DNA of 64,000 nt from Fischerella sp. CENA71 (GTDB lineage: Bacteria > Cyanobacteriota > Cyanobacteriia > Cyanobacteriales > Nostocaceae). The stretch is from positions 1 to 64,000 of the forward strand of contig JANBVI010000032.1 of NCBI GenBank assembly GCA_024239075.1, in the 5' to 3' direction. Below, in pieces: positions 1-64,000 of the stretch (the first letter of the stretch is position 1; each line of letters begins with the position of its first letter). A program made the position numbers and the translations under genes. The notes below the pieces were generated by a model, which was not told the DNA's origin, made no database searches, and saw only the letters and a list, made by a program, of their open reading frames with translations.

Positions 1-2
1 TT

Positions 3-113
3 AAATATCAATGGATTGAGCTCGATGCTTATTCTAGCTGGCAAACGTTTGTTGAATCTCTGGAAAAAATACTCAGAGAATTTGGACAAAACTATGTAAT
101 TAATTTTGAGTAA
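3..113 (+). CDS. C-terminal fragment of a protein, possibly an IS630-type transposase (partial)
   Basis: The frame is open from the window edge to a TAA at 111-113 and encodes about 36 residues with protein-like composition (it ends EFGQNYVINFE). From memory, the pattern of a hydrophobic helix followed by FG-x-x-Y-x-I-x-F at the extreme C-terminus resembles the tails of cyanobacterial IS630-like transposases. The rest of the gene lies outside the window, so the family is a guess. If right, it marks a mobile element at the left border of the sulfur island. Confidence 0.35.
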   Translation, partial: KYQWIELDAYSSWQTFVESLEKILREFGQNYVINFE

Positions 114-266
114 CTACTTATTACTGGTGATCATTGTTTATATCGTCAAAAAGGACGACTTCCAGCAAGACTTATCCGCTTCATCACTCGTCTGTGATTG
201 GGATGAAATGCTTCGCCGTAGTGAAGAGTAGAATAGACAATATCACCAATAGATCATTTATATTAG

Positions 267-1376
267 TTATTTTTGAGCAAGCACCTCTTTCGGAGTAATT
301 TCGGCGTATTGCTCAGGAGTCAAAAATCCTTCCCTAACATTCACTTGCTTGGGTATAAGTTTGAGATTGTACCACATATCTGCAACTTGTTGTTGCTTAT
401 TAATAATTTTTTCAGTAATTGGTACTAATGCAAAATTATATTTCTCATGCATTATCTCCAACATTGGTGGATCAAGTTGAGTCACAGGAGCAAGCAATTG
501 TGCTATTTCTTTGGGGTTATTCTTTGCCCAAACTTGTGCTTTTTGCAGTTCCTCTAAAAATACTTTGATTACTTCCGGATTTTCTTGATAAAACTTGCGT
601 GTTGTAGAGTAAAAGTTGTTAGTATCCCGCAAATTTCCGCCATCTATCAAAACACGACCAACTTTGTTTTGGACATTTCTAGTGACAAAAGGTTCCCAGA
701 TAAACCAAGCATCTACTTTTCCTTGACTAAATGCAACGTTTGCATCTGGAGGTGGTAGATAAACAGGATTAATATCATTAAGTTTTAAACCTTCTTTTTC
801 TAATGCTTTAACGATTAAATAGTGACCAATAGATGCTTTTTGAGAAGCAATTTTTTTACCTTTTAAATCTTTGACGCTTTTGACGGTCGAATTAGTAGGA
901 ACTAACAGCGAAATTGATCTACCATCAGAACTATTAGCAGCCAGGTATACAATAGGAGTCCCGGCTGCTTGAGCAAATACAGGAGGTGACTCAGCTGTAG
1001 AAGCAATATCAAGTCCACCTGCATTCAGAGCTTCTAATTGTTGTGGCCCAGCAGCAAACTCAGGCCACTCTACTTTATAACCAAGGGATTCTAATCTTTT
1101 GGCGAGAGTACCTTTCTGTTCCAAGACAGCTAGAGCTGTAAGTTGTTTAGAGCGTACAATTCTAATGACTTTTTGAGTACCATTACTTGTACTAGCTGTA
1201 TTTGCTGTAGGCGAAGTCGTTTGTTGAACTGAATTATTTTGTGGTCTACTGCAACTAAATACTGTGGTAGATAATACTAAGCTATAGCCGAGGATAAATA
1301 GTGCTGAACGACGAGTGATGATTCGGTGCTTCCAGGATGTAAACTTATCTGGTAAATCTTTCATTAATTGGCTCAT
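267..1376 (-). CDS. sulfonate-type ABC transporter substrate-binding lipoprotein (SsuA/TauA-like)
   Basis: This is a periplasmic solute-binding protein of the aliphatic sulfonate/nitrate/taurine group, expected to deliver organosulfur compounds to an inner-membrane ABC importer. The N-terminus has a basic segment, a hydrophobic helix and a lipobox-like VFSC, so it is probably an exported lipoprotein. The mature part shows the family pattern: a LESLGYKVEWPEFAAGPQ-type segment, ALNAGGLDIA, a VKDLKGKKIA hinge and a DAWFIWEPF segment near residue 225. The 369-residue length fits the family. It is the last gene of a minus-strand set with the monooxygenase at 1609 and the ATPase at 2843. It is a clear paralogue of the binding protein at 5021. 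The true ligand cannot be read from sequence. Confidence 0.85.
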   Translation of the reverse strand: MSQLMKDLPDKFTSWKHRIITRRSALFILGYSLVLSTTVFSCSRPQNNSVQQTTSPTANTASTSNGTQKVIRIVRSKQLTALAVLEQKGTLAKRLESLGYKVEWPEFAAGPQQLEALNAGGLDIASTAESPPVFAQAAGTPIVYLAANSSDGRSISLLVPTNSTVKSVKDLKGKKIASQKASIGHYLIVKALEKEGLKLNDINPVYLPPPDANVAFSQGKVDAWFIWEPFVTRNVQNKVGRVLIDGGNLRDTNNFYSTTRKFYQENPEVIKVFLEELQKAQVWAKNNPKEIAQLLAPVTQLDPPMLEIMHEKYNFALVPITEKIINKQQQVADMWYNLKLIPKQVNVREGFLTPEQYAEITPKEVLAQK

Positions 1377-1608
1377 TTTAATTATTGTTTGTTGATGTTT
1401 AATTGCAGTGATGTTTTTGTAGAAATTAGTTTTATGATGATAACGACCACAGATAGATACTTAATTCAAAAAACCGAGAATTAAGGAAGTAAGGTGGGTA
1501 AATTCCCACCTTAAATTTGAGAGGAGGCTACTGTGGCTGAAACTTGTGATTTATTCAGTTATCAGTTATGAATAATTTTTACTGTTTACTATTTACTGAC
1601 AACTGAAT

Positions 1609-2796
1609 TTAGGAATATTGGGTTACTTGGGGTAATTCTTGATTGAGTACCCAGTTACCAATATCACGGAACTTGTAATCTACAGGATCGTGGAGGGTGA
1701 AAGTACGCAAATCTCGCCAGTAACGGTCAAAGCCATATTTGCTAGCTGTAGAACGGGTTCCCATAACTTCAAAGATACGGTTGGTGATATTTAGCCCAAC
1801 ACGGGTAGCAAAGGTTTTAGCAGCGAAAACTGCGATCGCTACTTCTCCCCTCTCTTCAAAAGTCAGGCTAGCTTCTTTTTCCCACGCCTGTTGCACTTGG
1901 CTCAGGGTGCGATCGCTCAATGCAATAGCTGCTTGTAGTTCTGTCCAGAGTTCACCGTAATGATACAGGATATACGGATCTTTTTTAGCACTGTCTACCC
2001 CGGATGTAATCCAAGGTTTTGTTTGATTTGTGGTATATCCTTCAGCTGCTACTAGCGCCCCTTGTGCAATACCCAGATAAACGTATGTTTTGGTTAATTG
2101 AGCGATGATTCCCAAAAATGTAGCAAAAGCACTATCAGGAGGATGAGGATATCCCAGGATTTCATCTTTTTTTACCAAAACATCGTGAAAAGTAAAGGTG
2201 TCACTATCAGTCCGTCGCTGACCGATGTTGTCCCAATCTTGGTTAGAAGCGACACCAGCTCTGTCTTTAGGAATGATAAATAACCAAGGTATTTCTGTAC
2301 CATCTTGAAGAGCAGAGAATACACGCAAATCTGCAATAGCAACACCCGTACCAAAACTTTTTACTCCATTAACCCGAAAATGCTCACCATCTGGGGTAAC
2401 TTTCAGTCTGGTATCGCGCGTGTTGATGGCATTTGCCCAGAATAAATTATGTTCGGCAGTTTGGCGATAGTATCTTTCTTTTTGCTCGCCTGTGCCAGAA
2501 ACATGAGCTAAAGCTGTTAAATTTAGGTGATTGCCATACAACTGCCCAATCGAACCATCTGCTTTCGAGAGTTCTTGGACAATTTTTAAAGCTTCTATCC
2601 AAGTTGCACCAGTTCCACCATATTCGTTTGGTACTACCAAAGGCAACAAACCGCTTTCTCGTAGTAGTTGGATTTCTACATCTGGGAGTCCGGCTTTGGT
2701 ATCTCTTTCTACTGCTGTGGTAATTAGTTCCGCGGACAGTGAAGAAGCGATCGCAATCCAATCTTGAGATTCTTCTTTAAGTAATAGTTGCACCAT
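1609..2796 (-). CDS. acyl-CoA dehydrogenase-fold monooxygenase, DszC/SfnB-like
   Basis: This 395-residue protein has the acyl-CoA dehydrogenase fold: an N-terminal helical part with LLRESGLLPLVVPNEYGG, a central beta domain with an NGVKSFGTG segment, and a C-terminal helical bundle ending in GTRSTASKYGFDRYWRDLRT. That ending, with no obvious catalytic Glu, is typical of flavin-dependent monooxygenases of the DszC/SfnB group, which use reduced flavin and O2 to oxidise sulfur compounds. The gene is 46 bp downstream of ssuB-like 2843 and upstream of a sulfonate-binding protein, so a desulfurization role is inferred. Reduced flavin could come from the nitroreductase at 4115. An ordinary fatty-acid acyl-CoA dehydrogenase is less likely. 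Confidence 0.8.
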   Translation of the reverse strand: MVQLLLKEESQDWIAIASSLSAELITTAVERDTKAGLPDVEIQLLRESGLLPLVVPNEYGGTGATWIEALKIVQELSKADGSIGQLYGNHLNLTALAHVSGTGEQKERYYRQTAEHNLFWANAINTRDTRLKVTPDGEHFRVNGVKSFGTGVAIADLRVFSALQDGTEIPWLFIIPKDRAGVASNQDWDNIGQRRTDSDTFTFHDVLVKKDEILGYPHPPDSAFATFLGIIAQLTKTYVYLGIAQGALVAAEGYTTNQTKPWITSGVDSAKKDPYILYHYGELWTELQAAIALSDRTLSQVQQAWEKEASLTFEERGEVAIAVFAAKTFATRVGLNITNRIFEVMGTRSTASKYGFDRYWRDLRTFTLHDPVDYKFRDIGNWVLNQELPQVTQYS

Positions 2797-2842
2797 AGTT
2801 GATATTAGTGGTTAGTGGTTTACTATTCCTGTCACACCCCTT

Positions 2843-3637
2843 TTATGCAGCTTCCGAGTTTAGAGCATAATCGTGTGAGCGATCGCCTTCTTGCTTACCC
2901 ATGACATACTGTAAAATCTTCTCTACTATTTGGGCAAACTCTGCATTTCCTCTAGGTCGTGGACGTGGGAGATCAATTTTCACATCCATACCAATCTGAC
3001 CGTTTTCAATCAACACCACTCGGTCTGCAAGCACTACTGCTTCTTCCACATCATGAGTAATTAGCAGTGCAGTAAATCCCTGTTCTTGCCATAAGTTCTC
3101 TAATAATTGCTGCATTTCAATCCGTGTCAGTGCATCTAAGGCTCCCAAGGGTTCATCCAGCAGCAATAACGAAGGTTTACTCGCTAAGGCTCTGGCTAAT
3201 GCCACCCGTTGGCGTTGTCCACCAGAGAGAACAGCAGGCCATTCGTTAGCACGGTCTTCTAATCCTACTGCTCGTAATACTTGTAAAGCTGTTTGCTTGG
3301 CGTAAACTTTGGAATTGGAACCTAATAAACCTAACTCTACATTTGCCAATACTCGTTGCCAAGGCAGAAGTCGCGCATCCTGAAACATCATGCGGATAGT
3401 GGGATTAATTCGCTGATGAGAATATGTACCATTTAAAAACACAGATCCGCTACTGGCCTCATCTAGTCCCGCAACTAGGCGTAGCATCGTACTCTTGCCA
3501 CAACCACTGCGACCGACAATAGCAACAAATTCCCCTGGTTGAAGCTCTAAATCAATGCCTTGTAAAACTGTTTTTATCCCAAAAGACTTTCTCAATCCTT
3601 CTAGTTTCAAATGCATTCCACGTGTTTTAGATTGCAT
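2843..3637 (-). CDS. ssuB: ABC transporter ATP-binding protein, SsuB/TauB-like
   Basis: This cytoplasmic ATPase subunit of a sulfonate/taurine/nitrate-type importer has all the key motifs: Walker [10 protein letters not shown] near residue 42, the [12 protein letters not shown] signature near 139, Walker [13 protein letters not shown] near 157 and the H-loop [12 protein letters not shown]. Its 264 residues match SsuB. It heads the minus-strand unit ATPase, monooxygenase, binding protein. A copy of the shared TACGGTWAATTGGTAG motif lies about 250 bp upstream. No membrane permease (SsuC) is next to it or elsewhere in the window, so its partner must be encoded elsewhere or has been lost. Confidence 0.88.
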
Positions 3638-4114
3638 ACCAAAAACCTCTCATCTATGACTGAATTGATTATTGGCGAACAGAACGCTTCGGTGAATGTA
3701 CTACCAATATCAAGTTACTTTCCTGACTTTTCTCTCAAAAATGCGTAATAACAGAGAACTAAATTAGTTGATGGGGTAACAACATTTTTGAATTGACATT
3801 TTCCCCTTGATAAACTGGTGTTTGTGAGACAAAATCCTGATTAAGTAAACGAGCTTGTATACTGAGTTAGCATCTTTGATTAAAGTACGGTTAATTGGTA
3901 GGAATACCGTATAATATTTATAGTAGTTTTACATAGATAAAAAGAAAAGACAAGGATATTTTGTAAAAAAATGCAAAATTTAAAGACCCTTTGCCCTTTA
4001 ACCAACCTCTTGCAAAAGTTTAGTTTTGCAAGAAGTCTTATAAACAGAGTTCACAATGAAGGATGAAAATTTCTCTTCCCCTACACTCCACACCCTCATA
4101 CCCTCACACCCGTT
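3638..4114. other. intergenic region upstream of ssuB with regulatory motif
   Basis: This 477-bp AT-rich spacer holds copy A of the shared motif at 3886-3901 and, just after it, the sequence TACCGTATAAT, an inverted echo of the motif's TACGGT half. A 10-bp hairpin (TCTTGCAAAA at 4008-4017 pairing with 4024-4033) lies beyond the nitroreductase stop and has no T-run. No gene was seen. Confidence 0.6.
3886..3901 (+). promoter_or_regulatory. shared sulfur-island motif, copy A
   Basis: The sequence TACGGTTAATTGGTAG is preceded by TTAAAG. It matches copies B (8011) and C (9713) at 15 of 16 positions and lies about 250 bp upstream of the ssuB-like gene. The core is a direct repeat, GGTA-N4-GGTA. 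It is probably an operator for a common regulator; which regulator is unknown. Confidence 0.65.
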
Positions 4115-4936
4115 TTAACGCAATTCAAATCCCAAATTCTTCAATGCTTCCCGTAACCTATCCCGTCCTGATAAAGACTCAGCAAAGGCCACTCGTTTAG
4201 TTGAGTGTTCCGTCCAATCACCAGGAACATTCATCTTTTGGGAATTGTAAAAAGCTTTCATCACTTGATTGTAGAATGCGATCGCCTCCTCCTGCTCCTC
4301 CAATTTATACGTTTCGCGATGCAACACAGCGGTTTGGGGTAGACGTGGTTTCACCGCAGTTTCCACTAGGAGATCAGCATAACCAACACATAAACCAAAC
4401 ACAGCAAAAACATGAGGTGGTAAACCCAGAACCTCTGACACTTTTTCTGGATGGTTACGCAAAGCACCAATATAAACTGTCCCCAAACCAAGAGATTCCG
4501 CTGCCACGACTGCATTTTGCGCTGCTAATGCTGCATCTATCGCCGCCATCAAAAACATTTCTAAGTAATCTAAACCTTCATGGGGTAGTCCCCGACTCTC
4601 AGCAATATGTGTCAGTCTAGCCAAATCCGCCAACCATACCAGAAAAAGTGGACACTGGCGGATATGTGCTTGATTATTAGCTAGTTGTGACAATAGTTCC
4701 TTGCGCTGGGAACTTTCCACTGCTACTACACTCCACGTCTGGAGGTTCGAGGAAGTAGAAGCAGATTGTGCTGCTGCAATTAAAATCTCTAGAGTTCCTG
4801 GTGGTAAAGAATTAGGTAGATAAGCACGAATCGAACGGTGAGATAAAAGATTTGCAATACAGTCATTTCCAGGAATATCTATATCAAAATTACCTATACC
4901 ATAACGGCGATTAAGTAAGTCAGTTGGAGTAGTCAT
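4115..4936 (-). CDS. NfsA-like nitroreductase / NAD(P)H:flavin reductase
   Basis: This 273-residue member of the nitroreductase superfamily is nearest in layout to NfsA/FRP. The N-terminal HRSIRAYLPNSLPPG is the FMN-phosphate-binding region, and ASTSSNLQTWSVVAV with IGALRNHPEKVSEVLGLP and VFGLCVGYAD are the family blocks. Such enzymes bind FMN and reduce nitroaromatics, quinones or free flavin with NADPH. Between a DszC-like monooxygenase and a sulfonate-binding protein, supply of FMNH2 to the monooxygenase is a reasonable inference but not shown. The start near 4936 is followed at once by the conserved N-terminus. It reads in the same direction as the gene at 5021, which ends 84 bp upstream, so the two may be co-transcribed. 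Confidence 0.8.
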   Translation of the reverse strand: MTTPTDLLNRRYGIGNFDIDIPGNDCIANLLSHRSIRAYLPNSLPPGTLEILIAAAQSASTSSNLQTWSVVAVESSQRKELLSQLANNQAHIRQCPLFLVWLADLARLTHIAESRGLPHEGLDYLEMFLMAAIDAALAAQNAVVAAESLGLGTVYIGALRNHPEKVSEVLGLPPHVFAVFGLCVGYADLLVETAVKPRLPQTAVLHRETYKLEEQEEAIAFYNQVMKAFYNSQKMNVPGDWTEHSTKRVAFAESLSGRDRLREALKNLGFELR

Positions 4937-5020
4937 GATTTTTTGTTGTTGGTTGTTTGTTGATGGTTGTTAGTTTCTTGTTTTCCAACCAACTAACAAT
5001 TATCAACTAAATAACTAATA

Positions 5021-6121
5021 TTATATTTTTTGCGAAATATTCGCATATTGCTCTGGTGTTAGCGTCACTTTTTTCACATCAATCTGTTTAGGAATTAATT
5101 TTAATTCATAAAATTTATCAGCTACTTTTTGTTGCGTTGCAATTAGATTTTCATTGATTTTTACAACACCGAATTGTTTACGTGCAGTTGCCTTTTTCAT
5201 GGTATCTAAATCAATATTTAAGACTGGTGCAAGAGTTGCTGCAACTTCATCTCGATGTTTATCAGACCAATCTTCTAAATTTTTTATTTCTTCTATAACT
5301 GCCTTAACTATCTCCTGATTTTCTGTGACATATTTACGCCTAGCTAGGTAATATCCTCCTTGTTTGGTAATTCCTTCTCCTGTAATTAATACACGGGCAT
5401 TAGCATTTTTCTCTGCTGCTGCATAAAAAGGGTCCCAAATTACCCAAGCATCTATACTGTTTTTCACAAATGCAGCACGGGCATCTGCTGGTGGTAAAAA
5501 TACAGGTTGAATTTCACTATATTTGATACCTGCTTTTTCTAAAATTTGTACTAGCAAATAATGAGCGCTAGAACCTTTTTGCACTGCAATTTTTTTGCCT
5601 TTAAGGTCAGTTATAGTTTTAATAGATGAATTTTGAGGAATTAAAACCGCCGACCCAGCTGGATTAGGAGCAATACCAGCAACATAAGTTATATCTGCTC
5701 CTGCTGCTTGGGCAAAAATCGGTGGTAATTCCCCAGTATGACCAAAGTCAATACTGCCAACATTCATTGCTTCTAAAAGCTGTGGACCAGCAGGAAATTC
5801 AATCCATTCCACAGATACACCTTCTGGTTGAAGACGTTTTTCTAAAAGTCCTTTTGTTTTTAAAAGAATTGCCGATTTTTGATAGCCAAATCTGAATACA
5901 GATGCTTGGGTTGGAGTTGAATTATTAGCAGATACAGTAGTAGTATTGCTTGCATTATTCGCTGTGCAAGCGGCAAAGAGCAAGCTGAGACACAGGCTAA
6001 TAATAAAAGCCCTAGCGAACGGAATAGGTATGAAAGATAGTATGTTATTTTTGTTTGAAACTCTCAATATTCTCATTCTTTTAAAGTTGATTTGCAAGCG
6101 ATAAAAAATTAGCTTATTCAT
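5021..6121 (-). CDS. sulfonate-type ABC transporter substrate-binding lipoprotein (second copy)
   Basis: This is a second periplasmic binding protein of the SsuA/TauA type, parallel in every block to the one at 267: VEWIEFPAGPQLLEAMNVGSID, ITDLKGKKIAVQKGS, FLPPADARAAF and DAWVIWDPFY. A long N-terminal extension precedes a hydrophobic helix and a lipobox LFAAC. An internal Met at 6076 is an equally plausible start and would remove the first 15 residues. It follows the porin gene at 6215 by 93 bp on the same strand, which suggests that porin and binding protein form an outer-to-inner membrane uptake route. The ligand may differ from the first copy. Confidence 0.84.
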   Translation of the reverse strand: MNKLIFYRLQINFKRMRILRVSNKNNILSFIPIPFARAFIISLCLSLLFAACTANNASNTTTVSANNSTPTQASVFRFGYQKSAILLKTKGLLEKRLQPEGVSVEWIEFPAGPQLLEAMNVGSIDFGHTGELPPIFAQAAGADITYVAGIAPNPAGSAVLIPQNSSIKTITDLKGKKIAVQKGSSAHYLLVQILEKAGIKYSEIQPVFLPPADARAAFVKNSIDAWVIWDPFYAAAEKNANARVLITGEGITKQGGYYLARRKYVTENQEIVKAVIEEIKNLEDWSDKHRDEVAATLAPVLNIDLDTMKKATARKQFGVVKINENLIATQQKVADKFYELKLIPKQIDVKKVTLTPEQYANISQKI

Positions 6122-6214
6122 CCGATTTTACACTCTTGAATTTAAATGCAGTAATTGTATCGATTTACCAGTTATATGAATCAACTAATAACTGATAAAT
6201 CCCTTCCCCTTCTC

Positions 6215-7834
6215 CTAGAAAGTAAAGGTTGTACGAATTGCGCCTACCCAAATTGGATCATTAGCACTGTTGTGTTCTGGCGCGGTAATCACATAGAAAT
6301 CTGGAGTAATGCTAATGCGATCGCTCACACGAAAACGATAGAATGCTTCGATGTGTAAAGATGTATCTGGATCTTCTCGTCTTTGTCCCGCTACTCTGAA
6401 GTCATTGCTAGTAACTTTCGGTGGTATGCCAACTGTTATTCCACCCAAATTACCCTCTTTAAACAAATCTGGAAATGCAAAGGTAAGCGCACCATTAATA
6501 ATAGTCGCATTACTATCACCATTATCTTGTTGATGAGCAAGGGTATAACCAAACCAACCACCCAAATTAAATTTTTCAGCCAGTTTCCAATTCAATTGCA
6601 GTCCAAAGTTATCTGATGTAGTAGCATTTTGTAGAAAAGGATTTCTAGCAAAAGCACTACCCGTGCCGCCAGTGAGATTGTTACCAGAATTAGTAGGATA
6701 GTATTTGTGAGTGTAAGTCAGCCCTATATCTAAATTCTTACTAGGTGAGATAGTCAGCTGAGAGATGATTGCCTGAGAGCTATTATTAAAAAGCCCTCCG
6801 TTGGGTTGATTAGCTGCAAAATCATCTGCTATGTAAGCTGCGTGTAGTTGCAATTTCTCACTAAATTTATAGGCAAAAGCCGCTCCTGCACCATCAAAAC
6901 CAGGTCTGTAAACAGTCGGGTTGAATTGCCCAAATCGAGAGATACCCCCTTGTAAGAGGTTGCCATTTAAGGGGTTTAGTGTTGGTACATAAATAGGAAA
7001 ATTGAGTGTCCTTGCACCTACCCAAACAATAGCTTTGTCACCGATTGGGAAACGATAATACAAGTTAGAAAGATAAAGGTCGTTGTCTTGAAATCTAGCC
7101 GATTTATCAAGGGCAAAACGGGTCATGTGAGTTCCCGTTTCTGTGACTAAGTTAGAAAGATTGCTTGCTATTAAATCAGTGTTCAGTTGGTCTTTGCCAG
7201 TGAAGCTGGTTTGAAAGGATAACCTAGCACGGTAAGAAAAAATGGTACTAGTTTCATCGCTAGTATCATCAGCAGGAGTATTGTTAGCGCGATCGCCAAA
7301 GGTATCAGCTACCAAGAAAACCACATCACCAACTAGTTTGGTGGTAGTAGAAAACTGATTAGCTTCTACTTCTGCTGTTCGGGCTTCTAGATTATCTACC
7401 CTTCCCCGTAATTCAGCTAGTTCTGGACCAAATTCCTCTGTCAGTCTTTGCAGTGTGGCTAAATCTTCTCTTGTTACCGAGTCTGCTGTCGCAGATGCAA
7501 TCAGTTGACTGATTTGGTCTAAACAAGCATTTAACCCCGCCGCAAATTCATAGCGACTGAGGGGACGATTCCCGCGATAAGTTTTGTCAGGATAGCCAAC
7601 AATACATCCATACCGTTCTACCAATGACTGGAGGGCAGAAAAAGCCCAGTCTGTGGGTTGTACATCGGAAAGTTCGGAGACTGATGTGATTGGTGAGTCA
7701 ATCGTTGGTTGCGATGATGGTTGTGGGGTATTTTGTGTGATCTCTTGGGCAAGAGTTTTTGTACTCGCTGCTAAAAAAAGCAGCACTAAAAACATGGGTA
7801 AAGTCAGTAATAATGTCCAAACAGTCTTTTTCAT
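6215..7834 (-). CDS. SLH-domain / OprB-type outer membrane porin
   Basis: This is a cyanobacterial outer-membrane porin of the SLH plus OprB type (SomA-like, often labelled iron-uptake porin). The chosen start at 7834 gives MKKTVWTLLL followed by a signal peptide ending near TLAQ; an upstream Met at 7888 would put 18 polar residues ahead of it. An SLH domain follows (TDWAFSALQSLVERYGCIVGYPDKTYRGNRPLSRYEFAAGL in essence, near residues 80-125), then a short coiled coil (LAELRGRVDNLEARTAEVE) and a long beta-barrel ending in TFTF. Its place upstream of a sulfonate-binding protein and downstream of motif copy B suggests a porin induced for organosulfur uptake rather than a general one. Confidence 0.85.
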   Translation of the reverse strand: MKKTVWTLLLTLPMFLVLLFLAASTKTLAQEITQNTPQPSSQPTIDSPITSVSELSDVQPTDWAFSALQSLVERYGCIVGYPDKTYRGNRPLSRYEFAAGLNACLDQISQLIASATADSVTREDLATLQRLTEEFGPELAELRGRVDNLEARTAEVEANQFSTTTKLVGDVVFLVADTFGDRANNTPADDTSDETSTIFSYRARLSFQTSFTGKDQLNTDLIASNLSNLVTETGTHMTRFALDKSARFQDNDLYLSNLYYRFPIGDKAIVWVGARTLNFPIYVPTLNPLNGNLLQGGISRFGQFNPTVYRPGFDGAGAAFAYKFSEKLQLHAAYIADDFAANQPNGGLFNNSSQAIISQLTISPSKNLDIGLTYTHKYYPTNSGNNLTGGTGSAFARNPFLQNATTSDNFGLQLNWKLAEKFNLGGWFGYTLAHQQDNGDSNATIINGALTFAFPDLFKEGNLGGITVGIPPKVTSNDFRVAGQRREDPDTSLHIEAFYRFRVSDRISITPDFYVITAPEHNSANDPIWVGAIRTTFTF

Positions 7835-8010
7835 TTTGATATAAACACGTAATCGATCTGGAACAAAATCTTTTGTCATTCCGCACATATCAGTCAGATG
7901 ACATCGATATTTTGAAGATTTTTTCTACAAAAAGTTATTTCTATTGGAAATGATTATTGGGGATGAGAGAAAAGCTTTTGGCAGCAACCAATCTACCTTA
8001 ATCATTAAAG

Positions 8011-8026
8011 TACGGTAAATTGGTAG
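8011..8026 (+). promoter_or_regulatory. shared sulfur-island motif, copy B
   Basis: The sequence TACGGTAAATTGGTAG is preceded by ATTAAAG, identical to copy C over all 16 bases. It lies in the 436-bp divergent region between the porin (start 7834, 177 bp away) and the aldo/keto reductase (start 8271, 245 bp away), so it could serve either or both. Nothing else was recognised in that spacer. Confidence 0.65.
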
Positions 8027-8270
8027 AATTAGTGTATTTAAATCTTACTAGATAGCAGCATTTCATAAAAACTGTAGTAAATAAGTATTTTTGGCTACAT
8101 TAATTCCAAATTAAGAATTAGAAAAATCTGCTTGTATATGGAAACAATGTCTGCTAACATACACTTTTTAGTAAAAAATACTAAAAACCGATAGATTTAC
8201 TGTAATTATTTTTTTTGACATATTTGTAAGTTTTATAGGTAAATGTAATTAAGAGAAGTTATGACAGCAT

Positions 8271-9311
8271 ATGAAGTACAATCAGCTAGGTGAGAGTAAC
8301 CTTAAAGTTTCAGAAATTTGTCTAGGAACAATGACCTATGGGCATCAAAATACAATTGAAGAAGCTCATCAACAACTAGACTATGCCATTGCCCAAGGAA
8401 TTAATTTCATAGATGCTGCGGAGATGTATCCAGTACCACCGCGTGGCGAAACTCAAGGGAGAACAGAAGCTTATATAGGAGAATGGTTGAAAAAACAAGA
8501 GCGTGATCAACTCATCATTGCCACTAAAATTGCAGGTCCTGGCCGTCTTTTTCAATGGCTGCGGGGAGGAGATATTAAGATTGATCGTGATAACATCAAA
8601 CAGGCAGTAGATGATAGTCTTAAAAGATTACAAACAGATTACATAGACCTGTATCAAATTCATTGGCCAGATCGCTATGTCCCAACTTTTGGACAGACTG
8701 AATATAATCCTCAATTTGAGCGAGAAACTGTCAGTATTGCTGAACAATTAGAAGCTTTTGCTGATGTGATTAATGCGGGTAAAATTCGCTATGTGGGTTT
8801 GAGTAATGAAACTCCTTGGGGCGTAAGTGAATTTATTCGTATTGCTCAACAGCTAGGATTACCTAAAGTCGTTTCTATCCAAAACGCTTATAATTTGCTT
8901 AACCGTGTGTTTGATTCTGCTTTAGCTGAAGTTTCTCGATATACAAATATTGGCTTACTAGCTTATAGTCCTTTAGGATTTGGTTTCTTAACTGGAAAAT
9001 ATCTTGGTGAGCAAAAACTAGAAAACACACGCATAGCTTTGTTTCCTGGTTTTGGACAACGCTATTTTAAACCAAATGTTAATGAAGCTGTCGCAGCCTA
9101 TGTAGAAATTGCCAAAAAATATAATCTTAAACCTGCACAGTTAGCTTTAGCTTTTGTACGAAGTCGGTGGTTTGTGAATAGTACAATTATTGGTGCAACA
9201 TCATTAGAACAACTGCAAGAAAATATACAAAGTGTGAATATAGTTCTCGAAAAAGAGATTATAGCAGAAATAGATACAGTTCACACTCGTTATCCCAACC
9301 CTGCACCATAA
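8271..9311 (+). CDS. aldo/keto reductase (Tas/YajO-like)
   Basis: This is a cytoplasmic NADPH-dependent oxidoreductase of the aldo/keto reductase family, 346 residues. The TIM-barrel landmarks are clear: LGTMTYGHQN at the N-terminus, catalytic Asp/Tyr in FIDAAEMYP near residue 48, Lys in IIATKIAG, His in YQIHWPDRY, and the NADP-binding LLAYSPLGFGFLTGKYL and NSTIIGATSLEQL at the C-terminal end. The length and the long loop after the catalytic Tyr match the Tas subgroup. It is divergent from the porin and shares its upstream region with motif copy B. A terminator at 9351 follows. The substrate is unknown; the sulfur context suggests handling of aldehydes released by sulfonate oxidation, which is only inference. 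Confidence 0.88.
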   Translation: MKYNQLGESNLKVSEICLGTMTYGHQNTIEEAHQQLDYAIAQGINFIDAAEMYPVPPRGETQGRTEAYIGEWLKKQERDQLIIATKIAGPGRLFQWLRGGDIKIDRDNIKQAVDDSLKRLQTDYIDLYQIHWPDRYVPTFGQTEYNPQFERETVSIAEQLEAFADVINAGKIRYVGLSNETPWGVSEFIRIAQQLGLPKVVSIQNAYNLLNRVFDSALAEVSRYTNIGLLAYSPLGFGFLTGKYLGEQKLENTRIALFPGFGQRYFKPNVNEAVAAYVEIAKKYNLKPAQLALAFVRSRWFVNSTIIGATSLEQLQENIQSVNIVLEKEIIAEIDTVHTRYPNPAP

Positions 9312-9350
9312 GAATTAAAAATGTTATTTTAAATTTCCAATTTTATATAT

Positions 9351-9375
9351 ACCGCCTTAAGTAGGCGGTTTTTTT
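9351..9375 (+). terminator. rho-independent terminator of the aldo/keto reductase gene
   Basis: ACCGCC (9351-9356) pairs with GGCGGT (9364-9369) around a 7-base loop and is followed by a run of T, 40 bp after the aldo/keto reductase stop codon. Confidence 0.85.
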
Positions 9376-9913
9376 AGATGAAATAAATCAAGATTATACC
9401 TACTATTGGAAATGGGTATGGAGGTGTAATGGTGTGCGTGAAGTCATATTTGCATGTTTTGTTGTAGGATTTTCCTGTGATTAGCTCTCCTGAAAATACA
9501 GTGAAGATTAAAGGGAAAATAGCCAAGGAAAGCTAAGATTACATAACTATATTTTTTTAAAAACATAAAATACATACATTAAATCTATCGATTTACTATG
9601 CTTTTTGTTTAAAAGTGTGTATTGTGACATAATCTGGACTTAATTTTAATTTTTATGAAAACTGTTCTTGATTTTCTCCAAAAAATATGTAAAGCTTGCT
9701 TTATAAGTTAAATACGGTAAATTGGTAGATTAATAGTAGTTTCTAATTTTAGATGCCAGTAACTTAATGTTATTTATCAAGTGATGGTCTGTTTGCGTCA
9801 CTGGTACATTTCATTCTTATTTTCAATTTTGTAGTTAGTAATGAGTGGAATTACTGCACTGCCTTTGAAGCTTTTCTGTTTACGCAAGCATTGATATTGC
9901 AGCGAGGAATTCA
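9376..9913. other. intergenic region upstream of the flavoprotein gene
   Basis: This 538-bp AT-rich spacer carries motif copy C at 9713. No other gene, repeat or RNA was recognised. The start region of the next gene has GCGAGGAATTC a few bases before the ATG, a moderate ribosome-binding site. Confidence 0.5.
9713..9728 (+). promoter_or_regulatory. shared sulfur-island motif, copy C
   Basis: TACGGTAAATTGGTAG, preceded by TTAAA, lies 186 bp upstream of the flavoprotein/ferredoxin/binding-protein unit. It is identical to copy B and one base different from copy A. Confidence 0.65.
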
Positions 9914-11566
9914 ATGAGTAATAACCAGTTGTCTTCAGGTGATTTATCTACTACTGATTTTGACCAAAATTTGCTCTGTGATGTGCTGGTAATTGGTGGT
10001 GGCCCGGCTGGTACTTGGGCAGCTTGGAGTGCTGCATCTGCTGGTAGCAAGGTTATTTTGGTAGATAAAGGTTACTGTGGAACCAGTGGCTGTGCAGCAG
10101 CATCAGGTAATGGTGTTTGGTATGTGCCACCAGAACCGGAAGCGAGAGAAGAAGCAATGGCTTCTCGCGAAGCATTAGGAGGATTTTTATCCAGTCGTGA
10201 TTGGATGCAACGGGTGCTGGATCAGACTTATGCAAACGTCAACCTACTGGCAGATTGGGGCTATCCTTTTCCTGTAGATGAGGAGGGTAAACCCTATCGG
10301 CGTAGTCTCCAAGGCCCAGAATATATGCGCCTGATGCGAAAGCAAATTAAACGGGCAGGGGTAAAAATTTTAGACCACAGCCCAGCTTTGCAACTATTGG
10401 TAGATGCAGAGGGCGCAGTAGCAGGGGCGACGGGAATTAACCGTCAGACTAATCAAAAGTGGGTTGTGCGATCGCACGCAGTTATCATTGCTACCGGCGG
10501 CTGTGCTTTTTTAAGCAAAGCTTTAGGGTGCAATGTGTTAACGGGAGATGGATACCTTATGGCAGTTGAAGCGGGTGCGGAAATGTCGGGGATGGAATTT
10601 TCCAACGCCTACGGAATTGCACCTGCATTTTCTTCTGTAACTAAAACCCTGTTTTACAACTGGGCAACCTTTACCTATGGAGATGGTACACCCATCCCTG
10701 GCGCAGGTTCCCAAAAAGGACGTTCCGTCATTGCTAAAACTTTATTAACTCAGCCAGTCTACGCCATCTTAGACAAAGCCACAGATGAGATGCGCGTACA
10801 CATGCGTTTAGCCCAACCTAATTTCTTTCTGCCTTTTGATCGTGCAGGCATCGATCCCTTTACCCAGCGCTTCCTTGTTACCTTGCGCTTAGAGGGAACC
10901 GTGCGTGGTACTGGTGGGATTCGGATTACTGATTACACTTGTGCAACCTCAGTAAGTGGACTCTATGCGGCTGGAGATGCGGCTACACGAGAATTAATCT
11001 GTGGAGGATTTACTGGTGGCGGCAGTCATAATGCTGCTTGGGCTATATCTTCTGGATACTGGGCAGGGCATTCTGCTGCTGTATACGCTCATGAGTTAGG
11101 TAAGCAAGCCAATCAAAGGCAAGTTAAGGCTGTGGGTGAGGCAGGATTTACATCTGGTAGTCAACGTCAACTCAACAGTGAAGAGATCATCAAAGCTACC
11201 CAAGCAGAAGTCTTCCCTTATGATCGCAACTATTTCCGCAATGAACAAGGATTAACAACATCATTGCAAAGATTAGATTACCTTTGGCAAGAGATTCGTA
11301 CCAGCCAAGCTGCTGATGATAGTAATATTCTCCGTACCAGAGAAGCATCTGCAATGGTAGCTACAGCCCGATGGATGTACTACAGCGCCCTGGAACGTAA
11401 AGAAACGCGGGGAATGCACAGACATCTAGACTATCCAGAACAAGATGCTAATCAACAACACCGTTTAATTAGTGGTGGTTTGGATCAAGTCTGGGTGAAA
11501 GCCCAGGGACTAAGCACTAGGGATTGGAGATCGGTAACAGGGAAAGAACTTGCAACTGTATCTTAA
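9914..11566 (+). CDS. AprA-like FAD-dependent oxidoreductase (fumarate reductase flavoprotein superfamily)
   Basis: This 550-residue flavoprotein is of the fumarate reductase / adenylylsulfate reductase alpha / aspartate oxidase superfamily. The FAD dinucleotide-binding motif IGGGPAGTWAAW lies at residues 27-38, followed by VDKGYCGTSGCAAASGNG. The second FAD region is IIATGGCAFLSKALGCNVLTGDGYLMAVEAGAEM, and the C-terminal FAD contact is GLYAAGDAATRELICGGFTGGG. The 4Fe-4S protein at 11702 is its likely electron partner, an arrangement like AprAB. A sulfonate-type binding protein follows. The substrate is not known: a redox step on an imported organosulfur compound is inferred from context. It is too diverged to call true APS reductase, and cyanobacteria normally assimilate sulfate through a different enzyme. 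Confidence 0.8.
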   Translation: MSNNQLSSGDLSTTDFDQNLLCDVLVIGGGPAGTWAAWSAASAGSKVILVDKGYCGTSGCAAASGNGVWYVPPEPEAREEAMASREALGGFLSSRDWMQRVLDQTYANVNLLADWGYPFPVDEEGKPYRRSLQGPEYMRLMRKQIKRAGVKILDHSPALQLLVDAEGAVAGATGINRQTNQKWVVRSHAVIIATGGCAFLSKALGCNVLTGDGYLMAVEAGAEMSGMEFSNAYGIAPAFSSVTKTLFYNWATFTYGDGTPIPGAGSQKGRSVIAKTLLTQPVYAILDKATDEMRVHMRLAQPNFFLPFDRAGIDPFTQRFLVTLRLEGTVRGTGGIRITDYTCATSVSGLYAAGDAATRELICGGFTGGGSHNAAWAISSGYWAGHSAAVYAHELGKQANQRQVKAVGEAGFTSGSQRQLNSEEIIKATQAEVFPYDRNYFRNEQGLTTSLQRLDYLWQEIRTSQAADDSNILRTREASAMVATARWMYYSALERKETRGMHRHLDYPEQDANQQHRLISGGLDQVWVKAQGLSTRDWRSVTGKELATVS

Positions 11567-11701
11567 TTTCTTACACTTAATTAAGGGACAACGGAGACAA
11601 CATGGAGAGAACATAGAGAGCATTTTTACTCCTTATACCTCCTCACCATCCCGATCCCCAATTCCTGATCCCCTATTTTTAATCCAAAATCTAAAATAGG
11701 C

Positions 11702-12031
11702 ATGATTGAGTTAGTCAGTGAATCTCGGTGCATTAAATGTAATATCTGCGTCAGTGCTTGCCCAACCAATGTATTTGACATAGTACCCGATGCACCACCC
11801 AAAATTGCTAGACAGAGCGATTGTCAAACTTGCTTTATGTGTGAATTGTACTGTCCTGTAGATGCACTCTATGTTGCTCCCCAAGTCGAACCTTTAGCAG
11901 AGGTAGACGAATACTCACTTAAAGAGGCTGGACTTTTAGGAAGTTATCGTCGCAATATTGGTTGGGGACGTAACCTTACTACCACAGCAGGGCAAGATTC
12001 TACTTATCAGCTCCTAAAACAGATGAAATAG
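11702..12031 (+). CDS. two-cluster 4Fe-4S ferredoxin-like protein (AprB-like partner)
   Basis: This small 109-residue iron-sulfur protein has two complete CxxCxxCxxxCP motifs, at Cys10/13/16/20 and Cys41/44/47/51, each expected to hold a 4Fe-4S cluster. The C-terminal 55 residues (LKEAGLLGSYRRNIGWGR) have no cluster and may dock onto the flavoprotein, as the AprB tail does onto AprA. The gene is 135 bp after the flavoprotein stop, and the spacer contains short ATCCC/CCCGATCCC-type repeats. It probably carries electrons to or from the upstream flavoenzyme. Annotation as a free ferredoxin is possible, but the pairing argues for a dedicated subunit. Confidence 0.85.
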   Translation: MIELVSESRCIKCNICVSACPTNVFDIVPDAPPKIARQSDCQTCFMCELYCPVDALYVAPQVEPLAEVDEYSLKEAGLLGSYRRNIGWGRNLTTTAGQDSTYQLLKQMK

Positions 12032-12126
12032 CATAAACGCCTTTTTCCTTTCGTGTTCCTTTGTGTTCTCCATGCCAGTTCTGAGCGGCCAAAACAGCCG
12101 CTTAGAATTTTCTCTTGTAATCAGTT

Positions 12127-13155
12127 ATGATGACTACGCAATCATTTTTACCCCAATTATCTACTTTAGCTGCATCTTGTCTTTTATTGCTCAGCACTGC
12201 TTGTACTTCCAATAAGACTGTCTCACAAGCTGTAGCAAACCCCAAAATAGAAGTTACATCTAATACTTCTACCTTGCGTCTGGGTTTTATTAGCACTAAT
12301 AATTCTAAAGCTCCCACTGGTCCGACTGGTTGGGCTATTCACCAGAACAAACTTCTACCGCAATTGCAACAACTGGGAATTACAGAAGTTAAGACGCTCT
12401 CCTTCCCTAATGGTCCTAACCTCAATGAAGCTTTAGTTGCAGGGGAAGTAGATGTGGGTATTTATGGTGATACACCCGCCTTGGTTGGCAAAGCTAACAG
12501 TATTCCCACCCGCTTGATTGGTCAAGAACAAGTGGGAATGAATTCTTGGTTAGTAGCCAAGAAAAATGGACCACGTTCTTTAGAAGAACTAAAAGGGCAA
12601 AAAGTCGCAACTTCCAAAGGATCGTATCTACACCGCTATTTGATTGGATTGTTGCAAGAATCAGGTTTGAAGAACAAGGTGACAGTTGTGCATTTGTTAC
12701 CTAGTGATGCTCAAGCTGCATTAGAACGGGGTGACGTGGCAGCGATCGCAGCTGCTACAGGGACAGGACCACTGTTAAAATCCAAAGGATACCCAGTTAT
12801 AGATGAAGCAATCAAGCATCCTGACTTACCAGGTACAAGCGTAACTGTCGCCACCGAAGCTTTTCTGGCTAAACATCCTGACTTACCTCAAAAGTGGAAT
12901 CAAATTAAACAAGCAGCAGTCAAAGATATCAAGGCCAATTCAGAAGCATACTATAAATTCCATGCCCAAGTGACAAGATATCCTCTTGATGTTGTCAAAG
13001 CATCTTTCCCCATCGAACAATTCCCAGAAGAACCACTTCCTGCCAAAGGAATACAACTATTGGAGGGAACGAAAAAGTTTCTAGTGTCACAAAAATTAGC
13101 TAAGTCAGATTTTAATTTGACTGATTGGGTTGCAGATTACAAGGATAAAAAATAA
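12127..13155 (+). CDS. sulfonate-type ABC transporter substrate-binding lipoprotein (third copy)
   Basis: This third periplasmic binding protein of the nitrate/sulfonate/taurine class has 342 residues. The signal sequence ends in a lipobox LSTAC near residue 26. The blocks TLSFPNGPNLNEALVAGEVDVGIYGDTPALV, LEELKGQKVATSKGSYLHRYL and LLPSDAQAALERGDVAAI are family-typical, but it is more distant from the copies at 267 and 5021 than those are from each other. It lies 95 bp after the 4Fe-4S gene and ends the flavoprotein unit, so its ligand is presumably the substrate of that redox pair. Its TAA overlaps an ATG that opens a decayed reading frame (13155), which suggests that the operon once continued. 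Confidence 0.82.
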   Translation: MMTTQSFLPQLSTLAASCLLLLSTACTSNKTVSQAVANPKIEVTSNTSTLRLGFISTNNSKAPTGPTGWAIHQNKLLPQLQQLGITEVKTLSFPNGPNLNEALVAGEVDVGIYGDTPALVGKANSIPTRLIGQEQVGMNSWLVAKKNGPRSLEELKGQKVATSKGSYLHRYLIGLLQESGLKNKVTVVHLLPSDAQAALERGDVAAIAAATGTGPLLKSKGYPVIDEAIKHPDLPGTSVTVATEAFLAKHPDLPQKWNQIKQAAVKDIKANSEAYYKFHAQVTRYPLDVVKASFPIEQFPEEPLPAKGIQLLEGTKKFLVSQKLAKSDFNLTDWVADYKDKK

Positions 13156-13484
13156 TGCAATCTCAAGCAAGTTCCTTTGAGACAATTAGTTTATCTGTCT
13201 TTGCTTTGACTCTTAGCAATTGTGCAATTGTCGATGAAAATGCTTTGATAAAGGAATTATAAGAAAATTGGATAGCGGGTGCAGCTTTAGATGCAGTGTT
13301 CACTGAACCATTGCCACCAGAGAGTCCACTGTGCAAACTACCTAATATCTTTATCACTCCCCACTATTCTAGCCATTCTCTGCGAGCAAAAGAGCGATCG
13401 CTTAATCTCTTTCTTGATAATTTGACGCGCTACCGTAGGGGTGAACCTTTACGTAACGTTGTAGATAAAAATGCTGGATATTAA
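13155..13484 (+). pseudogene. decayed D-2-hydroxyacid dehydrogenase fragment with an internal stop
   Basis: In one frame, an ATG overlapping the preceding stop codon opens 35 codons that end in TAA at 13260-13262, and the frame then continues open to 13484. From 13224 onward the translation matches the C-terminus of the intact dehydrogenase at 13586: AIVDENALIKEL, stop, ENWIAGAALDAVFTEPLPPES, then a tail ending LRNVVDKNAGY, nearly the same as the intact LRNIVDKNAGY. The stop replaces the Arg of the intact LREGWIAG. The catalytic N-terminal two thirds are missing and the first 23 residues do not match, so this is a deletion remnant of a tandem duplicate. Confidence 0.85.
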
Positions 13485-13585
13485 TCAATTCATAGGATCT
13501 GTAATTAGCGTTTTAGCGCTAAAAAATTAGTGCAATAGACCACCAAATCAATAATTTTAATTTTATTTTTATTTTTATACCTACC

Positions 13586-14533
13586 ATGAAAATTATTATA
13601 CCTGTGGAATTAGCTCCTAATATCGAGCCATTGTTACCATCAAATATTACATTTGTACGTGTAGATGGTGAGGGAAATTTTGATGGCGACCCCAGTGGTG
13701 CTGAGGTCTATTGCAACGGGTTCAAATTGAAAAATACTACTCTTCATAAAGTTCTAGCAGCAGTACCTACAATCCGTTGGCAGCATACACCTAGTTCTGG
13801 TGTAAATCATATTCTTACACCCACTTTTTTAGAACACAATATAGTTCTGACTAATGGCTCAGGTGTTCATGCCATTCCCATTGCAGAATTTGTCCTGAAT
13901 TTTATCCTTTATCACGCCAAAAAAGTTCGTAAATTGGAAGATTTGCAAGCTAACCATCATTGGCTCAAGTGGCTTGAGTTAGAAGAACTATATGATAAAA
14001 CTCTATTAATTATTGGTGCTGGAAATATTGGTCAAGAAATTGCTGTTCGCGCTAAGGCATTTGGAATGCAAATTTGGGGTAGTCGTCGCCATCCCGAACC
14101 ATTACCAAATTTTCATAGAATAGTCGGTGTGAATGAATGGCGATCGCTTCTTCCTGAAGCTGATTATGTAGTAGTTGCTACACCGCTCACACCAGAAACT
14201 AAGGGCTTGATTGATGCAGAAGCGTTGCGGTTAATGCACAAGAATGCTTATTTGATTAATATTGCTCGTGGTGCGATCGTTGATGAAGATGCTTTGCTGA
14301 CTGCTCTACGTGAAGGCTGGATTGCTGGTGCTGGCTTAGATACCTTTGAAATCGAACCACTACCACAAGAAAGTCCCTTTTGGTCTTTACCCAATGTGTT
14401 GGTCACACCTCATAATTCTGCCCTGACACCACAACTACGTCAGCGCATTGTGGCATTATTTCTCGACAATTTGACACGATATCGTCACGGTCAACCTCTA
14501 CGTAATATTGTGGATAAAAATGCAGGCTACTGA
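13586..14533 (+). CDS. D-isomer-specific 2-hydroxyacid dehydrogenase family protein
   Basis: This is an NAD(P)-dependent cytoplasmic oxidoreductase of the D-2-hydroxyacid dehydrogenase family (phosphoglycerate dehydrogenase / glyoxylate-hydroxypyruvate reductase type), 315 residues. The Rossmann motif IIGAGNIGQEIAVRAKAFGM lies near residues 146-165. NIARGAIVDEDAL and the catalytic Arg region, the Glu in DTFEIEPLP and the His in VLVTPHNSAL complete the set. It is slightly shorter at the N-terminus than SerA and has no ACT domain. Within the sulfur island it may act on a 2-oxo- or 2-hydroxyacid carbon skeleton such as sulfolactate or sulfopyruvate, an inference from context only. A decayed second copy precedes it. 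Confidence 0.85.
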   Translation: MKIIIPVELAPNIEPLLPSNITFVRVDGEGNFDGDPSGAEVYCNGFKLKNTTLHKVLAAVPTIRWQHTPSSGVNHILTPTFLEHNIVLTNGSGVHAIPIAEFVLNFILYHAKKVRKLEDLQANHHWLKWLELEELYDKTLLIIGAGNIGQEIAVRAKAFGMQIWGSRRHPEPLPNFHRIVGVNEWRSLLPEADYVVVATPLTPETKGLIDAEALRLMHKNAYLINIARGAIVDEDALLTALREGWIAGAGLDTFEIEPLPQESPFWSLPNVLVTPHNSALTPQLRQRIVALFLDNLTRYRHGQPLRNIVDKNAGY

Positions 14534-14561
14534 GTATAAATTATATGTAAGATTTAGATAC

Positions 14562-14735
14562 CTTGGGAATTTAGCTATTCAATATGGCTATTAACGGTTT
14601 GATGTGGGAGTCATGTTTGCAACTATTGTTGTGCTGATTTTTCTAGTACAGTTCATCCAACTTTTAGGTGATTTGCTAGCACGACAGTTGAGAAAAAAGT
14701 CATCTTTTCGTAGTTATGCTTTAGAGTTTCGGTAA
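14562..14735 (+). pseudogene. metI: C-terminal remnant of metI (methionine ABC permease) with an in-frame stop
   Basis: One frame reads LGNLAIQYGY, a TAA stop at 14592-14594, then RFDVGVMFATIVVLIFLVQ and continues to LLGDLLARQLRKK before ending at 14735. MetI permeases end with GDLAIRYGYQRF, a hydrophobic helix and LVQLIQ-LGD, so the match is close and the stop replaces the conserved Gln (CAA to TAA). The rest of the permease is missing. A 43-residue piece from the ATG at 14613 could still be translated but would be only one membrane helix. Confidence 0.75.
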
Positions 14736-14758
14736 ACTAACAATATTAAATTTTACTT

Positions 14759-14866
14759 ATGAATGAGTACCATAATTTAGCTCCTTTAACAAAAACAGGT
14801 CGCCGTTTCGTCCTAACAGCAGGAAGCTTATTCATCGCATTAATCATATTTGCAGCTTGCATTTAA
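14759..14866 (+). pseudogene. metQ: truncated lipoprotein leader, probable metQ remnant
   Basis: A 35-codon frame begins with an ATG 24 bp after the metI remnant. It encodes a basic segment (GRRF), a hydrophobic helix and a lipobox FAAC, then stops one residue after the Cys. The order metI then metQ is standard, so this is best read as the signal peptide of a lost methionine-binding lipoprotein. On its own the leader is not diagnostic. Confidence 0.5.
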
Positions 14867-14922
14867 ATTTCAGACACAGTATTCACAAGCTAACAAGAAT
14901 AAAATAATCAGAAATATCAAGG

Positions 14923-15045
14923 GGCTATGTTAACGGTTTTAACCCGGTGGAAGATGCGATCGCCTACGGTCGAGATGTGATTCCGTTGGTGCATCAAGAA
15001 CAAGAAGTGCAACACCAAAAACGACAAGCAGCAACCGTAGTCTAA
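14923..15045 (+). pseudogene. C-terminal remnant of a luciferase-like flavin monooxygenase
   Basis: A 40-codon frame with no start codon reads GYVNGFNPVEDAIAYGRDVI then PLV and a polar tail, ending at TAA 15043-15045. The G-(F/Y)-x-P-x-E-D-A-I-x-Y-G-x-x-V-I-P-L-V pattern resembles the C-terminal helix of LLM-class FMNH2-dependent monooxygenases (SsuD, SfnG, NtaA types), which work on sulfonates and sulfones. The upstream part is absent and a stop lies just before it. Confidence 0.5.
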
Positions 15046-15107
15046 CAAAAGCTGAGAAAAGAGGAGAATGCCTAAGCCTTAATCCAAAATCCACAATCTA
15101 AAATCTT

Positions 15108-15271
15108 ATGGCTCACACAACAGTTCTCGAACCCTTAGAAGCAGATCAATGGTTTGTTGATAGTCCTGACTTACGTGAGTTTGTGGCGATCGCTAAACAA
15201 ATTATCTCTAGCACCACTCACAACCGCTCTACGACAAGATTGTGCGGGAAGAACCAGATTTATTGGAATAG
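15108..15271 (+). pseudogene. unrecognised gene start, probably frameshifted
   Basis: An ATG opens MAHTTVLEPLEADQWFVDSP and then LREFVAIAKQIISSTT, which looks like a real N-terminus. After that the composition becomes unlikely for a protein in this frame, while a neighbouring frame reads QPLYDKIVREEPDLLE before a stop at 15269-15271. A one-base frameshift near 15217 would join the two. No family is recognised. The position beside other remnants fits a decayed gene; a true short protein of 66 residues ending at 15308 cannot be excluded. Confidence 0.4.
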
Positions 15272-15322
15272 CGCAAACAGTGAAATATCTGGCGACATTT
15301 ACTCATAATCATGGTGAACATA

Positions 15323-15535
15323 ATGTTTAATAGACCATTTGAAAGAGAATTATTAGATGAAGAAATTTGGTTATTTGGGCAACAGTCCAAAATGCCACCT
15401 CATCTTCAGAAATTAGCAGAGCGAGAACTGGGAAGACAAGATATATGGGAATTGCCAAATGAAGAATCTCCTCGTCCTCATCATGTTCCAAATAAAAAAT
15501 TAAAGCGTTTTTGGATTCTAGGTTTACGATTTTAA
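15323..15535 (+). CDS. hypothetical small protein
   Basis: A 70-residue frame beginning MFNRPFERELLDEEIW (an upstream ATG at 15311 is also possible) is rich in charged residues and Leu in its first two thirds and ends with a basic stretch KKLKRFWILGLRF. There is no signal peptide, membrane helix or known motif. It lies just before the TauE/SafE exporter and probably shares its transcript. The product is not recognised and it may not be a real gene. Confidence 0.4.
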   Translation: MFNRPFERELLDEEIWLFGQQSKMPPHLQKLAERELGRQDIWELPNEESPRPHHVPNKKLKRFWILGLRF

Positions 15536-15543
15536 TTGTAATT

Positions 15544-16311
15544 GTGACACTAACACAAACTTGTTTTCTTTTTGTTGCTGCTGTGTTGGGTGGCGCGTTA
15601 ACTTCTATTGCTGGTGGAGGCGGTTTTATTCTGTTTCCTGCACTGATTTTTGCAGGGTTGCCTGCTATTAATGCCAACGCTACAGCTACATTAGCAGGAT
15701 GGTTAGGATGTGGCGTTAGTCTTGCTGCTTATAAAGATGAATTGAGCGCACAGGTACGCATTTCTATTTTACTAGGCAGTGTCAGCCTGATTGGTGCGAC
15801 TGTTGGTGCTGTATTGCTAATCTACACCCCGACAACTGCTTTTGATCGTCTCGTTCCTTACCTTTTACTTTTCTCAACTTTACTATTTGCTGGCGGCAGT
15901 AAGATTACGAATTGCTTACATTTTCATTTGGGAGAATTAAATCAAGGTTCTTGGCGATCGCATATCATCGCCTCATGCATCCAATTTTTGATCGCCATCT
16001 ACGGGGGATTTTACGGTGCAGGTGTCGCGATTTTAATCTTAGCGTCAATGGAAATATTAGGTATGAAGGACATTCACAAGATGAATGCCTTAAAGATGCT
16101 GCTGATGACTTGCATGAGTAGCTTCGCTGTGATTACTTTTGCGATCGCTGGCGTTATTGTGTGGCAACCAGCTGTTTTAATGATGTTGGGAACAGTTATT
16201 GGTGGTTATGGCGGCGCATATTATTCCCGTAAGTTAAAGCAGGATTTAGTCAGGCGTTTCGTGATTGTAGGGGGTTTTATTATGACTTGCTATTTCTTTA
16301 TTCGTGGATAA
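15544..16311 (+). CDS. TauE/SafE family sulfite/sulfonate exporter-like membrane protein
   Basis: This inner-membrane protein of the TauE/SafE (DUF81) family has about eight hydrophobic segments. The hallmark N-terminal repeat motif GGALTSIAGGGGFILFPAL is followed by LPAINANATATLAGWLG, and the second repeat has YGGFYGAGVAILILASMEILG with MNALKMLL. The GTG start at 15544 gives MTLTQTCFLF, a common family start, and avoids overlap with the small upstream frame; a TTG at 15511 would add 11 residues. Members export sulfite, sulfoacetate or similar anions, which fits removal of sulfite released by desulfonation of imported sulfonates in this island. Confidence 0.82.
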   Translation: MTLTQTCFLFVAAVLGGALTSIAGGGGFILFPALIFAGLPAINANATATLAGWLGCGVSLAAYKDELSAQVRISILLGSVSLIGATVGAVLLIYTPTTAFDRLVPYLLLFSTLLFAGGSKITNCLHFHLGELNQGSWRSHIIASCIQFLIAIYGGFYGAGVAILILASMEILGMKDIHKMNALKMLLMTCMSSFAVITFAIAGVIVWQPAVLMMLGTVIGGYGGAYYSRKLKQDLVRRFVIVGGFIMTCYFFIRG

Positions 16312-16480
16312 GAACTTGCGGGTAATTTCCTCCTTAAAATCGCCATGCGATCGCTAAGGAATTTTACTTTAAAGACTTTGAATCATAAGAGCAATTGTTT
16401 TTTGTTTTTATTTTCATAAATTCAAGTAATTATATTTTTTATGCAAAATATTATAATTTCCATTTCCATCTCATCAAAAT

Positions 16481-16513
16481 AAAAAACTACACCATAATAT
16501 CTAGTTGGTGTAG
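16481..16513 (-). terminator. terminator of the arylsulfotransferase-phosphatase unit
   Basis: On the minus strand CTACACCA (16513-16506) pairs with TGGTGTAG (16494-16487) and is followed by TTTTTT (16486-16481). It lies 70 bp beyond the phosphatase stop. Confidence 0.7.
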
Positions 16514-16582
16514 ATTGAACTGTTGACTGCATGACAAATTTTAAATCAGTTATCAGTTATTACTTTAGAGGCTAACTGCAAG

Positions 16583-17017
16583 CTAACTAATAGTAGATTC
16601 TTCCTGAAGAAATTGTTGAAGGTGGGGTTGTTCTAACTTTAAACCAAGTTCTTGAGCTTTTTGTTTGACTTGTTCTGGTGTTAAACCTTGTTGATTGGCT
16701 GCTGCTATCAATGCGATAGAAGCAGCTCTAGCACCAGCTGCACAGTGAACTAAAATCGGTTTGGGTAAATTCTCAATTTCCTGAATTGCCTGATTCAGTG
16801 ATTCTTGATTTGCTTGTGTTGGACTTAAGGGTATATTGGTATATTCCAAGCCAACGGCGTTTGCTTGTTCCTGTTCATCATTAACAAAGCCTGTCTCTGC
16901 TGGTGAACGTAGATTTAACACTGATTTAAATCCTGCTTGTGCTGCTTGCTGTAAATCTTCAGGAGAAACTTGTCCAGCAGCGCTAAATTGGTCACTAATT
17001 TTCTTGATTTCTGTCAT
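16583..17017 (-). CDS. CX4R phosphatase / sulfurtransferase-like protein (TIGR01244-like)
   Basis: This 144-residue cytoplasmic protein is of the group annotated as beta-lactamase-hydrolase-like phosphatase or TIGR01244 sulfur transferase. The active-site loop is HCAAGARAAS with Cys92 and Arg97 separated by four residues, as in rhodanese-type loops and unlike the CX5R of classical tyrosine phosphatases. The N-terminal SDQFSAAGQVSPEDLQQAAQAGFKSVLNLR pattern is typical. It is 15 bp downstream of the arylsulfotransferase-like gene and co-oriented, so the two are almost certainly co-transcribed. The context makes sulfur transfer or sulfide handling more attractive than phosphatase activity. A paralogue lies at 27361. 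Confidence 0.8.
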   Translation of the reverse strand: MTEIKKISDQFSAAGQVSPEDLQQAAQAGFKSVLNLRSPAETGFVNDEQEQANAVGLEYTNIPLSPTQANQESLNQAIQEIENLPKPILVHCAAGARAASIALIAAANQQGLTPEQVKQKAQELGLKLEQPHLQQFLQEESTIS

Positions 17018-17032
17018 AAGACTACAATGTTT

Positions 17033-18181
17033 TTATTTACTTCTAAATAATGATTCCAGCGAAGTAATTTGCTCCGGAGCATAACGAAAAGCGCGAAACA
17101 CAGAATTTTGTTCTCCACGTGCTACAAATGCAGACTCACCAGGAGCATTTTGGTTGCCAAAATAGGGATTTACAAATTCCCAAACAATTTCTCCATCTGC
17201 TGTGACTTCAAATATCCGTCCATAAGCACCCTCTGTAATCAAAGTATTGCCATTGGGTAGACGTTGCGCTCCAGATATATAGGCACTAAAAAAATTATGG
17301 GGTGGATTATCGACATATTCCCAAACAATTTCTTTGCTTTGACGGCTAACTTCAATCACACGAGAAAAATTCAAAGCTGTGTTATGACGGTGAGCGCCGT
17401 TATCAAATATTAGTAAATTCCCATTTGGTAATTCGTTAGGAAAATGTTGCTGTGCCAACACATCATGTCCTAATTTCCAAATAATTTCTCCAGTGTTTCT
17501 ATCTACAATCACAACTGTAGATATATTGCGAAAACTCAGCACAATATTGCCATCAGCTAACTCTCCAACTGTATTACCATGTGACCATTCATGGCGTTCA
17601 TCATGAGCAGTGATAATATCTGTTTCTAGGTCAAGATGTTCGTAAGCGTGCCAAGTCCAGACAATCTCACCTTGTGGTGTAACTTCATAAATAACATCTG
17701 CATAAATATCCTTACCATCAACCTCTGTGTTTGGGACTCCACCTTTGATTTGAGGTACTAAAGATTGAGGAACTTTTTCAATCGCAAGTATAATGGTGTT
17801 GCCATTACGCAGACGACGAGCATCATGATGATGGTCTGGATGTTTGTATTCCCAAAGAACATTTCCTTGAGGATCTACTTCTAAAACAACTCCACCTTTA
17901 AATAAAGACCACTTAGGAAAACGAGGCGGATTTTCTGGTGTTTTACCATTATAAAGTAGATTGCCATTAGGTAATAAATAACCATATAAACCAGGTGGAT
18001 AGGGTAGTTTCCATTTATGTACTATCTCCCCTTCTAGGTTAATTAAATATACTTCTCCCTGACCTGTTAATGGAGTAAAAAGTGTATATCCATGAAAGGT
18101 CTTTTCAGGATTATAAGCTCTTAAACCAGTACCGCGACGGCGAATTGTATTTTGGTCAACAATTGTTTTTGCTAAAGTCAT
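17033..18181 (-). CDS. arylsulfotransferase (ASST)-like beta-propeller protein
   Basis: This 382-residue protein is of the arylsulfotransferase family (ASST/PQQ-like propeller). Repeated blades show the pattern GEIV-x-W or GNVLWEY followed by ARRLRNGNTI, ELADGNIVLS, ELPNGNLLIFD and RLPNGNTLITEG. Conserved His residues in HPDHHHDARRL and THDERHEWSHGN match the family's catalytic region. The start at 18181 gives MTLAKTIVDQ; an upstream Met at 18229 adds an unlikely 16-residue extension. No signal peptide is clear. The family transfers sulfuryl groups between phenols through a His intermediate. It precedes the CX4R protein and closes the sulfur island. Activity cannot be confirmed from sequence. 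Confidence 0.78.
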   Translation of the reverse strand: MTLAKTIVDQNTIRRRGTGLRAYNPEKTFHGYTLFTPLTGQGEVYLINLEGEIVHKWKLPYPPGLYGYLLPNGNLLYNGKTPENPPRFPKWSLFKGGVVLEVDPQGNVLWEYKHPDHHHDARRLRNGNTIILAIEKVPQSLVPQIKGGVPNTEVDGKDIYADVIYEVTPQGEIVWTWHAYEHLDLETDIITAHDERHEWSHGNTVGELADGNIVLSFRNISTVVIVDRNTGEIIWKLGHDVLAQQHFPNELPNGNLLIFDNGAHRHNTALNFSRVIEVSRQSKEIVWEYVDNPPHNFFSAYISGAQRLPNGNTLITEGAYGRIFEVTADGEIVWEFVNPYFGNQNAPGESAFVARGEQNSVFRAFRYAPEQITSLESLFRSK

Positions 18182-18728
18182 AGTTAATTTTGCTTCGTAA
18201 ATAGAGTGTAGGAGATAGATATCAAACAAGCTTGTACAACTATGCCTGATAATTAAAGTTTCAGGCTAATAGCAAAATTTATGTCATTACTACTGAATAG
18301 TAGAGTTAAGCTAAAAGACTTGGAAATTATTGACTTGTGGTTATAAAAATAAGTACAAGCATAATTCAAAAGATTCAGCTTCAACATGATTATTTATTAA
18401 CTTAAATAGCTTAAGTTTTCTCTTACAAGCGTCAATAATCTAGCAATGAAGTATTCCATAAAATTTAGAATTACTTAGATTTTTATTTTGTCATTAGCTA
18501 TGAAATAGCAGTTATTTTTCCTCAAAATTAGCTAATTTCAAGCACAAACATATATCAGTAAGCCAAAATTATATTTTTGCTTTTGGCTTCTTGATATAGT
18601 TAATTACTCTAAGTCGATAGATAAAGTGTATTTAGATTTTGATTATTGCATATCTAGATATAGATAGCAAGCTTTTGCTTCAAGCCTAAATACTTTTGCT
18701 ATCTACAAGTCACAATAACAATAAGAAA
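18182..18728. other. AT-rich intergenic region, no gene seen
   Basis: These 547 bp lie between the arylsulfotransferase start and the terminator of the DUF1003 gene. Several stretches repeat A/T-rich words, but no conserved frame, tRNA or repeat family was recognised. It probably contains the promoter of the arylsulfotransferase unit. Confidence 0.4.
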
Positions 18729-18757
18729 GCTCCAGCGGGTGCAACGGCGGCTGGAGC
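18729..18757 (-). terminator. putative terminator of the DUF1003 gene
   Basis: GCTCCAGC (18729-18736) pairs with GCTGGAGC (18750-18757). On the minus strand it is followed by TTTCTTATT, a weak T-tract, 57 bp beyond the DUF1003 stop codon. Confidence 0.6.
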
Positions 18758-18813
18758 GAAAAATTGAAGGTCTACAGTCCTAAATTTTGTGGTGATGATA
18801 AATTTATTGTTAA

Positions 18814-19503
18814 TTAACCTTGCTGTTTATTTATTACTTGAGTTTTATTTATTGTTTGTTGGTCAAGTTGAAAAGGTAAGTAAACTGAATATTGCTTACC
18901 ATTAGCATCAGTAACTTGGAAGGAATTTAAAGATGATTGTTGTTCCATAGTAGGTAATACACCTACTTTCATTGGATGTGAATTCACTTGTGACTGTTGA
19001 ATTAATGGTATGACACTGTTTTTCATCTCGTTGATAGATTTTTGCTGCTCAAAGATGATTTTTGTTAATTGTTGAATGTGCTGTGATTGTAGTTGATCAA
19101 TTTTTTCGTGAAGCAATTCGATATCTTGCCCAGCCTTGCGGTTCACCATGTGATCATATTCGTTCTTTTTACGATCTACATCAGACTGGCGATTCTGACT
19201 CATTAAAACGATCGGTGCAGTGTAAGCAGAAGCAAAAGAAAAGACCAAATTTAGCAAAATGAATGGTTGTTCGTCCCAGTGTGGTACTCCTGGGGCCATA
19301 TTCAAACCAACCCAAGCTGTTAAGATACCAGTCTGACTGATTAAAAATGCCCAAGAACCGACTTTAGCAGCTAGCTTATCAGCAAGACGCTGCCCCAAAG
19401 TAATTTTTTCTTCTAACTCTATTTTTGCTGATTCTGCTTGCTGATTTTCTAAAGAAATTACAGGTTTTTGTTGATGATTTACTAATTTTTTTTCTGATTT
19501 CAT
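18814..19503 (-). CDS. DUF1003 family membrane protein
   Basis: This 229-residue inner-membrane protein is of the DUF1003 family. After a polar N-terminus comes the conserved block ITLGQRLADKLAAKVGSWAFLI, the first membrane helix, then NMAPGVPHWDEQPFILLNLVFSFASAYTAPIVLMSQNRQS with the second helix. A predicted coiled coil (DIELLHEKIDQLQSQHIQQL) and a poorly conserved tail of about 80 residues follow. The function of the family is unknown. It appears monocistronic, with its own terminator at 18729. Confidence 0.82.
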   Translation of the reverse strand: MKSEKKLVNHQQKPVISLENQQAESAKIELEEKITLGQRLADKLAAKVGSWAFLISQTGILTAWVGLNMAPGVPHWDEQPFILLNLVFSFASAYTAPIVLMSQNRQSDVDRKKNEYDHMVNRKAGQDIELLHEKIDQLQSQHIQQLTKIIFEQQKSINEMKNSVIPLIQQSQVNSHPMKVGVLPTMEQQSSLNSFQVTDANGKQYSVYLPFQLDQQTINKTQVINKQQG

Positions 19504-19736
19504 GTTGCACCTCTTAGCAAAAATAAAGCTTAGTTATCTGGAATGCTTGCGTTCAATTCATCCTTGATTACCAAGATAAAACCAGGCAATTCACAAAAGC
19601 AAATATTCTTTTTTCTCAAAATGATAGATAAAAATGATAAATAGCTTTAACGTCCATATATTAAGGCTTTTGGGAATTACTGTTGCTGAGTTTTGCAGAT
19701 TTATATCAGGATTGACCGTATCTTCTAACAAAAAAA

Positions 19737-19756
19737 TAGCCCCAAAAAAGGGGCTA
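19737..19756 (-). terminator. terminator of the DUF2808 gene
   Basis: TAGCCCC and GGGGCTA pair around an A6 loop. On the minus strand a run of seven T follows directly (19736-19730). It lies 35 bp beyond the stop of the gene at 19791. Confidence 0.85.
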
Positions 19757-19790
19757 ATCAAATATACTTCGTGGTTTAAAGTCTTCTCAG

Positions 19791-20327
19791 TCATTCATTA
19801 CCAGCAACGCCGTAGAATTGTAGGCGAGCAGTTCCGATGATTTGATTGTTGGTTTGTTTAGTTGTGGGTAGGGTCTGGACTTGGAATTGATATACACCAT
19901 CGTAAGCCGGATTGCGTAAGGGTTTCAAACCGATGGTGATGGTTTTACCAGGTGCTAATGGTTGATCGAAACTGACTATGACAGTTCGTTCTTGACGATC
20001 GCTTTTCGTCAATGTAATCCCCAGTTTTTCCCCTTTGCGATCGCGTGTTCCTGCAAAAGCGGAACTCTTTTGGCTATCAAACCGAATCGCTTCTAAACCT
20101 TGTATTTGAGTGAAAGCAAGCTGTTGTACTGGCGTAGAAGCTGATTCAGGTGCTGTTAGCGTGAAATAATAGGTCGCTTCCCTAGCACTGGTTTGATCAT
20201 AGGTTGTTGTCGCAGACAGCAAACGCGGTGGTTGTGCTGAACTTAACGTATAGGTAACAGGAACAGAAAATAAACACAGTCCCGTGCTAACCAATAGGGT
20301 TTTACACAGAGTTGCAATGCTTTTCAT
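19791..20327 (-). CDS. DUF2808 domain-containing exported protein
   Basis: This 178-residue protein has an N-terminal signal peptide (MKSIATLCKTLLVSTGLCLF to about SSAQ) followed by a DUF2808 domain, a family found almost only in cyanobacteria. Recognisable blocks are ATYYFTLTAPESASTPVQQLAFTQ, FAGTRDRKGEKLGIT and VSFDQPLAPGKTITIGLKP near the C-terminus. The start at 20327 puts the signal peptide first; the open frame begins 18 codons earlier. It is predicted to be periplasmic or cell-wall associated, of unknown function. A good terminator follows at 19737. Confidence 0.83.
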   Translation of the reverse strand: MKSIATLCKTLLVSTGLCLFSVPVTYTLSSAQPPRLLSATTTYDQTSAREATYYFTLTAPESASTPVQQLAFTQIQGLEAIRFDSQKSSAFAGTRDRKGEKLGITLTKSDRQERTVIVSFDQPLAPGKTITIGLKPLRNPAYDGVYQFQVQTLPTTKQTNNQIIGTARLQFYGVAGNE

Positions 20328-20906
20328 GTTAGTTAGAGATGGATATTGACATGACAACTTCTGTTGACTGTTGGCAATCAATCAACAGAAAATTTTGATT
20401 TGGCAGCTCATCAATGCCTAAAGATTGATTTTGTTCATAGTCACCAAGATATAGATGATTCATATTTCAAATGAGCTATCACTTGAATCTAATCATCTAC
20501 ATCTAAGAGGTTGATTACTTTTAGCTTGAAGGGTAATTATGGCAAGATAATGTCATAACTTAAGTAGTAAAACTTAAAAATTCAAGCTAGTAACTCAGAT
20601 TTTAATCCTGTATAGGCAGGTTTTACTTGTATAGCAGGGAGACTGATACTTACATCAATCTAAACAAGGCATCTACTGTTTTAATACAGTTCTCTAATTT
20701 TAGCAAATTCATATTATAAAAACTCTAAAAAATCATTAGTTTAAATGCTACTAATCCGATGTGATTAGAGGTAATTTGTTTTGTTTTTTAGTCTTTAATT
20801 TAAATAATACCTTCTAATTTAGAGTTTATAATTATCTATAAAATCGAGAAAATTATGAAAATTAATTGATGTCTCTTAAAAAGAGGCATAATCCACAAAT
20901 CTCCTG
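20328..20906. other. AT-rich intergenic region, no gene seen
   Basis: These 579 bp lie upstream of the DUF2808 gene. No conserved frame, RNA or repeat family was recognised. It should contain the DUF2808 promoter and the 3' end of the chemotaxis-like unit, but no clear terminator is visible. Confidence 0.4.
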
Positions 20907-22184
20907 TTACGCAACAATTACTTTGAGTGCTGCTAAAAATTCTTGCTCAATGTAGGGTTTTGTAAAGTAATTAGTTGCTCCTAATTGCATTGCTAACTGG
21001 CGATGTTTATTACTACTGCAAGTACTCAATATAACTACTGGTATTTTTGCTAACAAAGGATTTTGTAGTCGATGACTGAGAAACTCAAAGCCATTCATAT
21101 TAGGCATTTCAATATCACAGATCACTAATTGAATGCTGGGATTTTGCTGCAATTTTGCGATCGCCTCTTTTCCATCTTGTGCTTGTAAAACTTCGTAACC
21201 TGCTTTTTGCAGAGTCAGGGATATGAGAAGTCGCACACTTTTGGCATCATCTACGACTAGAATAGTGGCCTTTTTGGCCTTTGTCATTACTGATGTTATT
21301 CTATTGTCAACTACTGCTTTGCTAAATATTGCTTTGCCTGGTAAACTAGACGCTTTAGCAGTGTGACAAATCATCTGGCTCAACAGAATATTAATATCAA
21401 TGACTTGAAACAGACGCTCTTTCCAAATGGTACAGCCACAGATGTAACTAGGAAGCTCGATGTCCACTCCCAAAGGTTTAACAACTAACTCTGGTTCTGT
21501 GATCAGGTATTCCATCTGTGGTTGTAAAGCCAGAATTTGTTGGCCTTTGCTGATTACTAACGTTGGTTCTGGCTGATTTTTAGACTCGCAAATCACTGCC
21601 GAATCTTGTCTAGAAGTTGTTTCTAGTACTGGGTTGGTGTCGCTTAGTAGTTCTGAGAGTTGATAAGTTGGAATCATTTGTTCCCGCCAGTGCAAAAATC
21701 GCTTTTGTCTGGAGTCGATCATCTGATCAGGTTCCGGAATTAACATTTCTTCAATGCTGTCAGAGTTCAGCATAAAGACATGACAACCATTAGCCCAGAC
21801 AAGTAGCTTAGAAGTTGCAAGTTTGAGGGGATATGTAGAGTTATGGATGTGATCGCTTTTCAAAATTTCCTCATAAGCTGCACGTAAACCTGTTAAGGCA
21901 AGCTTACCAAGGGTTTGAGCTACTTGGGGGCTTGCTTGGAGGCTAGCTAGAGTCGTTTGAGCGATCGCGATCAACTCTGAGAATTGGAAGAATTCGCCCA
22001 ATTCCAAAAACCCTTCTATTTCTCTTGTGAGTTGCTCAACCAATTCATCACCTTGAGAGTGAGCCAGAAGCATTTCTAGGTGTTCTAACGCCTCAGCCAT
22101 CTCTGTGGTGAACCTCATCTTCGAGACGGCTGTTTGAACAAAGTGGGGAAAAACGTTTTCTTTTATACCAAATTTCAGAACCAT
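20907..22184 (-). CDS. CheV-like protein: helical N-terminus, CheW-like domain, receiver domain
   Basis: This is a 425-residue signalling protein in three parts. Residues 25-110 are helical and Leu-rich (EMAEALEHLEMLLAHSQGDE). Residues 130-290 resemble a CheW scaffold, with MIPTYQLSELLSDTNPVLE and the EYLITEPELVVKPL and CGCTIWKERLFQVIDINILL segments. Residues 305-425 form a receiver with ILVVDDAKSVRL, the phospho-acceptor Asp in VICDIEMPNMNG and Lys in YFTKPY. CheW plus receiver is the layout of CheV. It lies 66 bp downstream of the chemoreceptor at 22251 on the same strand, so it probably couples that receptor to a CheA encoded elsewhere. A Met at residue 23 is an alternative start. Confidence 0.78.
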   Translation of the reverse strand: MVLKFGIKENVFPHFVQTAVSKMRFTTEMAEALEHLEMLLAHSQGDELVEQLTREIEGFLELGEFFQFSELIAIAQTTLASLQASPQVAQTLGKLALTGLRAAYEEILKSDHIHNSTYPLKLATSKLLVWANGCHVFMLNSDSIEEMLIPEPDQMIDSRQKRFLHWREQMIPTYQLSELLSDTNPVLETTSRQDSAVICESKNQPEPTLVISKGQQILALQPQMEYLITEPELVVKPLGVDIELPSYICGCTIWKERLFQVIDINILLSQMICHTAKASSLPGKAIFSKAVVDNRITSVMTKAKKATILVVDDAKSVRLLISLTLQKAGYEVLQAQDGKEAIAKLQQNPSIQLVICDIEMPNMNGFEFLSHRLQNPLLAKIPVVILSTCSSNKHRQLAMQLGATNYFTKPYIEQEFLAALKVIVA

Positions 22185-22250
22185 CGCTGTGTTCCTATGT
22201 TTAAGTTAAGACGGCACAAATGTTGAAATTACTAGCAGGAAATTGTTGAG

Positions 22251-25200
22251 CTAATTCACAGCCTGCGATGAGTCTTGAACAAATGTCGCTAACTTGCCTA
22301 AGGACTCGGACACTGCTAGAGCTTGCTTTGAAGTTTGGTTAGCAATACCAGCAACTTCCAAAATAGATTGGTTTGCGGAGGTAAAATTCTGTGCTTGAAT
22401 AGTAGCAGTTTGAGCAATCTCCATTACCAGTGCTTGTATTTGGTCATTGGCAGTAATAATTTGTTCAAATTGTTGTTGAGTTTTTTCTACCAATTCCATC
22501 CTACTGATTGTTTGTTCTGCTCCAGACTTCATCACAGCAACAACTTCATCGGTTTCTGTCTGAATTTCTACAATGAGTGGTTTGATTTTTGCCATATCCG
22601 AGTCTAGCTGCTGCACTAAGGAAAGTACTTTCTCCGCAATCACAGCAAATTTTTGACCTGATTCTCCAGTGCGAGATGCTTCCAATGCTGTATGCATCGC
22701 TTGGAGCTTGATTTGAGAAACAACGTTACTAATAAGACTTACTATCTCAGAAAGCTGTTGAGCAGGTTGATCAAGACACTGGGTTTTTTTGGTAGCTTTC
22801 ACAAGTATTTCTTGCGTCGTAAAGATGCTATCTAAAATTTGGTTAATAGATTCATATTCATCCTTGACAATCTGAGTAAGTTGCTGTTCTTGAAATTCTA
22901 CTTGTTGAGCAGAAGCAACCATTTTCTCAGCTGAATCGGTCAACATTTGAATTTGATTGTAGGTAGATGTAATAGACTCAACTTGGTTGATAGCAACCTC
23001 TGTTGAAAACGCTTGGACAACTGTTTCACTACTTTTGAGCAATTCTGAAATTTGATTTTGGAGATTTTCTTGTTGTTGACGTTGCTGAAGAAAAATGTCT
23101 TCCGCAGCTTGGTATGCTTGATCTACTTGGTTAAGAACCCTCGCATGATCAAGAGCAAATCCAACTTGCATCGCAATCTGAGCAAATAAATCAATTTCAA
23201 ATTGCTGCCAATTACGGGGACTAGAACACTGATGGGCAATTAATAAGCCAAATAGCTTGTCATCTTTAAGAATCGGTGCAACTAAATTGGCTTTGACAGC
23301 AAAGGGTTTGAGTTGGCTAATATGACAATCGGTTAAACCAGCTTCGTAAATATTGCTAATAGCTTGAACTCTACCAGCTTGATATTTTTCGACATAGCCT
23401 TGTGCAAAGCAGGGATCTTTAATTTTAGCTCGCAAGGTTTTTGGCAAACCTGGAAGCACTGATTCTGCAATTACTGTTCCATACCAATCGGTGTCAAAAC
23501 CATAAACCATGACTCGATCAGCGCTTATTGCTTTGCGAACTTCTTCTACCGTAGCTTTGAGAACATCCTCTTCATTGAGTGATTCCCGAATCTGGCGTAT
23601 CAAGTCTGCAAGTAGCTGAGTGTGCATCCCTTCAGCATCGATTCGTTGCAAGACTCTAGCATGATCAAGAGCAAATCCAACTTGCATCGCAATCTGAGCA
23701 AATAAATCAATTTCAAATTGCTGCCAATTACGGGGACTGGAACACTGATGGGCAATTAACAAGCCAAATAGCTTGTCATCTTTAAGAATCGGTGCAACTA
23801 AATTGGCTTTGACAGCAAAGGGTTTGAGTTGGCTAACATGACAATCGGTTAAACCAGCTTCGTAAATATTGCTAATAGCTTGAACTCTACCAGCTTGATA
23901 TTTTTCGACATAGCCTTGTGCAAAGCAGGGATCTTTAATTCTAGCTCGCAACGCTTTTGGCAAACCTGGAAGCACTGATTCTGCAATTACTGTTCCATAC
24001 CAATCGGTGTCAAAACCATAAACCATGACTCGATCAGCGCTTATTGCTTTGCGGACTTCTTCTACCGTAGCTTTGAGGACATCCTCTTCATTGAGTGATT
24101 CCCGAATCCGCCGGGTAATATCTATAAATATATGAGCTTGATCGACTTTCGTATCTACCTGTGCTAACAACTGAGTGTAATTGAGGGCAAATCCCACTTG
24201 TGTCGCAATCTGAGCGAATAAATCAATTTCATATTGCTGCCAATTGCGAGGTTTAGAACATTGATGTGCAATTAATAAGCCAAATAGCTGGTTTTTCTTG
24301 AGAATGGGTGCAACTAAATTGGCTTTGACAGCAAATCGTTCTAGCAATCCAATATGACAATCAGCCAGATTCGCTTGATAAATATCATCGATCGCACGGA
24401 CACGACCATTTTGATATTGTTCTACATACTTTCCTTGAAAGCAAGGATCTGAAATTGTTGCTTGCAAAGCATTTGGCAAACCAAATGCTACTGATTCTGC
24501 GACAAAAGTTCCATCTCCATTGGAATTGAAGCGAAAGATGGCGACGCGATCAGTTTGTAAGGCGGCGCGGACTTCTTCAACGGTAGTTTTGAGAACATCT
24601 TCTTCCTTGAGCGATTCCTGAATGCGACGAGTTATATTCATCAATACCTGGGCGCGCTCTGTTTCGAGTTCTTGTTTCCATAGCAATTCCGGAAGTTGTT
24701 CTTTGAGAAAATTGATGTTTGTCTCTAAAACAACTAGTTCATTGTTGCTGGCGATCGCAGTGGGAAGATTCTCATCTTTTCGACGTAGTCTATTCACCAT
24801 TGTGGTGGAGATTGCAGCAGCATTTAGGATGGGACGAATGGCACGATTAGTTAAAATTACAGCGATCGCAGCTGCCAACACTGTCGCTGTCCCTGTTCCG
24901 ATTAACAGAAGTGAAAGTTGTTTGTGTAGTGCTGCGGTTTCTGCTATATCTGTAGCGTCTACTTGTTTAGTTTGAGCAATTTGCTTATTAATTAACTTAT
25001 TGCCAAAGTGATAAGTTGTTGCAGTCCCAAAGGCCAGTACTGGAAGCATACTAACAGCGACAGCCCAAACAGTTGCTTTTGCTTTCAAACTCCAATCCTT
25101 TCGTCCCAATTGTTCTTGACGAAGAGACTGTTGAAGCCTTGCTGGCTGTTTTGAATGGTCTATGATGAGCGAGTTCCCTGTATCTTGTTGACTACTCTGC

Positions 25201-25253
25201 AATTGATTAACCTTGTTTTTGCCAACTTGTTTTTGAGGAGAAGGCTGAGTCAT
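22251..25253 (-). CDS. methyl-accepting chemotaxis protein with three GAF domains
   Basis: This is a 1000-residue membrane chemoreceptor. The start at 25253 gives MTQPSPQKQVGKN; an upstream Met adds 18 residues. Two membrane helices lie near residues 60-85 and 115-145, a HAMP-like segment follows, then three GAF domains, and the C-terminal signalling domain carries the diverged hairpin IKLQAMHTALEASRTGESGQKFAVIAEKVLSL. The GAF blocks contain EEDVLKATVEEVRKAISADRVMVYGFD and LFGLLIAHQCSSPRNWQQFEIDLFAQIA, with a Cys-His pair (LTDCHVSQL) like the bilin-binding type, so light or bilin sensing is possible. GAF2 and GAF3 are almost identical. It forms a unit with the CheV-like gene. It resembles phototaxis receptors such as PixJ/HmpD. 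Confidence 0.85.
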   Translation of the reverse strand: MTQPSPQKQVGKNKVNQLQSSQQDTGNSLIIDHSKQPARLQQSLRQEQLGRKDWSLKAKATVWAVAVSMLPVLAFGTATTYHFGNKLINKQIAQTKQVDATDIAETAALHKQLSLLLIGTGTATVLAAAIAVILTNRAIRPILNAAAISTTMVNRLRRKDENLPTAIASNNELVVLETNINFLKEQLPELLWKQELETERAQVLMNITRRIQESLKEEDVLKTTVEEVRAALQTDRVAIFRFNSNGDGTFVAESVAFGLPNALQATISDPCFQGKYVEQYQNGRVRAIDDIYQANLADCHIGLLERFAVKANLVAPILKKNQLFGLLIAHQCSKPRNWQQYEIDLFAQIATQVGFALNYTQLLAQVDTKVDQAHIFIDITRRIRESLNEEDVLKATVEEVRKAISADRVMVYGFDTDWYGTVIAESVLPGLPKALRARIKDPCFAQGYVEKYQAGRVQAISNIYEAGLTDCHVSQLKPFAVKANLVAPILKDDKLFGLLIAHQCSSPRNWQQFEIDLFAQIAMQVGFALDHARVLQRIDAEGMHTQLLADLIRQIRESLNEEDVLKATVEEVRKAISADRVMVYGFDTDWYGTVIAESVLPGLPKTLRAKIKDPCFAQGYVEKYQAGRVQAISNIYEAGLTDCHISQLKPFAVKANLVAPILKDDKLFGLLIAHQCSSPRNWQQFEIDLFAQIAMQVGFALDHARVLNQVDQAYQAAEDIFLQQRQQQENLQNQISELLKSSETVVQAFSTEVAINQVESITSTYNQIQMLTDSAEKMVASAQQVEFQEQQLTQIVKDEYESINQILDSIFTTQEILVKATKKTQCLDQPAQQLSEIVSLISNVVSQIKLQAMHTALEASRTGESGQKFAVIAEKVLSLVQQLDSDMAKIKPLIVEIQTETDEVVAVMKSGAEQTISRMELVEKTQQQFEQIITANDQIQALVMEIAQTATIQAQNFTSANQSILEVAGIANQTSKQALAVSESLGKLATFVQDSSQAVN
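23145..23593 (-). repeat. tandem GAF-encoding repeat, unit 1
   Basis: This segment is about 98% identical to 23661-24109 (roughly nine differences in 449 bases, most of them synonymous), with a 516-bp period. It encodes GAF3 of the chemoreceptor. Confidence 0.9.
23661..24109 (-). repeat. tandem GAF-encoding repeat, unit 2
   Basis: This is the partner of 23145-23593 and encodes GAF2. The first GAF domain (about 24180-24640) is clearly older and diverged, so the near identity reflects recent duplication or gene conversion. Confidence 0.9.
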
Positions 25254-26094
25254 AAATAAAATCTTAATTACGTTGTAAAAATTGATTAAAAAAAGATAAA
25301 CTACCACATTCAGTTAATCAACTGACGAAGTAGGGTAATGCACTTATTAAAATTCCTGCCGAGTCAAAGATAGAGTCAAAAAATAACTATTTTTACTGGG
25401 TTTTATGTAAGGCTTTTATATAGGTTTGTACTTACCACAAATAAAGTAATTTTTTGCAATAAGACCCGATACATCCTCTAAAACCTCTCATTTGTTTGTG
25501 TTCACTGTCTAGCCTTGATGTCTCTATATAGAGGGTTTGATGCCCCAAATAGATAAATTAGTGTATTTAATATATTAGTATTTAATTTAACAAAATTATA
25601 TTCTATAAGTTTTTTAATTGTATAAAGTACAGTTACTAACTGTATACTTAAAGCCAGAAAGGACCTAGTAACTATCAATCAGTGTTTGATCAGAACTTCT
25701 GAAATCTAGAGTTTTTATTTATAATAATTGATACCAGTAAATTCCCAAATTTCTCTATTTTCCGAATAAAATAAATAAGCACTTGTATAAATTAGGACAT
25801 TTTTGTTAGTAAGAGAAACTAGCTACGATATCAAGATTCTTGCATTTTTTTAAGGGCGATCGCACTATCCCTGTGATCGTTTTATGCTTGGTTGACATAA
25901 AGTTTCTGGGGGTATACGTTGGGCGTCAATCTCAGTGCATCATTTATTCGCCACAACGCGCAACCCATCCACTATAATCGTGAGTGCGGGGTTAGCACCG
26001 GAATTTAAACAAAAGAAACTACTAACTACCATTACAAAATTAATTATAGATTCTTCAAGCTGTTAAAATTTCCCTTCCCGTCAAATTTTTAGAT
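25254..26094. other. long AT-rich divergent intergenic region
   Basis: These 841 bp separate the chemoreceptor and nifV-like gene starts. One HIP1-like GCGATCGC near 25857 is the only landmark. From 25915 to 25995 the sequence is noticeably more GC-rich, which could be an untranslated leader or a remnant. No conserved frame or RNA was recognised. Confidence 0.4.
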
Positions 26095-27267
26095 ATGATT
26101 CAAATTCTTGATTCTACCTTAAGAGAAGGGGAACAAACTCCTGGAGTTTATTTTTCTCCTGCAATAAAGTTAGCAATTGCTCAGTTTTTAGACCTGGTAG
26201 GAGTTGATATTATTGAAGTTGGTAATCCTGTAGTTGATAGGGAAATTGCTTTAGCCATAACTCAAATTGCTAATGCTGGACTCAAAGCAAAGATCGGCGC
26301 TCATTGTCTTTGTCGAATTGATGATGTGAATCAAGCATTGGATTGTGGCGTCAATTTTTTGGGAATTTTCTTTAGTGTTTCTCAGCAACGATTGCAACAG
26401 GACTACAACATAGGTTTAGAGTCAGCTATAGAGAAAATTGTAGAAGTAATCACTTATGCGAGAAAACAGAAAGATAACTTATTAATTCGTTATACACCAG
26501 AAGATACAGTTCGTTCTCCTTTAGAAAATGTGATTGAAGCAGCGATCGCAGCCTTAAAAGCAGGAGCTAATATTATTAGCATCGCTGATACAACTGGATA
26601 TACAACACCATTTCATCCAATTCGTAGTTTATATAATTATGTGAAAACTCTCAAAGAGGAACTTGCTAAACAGGAATTATATCCACAAATAGAGGTTCAT
26701 TGTCATAATGATCGAGGTTTAGCCTTGGCAAATGCACTGGATGCTTACAGAGCAGGTGTTAATATTATTGACGTGACAGTAATGGGACTTGGAGAACGGG
26801 CGGGTATTGTCGATTTAGCTGAATTACTTATAAATTTAATTGATACAGTTGAAGAAAAGCATAGTTGGAAACTGACTTATTTAAGAGATTTATATGATTT
26901 GGTCAGTAAGCATTCTCATATCTCTATTTTTCCTCATCACCCAGTAGTCGGGAAAAATGCTTTTACCCATTATGCAGGTGTTCATGTGAATGCTGTAGCT
27001 AAAGATGAAGCCCTCTATCAAAGTTTAAATCCAGAAATTTTAGGAACAAAAAGCAGCTTGGCATTAGGAATGCAATCGGGATATACTGCGATTGAATTGG
27101 CTCTTAAACAAATTGGTAGAGGCGAACTGATCAAAAATAAAGAATTAGTGGCTAAGATTCTCTTCAAAATTAAAGAAATTGCCAAAAGAGGTACTCATAT
27201 AGATATTGAAAAAGAACTACCAGCAATTGTGGAAAGTTGTGCAATCACCAAGATAACTACTAAGTAA
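26095..27267 (+). CDS. nifV: homocitrate synthase (NifV-like)
   Basis: This is a 390-residue enzyme of the homocitrate / 2-isopropylmalate synthase family, a TIM barrel that condenses acetyl-CoA with a 2-oxoacid. Key pieces are the metal- and substrate-binding DSTLREGEQTPGV at residues 5-17, HCLCRIDDV, SIADTTGYTTPF, the metal-binding HCHNDRGLALANALDAYRAG and GLGERAGIVDLAEL. The length and the QTPGVYFS motif favour homocitrate synthase, which makes the homocitrate ligand of the nitrogenase FeMo-cofactor, over LeuA (usually longer, with a regulatory domain). It stands alone, without other nif genes nearby, as second nifV copies often do in heterocystous cyanobacteria. A long palindrome follows. 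Confidence 0.8.
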   Translation: MIQILDSTLREGEQTPGVYFSPAIKLAIAQFLDLVGVDIIEVGNPVVDREIALAITQIANAGLKAKIGAHCLCRIDDVNQALDCGVNFLGIFFSVSQQRLQQDYNIGLESAIEKIVEVITYARKQKDNLLIRYTPEDTVRSPLENVIEAAIAALKAGANIISIADTTGYTTPFHPIRSLYNYVKTLKEELAKQELYPQIEVHCHNDRGLALANALDAYRAGVNIIDVTVMGLGERAGIVDLAELLINLIDTVEEKHSWKLTYLRDLYDLVSKHSHISIFPHHPVVGKNAFTHYAGVHVNAVAKDEALYQSLNPEILGTKSSLALGMQSGYTAIELALKQIGRGELIKNKELVAKILFKIKEIAKRGTHIDIEKELPAIVESCAITKITTK

Positions 27268-27287
27268 GACAGACCAAATAACAAAAG

Positions 27288-27345
27288 GTTTGTAGTAAGG
27301 ACTTTAGTCTTTTCTTGATTAAGGACTAAAGTCCTTACTACAAAC
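27288..27345. repeat. 22-bp-stem palindrome of a dispersed repeat family; possible bidirectional terminator
   Basis: The arms at 27288-27309 and 27324-27345 are perfectly complementary around a 14-base loop. The core GTAGTAAGGACTTTAGTC also occurs at about 32651 and in inverse orientation near 54924. It lies between convergent genes (nifV and the phosphatase), so it may terminate both. Confidence 0.8.
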
Positions 27346-27360
27346 TTATTTCAATAATTT

Positions 27361-27834
27361 TTAGCTCTTTATCTGTTGCCTATAATAATTAATTACCTGT
27401 TCAATAAATTTTTGCCAATGATGATCGGGAATCCATATTTGATGTAAATCTTTCTTCGCTTCTGCATCATTGATTCCTTGACATAGGCGACGGTAAAGAT
27501 ACATAAAAGCAGAAACTCTCTTATTAGCAACGCAATGTACAAACACCTTTTTATTTGCGTTAGCGTCCATGACTTGGAAAAAATCTTTGACATTATCAAA
27601 AGTTGGTTTTTCCCAAGCTACAGGAATATAAATATATTCCATCTCTTGAGATTCCACTATTTCTTTTTCATTCGTTAAAGCATTGGGAGAATCTGGTAAT
27701 GCTAGATTTACAACTAGTTGATATCCTGCTTGTTTGATGAGTGCAAATTCTTCTTCACTGAGTTGTCCTGATGTCGCAATCAAATCTGATATTTGCAGGA
27801 AGTTGTAAATATTCTCAATACAATTGTGGGACAT
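27361..27834 (-). CDS. CX4R phosphatase-like protein (second paralogue)
   Basis: This 157-residue protein belongs to the same superfamily as the one at 16583. The N-terminal YNFLQISDLIATSGQLSEEEFALIKQAGYQLVVNL matches the family entry block. The active-site loop is VHCVANKRVSAF, with Cys101 and Arg106 four residues apart. The usual Gly in the loop (HCASGNR in relatives) is Asn-Lys here, which could alter anion binding. It is convergent with nifV across a shared palindrome. The family is annotated variously as dual-specificity phosphatase or sulfurtransferase; the activity is unknown. Confidence 0.75.
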   Translation of the reverse strand: MSHNCIENIYNFLQISDLIATSGQLSEEEFALIKQAGYQLVVNLALPDSPNALTNEKEIVESQEMEYIYIPVAWEKPTFDNVKDFFQVMDANANKKVFVHCVANKRVSAFMYLYRRLCQGINDAEAKKDLHQIWIPDHHWQKFIEQVINYYRQQIKS

Positions 27835-28192
27835 TTTTAAATGTGTGAAGCAAGTTGTTAATTTTCGATAACTGAGTCTCAGTTATTTACTTAATTCAGG
27901 CTGACAGCTGTGATGTCCGTTGAAATACTCTTAATAATAATTAATTAATACACCTAGCGTGGTGAGGTGAAAACGCAGAGAAATTTTGATCATGAGTAAT
28001 TATACGGACAACATGTGAGATTCCGGAGTTCTCACAAGAGCTTTACTAAAAATATATTATCGATGAATTCTGAGTTTTGAATGGGGTACAAAACCCCACA
28101 ATTGTTAAATTACCAATGACCAATGACAAGTGACGACCTCAACGCCAGATCCCGCAAGGTAATTTCACGTCTCTACATTTGTGCCGACTTAA
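27835..28192. other. intergenic region, little structure
   Basis: These 358 bp contain ACCAATGACCAATGACAAGTGACG-like words near 28110, a short tandem-repeat tract typical of the genome, and a CACGTCTCTACA half of the palindrome family seen at 51681 and 56126. No gene was seen. Confidence 0.4.
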
Positions 28193-29083
28193 TTAAGTTG
28201 AATCAGCTAAACTTTGAAAATCAATTTTTTTTAATAATTCTAAAAATTTAAAAACCGCAGGGATATGTAACGCATTGGATAAAACTGCAACGGCCATGAC
28301 TCTTTTGAGCGGTACTGGTAGTTTATATACCTGCACTTCTGGAGGAATTGGTACTGCTGCTAAACGCGGGAGAATAGCAGCGGTGAGTCCTTGATTAACC
28401 ATACTGACAATAGTAGAGTCTTCTTGAATATGGCTAGCAGTATCCAAAAAAGGTGCTAAATTTTTGATGTGTTCGTGTAGAGGTCTTCCACAGGGTAAGC
28501 AAGCAAGCATGACTGGTGAATAAACTGCTAAATCTTGCCAAGTGATTTGGGAATTCTTGATTTTGGCGTGGGGTGGTAATAAAGCAACATACTCATCTCG
28601 GACAATTTCCCAAGTTTCAAATTCTTCATCTGCGGGTAGATAAGTAATACCAATATCGGCGCGTCCTTCACGTAAACATTGTTCCACATCTAAGTAAGCG
28701 AGGCGTTCTATGATGGTGACAGCAATTTCTGGGAACTGATGGTGAAACTTGGCGATCGCTTGTGGTAATAAATGAGTGGCGACACTGCGAAAAGAAGCTA
28801 TGCGTACATGACCACCATGTAAACCTTTATGCAGATTTGCTTCTTCTTGCATCATCCCTAAATGTTGCAGAACTGTCTTCGCATGATACAAAATACGCTC
28901 CCCTGCTGGTGTCAAAACAGCACCGTAGCGACCTCTAGCAAATAAAGGTACACCTAATTCTTCTTCTAGGGTAGCAATGGCATGACTAATTGCTGGTTGA
29001 GAAAGCTGTAACTCACTTGCCGCTTCACTAAAGTTACCACACTCCGCCACTGCAACCAAGGCTCGGATCTGGGAGAGTTTCAT
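28193..29083 (-). CDS. LysR family transcriptional regulator
   Basis: This is a 296-residue DNA-binding regulator. The N-terminal winged helix-turn-helix is classical: LSQIRALVAVAECGNFSEAA then SELQLSQPAISHAIATLEEELGVPLFARG. The remaining 200 residues form the LysR substrate-binding fold (VRIASFRSVATHLLPQAIAKF). The chosen start at 29083 gives MKLSQIR; an upstream Met adds four residues. It is divergent from the small gene at 29247 with a 163-bp shared region, and LysR proteins often regulate the divergent neighbour, so the small protein and GST are candidate targets. The effector is unknown. Confidence 0.88.
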   Translation of the reverse strand: MKLSQIRALVAVAECGNFSEAASELQLSQPAISHAIATLEEELGVPLFARGRYGAVLTPAGERILYHAKTVLQHLGMMQEEANLHKGLHGGHVRIASFRSVATHLLPQAIAKFHHQFPEIAVTIIERLAYLDVEQCLREGRADIGITYLPADEEFETWEIVRDEYVALLPPHAKIKNSQITWQDLAVYSPVMLACLPCGRPLHEHIKNLAPFLDTASHIQEDSTIVSMVNQGLTAAILPRLAAVPIPPEVQVYKLPVPLKRVMAVAVLSNALHIPAVFKFLELLKKIDFQSLADST

Positions 29084-29246
29084 CGCTAATTCCAATTCAG
29101 AATCTGATTTGTTTTTCCCAAATAGTGTATCAAGAGATTTTTACTATCTATAAATCACATTTATATAATCTATACAAGCCATGGTTTGACTGCTTAGTGA
29201 GACGTTGCTACATTTTGATTGTAGATAATCATTCAGGAGCAATCCT

Positions 29247-29519
29247 ATGAAAAATAATAGGATATGTCTACAAAGTAGTGGCACAGAAATAGAACTAGAA
29301 GTTAGCTATAAGCATTTGCCATTTTTCCCGAAAAACTTGCGGAAGATTTGGCAACAAATCATTAATTATTTAGTAGCTAGCCAAGAATTACAAGTTAAAC
29401 AGAAAATAGATCGCCACGGTAATCATTATTGGCAAGCCTACGATCCCACAACTGGCAAATCTTTTATGTCAGGTTCAGAATCTGATATGCTTGCATGGAT
29501 TGAACAACTTTATCGGTAA
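29247..29519 (+). CDS. conserved small protein of unknown function
   Basis: This 90-residue protein starts MKNNRICLQSSGTEIELEVS and has an ordered globular composition: a beta-rich start, a helix KNLRKIWQQIINYLVAS, then KIDRHGNHYWQAYDPTTGKS and a terminal helix. A good ribosome-binding site (CAGGAG) lies ten bases before the ATG. There is no signal or membrane segment. It is 6 bp upstream of the glutathione S-transferase-like gene, so both are on one transcript. The family is not recognised. Confidence 0.65.
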   Translation: MKNNRICLQSSGTEIELEVSYKHLPFFPKNLRKIWQQIINYLVASQELQVKQKIDRHGNHYWQAYDPTTGKSFMSGSESDMLAWIEQLYR

Positions 29520-29525
29520 TATAAA

Positions 29526-30179
29526 ATGCCAGATTTAACTCTTGTCATCGGCAATAAAAATTATTCATCTTGGTCACTTCGTCCTTGGTTGGCGATGAAG
29601 CAATTTGGTCTAGAATTTCAGGAAATTCGTATTCCTTTGTATACTCCAGAGGCTTCATCACAACTTAGTCAATATTGTCCCTCAAGGAAAGTACCTGTTT
29701 TATTACACGGTAATCAACAAGTGTGGGATTCTCTCGCAATTTTTGAATATTTAGCTGAAGAATTTCCCCATTTTAATTGGTGGCCAAAAGAGAAAAATGC
29801 TAGGATAATTGCTCGTTGTATAAGCGCCGAAATGCATTCTAGCTTTCAAAATTTACGTCAAAATATGCCGATGAACTGTCGTGCTAAATTTCCTGGTAAA
29901 GGGATGGCACTTGGAGTACAAAAAGACATTGATCGCATCACTACTATCTGGCGAGATTGTCGAGAGCAATTTGGGAGTGGTGGCGATATGTTGTTCGGTC
30001 AATTTACCATTGCTGATGCTATGTTTGCCCCAGTTGTTTTAAGGTTTATAACCTATGATGTGCAATTGGATCATATTTCTAAAAATTATGTACAAGCCAT
30101 CTTAGCAATCCCAGCATTACAAGAATGGATTACAGCAGGAAAAGCAGAACAAGAAATTATTTCTGCTTATGAATTTTAG
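29526..30179 (+). CDS. glutathione S-transferase family protein
   Basis: This 217-residue cytoplasmic protein has a thioredoxin-like N-terminal domain, LTLVIGNKNYSSWSLRPWLAM, with the likely catalytic Ser in the NYSSWS loop near residue 14. The glutathione-contact block SRKVPVLLHGNQQVWDSLAIFEYLAEEFP is followed by an all-helical C-terminal domain with FTIADAMFAPV. This is the YfcF/zeta-like type that conjugates or isomerises small electrophiles. It forms a two-gene unit with the small protein at 29247, divergent from a LysR regulator that may control it. The substrate is unknown. Confidence 0.85.
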   Translation: MPDLTLVIGNKNYSSWSLRPWLAMKQFGLEFQEIRIPLYTPEASSQLSQYCPSRKVPVLLHGNQQVWDSLAIFEYLAEEFPHFNWWPKEKNARIIARCISAEMHSSFQNLRQNMPMNCRAKFPGKGMALGVQKDIDRITTIWRDCREQFGSGGDMLFGQFTIADAMFAPVVLRFITYDVQLDHISKNYVQAILAIPALQEWITAGKAEQEIISAYEF

Positions 30180-30304
30180 AAATTAGTTTATTTGAAATCA
30201 GGGAATAGAGAACAGAGAACAGGAAAAACTAAATAGTTATTATTGTGAGCGATCGCTTGACTTTCTAATCCACATAATCTTATCACTCATTTTTCATCAC
30301 TCAT

Positions 30305-30736
30305 CTAAATATTTTCAGTAGGAATTTTCTGACCATAGAACATCAGGTGGAATTCACCGAAATCAGCCGTAAAACCCCTACGCTCATAAAAGTTTATCAT
30401 CTCTGGTAAACAATAAAGAGAAATCAGTTCAACAGAACTTAATTGAGGATGATTAGTTACTAATTCCATCAATTTAGCCCCAAGTCCCATATTTCTATGA
30501 CTCGGTTTGACGATCACATCATAAATAATAGCTCTATATATATAATCTGTAAGAACACGAGTAAAAGCAACCAAGCGATCGCATTCATCAACTAATCCAA
30601 TCACAATATCTGATGCTGCTAGCATCTTCTCGACTTGCTCACGAGTACGCTTGTGACTCCAGAATTCATTTTTATATAAATCTAATAAATCTAAAATCTG
30701 AATTTCAGTTAGTTGTTCTACAACTTGATAATTCAT
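30305..30736 (-). CDS. GNAT family N-acetyltransferase
   Basis: This 143-residue acetyltransferase has the GNAT core: VIGLVDECDRLVAFTRVLTD (strands 2 to 4), the acetyl-CoA pyrophosphate-binding loop VKPSHRNMGLGAKLMELV near residues 78-95, and the C-terminal LISLYCLPEMINFYERRGFTAD. The protein is compact, with a single domain. Its start overlaps the stop of the alpha/beta hydrolase gene at 30733 by four bases (ATGA), so the two are translationally coupled. The substrate is not predictable. Confidence 0.85.
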   Translation of the reverse strand: MNYQVVEQLTEIQILDLLDLYKNEFWSHKRTREQVEKMLAASDIVIGLVDECDRLVAFTRVLTDYIYRAIIYDVIVKPSHRNMGLGAKLMELVTNHPQLSSVELISLYCLPEMINFYERRGFTADFGEFHLMFYGQKIPTENI

Positions 30737-31554
30737 GAGAGAATCGCTTCAGCTGCTTTGACACTATTATCCAAGAAATTATGTGCTTTCATAACTTCGT
30801 AGAGATTCATATCTGTTTCCAATAAACAAGCGTGTCCACTTTCAGGCAATACCACAATTTCCGAGTCAGGTAAAATATTTGCTAATCTTTGCGCTTCCGC
30901 CAGAGAAGGTAAAAGTCTATCCTGATTACTAGCAAGTAGTAAAACAGGTTGAGCTAATTGACGTAATTGTTTTTCATCAATATGAAATTCTCGAATTAAA
31001 GATAATCGCCACAGAACAGTTTCTGAAGGTATGGAACGCATCGTTTTCAGTAATTCTTGGCGATCGCTTCTCGAAATACGTGACAATGTTGCTAAAAATG
31101 GTAACAAGCCCAAAGCACCAATGTCAAAAAAGTACGATGGTACAAAATAAGAAAATTGTGACGCCCAATCGTAGAAAGGGCGAAGATGAAAACTAGAAGC
31201 AGGATTGATGAGAATTATTCTTTGAAATAAATGTGGTGCTGCTACAGCTACTTTTTGAGCCAAACAACCCCCAAAAGATTCACCACACAGATAAACTGGT
31301 CGTTGGGAACTTTTTTCTAGTTCTGCGTGGATCAAGTCCAAGACATTATTAGTTAATACTTCCCAGCTAGTCAAATCTTCCCGTGGAATTGCCAAACAAC
31401 GAACATCGAAACCAGCTTCTAAACCTGCTGTTTGCGATCGCAATAATTGACCAGTGCCATCCATCCCAGGTAAATATACAAACAAGGGATATTCTGGTTG
31501 AAGACGTTTGGGAGTCAGAAAACACGGCTGTAGTGATACTTTTGGGATAGTCAT
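30733..31554 (-). CDS. alpha/beta hydrolase, similar to the hydrolase half of phytyl ester synthases
   Basis: This 273-residue alpha/beta hydrolase-fold protein has YLPGMDGTGQLLRSQ near residue 28 (oxyanion region), the nucleophile elbow VYLCGESFGGCLAQKVA near residue 92, an acidic residue in LLLASNQDRLLPS and the catalytic His in LPESGHACLLE. The LPG-x-DGTG block and the overall spacing resemble the N-terminal hydrolase domain of plant PES1/PES2 and relatives. The next gene upstream on the same strand (31713) encodes a PlsC-like acyltransferase, the other half of that plant fusion. It overlaps the GNAT gene by four bases. A general lipase/esterase is the cautious call. Confidence 0.78.
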   Translation of the reverse strand: MTIPKVSLQPCFLTPKRLQPEYPLFVYLPGMDGTGQLLRSQTAGLEAGFDVRCLAIPREDLTSWEVLTNNVLDLIHAELEKSSQRPVYLCGESFGGCLAQKVAVAAPHLFQRIILINPASSFHLRPFYDWASQFSYFVPSYFFDIGALGLLPFLATLSRISRSDRQELLKTMRSIPSETVLWRLSLIREFHIDEKQLRQLAQPVLLLASNQDRLLPSLAEAQRLANILPDSEIVVLPESGHACLLETDMNLYEVMKAHNFLDNSVKAAEAILS

Positions 31555-31712
<158 letters not shown>

Positions 31713-32435
31713 TTAATAACATCCTTCATGTAATAGATTAGCAATTTCGCTATGACAATGTTCTGTTAGTTCAGCAACAACAGTTTTAGCTTGTTTGCCT
31801 TGATATAGTTGTTGGTGTTGGGGTTTAATCCAATAAGGATGGCCAATCAACACTGCAACACGATTGTATATGACCAAAGGATGCCAACCAGGTTGATTAA
31901 ACAACGGTTCCGAAGGATCAAACAAGTTCAATAGTTTGAGAGGAACAGCGGAGGTGTTAATTTCTTCTATGGAGGCGATCGCAACTGGTAAAATTGCTAA
32001 ATCTTGTACATTTGCTCGCAATGCTAGATGAGCAAATCCCCGTTGAAATTCACCCACCCAGTTTGGCTGGGTAAACTTCACCATCGGTTCTGTCCCTTCA
32101 GGAAAAACTCCAACCAATTGTTTTGATTGCAACAAAAGTTGTGCTTGCTTAAAAAAACTTTGTTGACGTTGTTGATTTGCCTCTAGCGGAAAACATCCCA
32201 AACCTGCTACTATCTCTCGCATGATTGGTACTTGTCCCATGTAATGATGGCAAGCAAATCTAATTGAACTCGAAAGTGCTGCCATCAAAATTGGTGCATC
32301 CATGAAGCTACGATGATTGCTCACTACTAACACGCTAGCATCTTGAGGGATGCGATCCTCATAGTAGCGAAACATCTTGGTTGAGAGTGTCGCCAACAAC
32401 CAGTGAGAAATATCCAGGGGGCTGTTTACACTCAT
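31713..32435 (-). CDS. lysophospholipid acyltransferase-like protein (PlsC superfamily)
   Basis: This 240-residue protein has the glycerolipid acyltransferase motifs: NHRSFMDAP (HX4D catalytic, near residue 38), the GLGCFPLEAN block, VGVFPEGTEPM (motif III, near residue 113) and ILPVAIASI (motif IV). There is no obvious long membrane anchor. It is upstream of, and co-oriented with, an alpha/beta hydrolase that resembles the hydrolase part of plant phytyl ester synthases, so acyl transfer to phytol or diacylglycerol is a possibility besides the usual lysophosphatidate. The true PlsC of the lipid cluster is more likely the gene at 43250. Confidence 0.8.
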   Translation of the reverse strand: MSVNSPLDISHWLLATLSTKMFRYYEDRIPQDASVLVVSNHRSFMDAPILMAALSSSIRFACHHYMGQVPIMREIVAGLGCFPLEANQQRQQSFFKQAQLLLQSKQLVGVFPEGTEPMVKFTQPNWVGEFQRGFAHLALRANVQDLAILPVAIASIEEINTSAVPLKLLNLFDPSEPLFNQPGWHPLVIYNRVAVLIGHPYWIKPQHQQLYQGKQAKTVVAELTEHCHSEIANLLHEGCY

Positions 32436-33244
32436 AACTCTTCAATATAAATATTTCACAAATTATAGGTGTTTATCTACACGATATCTTTACATTTGTT
32501 TACTATCTCTGGGACTGCCTTAAGGTAGAGATATTTGATGTACAAACTGAGAAAAATCTTTTGTCCACAAGCGGCTGATTTATCGTGTCACCAGATAAAA
32601 AATGTGAAAACTCTTTTGATTAAAGTTAGGACTTACGCAATTGGCACATTATCTTAAGTTCGTAGTGAGGACTTTAGTCCTCAAAATAAGGGCTGTACGC
32701 GTAGCGTTCTCACAGACTAGCCCTTACTACAAGCAAAAAATTTTATTTTTTGTGACACTTGCGTAAGTCCTAGAATTTTACACCTCTTCTTTAAGATAGC
32801 CACGACAAACTTCATCACAAATTATGAAAATAGTTCTGTGCGTCACCTGATCTCAACGTTTATTTTTTGTAGAAGTCAGCTATGAGAAAATCTCATGAAC
32901 ATTATTTGCAAATCTTTCTCCCCCAATTCCCCTTACACCTTCTTTGGAGATAAGAGGCCCCATCTTCCCCTATTTGTCATCCCTATTTCTAGGACAATAT
33001 ATATATTTCTATTGTCACAAGCAATTAAACCAAGAAGTTTTGGGCAAATGAATAACTGCGAATCTCTGCCTTTTTGGCAAAAATTAACTGAATTTATACT
33101 TATAAAAAACAAATTCTAAACTAAATAAATTTGTTAATATTCTAGTAGAAGTTGAAAATTAGATGCTTATGTTATATAATTGCGTGGTTTTACCTCAATA
33201 AGTAAGATAGAAAATAGTTTTAACAACTTATATTTTTATTGTGC
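32436..33244. other. long intergenic region with a MITE-like element
   Basis: These 809 bp upstream of metG contain the 146-bp inverted-repeat element described separately. The frame 32895-33119 (74 codons) has poor protein-like composition and was not accepted. No tRNA was found. Confidence 0.5.
32627..32772. mobile_element. MITE-like element with 14-bp terminal inverted repeats
   Basis: TAGGACTTACGCAA at 32627-32640 is the exact reverse complement of 32759-32772. The 146-bp element has no coding capacity. Inside it, GTAGTGAGGACTTTAGTCC and GACTAGCCCTTACTAC form a second imperfect inverted pair belonging to the same family as the palindrome at 27288. This is a non-autonomous miniature element or a foldback RNA-forming repeat. 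Confidence 0.75.
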
Positions 33245-34840
33245 ATGAATCTAGTGGATAAAACAGAAAAAACATTTGCACTCACAACACCGTTATATTA
33301 TGTAAACGACTTGCCTCACATTGGCAGTGCATATACAACTATCGCTGCCGATGTGGTGGCACGTTTCCAAAGACTTTTAGGGCGTCCGGTACTACTAGTA
33401 ACTGGTACAGACGAGCATGGACAGAAAATTCAGCGGACAGCCGAAAGTAAAGGCTTGCCGCCCCAGATTTTTTGTGATCAAATGTCTTCTGGGTTCGTTT
33501 CCTTGTGGCAGTTACTAAATATTAGATATGATCGCTTTATCAGGACTACCGATCCTCGCCACGAAACACTAGTCAGAGAATTCTTCCAACGACTTTGGGA
33601 TAATGGTGATATCTACCAAGGACAACAAAAAGGCTGGTATTGCGTTTCTTGTGAAGAATTTAAAGAAGAACGAGAACTGCTAGAAGGACACTATTGTCCA
33701 ATTCATCCCAACAAAGAAGCAGAGTGGCGAGACGAACAGAATTACTTTTTCCGCTTATCCAAGTATCAGACTCAAATCGAGGCACTCTACCAGTCTCAAC
33801 CGGATTTTGTTCAACCAGAAACTCGTCGTAATGAAGTCCTGAGTTTTATCAAACAGGGGTTACAGGACTTTTCAATTTCACGAGTAAATCTGGAATGGGG
33901 TTTTCCAGTACCAACAGATCCAAGCCATACCCTTTATGTTTGGTTTGATGCGTTACTGGGTTATTTGACAGCTTTGTTGGAAAACAATACAGAACCAAAT
34001 TTAGAAAATGCCCTAGAAAAATGGTGGCCGATTAATCTGCATCTAATTGGTAAGGATATCTTGCGTTTTCATGCAATTTCCTGGCCTGCAATGCTAATGT
34101 CATCTGGGTTGCCTTTGCCAGAAAGAATTTTTGTGCATGGCTTTTTAACCAAAGATGGGCTGAAAATGGGCAAATCTCTTGGTAATACTGTTGATCCCGT
34201 GGCTTTAACCACAACCTACGGTGCAGATGCTGTTCGTTATTACTTTCTTAAGGAAATCGAATTTGGCAGAGATGGCGACTTTAATGAAGGTAGATTCATT
34301 GATGTTCTAAATGCAGATTTAGCAAATGACTTAGGAAATTTGCTCAATCGTACTTTAGGCATGGTGAAAAAATATTGTGCTGGCAATGTGCCACCAATTA
34401 CAAGTGAAGATATACCTAATGATAGTGCTTTGAAATCAATCGGTTTATGTCTAGGGGAACAGGTAAAAAATGCTTACGAAGCGTTAGCGTTCGATAAAGC
34501 TTGTGACGCAATCTTGAAACTGGTACGAGCCAGCAACAAATTTATTGATGAACAAGCTCCTTGGTCTTTATACAAACAAGGACAGCAGCAAGCTACAGAA
34601 AAAGTGTTGTACTCTGTTTTGGAATCAGTGAGATTGGCCGCTTACCTCCTATCTCCAGTGATCCCAAACATCAGTCACAATATTTATCAGCAACTAGGTT
34701 TTGAAATCGACTTTAATAACCAAGCACAAACTTCCATTACCGCTCCTTTTGCCATTCATGGCACATGGGGAGTGCTAACCGACAAACAAAAACTGGGTGA
34801 ACCCTCTCCAGTGTTTAAACGCATAGAACCATCTAAATAA
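33245..34840 (+). CDS. metG: methionyl-tRNA synthetase
   Basis: This class I aminoacyl-tRNA synthetase charges tRNA-Met in the cytoplasm. The HIGH signature appears as LPHIGSAYTTIAADVVARF near residue 23 and the KMSKS loop as GLKMGKSLGNTVDPV near residue 300. A CP-domain zinc site is suggested by WYCVSCEEF and GHYCPIHPNKE. DEHGQKIQRTAE and NVEWGFPVP-like blocks are also present. The start at ATG 33245 gives MNLVDKTEKTFALTTPLYYVN. At 531 residues it lacks the C-terminal Trbp111-like tRNA-binding extension of E. coli MetG, a common short bacterial form. A weak hairpin (34881-34905) without a T-run follows. Confidence 0.95.
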   Translation: MNLVDKTEKTFALTTPLYYVNDLPHIGSAYTTIAADVVARFQRLLGRPVLLVTGTDEHGQKIQRTAESKGLPPQIFCDQMSSGFVSLWQLLNIRYDRFIRTTDPRHETLVREFFQRLWDNGDIYQGQQKGWYCVSCEEFKEERELLEGHYCPIHPNKEAEWRDEQNYFFRLSKYQTQIEALYQSQPDFVQPETRRNEVLSFIKQGLQDFSISRVNLEWGFPVPTDPSHTLYVWFDALLGYLTALLENNTEPNLENALEKWWPINLHLIGKDILRFHAISWPAMLMSSGLPLPERIFVHGFLTKDGLKMGKSLGNTVDPVALTTTYGADAVRYYFLKEIEFGRDGDFNEGRFIDVLNADLANDLGNLLNRTLGMVKKYCAGNVPPITSEDIPNDSALKSIGLCLGEQVKNAYEALAFDKACDAILKLVRASNKFIDEQAPWSLYKQGQQQATEKVLYSVLESVRLAAYLLSPVIPNISHNIYQQLGFEIDFNNQAQTSITAPFAIHGTWGVLTDKQKLGEPSPVFKRIEPSK

Positions 34841-34983
34841 TATTAGCTAGTTCTTTCAATCTCTGATTTTGTTTACTTGGTCAGGGCTGATGCAATTAGC
34901 CCTGAAAGCTTATCATAAGTTCTTCAAACTCTATGTAAATCTCAAAAATTCAGTATCAATTATTTTTTTGATAAAAATGAGGT

Positions 34984-35622
34984 ATGACAATAATGTTGAA
35001 TAATCTGGAAAACGACTCGATCTTCACGCCAGAGCAAGTTTTAGAGAATCGAGGTCGTGTTGCCATTTTTATTGATGGCTCAAATTTATTTTATGCAGCA
35101 CTTCAATTGGGTATTGAAATAGATTATACGAAGTTACTATGTAGATTAACAGGCGGATCTAGATTGTTACGTGCTTTTTTTTACACTGGCGTAGATAGAA
35201 CCAACGAAAAACAACAGGGCTTTTTACTGTGGATGCGTCGTAACGGTTATCGTGTCATAGCTAAGGATTTAGTCCAACTACCAGATGGTTCTAAAAAGGC
35301 CAATTTAGATGTAGAAATTGCGGTAGACATGATGGCTTTAGTAGATTCATATGATACAGCAGTTTTAGTCAGTGGTGATGGGGATTTGGCATACGCAGTC
35401 AATTCAGTGAGTTATCGTGGCGTGCGGGTAGAAGTAGTTAGCTTGCGTTCAATGACTAGTGATAGTTTAATCAACGTAAGCGATCGCTACATAGATTTAG
35501 AAGCCATCAAAGAAGATATCCAAAAAACTCCACGCCAAAGCTATCCTTATCGACCTTTAACAGGTATAGATTTTTTAGACCAACCCAGAGAGGTTGAGGG
35601 ACAGTTGGAAGTTCAAGAATGA
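34984..35622 (+). CDS. labA: NYN domain protein, LabA-like
   Basis: This 212-residue cytoplasmic protein is of the NYN (PIN-like nuclease) family. VAIFIDGSNLFYAALQLGI near residue 27 gives the first acidic residue, DVEIAVDMMALVDSYDTAVLVSGDGDLAYAVNSV supplies the others, and GVRVEVVSLRSMTSDSLINVSDRYIDL closes the domain. In Synechococcus, LabA acts in the circadian clock output that represses KaiC expression; other NYN proteins are RNases. The 3' end overlaps the lptC start by four bases. Assignment to LabA rather than another NYN paralogue is likely but not certain. Confidence 0.8.
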   Translation: MTIMLNNLENDSIFTPEQVLENRGRVAIFIDGSNLFYAALQLGIEIDYTKLLCRLTGGSRLLRAFFYTGVDRTNEKQQGFLLWMRRNGYRVIAKDLVQLPDGSKKANLDVEIAVDMMALVDSYDTAVLVSGDGDLAYAVNSVSYRGVRVEVVSLRSMTSDSLINVSDRYIDLEAIKEDIQKTPRQSYPYRPLTGIDFLDQPREVEGQLEVQE

Positions 35623-36914
35623 AGCAGCAACATAAAGGACAAAGGGGACATGGGGGACAGGGGAGCAATCTTTCCTCCTTGTCCTCCTTGTCCTCCCCCT
35701 CTCCCTTGTCCTCCTTGTCTCCCCCCTCTCTCCCCTCTCCCTTGTCTCTACTATCCCTTCTACGCACCCGTCCCAGGATTTTATTTTTAACTCTCTTGCT
35801 TGTAATTGGACTAGTTTCCTGTAGCGATCAAACTCGCACATCCAATAAATCACCTGCGGAGAATGTATCTCCTCAAGATACAGATAGCAAATTAACTTTC
35901 TTTGATGTCACTTTAGAACAAGCAGACGAAGTTGGGCGACCTATTTGGAAAGTTGTAGCAAAACAAGCAAAATACACCAAAGAAAAACAAATTGGTCAGG
36001 TTGAAACTCCCTATGGTGAGTTGTACCAAGATGGTAAAATAGTTTACCAAGTACAAGCAGAAAAAGCAGATATCGAACAGAATGGTAAGCAATTATTTTT
36101 GAAAGGCAAGATAGTTGCTACAGATCCCAAAAATGGTGTTGTCTTACACGGTAATGAATTAGAATGGCGTCCTCAAGAAGATTTATTAATTGTCCGCAAC
36201 CAAATTAATGGAACTCATAAACAACTAAAAGCAGTAGCAAAAGAAGCACGAGTTAAAACCCGAACTCAACGCATAGATTTTTCTGGGGGAGTAGTTGCTA
36301 ACTCTCAAGATCCACCATTACAAATGCGGACAGAACATTTAATTTGGCAGATTAAAGATGAAAAACTCATTGCTGATCGCCCAGTACAAATAGACCGTTA
36401 TAAAAATAATCAAATTACCGACCGTGGTAGCGGAGATACAGCCGAAGTTAATTTAAAAACTAAAATTGCCAGCATTACAAAAAATGCCCAAATCGCATTA
36501 CTAGAACCACCAATGCAAATTGCCAGCAACTCTATGAACTGGAATATGAACACAGAAATTGTCACGACAAATGCTCCTGTGCGTGTATTTCATAGAGTTG
36601 AAAACGTCACAGTTACTGCTAATCAAGGTGAATTGAGAATTCCCCAAAAAACAGTTTATTTAATAGGTAATGTCAACGGTATAGGACAAAAACGCCAGTC
36701 ACTCAAATCTAATACAGCAACTTGGTATCTTGATCAGAAATTAATTGATGCTCAAGGTAATGTAGTTTATAAACAAGTTGATCCGCCGATGACATTTACT
36801 GGTGAAAAAGCTGTCGGTAATATTCAAACAGAAAACATCGTTGTTAGTGGTGGTAATTCTCAAGGTAGAGTAGTGACGGAGATTATTCCCAAAGAAAAAT
36901 TTAAGAGTCAATAG
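35619..36914 (+). CDS. lptC: LptC family LPS-transport periplasmic protein with an unusual N-terminus
   Basis: This 431-residue protein is of the LptC/OstA-like family, which passes lipopolysaccharide across the periplasm. A membrane anchor (ILFLTLLLVIGLVSCSD) lies near residues 52-68, with a Cys that could be a lipobox, followed by tandem beta-jellyroll repeats (LTFFDVTLEQADEVGRPIWKVVAKQAKYTKE; VVLHGNELEWRPQEDLLIV; PPMTFTGEKAVGNIQTENIVV). Cyanobacterial LptC proteins are long like this. The first 45 residues are a Ser/Leu/Pro tract encoded by CTCCTTGTC-type low-complexity DNA (35640-35755), probably an expanded repeat. An internal start nearer the membrane helix is possible. The ATG overlaps the labA stop. 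Confidence 0.85.
   Translation: MKQQHKGQRGHGGQGSNLSSLSSLSSPSPLSSLSPPSLPSPLSLLSLLRTRPRILFLTLLLVIGLVSCSDQTRTSNKSPAENVSPQDTDSKLTFFDVTLEQADEVGRPIWKVVAKQAKYTKEKQIGQVETPYGELYQDGKIVYQVQAEKADIEQNGKQLFLKGKIVATDPKNGVVLHGNELEWRPQEDLLIVRNQINGTHKQLKAVAKEARVKTRTQRIDFSGGVVANSQDPPLQMRTEHLIWQIKDEKLIADRPVQIDRYKNNQITDRGSGDTAEVNLKTKIASITKNAQIALLEPPMQIASNSMNWNMNTEIVTTNAPVRVFHRVENVTVTANQGELRIPQKTVYLIGNVNGIGQKRQSLKSNTATWYLDQKLIDAQGNVVYKQVDPPMTFTGEKAVGNIQTENIVVSGGNSQGRVVTEIIPKEKFKSQ
35640..35755 (+). repeat. pyrimidine-rich low-complexity repeat inside the lptC frame
   Basis: GGGGACA words (35646-35665) are followed by repeated TCCTCCTTG/TCCCCTCTC words on the + strand, a common dispersed low-complexity repeat in such genomes. 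Here the tract stays in frame with lptC. Confidence 0.8.
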
Positions 36915-37082
36915 TTAAGAGTTAACCAAAAAAGAGGTAGGCGATCGCCACACTTCGATTGCCAAACCAAGAGAAAATATTTACGCTTGGATTGTCGTAT
37001 TAAATCTGGAATTTTATAGGGAGATATACGGAACTTTTCCGTATGATAAATAGTTAGTTATTCAAAGGGAGTATGCCCATAG

Positions 37083-37958
37083 ATGGCAGTAAGCGTATTT
37101 CTTTGCCACAACAAGGAAGACAAACCTTTTGTGAAGCAGCTTGCAAGAGATTTGGACAATCACGGCGTTAAATATTGGCTTGATGACGCTGAAATAAACG
37201 TTGGAGACTCTTTAATAGAGAAAATCAGAAGTGGTTTGGATGAAGTAGACTATGTTGCTGTTATTCTATCTCCAAATTCAATTGCCTCCCCTTGGGTACA
37301 GCGAGAAGTCGATGTAGCGATGAATCAAGAAATTAAGGGGAAAAGAGTTAAGGTTCTTCCGATTATGTATCGTAATTGTGATTTACCGGGTTTTTTACTT
37401 GGTAAGTCTTATGCTAACTTTACCGAAGAGTCTTGGTATGAGGATGCCTTTGCAAAACTTGTGCGTAGTATTGGGGTTGTATTCAATAAAAAAGCTCTTG
37501 AAAGCAATCTTACTGGTGCTAACTTGGGTCAAGCATTAGACAAAGCAGTGATACTAAATCTTCCTTTATTTAGGAAGCCATTTCACAGACCATTCCAATA
37601 TATAGGCATGAGTATTGCCTCTGCCTCAACTGCCGTGGGGCAGGAACCGAATGAAGTCGGCAATATAATTATTGATAATGATGATTGTCATATGCTCCTT
37701 GAGTCCGAGGGTAATTTCATCAATTATGTTGAAGTTGATCTGAAGAAAACTGCACCTCATTTGCAAACACAAGAGTTTGACTCAGTGCCAATACTTGGAT
37801 CACTTAGTATAAATCCATCTGAACTAGACTTTGCACGAAAGCAGACACACTTTCATACTTATTACGACCATAGAAAAAAACTAAAAATAAGCGTTTGTTG
37901 TTTATATGATGGAGCTCCTTTAACAGTAGGATTTAGTGCAAAATACTATGGAATGTAA
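37083..37958 (+). CDS. TIR-domain protein with an unassigned C-terminal domain
   Basis: This is a 291-residue protein. Residues 1-135 form a TIR domain: VSVFLCHNKEDKPFVKQLAR at the start (box 1), KYWLDDAEINVGDSL (BB loop), VAVILSPNSIASPWVQREVD (the W71-x3-E75 of NADase TIRs) and KVLPIMYRNCDLPGFL. Many bacterial TIR proteins cleave NAD+ in phage defence or signalling. Residues 140-291 are not recognised; they contain NIIIDNDDCHMLLESEGNF and a His/Tyr-rich THFHTYYDHRKK, and look beta-rich. The gene stands alone, without a visible ThsA, SLOG or SAVED partner. A GGGAG ribosome-binding site lies 10 to 14 bases before the ATG. It is a defence candidate by family only. Confidence 0.8.
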   Translation: MAVSVFLCHNKEDKPFVKQLARDLDNHGVKYWLDDAEINVGDSLIEKIRSGLDEVDYVAVILSPNSIASPWVQREVDVAMNQEIKGKRVKVLPIMYRNCDLPGFLLGKSYANFTEESWYEDAFAKLVRSIGVVFNKKALESNLTGANLGQALDKAVILNLPLFRKPFHRPFQYIGMSIASASTAVGQEPNEVGNIIIDNDDCHMLLESEGNFINYVEVDLKKTAPHLQTQEFDSVPILGSLSINPSELDFARKQTHFHTYYDHRKKLKISVCCLYDGAPLTVGFSAKYYGM

Positions 37959-38056
37959 AATTAAAACCCGTTGTGAGTAACCAAACGGCGCAGCAAATAA
38001 AAGGAGTAGTAGGTGGTGCTGTAGTAGTTAAACAGGTACCCAAAATCAATAATTAA

Positions 38057-39379
38057 CTAACTTTTAAACAAAATCTCATTACGATTGGCTGCACCTAGTT
38101 TTGGTACATAATTGATACCTAAGTGAGGCGTAAGAACACTAGGAACACTTTGAGCTATTTGAAGTTGCTTGATCAGATGTTGGAGAAACTTATCCTGTTC
38201 AGAGCGGAATGTGGGTACATAGGGACCACGGTTGATGATCGCGAACCAAACCAAACCGCGATCGCGTGTAGGCATGACTCCCGCTAAAGCACTCACATCG
38301 TTAAGAGTACCAGTTTTAATCACAGTAGCAGCAGGAATGTGTCGGGCGTGCAGCGTTCCTCGGTGATCGAACCCAGAAGTGGGAAATAAGTCTGCTAAAT
38401 TTAAGCCTTGTGTGAGTGCTTCTTGTTGAAGTGCCATGAGCATTGCACAAACAGCTCTGGGAGAAATGCGATTTTCAACACCTAAGCCGGAACCATTGAT
38501 TAACTGAATTTCCGACTCTGGAACCCTGGCTAATTGGGCTGCTGTTGACTGGACAACAAAATGACCTCCTACTAAATCTGCTAGCATTTGTGCGATGTCA
38601 TTGTTGCTGAAAACATTCATCTCTTTAATGATTTGCTTTAAAGGCAAAGAGTAATGACGCACGAGTAAAGTTTGTTGTGGGTTTGGTTGCGTCTCCACTT
38701 TTACAGTACCTGCGATCGCAACTTGCGGCTTCGGTGTGCCTTTAGCCATTCGCGAGTATTGAAAAGTAATCCCACGAGTCCAGGTGGTGTGATTAAATGC
38801 TTGCTTGAGTAACTGTCCTGCTAACAGTGGATCTCGTTGGAAATTCATGGCGAAATAACCAGTAATGACTAAATTACCTTGGACTCGCTTGATTCCCATC
38901 TTGTTGAGGGTGTTACCAAGAGCGATCGCTTCTTCCCAAACAAACAAAGGATCGCCACCACCAATAATGACTAAATCACCTTTTAACACTCCGTTTTGTA
39001 TTGGCCCAGTAGCGCTGACTAAAGTCTCAAATTTATGGTTTGGCCCCCAAGTTTTAAAAGCAACTAAAGAGGTCGCTATCTTAGTTAATGAGGCAGCAGG
39101 TAAAGGAATAGTACCTTGGTGATTTGCCATCAACATTGGTCCTGACTGTATCCAAATCCCTTGACTCTGAACTGTATTCGCCGCTACTAGTCTTGAAGTT
39201 GCTAAACCTTGAAGATACTGTTGAACTGTAGTGATTCCAGCTGGATTTGGGTCAGGGGCAACAATTAAGCTAGGGCTACTTTGCAAAGTCAAAACATCTA
39301 TAGGTTCCAAAGGCTTGATGTGTACTCCAGCCATCTCCAACCACATTGAAACTAAACCTGAACCAATTAACTCCAGCAT
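38057..39379 (-). CDS. dacB: D-alanyl-D-alanine carboxypeptidase, PBP4 type (peptidase S13)
   Basis: This 440-residue serine peptidase trims peptidoglycan stem peptides in the periplasm. The active-site triad of the family is present: SLTK in PAASLTKIATSLVAF near residue 98, SNN in NVFSNNDIAQMLADL and KTG in VIKTGTLNDVSALAGVM. LIINGSGLG-type and LKGDLVIIGGGDPLF blocks are also typical. The N-terminus has only a short hydrophobic start (MLELIGSGLVSMWLEMAG), so a classical signal peptide is not obvious and an alternative start may exist. It stands alone, transcribed convergently to the TIR gene. Confidence 0.85.
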   Translation of the reverse strand: MLELIGSGLVSMWLEMAGVHIKPLEPIDVLTLQSSPSLIVAPDPNPAGITTVQQYLQGLATSRLVAANTVQSQGIWIQSGPMLMANHQGTIPLPAASLTKIATSLVAFKTWGPNHKFETLVSATGPIQNGVLKGDLVIIGGGDPLFVWEEAIALGNTLNKMGIKRVQGNLVITGYFAMNFQRDPLLAGQLLKQAFNHTTWTRGITFQYSRMAKGTPKPQVAIAGTVKVETQPNPQQTLLVRHYSLPLKQIIKEMNVFSNNDIAQMLADLVGGHFVVQSTAAQLARVPESEIQLINGSGLGVENRISPRAVCAMLMALQQEALTQGLNLADLFPTSGFDHRGTLHARHIPAATVIKTGTLNDVSALAGVMPTRDRGLVWFAIINRGPYVPTFRSEQDKFLQHLIKQLQIAQSVPSVLTPHLGINYVPKLGAANRNEILFKS

Positions 39380-39970
39380 GATTCACTCCTCATAATTTCT
39401 GCAAAGATACTACTGTAAGCAAAAGGCTGTAAAGCTTATTTTTAGGATTTTTAGCTCTTTTTTATTACATAGTTAATTTTGATAAGCTTACTTTAGCTAT
39501 TAGTCATCAGTTTGTGAAGACATAAATAATGTCAAACAAAAGTAGATTGCTTCGTTTTCGAGTTATTAGGAAAATCAACTTCAAATCAGCTAATTTTTTA
39601 ATTAGGGAACACAAGGGTGAGGTATTGGGCATTAGGCATAGCCACAAACAACTAATAAGCAAACATCAACCAACAACCAACCATAAATAAACAAAGTCTC
39701 AAAAAATCAGTCTAGTACGTAATTTATTCAGTATGTATGGGGAGTAATTCATGTTATGTTGGGCTTGTTAGTTGCTTGGTTGAAAGTAGAAAAGACAAAA
39801 AATAAAGGATAAAGTAAACACAAACACTAGGGTTTATCCTGATGTTGATTTTACAATTTATACTTTTTTATTCAGTCTTGAATAGACGGATGCAATTTAG
39901 CAACCACTAATCTACTACTTTCAGCAGAGGCATCTGGTAAAATTTGTAAGGTTTCTAGAAGCTCTGAGCA
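39380..39970. other. divergent intergenic region between dacB and plsX
   Basis: These 591 bp include a 39650-39690 tract of AACAACCAACC-like words, the same low-complexity family as at 4940-5010. No conserved frame or RNA was recognised. It should contain the promoter of the plsX lipid cluster. Confidence 0.4.
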
Positions 39971-41014
39971 ATGGGATCGACTTGCGTACGAATCGCAATT
40001 GACGCAATGGGAGGGGATCACGCACCCGGTGAAATCGTCGCTGGCGCACTACGAGCTAGGGATGAGTTGGGTGTGGAAGTATTGTTGGTGGGTGATCCCC
40101 AACAAATTGAAGCAGTACTGCCACCAAAGACCAATTTGGGGCAGGTGCAGATCGTTCTGGCTGAGGACGCGATCGCGATGGATGAGGAGCCTTTAAGCGG
40201 CGTAAGACGCAAACCCAAGGCTTCGATTAACGTGGCGATGGATTTAGTCAAGCAGGGGCAGGCAGATGCTGTGATTTCTGCCGGTCACTCAGGCGCAGCA
40301 ATGGCAGCAGCATTGCTGCGCTTGGGACGACTGCCGGGAATTGATCGCCCAGCAATTGGTGCGGTGTTCCCCACAATGATAGCTAGCAAGCAAGTACTGA
40401 TACTTGATGTCGGTGCTAATGTAGACTGCCGTCCAAAATTTTTAGAGCAGTTTGCTGTTATGGGGTCGGTTTATAGTCAGTATGTCTTGGGTGTTCCTGA
40501 ACCGAAAATAGGTTTGTTGAACATCGGTGAGGAAGACTGCAAAGGCAATGATGCAGCTGTTCGCGCCCATCAACTGCTGCGGGAAAACTCTCAGATTTCC
40601 TTTGTTGGCAATGCTGAAGGACGCGATGTACTCTCCGGTCAATTTGATGTTATCGTCTGTGACGGCTTTGTAGGCAATGTCTTGCTGAAATTTGCCGAAG
40701 CAATTGGAGAAGTCATGCTGCAAATTGTGAGGGAAGAATTGCCCCAGGGATTGCATGGTCAAATCGGTACAGCAATTTTAAAACCCAACCTGAAGCGGAT
40801 TAAACAGCGGATGGATCACGCTGAACATGGAGGTGCTTTGCTTTTGGGTGTAGACGGCATTTGCATTATTGGTCATGGCAGTTCTCAAGCACCTTCAATT
40901 TATAATGCCATTCGATTAGCAAAAGAAGCCGTGGATCACCAGGTGCTGCAAAGAATTCAATCTAAATATCAAAGAAAATCCTCCGGGCAACTGTTGCCCG
41001 AAAACAGTCAATAG
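39971..41014 (+). CDS. plsX: phosphate acyltransferase PlsX
   Basis: This 347-residue enzyme makes acyl-phosphate from acyl-ACP, the first step of glycerolipid synthesis in bacteria that use PlsX/PlsY. Hallmarks are RIAIDAMGGDHAPGEIVAGAL at the N-terminus, SAGHSGAAMAAALLRLGRLPGI near residue 105, LDVGANVDCRPKFLEQFA, NIGEEDCKGNDAAVRAH and VCDGFVGNVLLKFAE. The C-terminal DHAEHGGALLLGVDGICIIGHGSS is complete. It opens the cluster plsX, fabH, fabD, plsC, all on the + strand, a common arrangement for coordinated fatty-acid and phospholipid synthesis. It is a peripheral membrane enzyme. Confidence 0.95.
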   Translation: MGSTCVRIAIDAMGGDHAPGEIVAGALRARDELGVEVLLVGDPQQIEAVLPPKTNLGQVQIVLAEDAIAMDEEPLSGVRRKPKASINVAMDLVKQGQADAVISAGHSGAAMAAALLRLGRLPGIDRPAIGAVFPTMIASKQVLILDVGANVDCRPKFLEQFAVMGSVYSQYVLGVPEPKIGLLNIGEEDCKGNDAAVRAHQLLRENSQISFVGNAEGRDVLSGQFDVIVCDGFVGNVLLKFAEAIGEVMLQIVREELPQGLHGQIGTAILKPNLKRIKQRMDHAEHGGALLLGVDGICIIGHGSSQAPSIYNAIRLAKEAVDHQVLQRIQSKYQRKSSGQLLPENSQ

Positions 41015-41112
41015 TCAATGGTCATTAGTCATTAGTCATTGGTCAGAAAACAAGACAAGTGACAAATGACAAATGACTAATAACAAGTGACAAATGACAA
41101 AATGCTAATAGC
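41015..41112 (+). repeat. short tandem heptamer repeats between plsX and fabH
   Basis: GTCATTA/GTCATTG words at 41019-41043 and TGACAAA words at 41058-41098 have a 7-base period. Confidence 0.8.
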
Positions 41113-41127
41113 TTGGGAGAACCCGGA

Positions 41128-42120
41128 GTGCAACACTTAGGAATCGCAATTACAGGAAGTGGTTCAGCAGTACCAGCTACTTCACTGAATAATCAAAGAC
41201 TGACAGAACTGGTTGAAACCTCAGATGAATGGATAACTACAAGAACAGGAATTCGTGAACGCCGTTTGGCAAAAGCAGGTGAATCTTTAACGGAACTTGC
41301 CACTACTGCCGGCACTCAGGCGATCGCCATGGCTGGAATTACACCACAACAGTTAGATTTGATTTTACTAGCAACCTCCACGCCTGATGACTTGTTTGGC
41401 AGTGCTTGTCAAATTCAAGCCAAATTAGGAGCAACAAGAGCAGTAGCATTTGATATGACAGCTGCCTGCTCAGGCTTTGTATTTGGATTGGTAACAGCGG
41501 CCCAATTTATCAAAACTGGTGTATATCAAAATGTTTTGTTAATCGGAGCAGATATTCTCTCTCGTTGGGTAGACTGGCAAGATCGAAGAACCTGTGTGCT
41601 GTTTGGTGATGGTGCTGGAGCGGTAGTATTGCAGGCAAATGATAGCGATCGCTTACTGGGATTTGAACTCAGAAGTGATGGCACTCAAAACGATTGTCTC
41701 AACCTTCCCTATACGCCTGACACCACAGAACTACTCCCAGGTGTTGTTGTTGGTAAAGGTAATTTTCAACCCATAACCATGAACGGCAAAGAAGTTTACC
41801 GCTTTGCTGTCCAGCAAGTGCCAGAAGTCATCGATAAAGCCTTATTTCGTGCAAACCTCAGCATTGAAGAAATAGACTGGCTACTCTTGCATCAAGCTAA
41901 TCAGCGTATTCTTGACTCTGTTGCCCAGCGCTTGAATATTCCGGAACAAAAAGTTATTAGTAATCTGGCTTACTATGGCAACACCTCTGCCGCTTCTATC
42001 CCCCTTGCCTTGGATGAAGCAGTACGGCAGGGCAAAATTAAACCCAATGATATCATTGCCACATCAGGTTTTGGTGCTGGACTAACTTGGGGAGCTGCAA
42101 TTTTTAAATGGGGACGGTAG
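41128..42120 (+). CDS. fabH: 3-oxoacyl-ACP synthase III (FabH)
   Basis: This 330-residue initiating condensing enzyme joins acetyl-CoA to malonyl-ACP. The catalytic Cys114 lies in MTAACSGFVFGLVTAA, His in LLLHQANQRILDSVA and Asn in NLAYYGNTSAASIPLA. WITTRTGIRERRLA near residue 35 and the C-terminal GFGAGLTWGAAIFKWGR complete the family. The GTG at 41128 gives MQHLGIAITGSGSAVP, the usual cyanobacterial start, and was preferred to the TTG at 41113. It is the second gene of the lipid cluster, separated from plsX by a heptamer-repeat tract. Confidence 0.95.
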   Translation: MQHLGIAITGSGSAVPATSLNNQRLTELVETSDEWITTRTGIRERRLAKAGESLTELATTAGTQAIAMAGITPQQLDLILLATSTPDDLFGSACQIQAKLGATRAVAFDMTAACSGFVFGLVTAAQFIKTGVYQNVLLIGADILSRWVDWQDRRTCVLFGDGAGAVVLQANDSDRLLGFELRSDGTQNDCLNLPYTPDTTELLPGVVVGKGNFQPITMNGKEVYRFAVQQVPEVIDKALFRANLSIEEIDWLLLHQANQRILDSVAQRLNIPEQKVISNLAYYGNTSAASIPLALDEAVRQGKIKPNDIIATSGFGAGLTWGAAIFKWGR

Positions 42121-42256
42121 TCATTCGTCAAAAGTCCAGTGTCAAGAGTCCATAGTCAATCGTACAGAGAAATTCAAATTGACACTTGACCCTTGACATT
42201 TGACACTTGACCCTTGATCCTTGACCCTTGACACTTGACTGTTTGAATGTTGACTA
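42121..42256 (+). repeat. TTGACCC/TTGACAC heptamer repeats between fabH and fabD
   Basis: TGACACT, TGACCCT and TGATCCT words recur with a 7-base period at about 42180-42240. Confidence 0.8.
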
Positions 42257-43135
42257 ATGACAAAAACCGCATGGGTATTTCCCGGACAAGGTTCCCAATC
42301 ATTGGGAATGGGAACAGATTTGATACATCTACCTTTAGCAAAGCAAAAGTTTGCTCAAGCCGAAGAAATTTTAGGCTGGTCTGTAATTGAGATTTGTCAA
42401 AATGATGCCGACAAGCTATCACATACTCTCTACACTCAGCCTTGCTTATATGTGGTAGAAAGCATTCTTGCTGATCTCCTACGAGAAAAAGAACAACCAG
42501 ATTTAGTTGCTGGTCACAGTTTAGGAGAATATATTGCTCTTTACGTTGCTGGCGTGTTTGAATGGTCTGCGGGGTTACGTTTGGTAAAACGCCGTGCCGA
42601 ACTGATGGACAACGCTGTTGGTGGGATGATGGCGGCTTTAATGAATTTTGACAGGGAACAACTAGAAAAAGTCATTGCCGAAAATCCTGATGTTGTTGTA
42701 GCAAACGATAACAGCCCTGCCCAAGTTGTAATTTCTGGCACACCTACAGCAGTACAAGCAGTCATATCTCAAGTAAAGGCAAAACGTGCAGTGCCTCTGA
42801 AAGTCTCTGGTGCATTTCATTCACCTTTGATGATAGAAGCTGCAAATGATTTTCAAGAAATTTTAGCCTCAGTAGAATTTCATAAAGCGACAGTACCAGT
42901 TTTATCTAATGTCGAACCAACTCCAGCAACAGAAGCAGAAGTTTTAAAACAACGTCTCATCCAACAAATGACAGGGGGAGTGCGCTGGCGAGAAATTGCA
43001 CTGGCATTACCAGAAAATGGGATTGACAGAGTAGTGGAAATTGGCCCTGGTAACGTCTTAACTGGTTTGATTAAACGCACTTGCTCCAATTTAGTTTTAG
43101 AAAATATCCGTAATTTGGCTGAGTTACCCACTTAG
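42257..43135 (+). CDS. fabD: malonyl-CoA:ACP transacylase (FabD)
   Basis: This 292-residue enzyme loads malonate onto ACP for fatty-acid synthesis. KTAWVFPGQGSQSLGMG opens the protein, the nucleophile Ser88 sits in the VAGHSLGEYIALYVAG elbow, Arg in LRLVKRRAELM binds the malonyl carboxylate, and His in SGAFHSPLM near residue 195 is catalytic. VEIGPGNVLTGLIKR closes the fold. It is the third gene of plsX-fabH-fabD-plsC. The length is normal and no defect is seen. Confidence 0.95.
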   Translation: MTKTAWVFPGQGSQSLGMGTDLIHLPLAKQKFAQAEEILGWSVIEICQNDADKLSHTLYTQPCLYVVESILADLLREKEQPDLVAGHSLGEYIALYVAGVFEWSAGLRLVKRRAELMDNAVGGMMAALMNFDREQLEKVIAENPDVVVANDNSPAQVVISGTPTAVQAVISQVKAKRAVPLKVSGAFHSPLMIEAANDFQEILASVEFHKATVPVLSNVEPTPATEAEVLKQRLIQQMTGGVRWREIALALPENGIDRVVEIGPGNVLTGLIKRTCSNLVLENIRNLAELPT

Positions 43136-43249
43136 CTTGTATCATTTCGAGAATCAGAGAAGCGATCGCACAAACCCTTGCTTACCAAAGTTGTACAAAA
43201 GTAGTGGCGATCGCTTATCCTTAATTTTGTCTGATTTCAATTACCTTCT

Positions 43250-43888
43250 GTGGGCAAAAACCGTGAACCGTTAGCTAGTCTATTACTCTACCAAGCCTTT
43301 AAGTGGTCTGTTGTTAGCCCCATGCTACATGTGTACTTTCGGGGCAAAATCTATGGTACAGAAAACGTCCCATTGAGCGGGCCTTTGGTAGTAGTAAGCA
43401 ATCATGCTAGTAATTATGATCCACCAATTGTTTCTAACTGTGTACGTCGTCCTGTGGCGTATATGGCCAAAGAAGAACTGTTTAAAGTCCCTGTTTTAAA
43501 ACAAGCCATTGAGCTATATGGTGCTTACCCAGTCAGTCGGGGTACAAGCGATCGCACTGCGATTCGTGCAGCCCTCAAATATCTTGATGAGGGATGGGCT
43601 GTGGGTGTTTTTTTACAAGGTACTCGCACTCCTGACGGACGCATCACAGATCCAAAACGAGGTGCAGCTTTGATAGCCGCTAAAGCACAAGCACCATTGT
43701 TACCTGTTTGTTTGTGGGGAACACAGGCTATTGAAGAAAAAGGTGTCGTTATCCCTCGTGCAGTTCCTGTGACAGTAAGAATTGGCGAACTGATACCCGC
43801 ACCCACTTCTACAGATAAAGAAGAATTAGAAGCATTAACACAAAAATGTGCTATGGCTATTAATTCACTACACGAACAAGGACGCTAA
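43250..43888 (+). CDS. plsC: 1-acyl-sn-glycerol-3-phosphate acyltransferase
   Basis: This 212-residue membrane-associated acyltransferase makes phosphatidic acid from lysophosphatidate. Motif I is VVVSNHASNYDPPI (HX4D), motif II is GAYPVSRGTSDRTAI, motif III is GVFLQGTRTPDGRI and motif IV is APLLPVCLWG. Motif III has Gln where most family members have Glu (FPEGTR), a point worth noting. The start is GTG. It closes the lipid cluster behind fabD, and its position there supports the main PlsC role over the paralogue at 31713. Confidence 0.9.
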   Translation: MGKNREPLASLLLYQAFKWSVVSPMLHVYFRGKIYGTENVPLSGPLVVVSNHASNYDPPIVSNCVRRPVAYMAKEELFKVPVLKQAIELYGAYPVSRGTSDRTAIRAALKYLDEGWAVGVFLQGTRTPDGRITDPKRGAALIAAKAQAPLLPVCLWGTQAIEEKGVVIPRAVPVTVRIGELIPAPTSTDKEELEALTQKCAMAINSLHEQGR

Positions 43889-43919
43889 GTAAGTCGGCAC
43901 AAATAAAGCTAACTGGTTG

Positions 43920-44003
43920 GGGTCGTCATTTGTCATTTGTCATTGGTAAGTGTTTCAGGCACGTTTACTTACTGATAACTGATAACTGATAACTGATAAC
44001 TGA
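43920..44003 (+). repeat. short tandem repeats with a perfect ACTGATA heptamer run
   Basis: GTCATTT words at 43925-43945 are followed by about four ACTGATA units at 43971-44000. Confidence 0.85.
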
Positions 44004-44004
44004 A

Positions 44005-44283
44005 TTAAAAATCTTCGTCATCAACAAAAAATTCTGCATCATCTTGTGCAGTAAAATTATTTTGTTCAGAAGCAGTCAGCCTCCACAACGGTTGTAGTAA
44101 TCCCATGCCAATCATCCCCACCGCTGCACAGAAAGCCAGTAATAAGCCCACTGGAAGTTGAATTGATTGAAAGCTGAGAAATTTTAAAGATACTGGCGTG
44201 GCGTTTTGTACTGAGAGAAGGGCAACAGCCATTATCCAAAAAACTAGAATAATTATTGTCAGTAGAGTAGCAAGAGTTTTCAT
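44005..44283 (-). CDS. LapA domain (DUF1049) small membrane protein
   Basis: This 92-residue inner-membrane protein has two hydrophobic helices. The first (LATLLTIIILVFWIMAVALLSVQNATPVSLKFL) carries the NATPVSLKFL turn typical of the LapA/DUF1049 family; the second is LPVGLLLAFCAAVGMIGMGLL. The C-terminus is acidic (DDAEFFVDDEDF). E. coli LapA works in lipopolysaccharide assembly together with LapB; no LapB-like gene is seen here. It is convergent with plsC across a heptamer-repeat tract. Confidence 0.83.
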   Translation of the reverse strand: MKTLATLLTIIILVFWIMAVALLSVQNATPVSLKFLSFQSIQLPVGLLLAFCAAVGMIGMGLLQPLWRLTASEQNNFTAQDDAEFFVDDEDF

Positions 44284-44961
44284 GTTGATTGATAACGATC
44301 TGCCATAGCCACAACTTTCTTCACCTATTTTAGGTTTTGAGAAGTGGTAAATTATTTCTATTTAGGCATTTTTATCTCTAAACGAGAATTTATCTAACTA
44401 TTTGTAAAGTATAGGTCAATATTAGTGTTGCAAATCTTTATGTATACAACCACTAGAAGTAGACCAATAGTACAATATAGTGCATCGTACTTTACTTTCA
44501 ACCAAGATTTTCAACCACTTATTCCAAATATTCTCCCCATTCTGTTAGATGTGGAGCTACTAGCATTTAGTCTGGTTTAGGTTCAAAGGTGAAAAGGTGG
44601 ATATTGAGCAGCCAGCAAAAATGTTGGTAAGCGAAGCCTCCGATACAGCTTAGATATTTGCCACAATAGTATTTAGTAATTTCTAGAGTGGCAATAACAA
44701 CAAAATCAAGGATATATTTAATCCCATACTCAGATGCTGGGTTTTAGCAATTAGTAGTAAATATCAATGCTCGAAGCTGAATTTCAGTAAGCAGCATTGT
44801 CATTTACGATTACCATCGCATAAAACCGTTCAGCGATTTTTACCGTCCAAGCAGAATCTGCCATCACGTAAATGGCAGTTTGGTTAGCTACTTGGCTACT
44901 AAGTGAGTAAAGCCTGTGTAGCTGATGTTATGCCCCGTCTTTGTCTCACAGTTGCTAAGTA
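44284..44961. other. intergenic region, no gene accepted
   Basis: These 678 bp contain a 7-bp hairpin (CTGCCAT at 44858 pairing with ATGGCAG at 44872). A 26-codon minus-strand frame starting in that hairpin was not accepted. No tRNA or repeat family was recognised. Confidence 0.4.
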
Positions 44962-45789
44962 ATGTCAACTCCAGAGCGACCTTTTGCCAGTTATCATCTT
45001 TGGTCTTTAGTTGCCCCCGCATCTGGGCAACAACGTTGGCACTGTCAAATGAGACGAGGATATATTAAAGCACGCCAACATGAACCTCAAGTTAAAGCAC
45101 TGTTAACAAAAGTTACACCACCTCAGCGTATAGGCTTGTTAGCACAAAAAGGTATTTATGAATTTCATCACCACAGATACCTATTAAATCAATCAGACGG
45201 CGTAGAAAAAGTTGCCGAACTACTGAGACTAAGCAATTCATCAGATGAAGTGCAACAGCGTGTGTTGCAAATTTTGCAGAAATACCACAATGAGCCATTG
45301 CTTTCAGGTAAACGTATAGTCTTGTTAACCCGTGGCGATGAAGGATTTCCTAAACCAATTTTAATTGATCAAAAACACTATTGTTTTCGCTTGTATGCGG
45401 CGATGGATTGTATTTTCATAGAATCGTCAGGCAATTTACATATTATAGATTTTAAAACTGGTAAATCTGCTTTTGACCGTCGCCAGGCACTAGTTTATCT
45501 ATTGGCAGCTCGTTATCTTTATCCTAAACACAAAGCTATAGCTTCTTTTTATAATTTAGAATTTTCTAAAAAATCGGAATTAATTAGTGTTAGCAAAAAT
45601 GAATTAGATTTTCTGGAGTTTGAATTAGCTAATATTGCTCAAAAACACCAACAAGATTTACAAAAATATCAACAACAAACTCAGAAATTTAGTCAAATCT
45701 TTCCACCCAATCCTGGCTACCACTGCCGATTTTGCCCATTTAATTCTATATGTGAATTTTCTGCTTTCAATGCTTCGCAAACAGTCTAG
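44962..45789 (+). CDS. PD-(D/E)XK nuclease superfamily protein with a Cas4/AddB-like cysteine set
   Basis: This 275-residue protein is of the RecB-like PD-(D/E)XK nuclease superfamily. The catalytic strand pair is FRLYAAMDCIF then LHIIDFKTGKSAFDRRQALVYLLAARYL (Asp and DFK near residues 143 and 160, with the QxxxY motif after). The C-terminal CRFCPFNSIC (Cys255, 258, 264) and an N-terminal Cys28 form a four-cysteine pattern like the 4Fe-4S clusters of Cas4 and AddB. No CRISPR array or cas genes are present, so it is likely a repair nuclease or a stand-alone cyanobacterial relative. The exact role is unknown. Confidence 0.78.
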   Translation: MSTPERPFASYHLWSLVAPASGQQRWHCQMRRGYIKARQHEPQVKALLTKVTPPQRIGLLAQKGIYEFHHHRYLLNQSDGVEKVAELLRLSNSSDEVQQRVLQILQKYHNEPLLSGKRIVLLTRGDEGFPKPILIDQKHYCFRLYAAMDCIFIESSGNLHIIDFKTGKSAFDRRQALVYLLAARYLYPKHKAIASFYNLEFSKKSELISVSKNELDFLEFELANIAQKHQQDLQKYQQQTQKFSQIFPPNPGYHCRFCPFNSICEFSAFNASQTV

Positions 45790-46154
45790 TCTTAATGAGG
45801 AAGAATCAGGCTGGCGATCGCATTCTCTATCAAACACCAATTGCACTTCTAATTCCTCTTAACTTGCATATTTTAGAACCGTTATACAGCAAGGGTTTGA
45901 GAAATATCATCAAAATTTGCTTGTTTCATATTTTGCTGGCGTGTACTCGCGCTAGTAGGAGGCTCGTTTGAAACGCGTAGACGCAAAGCGGAAGTGATGA
46001 GATGAATTGCGCGTGAGTTGACAACAGTCCTCAGGAGAATAACAAAAATGAGACGGACCCTAGCTAATTACCAGCCTACGCAACAATATAAGTGAAAACA
46101 AGATCCCCGACTTCTTAAAGAAGTCGGGGATCTTGGTGATATTGGCGGAGTTCG
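45790..46154. other. convergent intergenic region with a palindrome
   Basis: These 365 bp hold a dispersed palindrome at 46100-46134 that may end transcription of both flanking genes. Nothing else was recognised. Confidence 0.5.
46100..46134. repeat. dispersed palindrome AGATCCCCGACTTCTT; likely terminator
   Basis: Arms of about 16 bases are perfectly complementary around a tiny loop. The same arm sequence recurs at 57580. It lies between convergent genes, 20 bp before the end of the transglutaminase gene. Confidence 0.8.
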
Positions 46155-47825
46155 CTAAAACGGTGGTAACTCTCCCAAAATGGTGAAGCGAATGTGATTA
46201 ATTGCTAACTCACCAATAGAAATTTCTTCTTTTGTCAGCCTCACGCCTTTACTAGTTATAGTTTCAAAGGGAATACCTTTACCAATTTCAATGTGATACC
46301 AGCACAAACCCATAAAAAACCTTGTGGGATAAGGTCCATTATTACCAATATCATCAGGATTAGATTCCATTGGCAACCAGCCAAAACCAGGTATATAGAA
46401 TTCCAACCACACATGGTTATAGTCTGGTTGTAAAGGGACATGTTGGTGTTCTGCGTAGGTAGGACATTTATAGCGTCCGACGGTACGACAAGCTATGCCA
46501 TTTAAGCGACACAAAGCCAATAAGACACCTACATACTCGCCGCAAGAACCTATGCCTCTTTCTAAAACTCGATCTGGAGTATCTATGTGAGGTTTAATAC
46601 CATAAGATAACTGGTCATAAACATAATTACGGATGCTGTACATTTTCCGCAGCAAATTGGTTTCTGTGCCAATTGCTTCTTCCGCAGCACGGCGGACAAT
46701 GGTAGTATCCATCGCTAATTCATCATCATCCACAAGATAGCGAGTTTGATATTCTGGTGATAGTTCAGGAATATCTTCGACATCTGGTGGAGTGAGGCGA
46801 TATTTTATACCTCTGACTTCCACAACTGCTTTCCAGCCAAACATGTGCCGTTCGCCTGGGGTAAGGGTATCAAATTTAAACACAGCCACACGTTGCCCAT
46901 CTATAATTTCTTCCTCAAAAGGTAATCCGACAGGTTCAACATGTTTGACTTTTTGGCGGTCTGTGTCGCTGGGTAAGGCAATACGCCATTCTAATTCTTG
47001 TAAGTAAACCTCTTCAATTGGCGCAATTTCCTCCACATAGGACATTTCGATCAGATAGCCATTAGAAAGAGCGTAGCGCTTGTCTGGGAAATAACGATAC
47101 TGGAGCTGGTGAATAAACGTGCGATCGCGGTATGCTAATTCATGGTTAGGGTCAGCATTTGGATTATCGCGAACATAAGGTTCTTCGGAAGCGTAGGCAA
47201 CGTAAAGAGTTTGTTGGCCTGTGTGTGTATCTGTTTGTACTGCTATACCTGTAGGAGATTCAAATGGTGTTAGCACACTAAATTGCACTTCTCCTGTTGC
47301 CCTATCCATACAGTAAACAGTTTGTTCTGTAGTATCGCAAGCCCAAAGAATTTCATCTGTTACAGCCAAATTTTCGATTCCTACACCAGGAGCATAAAAT
47401 CTGGTAATTTCTTTACGGGTATCGCGATTAAAAATTAAGATATCTCCCAACTTTTGGCAACTGACGTAAACTGTTGATTCCCAAACAGCAATACCATTAG
47501 CAGGGTAAGGTAGGGTAACAAAATGTTCCAGCCCCAAAGAATTTAGTTTACACAAATAAACACTATTATCCCTTGTCACCCAGAGGGTATCTTCCCAAAT
47601 TGCCAAACCAGTGACGTCTGTAAATTCTCTGCTTTGATGAGCATTGAGAATTTTGGTATTGTCAGTGGCAGGATCTATTTGCAGCAGATACCCTTTAGGA
47701 GAGTCGATAGCAATCAGGGTATCCTGGAAGAAAGTAATGCCACCCAAAACGGCAGCACCAATTGGTCGAATTGTTTTTTGCCCGAACATCTGGCTAGCGG
47801 TCAAACTGGGAAGAGCAAAATTCAT
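46155..47825 (-). CDS. beta-propeller / transglutaminase-like protein
   Basis: This is a 556-residue two-part protein. Residues 1-230 show repeats of the type VTGLAIWEDTLWVTRDNSVYLCKL and NGIAVWESTVYVSCQKLGDILIFN, consistent with an NHL/PQQ-like beta-propeller. Residues 380-520 are a transglutaminase-like fold with the triad Cys in RGIGSCGEYVGVLLALC, His in DYNHVWLEFYIPGFGWLP and Asp in ESNPDD. Such domains act as proteases or crosslinking enzymes. There is no signal peptide, so it is probably cytoplasmic. It stands alone on the minus strand. The function is not known. Confidence 0.78.
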   Translation of the reverse strand: MNFALPSLTASQMFGQKTIRPIGAAVLGGITFFQDTLIAIDSPKGYLLQIDPATDNTKILNAHQSREFTDVTGLAIWEDTLWVTRDNSVYLCKLNSLGLEHFVTLPYPANGIAVWESTVYVSCQKLGDILIFNRDTRKEITRFYAPGVGIENLAVTDEILWACDTTEQTVYCMDRATGEVQFSVLTPFESPTGIAVQTDTHTGQQTLYVAYASEEPYVRDNPNADPNHELAYRDRTFIHQLQYRYFPDKRYALSNGYLIEMSYVEEIAPIEEVYLQELEWRIALPSDTDRQKVKHVEPVGLPFEEEIIDGQRVAVFKFDTLTPGERHMFGWKAVVEVRGIKYRLTPPDVEDIPELSPEYQTRYLVDDDELAMDTTIVRRAAEEAIGTETNLLRKMYSIRNYVYDQLSYGIKPHIDTPDRVLERGIGSCGEYVGVLLALCRLNGIACRTVGRYKCPTYAEHQHVPLQPDYNHVWLEFYIPGFGWLPMESNPDDIGNNGPYPTRFFMGLCWYHIEIGKGIPFETITSKGVRLTKEEISIGELAINHIRFTILGELPPF

Positions 47826-48117
47826 ATTAAACTAATTAACTTAAAGGTTTAGCACGCCCGAAATTTATTTTGGTATGTTTTGTGCAATTCAACTCCCAAC
47901 TTTTGTTACTCACAATTATCAAGGATGATGTGCTATAAAAGGCAGTTACTTTAGCAATAACACTGAAATATTGCTGTAGAAAAATTAGGGAGGTGTGAGA
48001 AATCACACTGAAGTTAATGCTTTTTGGCAATATTCCTAATGTAACTTTAGTTGATGGTTTTTATCGCTATCACTAAATTATGATCGAATTCTGTAACCAT
48101 TTCCTGTAACTTATACA

Positions 48118-51003
48118 ATGTCTGCTCATTCTCTGCCTGATTCAACTACCGCTTGGCATAGTTTAGAAGTTGATAAAGCAATAGAACTGCTCTCCACTAA
48201 TGCAGACACTGGCTTATCACCTCAAGAAGTGCAACAGCGATTGGAAAAGTACGGTCCGAACGAACTTGAGGAAACCGGTGGTCGTAGCGCCTGGGAAATT
48301 TTGGTAGATCAGTTCAAAAACATCATGTTATTGATGCTGATCGCCGTGGCAATTATTTCTGGGGTTTTAGACCTGCTGGCGTTGCAAAGGGGCGAGTTGA
48401 AACCGGGTGAAGTACCATTCAAAGATACGATCGCCATCTTAGCAATTGTCATCCTCAACGGTATCCTGGGCTATGTTCAAGAAAGCCGTGCCGAAAAAGC
48501 CCTCGCAGCACTGAAAAAACTCTCCTCTCCCAACGTCCGCATTATTCGTAATGGTAAACCATCAGAGGTGGCTGCTAAGGATTTAGTGCCGGGAGATGTG
48601 ATGCTGCTAGAAGCAGGGGTGCAAGTGGCAGCAGATGGACTTTTATTAGAAACATCCAACTTGCAAATCCGAGAATCGGCACTCACGGGTGAAGCCGAAG
48701 CGGTTAACAAACAGGCAAAAACTACATTACCTGAAGATACAGGAATTGGCGATCGCATCAATTCGGTTTTCCAAGGTACAGAAGTTGTCCAAGGACGGGG
48801 CAAGGTTCTAGTAACAAACACTGGAATGACAACCGAACTCGGAAAAATTGCTACCATGTTGCAGTCCGTGGAAAGTGAACCCACGCCTCTACAACAACGG
48901 ATGACCCAGCTTGGCAATGTCCTAGTCACAGGTTCTTTAGTATTAGTAGCGATTGTTGTAATTGTAGGTTTACTGCGTGGTGGTAACTTAACAGAACTAT
49001 TGGAAGTTTCTTTGAGTATGGCGGTGGCGGTAGTGCCAGAAGGTTTACCCGCAGTGATCACCGTTACCCTAGCTTTGGGAACTCAACGAATGGTACGTCG
49101 CAAAGCTTTAATTCGCAAACTACCAGCTGTAGAAACCCTGGGTTCTGTCACCACAATTTGTTCTGATAAAACTGGTACTCTGACCCAGAACAAAATGGTA
49201 GTACAAGCTGTCTACACACATGCTTCTAATCCAAGTCAGGATCAAACAACTTCTCTTCACCGAGAATTTCGCGTTACAGGAGAAGGTTACGCTCCTACAG
49301 GCGAGTTTCAACTAGAGAATAATCCTATTGAGGTACAAGACAACCCAGAACTACAAGCCTTGTTAGTTGCTTGTGCTGTTTGTAATGATGCACATTTGCA
49401 ACAACAACAAGGAGAATGGGCTATTTTAGGAGACCCCACAGAGGGCGCCTTGGTGACACTGGCTGCCAAAGGAGGAGTTGAAAAAGATCAGTGGGATAGT
49501 AAATTGCCACGTGTGAGTGAGTTCCCGTTTTCTTCCGAACGGAAGCGAATGAGTGTGATTTCTAAAGTTGAGCAAGTAGAAACAGGGGTTTCGCCTTTAA
49601 ATGATGTTGACCCAACTATCAGCAACTTGGTGAAGTCTCATAACTATTTAATGTTTACCAAAGGCTCACCAGAATTAATTTTGGCTCGTTGTACTCAACT
49701 TTATATAGGTAATGGTGCTGTTTCTCTGACTCAAGAACAGCGAGATGAAATTTTAGCAGAAAACGATCGCATGGCTTCTAATGGTCTGCGAGTACTGGGT
49801 TTTGCCTATAAACCATTGACAGAAATTCCACCGGAAGGTTCAGACGAAACATCCGAACAAGAATTAGTCTGGGTGGGTTTAGTCGGAATGCTTGACGCAC
49901 CTCGTCCTGAAGTTAGGGCGGCGGTACAAGAATGTCGAGAAGCAGGCATTCGACCGATTATGATTACTGGTGATCATCAGTTAACAGCACGCGCGATCGC
50001 CACTGATCTAGGAATTGCCCAAACAGGCGATCGTGTCCTGACAGGCCAAGAACTGCAACGGATGAGCGACCAAGACCTAGAGCAAAATGTAGACTTGGTG
50101 AGTATTTATGCTAGGGTTGCCCCAGAACACAAACTGCGAATTGTCCAAGCCTTACAGCGTCGGGGCAGATTTGTGGCGATGACTGGTGATGGCGTTAACG
50201 ACGCTCCCGCCCTCAAACAAGCTGATATCGGTATTGCTATGGGTATCACCGGTACTGATGTCAGTAAAGAAGCCAGTGACATGGTGCTACTAGATGACAA
50301 CTTTGCTACCATTGTTGCTGCCACTGAAGAAGGTCGAGTTGTTTACACCAATATCCGCCGTTTTATTAAATATATTCTGGGTAGTAATATTGGTGAAGTT
50401 CTCACGATCGCAGCTGCGCCAATTTTAGGATTAGGAGGAGTACCCCTCACACCCCTGCAAATTCTGTGGATGAACTTGGTGACAGATGGTTTACCAGCCT
50501 TAGCCTTAGCTGTAGAACCCCCCGAACCCGACGTGATGAAGCGTCCTCCTTTTAGTCCTCGTGAAAGCATTTTCGCTAGAGGCTTGGGTTCTTATATGAT
50601 TCGCATCGGGATTATTTTCGCGATCATTACTATTGTTCTCATGGAGTGGGCATACTTTCACTCCCAAGCATACACTGATGGATTGAGTCCAGATCGCTGG
50701 AAAACAATGGTGTTTACTTCCCTGTGTCTTGCTCAAATGGGACATGCGATCGCAATTCGCTCCAACAACCGACTGACAATAGAAATGAATCCTTTGTCAA
50801 ATCCTTATGTCTTAGGAGCAGTTGTGTTAACCACGATTTTACAACTGATGCTGGTTTATGTTCCTCCTCTGCGTAATTTCTTCGGCACTCACTATATTAC
50901 TTTGCCGGAATTAGGGATTTGTCTTGGCTTCAGCGCCTTAATGTTTGTGTGGATTGAAATTGAAAAGATCGTCTTCCGATTCATGGGCAAGAAGACTGTT
51001 TAG
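48118..51003 (+). CDS. cation-transporting P-type ATPase, Ca2+-ATPase (P2) type
   Basis: This 961-residue inner-membrane pump has an N-terminal cation-ATPase domain ([23 protein letters not shown]), the actuator TGEAEAV motif, the phosphorylation site [13 protein letters not shown] with Asp350, the nucleotide-binding [13 protein letters not shown] and the hinge [22 protein letters not shown]4 contains [23 protein letters not shown] and M5-M6 have NIGEVL and [17 protein letters not shown], where P2A pumps bind Ca2+. The C-terminal four-helix cation domain is complete. It resembles cyanobacterial PacL/Pma1-type pumps; Ca2+ is the likely ion, with Na+ possible. Confidence 0.92.
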
Positions 51004-51176
51004 GTATGAGGAATTGGGGATCGGGAGAAGAAGACGCGGAGACAATGAGACGCGGTGACGCGGTGACGGGGAGAGTGTCTCCCTTATCTCCCTTCCCAAT
51101 TTTGAATTTTGTAGACGCGGAGCGGCTTCCGCAGGTATTTTGAATTTTGAATTGGGATATCCCCTATCTATGATCT
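51004..51176 (+). repeat. low-complexity repeats between the P-type ATPase gene and recF
   Basis: GACGCGG/GTGACGC words (51030-51075) and TTTTGAATTTTG words (51102-51155) recur, with an AGACGCGGAGCGGCTTCCGC palindrome-like piece at 51113-51132. No gene was seen. Confidence 0.65.
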
Positions 51177-52304
51177 ATGTATTTAAAAACCCTCCACCTC
51201 CGACACTTTCGTAACTACCAAGAGCAGCAGGTTGAGTTTACTGCTCCTAAAACGATTTTGGTGGGCAATAATGCTCAGGGTAAATCTAATTTATTGGAGG
51301 CGGTGGAGTTATTAGCAACATTGCGATCGCATCGTACTTTCCGCGATCGCGAATTAGTGCAAGAAGGAGAAGAACTCGCGCAAATTAATGCTTCTCTCAA
51401 ACGAGAGACTAGCATTAGCACTCTAAACTTAATTTTGCGTCGTAATGGTCGCCGGACTGTAAACCTCAACGGCGAAAACCTCCGGCGTCAAATGGACTTT
51501 CTTGGTGTCTTGAATGGCGTACAGTTTTCGAGCTTGGACTTGGAACTAGTACGGGGAGGCCCGGAAGGTCGTCGTCACTGGCTAGATACTCTGTTGATTC
51601 AACTAGAACCAGTATACGCACACATTTTACAGCAATATCATCAAGTATTGCGCCAGCGAAATGCCTTTTTGAAACGCAATGTAGAGACGAGCCATGGCGC
51701 GTCTCTACAATCAGAATTAGCTATATGGGATGCACAGTTGGCGATCGCAGGTACGCGAGTAATTCGGCGCAGAGAACGAGCCATACAACGACTCGCTCCC
51801 ATCGCCAAAATGTGGCACGCTAGCATTAGTGGTAGTAAAGAAATTTTGCAAATAAAATACTCACCCAACGTTCCTTTAGAACAAAATTATCCAGAAAAAG
51901 TGCAGCAAGCTTTTCTAGAAAAGTTGCAACAACGAACTGTTGCTGAATTGCACCAAGGTACTACTTTGGTTGGACCACATCGGGACGAAGTAGAATTAAT
52001 AATTAATCAAACACCAGCCCGTCAATATGGTTCCCAAGGTCAGCAACGAACCCTAGTCTTAGCTTTGAAACTAGCAGAATTAAAATTAATTGAAGAAGTT
52101 GTGGGAGAACCACCACTGCTACTGCTTGATGATGTTTTAGCTGAACTCGATCCATCTCGTCAAAATCAATTACTTGATACGATTCAAGACCGTTTTCAAA
52201 CAATAATTACTACTACTCATTTGGGTGCTTTTGATTCCCAATGGTTAAATTCTTCCCAGATTTTTTATGTTAAAAGTGGTGAAATATCAATTGTTGGTGA
52301 TTAG
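51177..52304 (+). CDS. recF: DNA replication and repair protein RecF
   Basis: This 375-residue SMC-like ATPase loads RecA at gaps in DNA. The N-terminal MYLKTLHLRHFRNYQEQQVEF with Walker A VGNNAQGKSNLLEAVELLATLRSHR near residue 32 is classical. GLVGPHRDEVEL-type TTLVGPHRDEVELIIN, the signature SQGQQRTLVLALKLAELKL and Walker B LLLLDDVLAELDPSRQNQLL follow. The length is normal. At residues 169-177 the frame carries VETSHGASL, encoded by a dispersed palindrome (51681-51708) inserted without breaking the frame. recF stands alone, without dnaA, dnaN or gyrB, as is usual in cyanobacteria. Confidence 0.95.
   Translation: MYLKTLHLRHFRNYQEQQVEFTAPKTILVGNNAQGKSNLLEAVELLATLRSHRTFRDRELVQEGEELAQINASLKRETSISTLNLILRRNGRRTVNLNGENLRRQMDFLGVLNGVQFSSLDLELVRGGPEGRRHWLDTLLIQLEPVYAHILQQYHQVLRQRNAFLKRNVETSHGASLQSELAIWDAQLAIAGTRVIRRRERAIQRLAPIAKMWHASISGSKEILQIKYSPNVPLEQNYPEKVQQAFLEKLQQRTVAELHQGTTLVGPHRDEVELIINQTPARQYGSQGQQRTLVLALKLAELKLIEEVVGEPPLLLLDDVLAELDPSRQNQLLDTIQDRFQTIITTTHLGAFDSQWLNSSQIFYVKSGEISIVGD
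51681..51708. repeat. dispersed palindrome inserted in frame within recF
   Basis: GTAGAGACGAGCCATGGC then GCGTCTCTAC forms a near-perfect inverted repeat with an NcoI-like CCATGG centre. The same element stands at 56126-56151 between genes (GTAGAGACGCGCCATGGC then GCGTCTCT). Within recF it encodes an extra surface-loop-like segment. Confidence 0.85.
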
Positions 52305-52307
52305 TAG

Positions 52308-53111
52308 TTAGTGGTTGGTAATAATTAAATCTTCGCCTACTGCCACACTACCACTACTAATCACCTGTGCTAAAACACCAGTCTGGGTATGCTGACACTG
52401 CTCTTGCAAAAGAGACAGTAACCTAATATCTCGCTCTCCTGTTTCCGGATTGACATCTATATTTAAACAGCGATTAATTCTAGCTGTCACAACAATTTTT
52501 GCAGTTCCAATTTGTATTTCTTTTCCAATCCAGTCAAATTCTTCCCAAGCAGAGACACCTGCTACAACAATATTGGGACGAAAGCGCCGTACATCTATTG
52601 GTTGTGCAGCTAATTCACTTAAATTGTCAATGGTTGCTTGACTGACGAGAGAAAGATGTCCCGCTTCTCGATCAGGGTAGCGAGTTTTGTCAAATTCTCC
52701 AACTAGTTGTAGAGGTGCGCGGTTGGGATGTCTCGCAGCTTGACTGGGGTAAATTCCTGCTAAATAACCTGTGAAAAAGGCTGATATTAAATTCCGTCCT
52801 TCAGAAGTCTTAGTATCAGCAACTAATAACTCTATACCTTTGCGCTTGACTGTGAAATTTCCAGTTTCTGGTTCGTAGAAACAATTTAAAGCTGCGAGTC
52901 CTGGCCAGTCATTTTGCATGATGAAGTTTTGCTTCTTCATCCAAGGTACTATTGTTGAGTTGTTATCTATGTCGTCTTGCTTGTACATCAAAGCAAAAGC
53001 GCGATCGCCAGGAATACCATGTCCTACCTCAAGGTGGACGCGATCGCTCTTGTGACAGCTTAATCCTTTGATTGGATAAATCAATAATTGTTGAATTGAT
53101 ATTTTAGTCAT
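52308..53111 (-). CDS. MOSC domain-containing protein
   Basis: This 267-residue protein has an N-terminal MOSC_N beta-barrel (KISIQQLLIYPIKGLSCHKSDRVHLEVGHGIPGDRAFALMY) followed by a MOSC domain with VDVRRFRPNIVVAGVSAWEEFDWIG, the invariant-Cys segment ARINRCLNIDVNPETGERD near residue 218 and a C-terminal GVLAQVISSGSVAVGEDL. MOSC proteins bind molybdenum cofactor or carry sulfur as a cysteine persulfide, as in the Moco sulfurase C-domain and the mARC amidoxime reductase. It is convergent with recF, 3 bp after its stop. The substrate is unknown. Confidence 0.85.
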   Translation of the reverse strand: MTKISIQQLLIYPIKGLSCHKSDRVHLEVGHGIPGDRAFALMYKQDDIDNNSTIVPWMKKQNFIMQNDWPGLAALNCFYEPETGNFTVKRKGIELLVADTKTSEGRNLISAFFTGYLAGIYPSQAARHPNRAPLQLVGEFDKTRYPDREAGHLSLVSQATIDNLSELAAQPIDVRRFRPNIVVAGVSAWEEFDWIGKEIQIGTAKIVVTARINRCLNIDVNPETGERDIRLLSLLQEQCQHTQTGVLAQVISSGSVAVGEDLIITNH

Positions 53112-53273
53112 GGGGAAAGGGGATCAGGGATTGGGAATGAGTCTGTATTAATATTGTCTATATAGCTATTAACCACTCTGTATTACATATTATCCACTCC
53201 CCGATCCCCGTTACCCCTTATTCCCAAAGGGGACCCCTACCTTCCCCGATCCCCGATCCCCGATCCCCTTTCC
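53112..53273 (-). repeat. GATCCCC-type low-complexity repeats
   Basis: CCCCGATC heptamer-like words recur at 53200-53270, and AGGGGATCAGGG words occur near 53117. Such tracts are dispersed through this genome type. No gene was seen. Confidence 0.75.
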
Positions 53274-54245
53274 CTATTCCTTGGCTGAACTTATCGGTTT
53301 TTGTCCTGCTGAAATAGTCTTTCTACCTTGAGGTAAACCAGCCGTAATACTACGGAAATATAGACCTCCAACAGTTAGTAAAAATACAATATATCCAACT
53401 GCTTGCACAACATAAAGATGTTCTCTGTAGCCAAATAGGGCTTTGATGACAATACCAGGGAATTTTTCTTCTGGCAGAATATTGGCTGTATTCCAAACCA
53501 TTGGTCCTAGTATACAAGAATGAATTTTAGTAAACCGTTCATAGTAAAAACAAAGGTTTTCAGAAGCCCGACTACTGAGGGCATAATTAGCAGCAGCTTC
53601 ATCAAAATTATGTAATGCAGAAATTACTAATCCACCAACAATTAATACTAGTAAAACACCCATTACCTGGAAAAATTGCCGGATATTGATTTTCACTCCC
53701 CACTTAAATAAAAGCACACCTATTGCTGCTGCAACTGCAATCCCGCTAATCGCACCAAGCGCCGGAATTAGTCCTTGTTGAAAATTAGCAGCAATGAATA
53801 AAACTGTTTCAAAACCTTCACGAACAACGGCAATTAAAATTAAGCTAAAAACACCCCAACCAGCATTAGTATTATCTTTTAAAGCATCTGTTACTGCTCC
53901 CTCTACTTGAGCTTTCATAAATCTGGCTTGTTTGGTCATCCAGATCAGCATCCAACTGAGCATCGCGATCGCCAGTAGGCTGAAGACAGCTTCCATTAAT
54001 GGTTCAACTACAGATGTGTACTGGGGATTAATTGTTCCCAATACTTGTATTAGCCAACTAAACAGCACACCAATCAGCGCACTCAAGGCGATACCAACAC
54101 CAACACCAGCATACACCCAAGGGTTAAGTCGGGATTGTTTAGCTTTTTTCAACAAAGCCAAGACAATACCAACCACTAAGGCTGCTTCTACTCCTTCTCG
54201 GAGTGTAATTACAAAAGTAGGTAGAGCAGTACTAAAGTTCATCAT
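53274..54245 (-). CDS. FTR1 family iron permease (EfeU-like)
   Basis: This 323-residue inner-membrane protein has about seven helices. The two REGxE iron-binding motifs of the FTR1/EfeU family are present: ITLREGVEAALVVGIVLALLKK at the start and VVREGFETVLFIAANFQQG near residue 140. The C-terminal half carries NTANILPEEKFPGIVIKALFGYREHLYVVQAVGYIVFL. It imports ferric iron produced by a partner ferroxidase. Downstream order on the minus strand is HhH lipoprotein (54952), ferritin-like protein (54344), then this gene, with a multicopper oxidase just upstream (56436). The set parallels yeast Fet3/Ftr1 and bacterial EfeUOB. Confidence 0.9.
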   Translation of the reverse strand: MMNFSTALPTFVITLREGVEAALVVGIVLALLKKAKQSRLNPWVYAGVGVGIALSALIGVLFSWLIQVLGTINPQYTSVVEPLMEAVFSLLAIAMLSWMLIWMTKQARFMKAQVEGAVTDALKDNTNAGWGVFSLILIAVVREGFETVLFIAANFQQGLIPALGAISGIAVAAAIGVLLFKWGVKINIRQFFQVMGVLLVLIVGGLVISALHNFDEAAANYALSSRASENLCFYYERFTKIHSCILGPMVWNTANILPEEKFPGIVIKALFGYREHLYVVQAVGYIVFLLTVGGLYFRSITAGLPQGRKTISAGQKPISSAKE

Positions 54246-54343
54246 TTGTCCTTTGTCATTTGTCCTTTGTCATTTGTCATTGTGTCATTTGTCACTAGCT
54301 AATAACTAATGACTAATGACCAATGACCAATGACTAATAACTA
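54246..54343. repeat. heptamer repeats TCATTTG/TCCTTTG and TGACCAA
   Basis: Two opposed tracts (54246-54295 and 54300-54335) of 7-base words lie between the permease and ferritin-like genes. Confidence 0.8.
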
Positions 54344-54778
54344 CTAACTAAAATCGCGTAACATTTTCTTCAATTCAAGATTATGCATCTCTTCTTGACC
54401 GATCATAGTTCGAGCAAATTCTTCAAGATAAATGCTGGCATCACTGACTGTTTCAAGCAAGTTTTTATACAACTCTAGTGCTTTTTTCTCATGTGACAAG
54501 CTTTCTTCTAAAATATGCTTAACTGAATGCTTGTAACTTTCTTCTATTGGTGCAATTTTCAGGGTAGGGTGTCCATCTAAACCCGTGAGAATTTCTCCTA
54601 CTTGTTGAGCGTGAAGTAAAGATTCGCTTGCTTGGGCCTTAAAAAAGGTAACAATCGGAATGCGATTTGGGCCAGTTACCATCAAAGAGTAATGAGTGTA
54701 ACGCACAACTCCTGCCAATTCAAATTCCATGATGGCATTGAGCAGGTCGATAGTCTTGTTTTGGTCAAGTTCTTGCAT
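54344..54778 (-). CDS. ferritin-like / bacterioferritin-family protein
   Basis: This 144-residue four-helix-bundle protein has carboxylate and His residues in the expected places: MEFELAGVVRYTHYSLM (helix A), QASESLLHAQQVGEIL (helix B), EESLSHEKKALELYKNLL (helix C) and MIGQEEMHNLELKKMLR (helix D, ExxH). In helix B the spacing is E-x3-H rather than E-x2-H. There is no clear heme Met. It should bind a di-iron centre and store or buffer iron. Co-orientation with FTR1 and the HhH lipoprotein makes it part of an iron-uptake locus. Confidence 0.82.
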   Translation of the reverse strand: MQELDQNKTIDLLNAIMEFELAGVVRYTHYSLMVTGPNRIPIVTFFKAQASESLLHAQQVGEILTGLDGHPTLKIAPIEESYKHSVKHILEESLSHEKKALELYKNLLETVSDASIYLEEFARTMIGQEEMHNLELKKMLRDFS

Positions 54779-54923
54779 CAGTATCTTAGTCTACGCTAGA
54801 AGTCAGAAGTTTTTGGTGATGAGCTAAAAGTTAGATAGTTTCTAACTTTTTATTTATGACTAAATTTTAAACTCTGACCTTGGAACAAAAAGTCAAGGGT
54901 AAGCGACTCTCGTGTTGATTTTG

Positions 54924-54950
54924 AGGACTAAAGTCCTTACTACGAACTTA
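54924..54950. repeat. dispersed repeat copy (AGGACTAAAGTCCT core)
   Basis: The palindromic core AGGACTAAAGTCCT is followed by TACTACGAACTTA, the reverse complement of the repeat seen at 27288 and 32651. Confidence 0.8.
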
Positions 54951-54951
54951 A

Positions 54952-55995
54952 TTATCGTTGTGCTTGGGTTTTGGAATTGTCAATCACTTTTTGAGATGCT
55001 GATTCTATCGCTTTGATTTCTTTGGTGACTTCTTCTGGAGTATTAACTGGTTTGGCTGGTGGAATCACGGTAGGCCAAGCTTTTTTCAGTTGAGTCATAC
55101 TCGCTTTAATTGCTTTGTCTGCGTCTGGATGATCTTTTGCCATTTGACTAGAGATACTTTGATACAATTCGTCAGCGTAGATTACAAAACCACGGGAATC
55201 TTGATATTCAATGGCTGCGGCGATTTTACCATCAGCGATCGCTGCACCATATTCTGAGTTTGCAGAATCTAACAAACCGTTAATTACCTGGAGTACAAAT
55301 GAAGGTTGGGTGCGTTGTGCTTCTGGTAATGCTGCGATCGCTCCATCTACTGATTCCATAGAAGTAGTAAAATTAGTTTTGACTTTGGCATCTTTGGGGT
55401 TAGATTTCACCAAATCTTGCAAACTCACCAAAGTTGTTTTAAATTCTTTGACTTTGCGATCGTTCAATTGTTCTTCTACATCAACATAAATCTCTTCAAC
55501 TGGGTGTCCAATATGAGGTTCTGCTTGTTTTGGTTGATTTTGATCCAAAAGTTCTTGCGCTACAATCAGATGTCCTTTCATCAATCCTAGCTTTGTCATG
55601 TAATCAACATCTTTGGCTTCTCCAGTCAAAACCACTTCTTGAACAGTCACCTGATCCTTAATTTTGTCAAACTGTTCTTGGCTAATAACCTTCTTGCTAA
55701 CTAATTCATCTGGACTAGCGTAAGGGCGATTTGCCTGAATTTTATTCGATAATGCTGGTACACCTAGCTGCGCCTCAAATTTATCCAACTCAGACAAGAT
55801 AGCTGTATTGATGTTAATTTGTTTTTTGCTACCATGACCGCTATGGCTTACTGCTTCAGTTGTTTGTGCAACAGAGTTCGGAGTATTAGTTGCTGGTGAA
55901 TTTTCGGTGGTTGAAGTGCCACCATTATTACAAGAACTCAGACTCACAATCGCACAAGCTGCGACAGCCAGACACAGATAACGAAAATTTTTCAT
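54952..55995 (-). CDS. lipoprotein with a helix-hairpin-helix domain, iron-uptake associated
   Basis: This is a 347-residue exported lipoprotein (signal peptide with lipobox LSSC near residue 22). A His-rich linker (SHSGHGSKK) leads to a ComEA-like HhH segment (ININTAILSELDKFEAQLGVPALSNKIQANRPYASPDELV) at residues 60-115. The remaining 220 residues are helical with HLIVAQELL and EPHIGHPVEEIYVDVE, where His and Glu residues could bind metal as in EfeO/imelysin-like proteins. It heads the minus-strand run with the ferritin-like and FTR1 genes. A periplasmic iron-handling role is inferred; DNA binding by the HhH part is unlikely outside the cytoplasm. Confidence 0.72.
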   Translation of the reverse strand: MKNFRYLCLAVAACAIVSLSSCNNGGTSTTENSPATNTPNSVAQTTEAVSHSGHGSKKQININTAILSELDKFEAQLGVPALSNKIQANRPYASPDELVSKKVISQEQFDKIKDQVTVQEVVLTGEAKDVDYMTKLGLMKGHLIVAQELLDQNQPKQAEPHIGHPVEEIYVDVEEQLNDRKVKEFKTTLVSLQDLVKSNPKDAKVKTNFTTSMESVDGAIAALPEAQRTQPSFVLQVINGLLDSANSEYGAAIADGKIAAAIEYQDSRGFVIYADELYQSISSQMAKDHPDADKAIKASMTQLKKAWPTVIPPAKPVNTPEEVTKEIKAIESASQKVIDNSKTQAQR

Positions 55996-56435
55996 CTTTG
56001 CTCCAAGGAGTTTGTAAAAGCAAGCAAGTAAAAGCGTTTTTTAGCTATATCAGCAGTCGGAGATGCCAAATTGCTATGGTGACAATATTTCTCGGTTAAG
56101 GATTTTTCGTCATAATTTGGGTCATGTAGAGACGCGCCATGGCGCGTCTCTGGTGGGTTTAAATGTCAATCGATTTGTCTTATCCGAGCAGTATTGGCTA
56201 TGGTGATATTTGACATCTTGTCTTGGATTTTGCTAAGTTATTCTTGCATCTAGTGAGAGTTTTTATCAACTATTTGACTATTTGATTAGCTAAAATTTAA
56301 TAAATAGTTTCAAATTAGTTACTATACAATTAAAAGTTATTACTAAAAATTATTAGTTAAAAGCTAGAAATTCATCAATAACGCTGCTATTTATATCAGT
56401 TTGTATTTGAGCATCAAATACTAGTAATTTGTGAA
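55996..56435. other. intergenic region with a dispersed palindrome
   Basis: These 440 bp contain the GTAGAGACGCGCC palindrome at 56126-56151 and otherwise AT-rich sequence. No clear Fur box was found upstream of the HhH lipoprotein. No gene was seen. Confidence 0.5.
56126..56151. repeat. dispersed palindrome, same family as in recF
   Basis: GTAGAGACGCGCCATGGC followed by GCGTCTCT; the inner AGAGACGCGCCATGGCGCGT core is an almost perfect inverted repeat. It matches 51681-51708 with one central substitution. Confidence 0.85.
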
Positions 56436-57461
56436 TTAAGTATTTTTTGCCGTATTTTGCGAGCCTTTCTCAGCTACAACTTCAAATAAGCCCATACATC
56501 CGTTTTCTGCGATCGCATCTTGATGAGGATGAAACATATACTTACCTGGGTAGCGAAAAGCAAATTCTAAGATGTGACGTTCTGCAATACCCATCGTCAC
56601 TACATCGCTTTTTCGGCTAGGAGTCAGAGTCATTCCAGTCGGGTAAATATCAAAAAAATTAGCGTGCAAGTGGAATGTCACTGCGGGATCAAATTCAATA
56701 ATGTTGAGAACATATAATCGAATCAACTGATTTTGGTAAATGCGAATCGGATGATCCATGTAGTAATGGGGTAAACCATTAAAGGCGTAATATTCATTGT
56801 GATTATCGTCATTAACATCATACCCAGCCATTACCAATACAATTTCATCCGCAGCTGGGCGCGGCTTGGGCGGATCAACTATAAACATGCCGTATAATCC
56901 TTTGGCAATATGTCGAGTCACAGGTTCAATGTGACAGTGATAGAGATGAACACCAAAGGGTTCAGCATCAAATTCATAAATTGTGGCGTTACCGTTGCTA
57001 ACTGGACGAACACCGTCCATTTCAGCAGGGTGGATACCGTGAAAATGTAAAGAGTGGGAATGTCCAGCTTGGTTGAGGAATAATATCCGTACGCGATCGC
57101 CTTGTTTTACTCTCAGTGTCGGCCCCGGTATACGACCATTCAAATCCCAAATATTGTACGATACAGCACTATTAAGTTGAATCTCCGAAGTTCCAGCAGT
57201 TAAGCGAAACTCCCGGATTGTCCGGCCATTTTCTCGCTTCAGTGTCCCATAATCAAAATTTCGCAATACTTGTACCGGGTTGACAGCGCTGTTGGAATTT
57301 TCCTGTGTCTCTAAAGGTGGTACTCTCACCAATTGCTTTTGTGTTGCTAACCTATCCCATACCACGGATGCGCCAGCAACACCTGCACCTGCTAATCCTA
57401 GCTTTAGCAGTTGACGGCGATTCAAGAATTTTTCTTGATTGAGAGCAAAGTAATCAGGCAT
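56436..57461 (-). CDS. two-domain multicopper oxidase, Tat-exported
   Basis: This is a 341-residue copper oxidase. A twin-arginine leader (NRRQLLKLGLAGAGVAG) follows the start at 57461. Copper ligands are seen in SLHFHGIHP, in VHLYHCHIEPVTRHIAKGLYGM (a type 1 site with Cys, His and Met in domain 1), in VTFHLHANFFDIYP and in YMFHPHQDAIAENGCMG in domain 2. Two cupredoxin domains make this a small laccase / NirK-like two-domain enzyme rather than a three-domain CueO. Next to an FTR1 permease, a ferroxidase role like yeast Fet3 is inferred. An upstream Met at 57488 is less likely because it lengthens the n-region. Confidence 0.83.
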   Translation of the reverse strand: MPDYFALNQEKFLNRRQLLKLGLAGAGVAGASVVWDRLATQKQLVRVPPLETQENSNSAVNPVQVLRNFDYGTLKRENGRTIREFRLTAGTSEIQLNSAVSYNIWDLNGRIPGPTLRVKQGDRVRILFLNQAGHSHSLHFHGIHPAEMDGVRPVSNGNATIYEFDAEPFGVHLYHCHIEPVTRHIAKGLYGMFIVDPPKPRPAADEIVLVMAGYDVNDDNHNEYYAFNGLPHYYMDHPIRIYQNQLIRLYVLNIIEFDPAVTFHLHANFFDIYPTGMTLTPSRKSDVVTMGIAERHILEFAFRYPGKYMFHPHQDAIAENGCMGLFEVVAEKGSQNTAKNT

Positions 57462-57579
57462 GATACTATCGGTAATGATTTGCAGCAAAAAACAAACTGC
57501 AAATTTTTTGCAATTACTTTATATTCATATAATAATTAAAAATTATTGTCAATTATTCTTTTTTGTCTGCAAGGGACTA

Positions 57580-57614
57580 CAGATCCCCGACTTCTTTGAA
57601 GAAGTCGGGGATCT
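57580..57614. repeat. dispersed palindrome AGATCCCCGACTTCTT, second copy
   Basis: The arms 57580-57596 and 57600-57614 pair over about 15 bases. It is the same repeat as 46100-46134 and lies in the divergent spacer between the oxidase and cbiM. Confidence 0.8.
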
Positions 57615-57706
57615 GAACACTCGCGACTCATTATGTTGTTAGACAGAAATCAAGCTATCATTACCAAATTCCGAAAAGCCTATAAATATTTATTGCGAAG
57701 CATAAT

Positions 57707-57725
57707 GATAATGATAATCATACTA
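57707..57725 (+). promoter_or_regulatory. Fur/Zur-like box upstream of cbiM
   Basis: GATAATGATAATCATACTA matches the classical 19-bp Fur consensus at 16 positions, including the first 15 without a mismatch. It lies 70 to 88 bp upstream of the cbiM start and about 250 bp from the divergent multicopper oxidase. Zur boxes are similar, so iron, zinc or another metal could be the signal. The other spacer sequence shows nothing further. Confidence 0.6.
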
Positions 57726-57794
57726 TAAATAGTTGAAGAATAAAATTTGCCAATATAAACTAAATCCTTATATATCTTCAAGGGATGGCTGATT

Positions 57795-58556
57795 TTGAGA
57801 ATTATTCTTAAACGAAAAGGTGTATTACCAATCCTGCTGGGGATTTTCAGCTTTTATATAGTCGTGAGTGCTGCTGCACCAGCCTATGCGATGCACATCA
57901 TGGAAGGCTTTTTACCTGTAAGCTGGGCAGTTTTTTGGTGGATAGTAGCTTTACCATTTTTTGTATTGGGGTTACGACGAATATCACAAATTACCCAAGC
58001 CAACCCGCAATTAAAATTACTCTTAGCATTGGCGGGAGCATTTACGTTTGTGCTATCTGCATTAAAAATGCCATCGGTGACAGGTAGTTGTTCCCATCCT
58101 ACAGGAACAGGATTAGGAGCAATACTATTTGGGCCTTTGGCTATGTCTGTACTGGGTAGTTTGGTACTCCTATTTCAAGCATTACTCTTGGCTCATGGTG
58201 GTTTAACGACATTGGGAGCGAATGCATTTTCGATGGCGATCGCAGGGCCATTTGTTGCTTATTGGATTTATCGCTTATTAATGCCAACAGGTAAACAAAG
58301 ATTAGCAATATTTCTGGCTGCTGCGATCGCAGATTTGGTTACTTATATCGTGACTTCGATCCAATTAGCTTTAGCATTTCCCGCACAAGTTGGTGGAATC
58401 ATCGCTTCCTTTATCAAATTTGCCAGCATCTTTGCTATCACACAAGTTCCTTTAGCAATTAGTGAAGGATTGTTAACGGTACTAGTGTGGAACTGGCTTG
58501 CTAATTATGGTCGTCAAGAATTAGAAATGTTGCAGCTAATCAAGCAAGATGAGTAA
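57795..58556 (+). CDS. cbiM: ECF cobalt/nickel transporter S-component CbiM, with signal peptide
   Basis: This 253-residue membrane protein recognises Co2+ or Ni2+ for an ECF importer. Residues 1-32 form a signal peptide ([15 protein letters not shown] to APAYA), and the predicted mature start is [12 protein letters not shown], the metal-binding Met-His-Ile N-terminus of CbiM. Family blocks are [28 protein letters not shown] and [22 protein letters not shown]. The start codon appears to be TTG. It begins the set cbiM, CDF, cbiN, cbiQ, cbiO. A Fur/Zur-like box lies upstream. Confidence 0.9.
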
Positions 58557-58686
58557 TATCAGGTATGGCTAATCACTGGTTATTCAAATACTTGTAATGA
58601 CTTCAGGTGATGGGTTAGGATGTCACACAATACATGAACATGTATTCATATATTTTTTACCAGAATAGACATTTTCCCCCATAGCT

Positions 58687-59595
58687 ATGTCCATCCACCA
58701 TCACCACGGCCACCACCATCAGCCCACTTACAATCGCGCCTTTATTATTGGCATTATTCTGAATATGGGATTTGTGATCGTTGAAGCGGTATTTGGTTTT
58801 CTGACGAATTCCTTAGCTTTATCTGCGGATGCTGGACACAATCTCAGTGACGTGCTGGGATTAGTATTGGCTTGGGGTGCAAGTTGGCTTGCTCGTCGTC
58901 GCCCAACCAAGCGTTATACTTACGGATTGCGTCGTTCTTCGATCTTAGCTGCTCTGCTCAACGCTTGTTTACTGTTGGTAGCTATGGGAGCGATCGCCAT
59001 AGAAGCGATTCAACGCTTGAGTAACCCCATGCCGGTGACTGGAAGCACTATGATTACTGTAGCCTTTGTCGGGATTGTGATTAATGGCATTACAGCTGCG
59101 ATGTTCATGTCTGGTAAAGAGCGAGATTTAAACATTAAAGCAGCATTTTTGCATATGGTGGCTGATGCCTTAGTATCTTTAGGTGTGGTTTTAGCTGGTA
59201 TCGCCATTGTCACAACTAACTGGCTATGGTTCGATCCAGTGATCAGTTTAATTATTGTTGTGGTAATTTTAGTTGGCACTTGGAAGTTGTTATCTCAGTC
59301 ACTGGATTTGGTACTAGATGCTGTTCCTCAAGGAATAGATTTGCTAGCAGTGCGTACTTACTTAGCAGAACTTCCTGGTGTGGTGGCTGTTCATGATTTG
59401 CATATTTGGGCTATGAGTACCACCGAGCCAGCACTAACAGCACATTTGGTTATGCTTACTGGTAATCCTGGTGATGCTTTTTTATCCCGAATTAGCATGG
59501 ATTTACATGATAAGTTTAGCATTGAACATACCACGATTCAGATAGAAACTGGTAATTTTTTATTACCCTGCGCTCAGAAAAATTGCTGTGATTAG
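58687..59595 (+). CDS. cation diffusion facilitator (CDF) transporter, His-rich N-terminus
   Basis: This 302-residue inner-membrane metal/proton antiporter is of the CzcD/ZitB type. MSIHHHHGHHHQ at the start is a metal-binding tail. Six helices are visible with the transport sites SADAGHNLSDVLGLV (HxxxD) in helix 2 and HMVADALVSLGVV (HxxxD) in helix 5. The C-terminal cytosolic domain has VVAVHDLHIWAMSTTEPALTAHLVM. CDF proteins export Zn2+, Co2+ or similar ions. It is embedded between cbiM and cbiN of an import operon in the same orientation, which is unexpected for an exporter. It could balance over-import of Co/Ni. Confidence 0.9.
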   Translation: MSIHHHHGHHHQPTYNRAFIIGIILNMGFVIVEAVFGFLTNSLALSADAGHNLSDVLGLVLAWGASWLARRRPTKRYTYGLRRSSILAALLNACLLLVAMGAIAIEAIQRLSNPMPVTGSTMITVAFVGIVINGITAAMFMSGKERDLNIKAAFLHMVADALVSLGVVLAGIAIVTTNWLWFDPVISLIIVVVILVGTWKLLSQSLDLVLDAVPQGIDLLAVRTYLAELPGVVAVHDLHIWAMSTTEPALTAHLVMLTGNPGDAFLSRISMDLHDKFSIEHTTIQIETGNFLLPCAQKNCCD

Positions 59596-59735
59596 TACTC
59601 TATCAAGCTAAGTTGGGAAGGATTATTAGTGAAAGATTTATCGCTCTATTAAGCACTGAAGTGCTGACTACAAACTAGGTAAATTTGATTGGTTGAACTA
59701 TTAGATAGTTACACAAAAATATGGACTATTAAATT

Positions 59736-60065
59736 ATGACTCATTCAAAATCAAAAAATAAAAAATATACATGGAATAATTGGTTGTTACTATTAGCTGT
59801 AGTAGCATTATCGGCAACACCATTGGTAGTACTAAAAGACGCAAAGTTTGGTGGTGCAGATAGCAAAGCTCAAGAAGCTATTCAAGAGATACAGCCTCAA
59901 TATGAACCTTGGTTTAATTCACTCATTCAAATATCTAGTTCGGAAGTACAAAGCCTCTTATTTGCCGTGCAAGCGGCTGCGGGTGCTGGTGTCATTGGTT
60001 ATGTAATTGGACTTTATAAAGGGCGCTCAGAAAAACAAAATCATCATAATGAAAATTCAGATTGA
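59736..60065 (+). CDS. cbiN: ECF cobalt transporter component CbiN
   Basis: This 109-residue small membrane protein has two helices (WLLLLAVVALSATPLVV and SLLFAVQAAAGAGVIGYVIGLYKG) with the conserved periplasmic segment AKFGGADSKAQEAI between them. CbiN helps load Co2+ into CbiM. It overlaps the start of cbiQ by 17 bases, indicating translational coupling. Presence of CbiN marks this module as a cobalt-type transporter (NikN differs). Confidence 0.88.
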   Translation: MTHSKSKNKKYTWNNWLLLLAVVALSATPLVVLKDAKFGGADSKAQEAIQEIQPQYEPWFNSLIQISSSEVQSLLFAVQAAAGAGVIGYVIGLYKGRSEKQNHHNENSD

Positions 60066-60861
60066 TACCCTAGCTTATACTAATCGTTTGTGTTGGTTGC
60101 CACCGGAACAAAAACTACTATTTGCTAGTGTCTTACTAATAATTGCAGCCTTTGGTCATCCTTTTGTACAAATTGTGATTGCACTTTGGATGAGTATTTG
60201 GATAGTCATTTATGCAGGTATTTCTAGCAAAATATATTTTAAATTAATTTACGTAGCAACTTTTTTTTGGTTAACTAGTCTACCCGCTTTAGTTATTAAT
60301 GGGATAGAAGTATCTCATTTAAATTTAGTAAAAGATGACTCAATTATCGGATTAGCTTTCGGCAATTATTACTTATATATCAGTCATCATGGTGCTGTAC
60401 AGGGTTTAACAATTTTAACGCGAGCTTTAGCTTCTCTTTGTTGTTTGTATTTTATTGTTCTGACTATTCCTTTTACTGCTCTCTTACAAACTCTCAGGCG
60501 TATAGGCTGTCCAATAATAATTACAGAATTGTTATTACTGATGTATCGCTTTATTTTTGTGCTATTAAACACAGCTTCTGAGTTATGGGTTGCTCAACAA
60601 GCTCGTGGGGGATACTGTAATTTTGCTACGGGTATGAGAAGTTTAGCGCTATTAATTGGACAACTTCTCAAACGCACAATAGAAAACTATCGCCAAGTTT
60701 CCTTGAGTTTAGAATCCAGAGGTTTTAATGGAGAATTGCGAGTTTGGCATCCCCATCGTTATCATCAATCAAAGCGTTATACAATAGAGGCTATTTTTGG
60801 CTGCGCTTTATTAATAGCATTAGAGTGGGGGCAGAATGCAGGAATGGTTACTCGAATTTGA
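60049..60861 (+). CDS. cbiQ: ECF transporter transmembrane component CbiQ
   Basis: This 270-residue T-component couples the ATPase to CbiM. The start at 60049 gives MKIQIDTLAYTNRLCWLPPEQKLLFA; an upstream frame start overlaps cbiN by more. About five helices are visible. The coupling-helix motifs are AQQARGGYCNFATGMRSLALLIGQLLKR and the second Ala-Arg-Gly-like LESRGFNGELRVW. It overlaps cbiN by 17 and cbiO by 26 bases. It is the full-length partner of the ATPase at 60836. Confidence 0.9.
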   Translation: MKIQIDTLAYTNRLCWLPPEQKLLFASVLLIIAAFGHPFVQIVIALWMSIWIVIYAGISSKIYFKLIYVATFFWLTSLPALVINGIEVSHLNLVKDDSIIGLAFGNYYLYISHHGAVQGLTILTRALASLCCLYFIVLTIPFTALLQTLRRIGCPIIITELLLLMYRFIFVLLNTASELWVAQQARGGYCNFATGMRSLALLIGQLLKRTIENYRQVSLSLESRGFNGELRVWHPHRYHQSKRYTIEAIFGCALLIALEWGQNAGMVTRI

Positions 60862-61669
60862 ACAAGTAGATTATACTTATTCAGGTGCTAAAGAATCGGC
60901 AATTAATAATCTCAATTTAAAAATACCAGCAAAAAAAAGGTGTGCCTTAATTGGTCAAAATGGTTGTGGAAAAACTACTCTATTTTTATTAGCTAATGGT
61001 TTATACAAACCAGACCGAGGCAAAATTATTTGGCAAAGAAAGCCACTACAATATGATCGCAAATCTTTAGTAAAATTACGTAAACAAGTTGGCGTAGTTT
61101 TTCAAGATCCCGAACAACAACTAGTTGCTTCTACCGTAGAAGAAGATATTTCTTATGGATTATGTAATTTAGGTTTACCAGACATTGAAATTCAAAAGCT
61201 AGTCGAGCAAGCATTAATTGAATTTGATTTAATCGAACTTGCTCAAAGACCTGTACATCATTTAAGTTTAGGTCAGAAAAAGCGAGTTTCGATCGCCGAT
61301 GTGATGGTACTCAAACCAGAATTATTATTGTTAGATGAACCAACAGCCTATTTAGATAGGCTGCATACTCGTAAGTTAATGACGACTTTACAAAATATCC
61401 ATGCTGCTGGCACAACAATAGTTATGGCCAGCCATGATCTTGATTTAGTTTATCGTTGGGCAGATTGGATATTTGTGATGGATAGAGGAAGGCTGGTGTT
61501 GGAAGGAAAGCCCCAAGATGTATTTAATCAACGCGAAATTCTGGAGGAATTGCAGCTAGGAGTACCCTTAATTTGTGAGATGTTGGGTGCTGTTAATGAA
61601 ATTACTAAAGATGAAGCTCTTTTAGAGCAATTACAACAGCGAATATTAAATGAATTTCTTTATTTGTAG
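60836..61669 (+). CDS. cbiO: ECF transporter ATPase CbiO
   Basis: This 277-residue energy-coupling ATPase has Walker A GQNGCGKTTLFLLANGLYKPDRG near residue 42, the Q-loop VGVVFQDPEQQLVASTVEEDISYG, the signature HHLSLGQKKRVSIADVMVLKPELLLLDEPTAYLD and the H-loop IVMASHDLDLVYRWAD. The signature has LSLGQ rather than LSGGQ, common in CbiO. It is the only ECF ATPase in the window and may serve the second CbiM-CbiQ module too. A terminator follows at 61689. Confidence 0.92.
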   Translation: MQEWLLEFEQVDYTYSGAKESAINNLNLKIPAKKRCALIGQNGCGKTTLFLLANGLYKPDRGKIIWQRKPLQYDRKSLVKLRKQVGVVFQDPEQQLVASTVEEDISYGLCNLGLPDIEIQKLVEQALIEFDLIELAQRPVHHLSLGQKKRVSIADVMVLKPELLLLDEPTAYLDRLHTRKLMTTLQNIHAAGTTIVMASHDLDLVYRWADWIFVMDRGRLVLEGKPQDVFNQREILEELQLGVPLICEMLGAVNEITKDEALLEQLQQRILNEFLYL

Positions 61670-61688
61670 GAATTTGTCAAAAACAAGT

Positions 61689-61721
61689 TTCCCGATTTCA
61701 TTAATGAAATCGGGAATTTTT
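61689..61721 (+). terminator. terminator of the first cbi operon
   Basis: TTCCCGATTTCATTAATG pairs with GAAATCGGGAA as a long inverted repeat (61689-61716) and is followed by TTTTT. It is 20 bp after the cbiO stop. Confidence 0.85.
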
Positions 61722-62120
61722 ATCTTAAGTATTCATAAGGCAAATAGAATTTATATATTTTATTAATTATATTTCAAGTAAAAAGTTATTTATGTGGAAT
61801 TTTTGTTGAGAATTCTTAATTTTTTAAAATTTATTAAAACATAAAACTTATTGTGTTTTAGACAACAAGTCGTAACGTCACAAAAAGTATTTGTTTTTTG
61901 TTTTGTTTACTTACAATCTTTAACAATTAAAAGTATAAGTAAATTATTTTATACAACTTTTCTTGTCAATAATCCTGAAGTAAGAGTATAAAATCCCCCA
62001 AGAGGGCATTGCACAAAAGGGGTAAATTTTGTTTCTTATGAATTAGTTTCATGATTTAGCTTCATTCTGTGGCTATTAAGAATTTATTTGTGCCAATAAA
62101 AACAAAAATAGGGGAACCGA
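61722..62120. other. AT-rich region upstream of the second cbi module
   Basis: These 399 bp are very AT-rich, apart from a CCCCCAAGAGGGCATTGC piece near 61997. No cobalamin riboswitch core, NiCo riboswitch or Fur-type box was recognised. It should hold the promoter of the second cbiM. Confidence 0.4.
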
Positions 62121-63044
62121 ATGCATATTCCTGATGGTTTTATTTCTCCCCCAGTAGCGGCAGTTACTGGTGTGGCAAGTGTAGCGATGTTAGGTATTTC
62201 ATTAACGCGATCGCGAGATGCTTTTGGAATTAAACACGCACCTATTTTGGGTTTAACTACTGCCTTTATTTTTGCTGCTCAGATGATTAATTTTCCTGTT
62301 GCAGGTGGTACTAGTGGTCACTTATTGGGAGGAACTCTCGCAGCAATTATTCTTGGTAATCCTTGGGCAGGCACAATATGCATCGCCACGGTTTTAATTA
62401 TTCAGGCTGTGCTATTTGCTGACGGGGGAATCACTGCCTTGGGAGCAAATATTTTTAACATGGCAATTGTGGGAGTCTGGGTTGGCTGGAGTTTAACCCA
62501 AACTTTACAGCGATTATTTGGGGGTTACAAAAGCCGTTTACCATTAGCGGCTGGAATCGCTGCTGCTGTGAGTGTAGTTGTGGCTGCGATCGCTTGTGCA
62601 ATTGAGTTGGCTATTTCAGGAACAGCACCTCTAGGGTTGGTTTTACCGGCGATGACTGGTGTACACATTTTGATTGGAATTGGCGAAGGTTTGATTACTG
62701 GAGGTGTGTTGACTTACCTAGCCACAGTTCGACCAGATTTGTTACCTGGAGAAGAACGACAATTAAGAGGGTGGGTAGTACCAATAGTGAGTATTCTTTT
62801 GATTTCTGGTTTACTTTCCTTGGTAGCTTCTGCATGGCCAGATGGTTTAGAAAGAGTTGCTGAAAACTTAGGGTTTATTAATCTTGCTGAACAAGTAAGA
62901 GTGATAGTACCAACTCCTCTAGCCGATTATGGCATAGAAGGATTAGGTTCCATCGGTACAAGTATCGCTGGGATAATTGGATCTATCGTTTGCTTTGGTG
63001 TTGCTTTCGGCATTGCACAAGTAGTCAAACCAAAGAATGCTTAA
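62121..63044 (+). CDS. ECF transporter S-component CbiM/NikM, second copy
   Basis: This 307-residue membrane protein starts directly with MHIPDGFISPPVAAVTGV, so the metal-binding N-terminal Met-His needs no signal-peptide cleavage. Family blocks are FPVAGGTSGHLLGGTLAAIILGNPWAG and LFADGGITALGANIFNMAIVGV. A C-terminal extension of about 70 residues with one more helix (GSIGTSIAGIIGSIVCFGVAFG) corresponds to a fused NikN/PDGLE-like part, typical of nickel-type NikM or the PDGLE group. It overlaps the next gene (CbiQ) by 8 bases. Nickel or cobalt is the likely substrate. Confidence 0.87.
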   Translation: MHIPDGFISPPVAAVTGVASVAMLGISLTRSRDAFGIKHAPILGLTTAFIFAAQMINFPVAGGTSGHLLGGTLAAIILGNPWAGTICIATVLIIQAVLFADGGITALGANIFNMAIVGVWVGWSLTQTLQRLFGGYKSRLPLAAGIAAAVSVVVAAIACAIELAISGTAPLGLVLPAMTGVHILIGIGEGLITGGVLTYLATVRPDLLPGEERQLRGWVVPIVSILLISGLLSLVASAWPDGLERVAENLGFINLAEQVRVIVPTPLADYGIEGLGSIGTSIAGIIGSIVCFGVAFGIAQVVKPKNA

Positions 63045-63699
63045 ACTTTCATTATCATTACCATTACCCTTACGCTTGCAGCTATCTCTAGTTGTTGTCA
63101 TTGGAGCAGCTTTATTAAAGTATGAAGCTTGGGACGCTCTAGCTGCATATGCTTTTATTGCACTGATTTGGACTTTTTTACTACGCGCACCGATTCCTCA
63201 ACTTACAGGCTTGTTGGGTACAGAATTAATATTTCTGTCATTAGTGGCTTTACCTTTAGGATGGGAACGAGCCAGTTTTCTATTGGTTCGTTCTTTGGTT
63301 TGCTTGCTGATAATGAATAGTTTTTTGTTAACTTTACCGCCACATAGTTTTGGTATTGCTCTGAAAGCTTTACCTGTTCCAGGTGGTTTGAAGCAAAGTT
63401 TATTGTTAGCAGGACAATATTTAGAAATTTTATTGGCAGAAGTCCAGAGAATGCAGCGTGCTGCTCAATTGCGGGGTATTAATGGCCCTGCTGGATGGTT
63501 ACGTTACGCTAGTGCAGCGATGATTGGTAGTTTGTATCTCCGCAGTTTAGAAAGAGCAGAGCGAGTTTATGCAGCAATGGTAGCTCGTGGATATACAGGA
63601 GAACTACCTGTAGATTCAAGATTAACAGCAAAAGAAAGATTAATTTTGTTAGTTGCTTGTGCGATCGCGACTACTTTAACCGTAGCTTCTTATTGGTAA
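63037..63699 (+). CDS. ECF transporter transmembrane component CbiQ, second copy
   Basis: This is a 220-residue T-component with four to five helices and the coupling motif AQLRGINGPAGWLRYASAAMIGSLYLRSLERAERVYAAMVARGYTGELP, which contains both Ala-Arg-Gly-like motifs. It is shorter than the CbiQ at 60049 (270 residues). It starts within the last codons of the second cbiM. No cbiO follows: the next gene is efp, about 120 bp downstream. It may borrow the ATPase at 60836. Confidence 0.86.
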   Translation: MLKLSLSLPLPLRLQLSLVVVIGAALLKYEAWDALAAYAFIALIWTFLLRAPIPQLTGLLGTELIFLSLVALPLGWERASFLLVRSLVCLLIMNSFLLTLPPHSFGIALKALPVPGGLKQSLLLAGQYLEILLAEVQRMQRAAQLRGINGPAGWLRYASAAMIGSLYLRSLERAERVYAAMVARGYTGELPVDSRLTAKERLILLVACAIATTLTVASYW

Positions 63700-63821
63700 G
63701 ACAGCGATCGCTTACCCCTGGCTTGCTCCCTCCTTTCCTTCTTCTTTTATGACTTAATGACTAATTTCTCCTTTTGAAGGGTACAATAAATGCCGATTGT
63801 CTTCCAAACTTTGAAAGCTTC

Positions 63822-64000
63822 ATGATCTCCAGTAACGACTTTCGACCTGGTGTCTCTATTGTTTTAGATGGATCTGTATGGCGGGTAGTGGAATTCCTCC
63901 ACGTTAAGCCTGGAAAAGGTTCCGCATTTGTACGGACAAAGTTGAAAAATGTCCAGAGTGGGAGCGTGGTGGAAAGGACGTTCCGAGCAGGGGAAACCGT
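63822..64000 (+). CDS. efp: elongation factor P (partial, cut by the window end)
   Basis: Fifty-nine codons are visible before the window ends. [25 protein letters not shown] then [17 protein letters not shown] match the N-terminal KOW-like domain of EF-P, with the modified-Lys loop PGKGSAFVR (the Lys after Gly is the site that is extended or rhamnosylated in relatives). EF-P rescues ribosomes stalled at polyproline. It is the first gene after the second cbi module. Confidence 0.92.

Follow-up and report, generated by a model that had tools for sequence, protein, structure and literature searches.

The 16-bp motif that lies upstream of sulfur genes in DNA of Fischerella sp. CENA71 forms the left two-thirds of a 26-bp dyad. 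Judging from its sequence and its neighbours, we consider this dyad almost certainly the operator of a sulfur-economy regulon. The protein that binds it is probably Rrf2A, a CymR-like protein whose own gene is preceded by the dyad.

The motif and the 26-bp dyad

The window, that is, the whole stretch of 64,000 nucleotides (64 kb) analysed, contains TACGGTWAATTGGTAG exactly at 3886, 8011 and 9713, always on the + strand, and no further exact copy. The three copies claimed in the preliminary description are real. At up to 3 mismatches the window held 4 matches, vs 1.05 expected from shuffling. The statement that the 64 kb hold no other copy is right for the exact 16-mer but not for weaker dyads, which occur at about 8174, 9570 and 18600, with a borderline one at 6142. 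The organism's own genome has 4 exact copies, namely these three and one at C21:36100. The latter sits in a second sulfur island and is a local duplicate of the promoter at 3886, the sole such duplicate noted.

The core of the motif had been read as a direct repeat, GGTA-N4-GGTA. We replaced this reading by a dyad, with the consensus AAAn-TACGGTAAAT-YGRTAG-ATTTACnGTA-nTTT; the three strong copies in the window each have the A/T flanks that belong to this conserved unit. The NtcA consensus is GTA-N8-TAC. The dyad consensus has GTA-N12-TAC and does not match an NtcA site.

A PWM was built from 31 sulfur-gene sites, and the rrf2 and cysK sites were left out of the training. Since the 31 sites had been picked for their adjoining sulfur genes, the fit of the PWM inside the training set is circular; its E-values are rough. 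The dyads and genes of the window are listed below.

267..1376, - strand: SsuA-family sulfonate-binding protein gene
1609..2796, - strand: SfnB/DszC-like acyl-CoA dehydrogenase-fold oxidoreductase gene
2843..3637, - strand: ssuB-like sulfonate ABC ATPase gene, putative target of operator 1
3882..3916, + strand: operator 1, dyad 3886-3911 flanked by A/T, some 245-250 bp ahead of ssuB (- strand); PWM score 42.7
4115..4936, - strand: nitroreductase-family gene
5021..6121, - strand: second SsuA-family sulfonate-binding protein gene
6142..6176, - strand: borderline dyad immediately before the second ssuA gene; PWM score 13.2, vs a maximum of 7.2 in 100 shuffled 400-bp stretches
6215..7888, - strand: OprB/SLH porin gene, putative target of operator 2
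8007..8041, + strand: operator 2, dyad 8011-8036 between the divergent porin and aldo/keto reductase genes; PWM score 44.0
8174..8209, no single strand: operator 2b, second dyad, weaker and more symmetric, nearer the aldo/keto reductase start; PWM scores 22.7 and 20.5 on the two strands
8271..9311, + strand: aldo/keto reductase gene, putative target of both operator 2 and operator 2b
9570..9604, - strand: operator 3b, weaker dyad lying about 139 bp away from operator 3; PWM score 18.0
9709..9743, + strand: operator 3, dyad 9713-9738 before the gene of the AprA-like flavoprotein; PWM score 45.9
9914..11566, + strand: AprA/fumarate-reductase-like FAD protein gene, putative target of operator 3
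11702..12031, + strand: 4Fe-4S ferredoxin-like gene
12127..13155, + strand: NMT1/SsuA-like substrate-binding protein gene
17033..18229, - strand: arylsulfotransferase-like gene, with the weak dyad at 18601 upstream of it
18601..18635, + strand: weak dyad upstream of the arylsulfotransferase-like gene; PWM score 23.4

A protein with the working label tauA_L10 was assigned to the SsuA family.

The distances of 177-250 bp given earlier for the three copies hold if the porin starts at the internal Met at 7834 (177 bp), but from the first ATG at 7888 the distance is 123 bp. The dyad is used in either orientation, up to about 300 bp upstream of genes, and its sites are often paired, about 70-170 bp apart. 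A fixed promoter geometry was rejected: among eight ssuB/ssuC promoters the distance between dyad and gene is not constant, and no shared -10/-35 is evident.

Sites in the own genome and across cyanobacteria

The own genome gave 13 PWM matches at E <=0.01. Six lie in sulfonate/sulfate islands, three in a GST/SDR cluster whose contig also carries a TauE-type exporter gene, and one each before the rrf2A-cysK operon, a sulfatase-FGE pair, an ARD-family gene (acireductone dioxygenase, methionine salvage) and a sulfur-poor cpcB-cpcA (phycocyanin) operon. Weaker matches are found before two sbpA genes and before another FGE-sulfatase pair.

At <=1 mismatch, the 16-mer was present in 120 of 193 Nostocaceae genomes, and the same pattern read backwards, used as the control, in 44. 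We compared 30 automatically selected 16-mer loci with 40 of the 46 control matches. A sulfur gene lay within 1.5 kb in 11/30 of the former vs 1/40 of the latter (p = 2e-4), which bears out the expected enrichment near sulfur genes in related genomes; the sulfur reference set was drawn largely from genes beside sites, but it was applied to the control loci as well. The right arm of the dyad was present in 12 of the 30 loci. All 12 were intergenic and 10 stood beside a sulfur gene; after removal of the training sites L024, L034 and L035, this was the case for 7/9 full-dyad loci. Matches of the reversed pattern had no right arm and, apart from the one locus counted above, no sulfur neighbours. 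The intergenic fraction of all 16-mer matches was not significantly above that of the control (16/30 vs 13/40, p = 0.09), because most matches without the right arm are coincidences in coding sequence; 14/18 of these are inside open frames and look like chance. A separate set of 40 loci came mostly from genomes with several matches and is not a random sample.

The dyad was also found in other cyanobacterial families, where it marks different sulfur genes in each family; the 29 loci of this class scan were all outside the training set. In the set of 30 named-genome loci, L246 duplicates a training site, that of L075, and L247 is a repeat of L336. Site counts per genome are lower bounds due to stricter filters. 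That is, G047 counts 0 sites, yet its rrf2A site scores 29.2, and Chroococcus FPU101 has no site at E 0.01, yet one of 22.8 before cpcB. These results support the earlier proposal of a conserved non-coding operator related to sulfur, and the nature of the target genes suggests that it responds to sulfur.

Sulfur-poor phycocyanin

The cpcB loci examined were the best 80 of 176 relatives found, together with three of the own genome, all sites being outside the training set. The dyad preceded low-sulfur cpcB in 11/38 of these loci and normal cpcB in 0/44, and 27/38 low-sulfur loci had no dyad within 500 bp. Low-sulfur loci had been counted as 39 before L190 was dropped (length 0; elsewhere read as C+M 9). 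The sulfur-poor protein resembles phycocyanin-3 (cpcB3A3) of Fremyella diplosiphon, with 3 Cys+Met residues in CpcB and 2 in CpcA. In that organism the cpcB3A3 operon reportedly encodes a sulfur-sparing phycocyanin under regulation. Fremyella diplosiphon is absent from the named loci, and most low-sulfur loci have no nearby dyad.

Rrf2A as the candidate regulator

Of the 30 orthologue loci, from 30 genomes in 26 genera, 29 had the dyad before rrf2A; two positions recurred, near -32 and near -122. These sites had PWM scores of >=13.7 vs the shuffled maximum of 7.2, and no rrf2 or cysK site had been used in training. In a 57-row tree, which holds part of these genomes' Rrf2 proteins, the rrf2A clade (98/95) had the site in 34/35 and the sister clade in 0/5. 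L234 and L235 lose the site when the gene is assumed to span the longest open frame, because the site is then within that frame. When a close rrf2A (E <=1e-55) was present, 31/32 genomes had a site (median 6), and when it was absent, 15/28 (median 1); these, like the comparisons with LysR below, are raw counts that ignore kinship. For the LysR comparison, G009 and G022 also counted as genomes with a close rrf2A, on the basis of the tree.

Rrf2A matched PF02082 above the cut-off and TIGR00738 with 111.4 bits (cut-off 73.3). After the superfamily, its best curated family was CymR, but it did not reach the NCBIfam CymR equivalog cut-off (97.8 of 195 bits; IscR 68.4). Solved structures matched by Rrf2A include CymR 2y75, the best being 4cic. 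The own Rrf2A contains just two Cys residues, at 10 and 140, and lacks a three-cysteine Fe-S ligand cluster. Among distinct Rrf2 relatives the C-terminus was MYYI in 54/57 and MYHI in 2/57, and the distant paralogue L132 had neither. The gene cysK followed rrf2A in 21/30 loci.

Several observations run against Rrf2A. The centre of the dyad, YGRTAG, is asymmetric yet conserved, which a plain dimer does not explain. No cysK lay within the stretch covered in 9/30 rrf2A loci. Three Rrf2 genes outside the rrf2A clade (L280, L281, L285) have a site 247-329 bp upstream, and G002 has 5 sites with neither a close rrf2A nor a LysR relative. Taken with the positive evidence, the sequence data still make it probable that the CymR-like Rrf2A binds the dyad.

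Other explanations

The preliminary description had suggested an Rrf2 or a LysR regulator. The former is favoured by its own dyad at nearly all its loci, but the latter is a serious rival, if an unlikely one: a LysR-type protein encoded near rrf2A (L116:464-1399) would bind the dyad as a CysB/Cbl-like activator, and Rrf2A would be merely a target. CysB and Cbl, of the LysR family, control ssu/tau-type genes in enterobacteria, and the LysR gene near rrf2A gives a similar setting here. In 15/30 relatives this gene is itself preceded, at about 72-124 bp, by a dyad-like site (score above 10), and G004, G030 and G037 have 4-7 sites and a LysR relative with no close rrf2A. CysB-family models match the protein, but far below their cut-offs (99.4 of 436 bits against the CysB model). 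Moreover, 14/30 LysR loci had no site above 8 and one more had a site of 8.5, whereas 1/30 rrf2A loci fell below 13.7. Six genomes with rrf2A but no LysR at E <=1e-90 had a median of 6 sites, and the typical LysR box is shorter than the 26-bp dyad and differently shaped. It is improbable that several MYYI-tailed Rrf2 paralogues, such as L009:11443-11883 near the second ssu island, share the operator with Rrf2A. They have the same tail and the Rrf2 fold, one is located in the second sulfur island with a relative in a G017 island, and sites together with other Rrf2 relatives, but no close rrf2A, are present in G002, G030 and G037. Against this, 3/4 Rrf2 genes in the own genome lack a site. Genomes without any match (e.g. 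G010, G049) also contain Rrf2 relatives, of about 50% identity, so having some Rrf2 is not enough. The L009 protein as sole regulator was rejected, as its gene has no upstream site.

It is very improbable that the dyad works at the RNA level, as the stem-loop of a leader or terminator, and not as a DNA site. It could fold into a 10-bp stem with a 6-nt loop, but pairing was 76.1% vs 76.3% after shuffling, so no covariation was seen; the element also occurs in both orientations up to about 300 bp upstream, and Rfam gave no match in window positions 3500-10100. Chance or a mobile repeat is equally hard to believe. The 16-mer matches in open frames and the duplicate at C21:36100 would suit it, but the control pattern and the tests of right arm and sulfur neighbours refute it for the full dyad. 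Neither random spread nor a dispersed mobile repeat, which had been named as possible refutations, was borne out, since the full dyads are intergenic, mostly beside varied sulfur genes, with differing flanks, in either orientation and across families.

Proposed mechanism and comparison with known systems

We propose that the 26-bp dyad, in many cases present as a pair of sites, is bound by a homodimeric, CymR-like Rrf2A repressor. With ample cysteine, CysK would hold Rrf2A by the latter's C-terminal ...MYYI tail, and Rrf2A would repress transcription. When sulfur falls and O-acetylserine rises, the Rrf2A-CysK complex would loosen and the genes would be turned on, namely those for uptake and breakdown of sulfate, sulfonates and sulfate esters, for methionine salvage, rrf2A-cysK itself and, in several lineages, sulfur-poor phycocyanin. 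Repression is suggested by the CymR analogy and the site near -32 of rrf2A, not by promoter maps. We think this explanation as a whole, an operator of sulfur economy bound by an Rrf2A repressor under a CysK/O-acetylserine signal, fairly likely; for CysK as co-sensor with Rrf2A, which is argued by analogy, we put the chances at about even.

Excerpts of PMC12895370 and PMC2869319 deal with CymR-CysK, the cysteine regulon known from Bacillus subtilis and Staphylococcus aureus, and those of PMC12895370 and PMC4961446 with the partnership of CymR with CysK and the C-terminal isoleucine tails of known CysK partners. As far as these excerpts go, the cyanobacterial system shares with CymR-CysK the Rrf2 fold, the lack of the three-cysteine cluster, the isoleucine tail, the cysK partner gene and the sulfur targets. 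In contrast, the cyanobacterial clade remains below the CymR cut-off, and its putative targets include sulfatases, sulfonate islands, a porin and phycocyanin. The dyad also appears to differ from the Bacillus CymR operator consensus, of which the text of PMC2869319 gave no statement. CysR, a sulfur regulator of Synechococcus PCC 7942, belongs to the Crp family, another protein family than Rrf2. Here too the setting is that of sulfur-regulated genes of a cyanobacterium, to judge by the title of a paper of Nicholson and Laudenbach from 1995.

In our searches of the open-licence literature, including passages of PMC8049743, PMC12895370, PMC4961446, PMC2491639 and PMC2869319, we found no description of the dyad element, and no cis element or regulator for these sulfur-starvation genes or for the switch to sulfur-sparing phycocyanin.

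The dyad links sulfur scavenging with sulfur-sparing phycocyanin and provides testable parts. It also marks AprA-like flavoprotein, amidase, GNAT and acetolactate-decarboxylase-like genes as likely parts of organosulfur use. It may well be that one Rrf2A/CysK cysteine sensor with a 26-bp operator unites sulfate uptake, organosulfur scavenging, methionine salvage and the swap to a sulfur-poor pigment, although we hold the opposite to be no less conceivable. If true, a single switch would serve both sulfur supply and sulfur sparing.

Copies of the 16-mer and the sulfur islands

The preliminary description placed three copies of a 16-bp motif at 3886, 8011 and 9713, and exact matches were indeed found at these positions. 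The gene assignments in the window showed that a sulfonate-use island surrounds them. Beyond the window, the genome of Fischerella sp. CENA71 (7.47 Mb in 95 contigs) has a fourth exact copy in another sulfur island, here called the second island. A copy with one mismatch lies 41 bp upstream of an SsuA-family gene, and a fumarate-reductase/AprA-like flavoprotein gene comes next. The genes of the two islands are as follows.

Window island: SsuA-family binding proteins, SfnB/DszC-like oxidoreductase, SsuB-like ATPase, nitroreductase
Window island, further: OprB porin, aldo/keto reductase, AprA/fumarate-reductase-like FAD protein, 4Fe-4S ferredoxin, another binding protein
Second island: ssuC, sfnG, sfnB, sulfate-binding protein gene

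The promoter of the second island derives in part from a recent duplication of the 3886 region. This recent ssuB promoter copy (L009 against window 3886-4300; 84% over 140 bp) adjoins a nitroreductase gene fragment (93% over 173 bp).

The 16-mer as part of a 26-bp dyad

The 16-mer occurs beyond chance: matches with at most one mismatch were found in 120 of 193 Nostocaceae genomes, against 44 for the pattern read backwards. We compared 30 automatically fetched 16-mer loci with controls (40 of the 46 loci). In 12/30 16-mer loci the site extends into a right arm, with GTA at positions 24-26; these 12 were all intergenic, and 10 were beside a sulfur gene. The 18 without this arm lay inside open frames in 14 cases, and one was beside a sulfur gene. 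Among the controls, GTA at these positions and a sulfur neighbour were each found in 1/40. The intergenic fraction alone did not separate the two sets (16/30 against 13/40, p = 0.09).

Alignment of the sites revealed a 26-bp dyad with A/T flanks, AAAn-TACGGTAAAT-YGRTAG-ATTTACnGTA-nTTT, whose centre is conserved yet asymmetric. Covariation between the arms was not seen in the aligned sites; each arm retains its letters from site to site, a pattern that fits a protein-binding dyad. Both orientations relative to the gene occur. Dyads are frequently paired, as at 8007/8174 and 9570/9709 in the window and at about -32 and -122 of many rrf2A genes (CymR-like Rrf2-family genes), and contig C21 carries three, spaced by about 92 and 74 bp.

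Predicted regulon

Which genes adjoin the sites, and where the sites lie, was observed directly. A sequence-only model built on 31 sulfur-labelled sites gave 13 matches in the own genome at E <= 0.01.

Six island sites: the window three, two on C21 (one preceding an alkanesulfonate monooxygenase gene), one on C26
Upstream of an rrf2-cysK operon
Upstream of a sulfatase gene, then a formylglycine-generating-enzyme (FGE) gene
Three within a GST/SDR cluster, a TauE-type exporter gene about 5 kb away
L118:6027-6062 (contig C64), immediately before an acireductone dioxygenase (ARD)-family gene
Upstream of the cpcB-cpcA operon

Weaker matches were found upstream of another FGE-sulfatase pair and of two sbpA genes. 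The site before the ARD-family gene hints that methionine salvage is part of the regulon. AprA/fumarate-reductase-like flavoproteins stand next to SsuA-like binding proteins, both dyad-preceded, at window 9914-13155 and L010:3609-6571; these flavoproteins are possibly organosulfur redox enzymes.

In relatives, dyads precede ssuB, ssuC, ssuD, sfnB, sbpA, tauD, sulfatase genes and cysK. A class-wide scan gave matches at E <= 0.001 in 35/155 genomes; 27 of the 29 loci inspected (27 of the 29 outside the window's family) were intergenic, and 16 had a gene of the sulfur reference set no more than 1.5 kb away. For loci from genomes with named records, the corresponding values were 27/30 and 19/30. 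Matches occurred in 19 of these 23 genomes, with 12-17 per genome in Fischerella muscicola PCC 7414, Calothrix PCC 7716, Calothrix HK-06, C. brevissima, Nostoc linckia, N. carneum and Elainella. Four genomes had none at E 0.01, namely two Microcystis, Lyngbya confervoides and Chroococcus FPU101. Full dyads also stand upstream of GNAT, amidase, acetolactate-decarboxylase-like and SDR genes (L060, L061, L066, L070, L077), which are candidates for new sulfur-related functions. In the small genome of a distant cyanobacterium (G349, 2.7 Mb), a dyad overlapping an open frame adjoins an sbpA relative (L361; 53% identity).

Sulfur-poor phycocyanin

The C5 cpcB-cpcA operon (L114:11365-13107), preceded by dyads, encodes products with 3 and 2 Cys+Met residues, compared to 7-11 in ordinary CpcB, and sits in a sulfonate-use island with a taurine-dioxygenase-like and an SsuA-like gene. 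A dyad lay within 500 bp of 11/38 low-sulfur cpcB loci (12/38 within 1500 bp) and of 0/44 ordinary ones. The 11 loci belong to the own genome, Fischerella PCC 7414, six Calothrix, Scytonematopsis, Chroococcus FPU101 and a Chroococcidiopsidaceae MAG. The remaining low-sulfur cpcB genes must either be under different control or have sites that the model misses. In Fremyella, low-sulfur phycocyanin reportedly takes the place of the ordinary form under sulfur limitation.

Candidate regulators

Among regulator genes, rrf2A has the most consistent dyad (29/30 orthologue loci), and rrf2 and cysK sites were absent from the model training set. With site labels assigned by hand from the upstream scans, a site was found in 34/35 members of the rrf2A clade and 0/5 of its sister clade; three Rrf2 genes outside the rrf2A clade also have one within about 330 bp. 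The median site count per genome was 6 with a close rrf2A and 1 without. cysK lies downstream of rrf2A in 21/30 loci. Rrf2A is closer to CymR than to IscR, yet below the CymR cut-off, and ends in MYYI, as do 54/57 distinct relatives. According to PMC12895370 and PMC4961446, a C-terminal isoleucine is common to CysK partners including CymR, whose DNA complex is stabilised by CysK. A second rrf2-cysK pair of the own genome (L133, G000:C4:37308) has no dyad; relatives of its clade occur in four other genomes (L282, L284, L286, L294), three of them adjoined by cysK.

Against Rrf2A, the LysR-type gene near rrf2A also has its own site in 15/30 relatives, and in three genomes 4-7 sites occur together with LysR in the absence of a close rrf2A. 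Where neither gene was found (n=23), the median was 0 sites, with at least one in 10 genomes and at least three in G002 only. The rrf2A/LysR pair follows the sites better than either gene alone, and LysR may be a second regulator. Upstream of the LysR gene near rrf2A at L116:464-1399, the site retains the dyad arms without the centre.

For Rrf2A itself, we propose that it is a repressor of the dyad genes; binding, sign and signal we infer from CymR. An Rrf2/CysK cysteine regulon as a kind is already known from Firmicutes. In the open-licence papers searched, we found no account of this operator or the cyanobacterial Rrf2A clade, nor of a dyad link to sulfatases, sulfonate islands or sulfur-sparing phycocyanin. 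When cysteine is plentiful, Rrf2A with CysK would be kept on the DNA as a repressor, and when O-acetylserine builds up, Rrf2A would be let go from the DNA.
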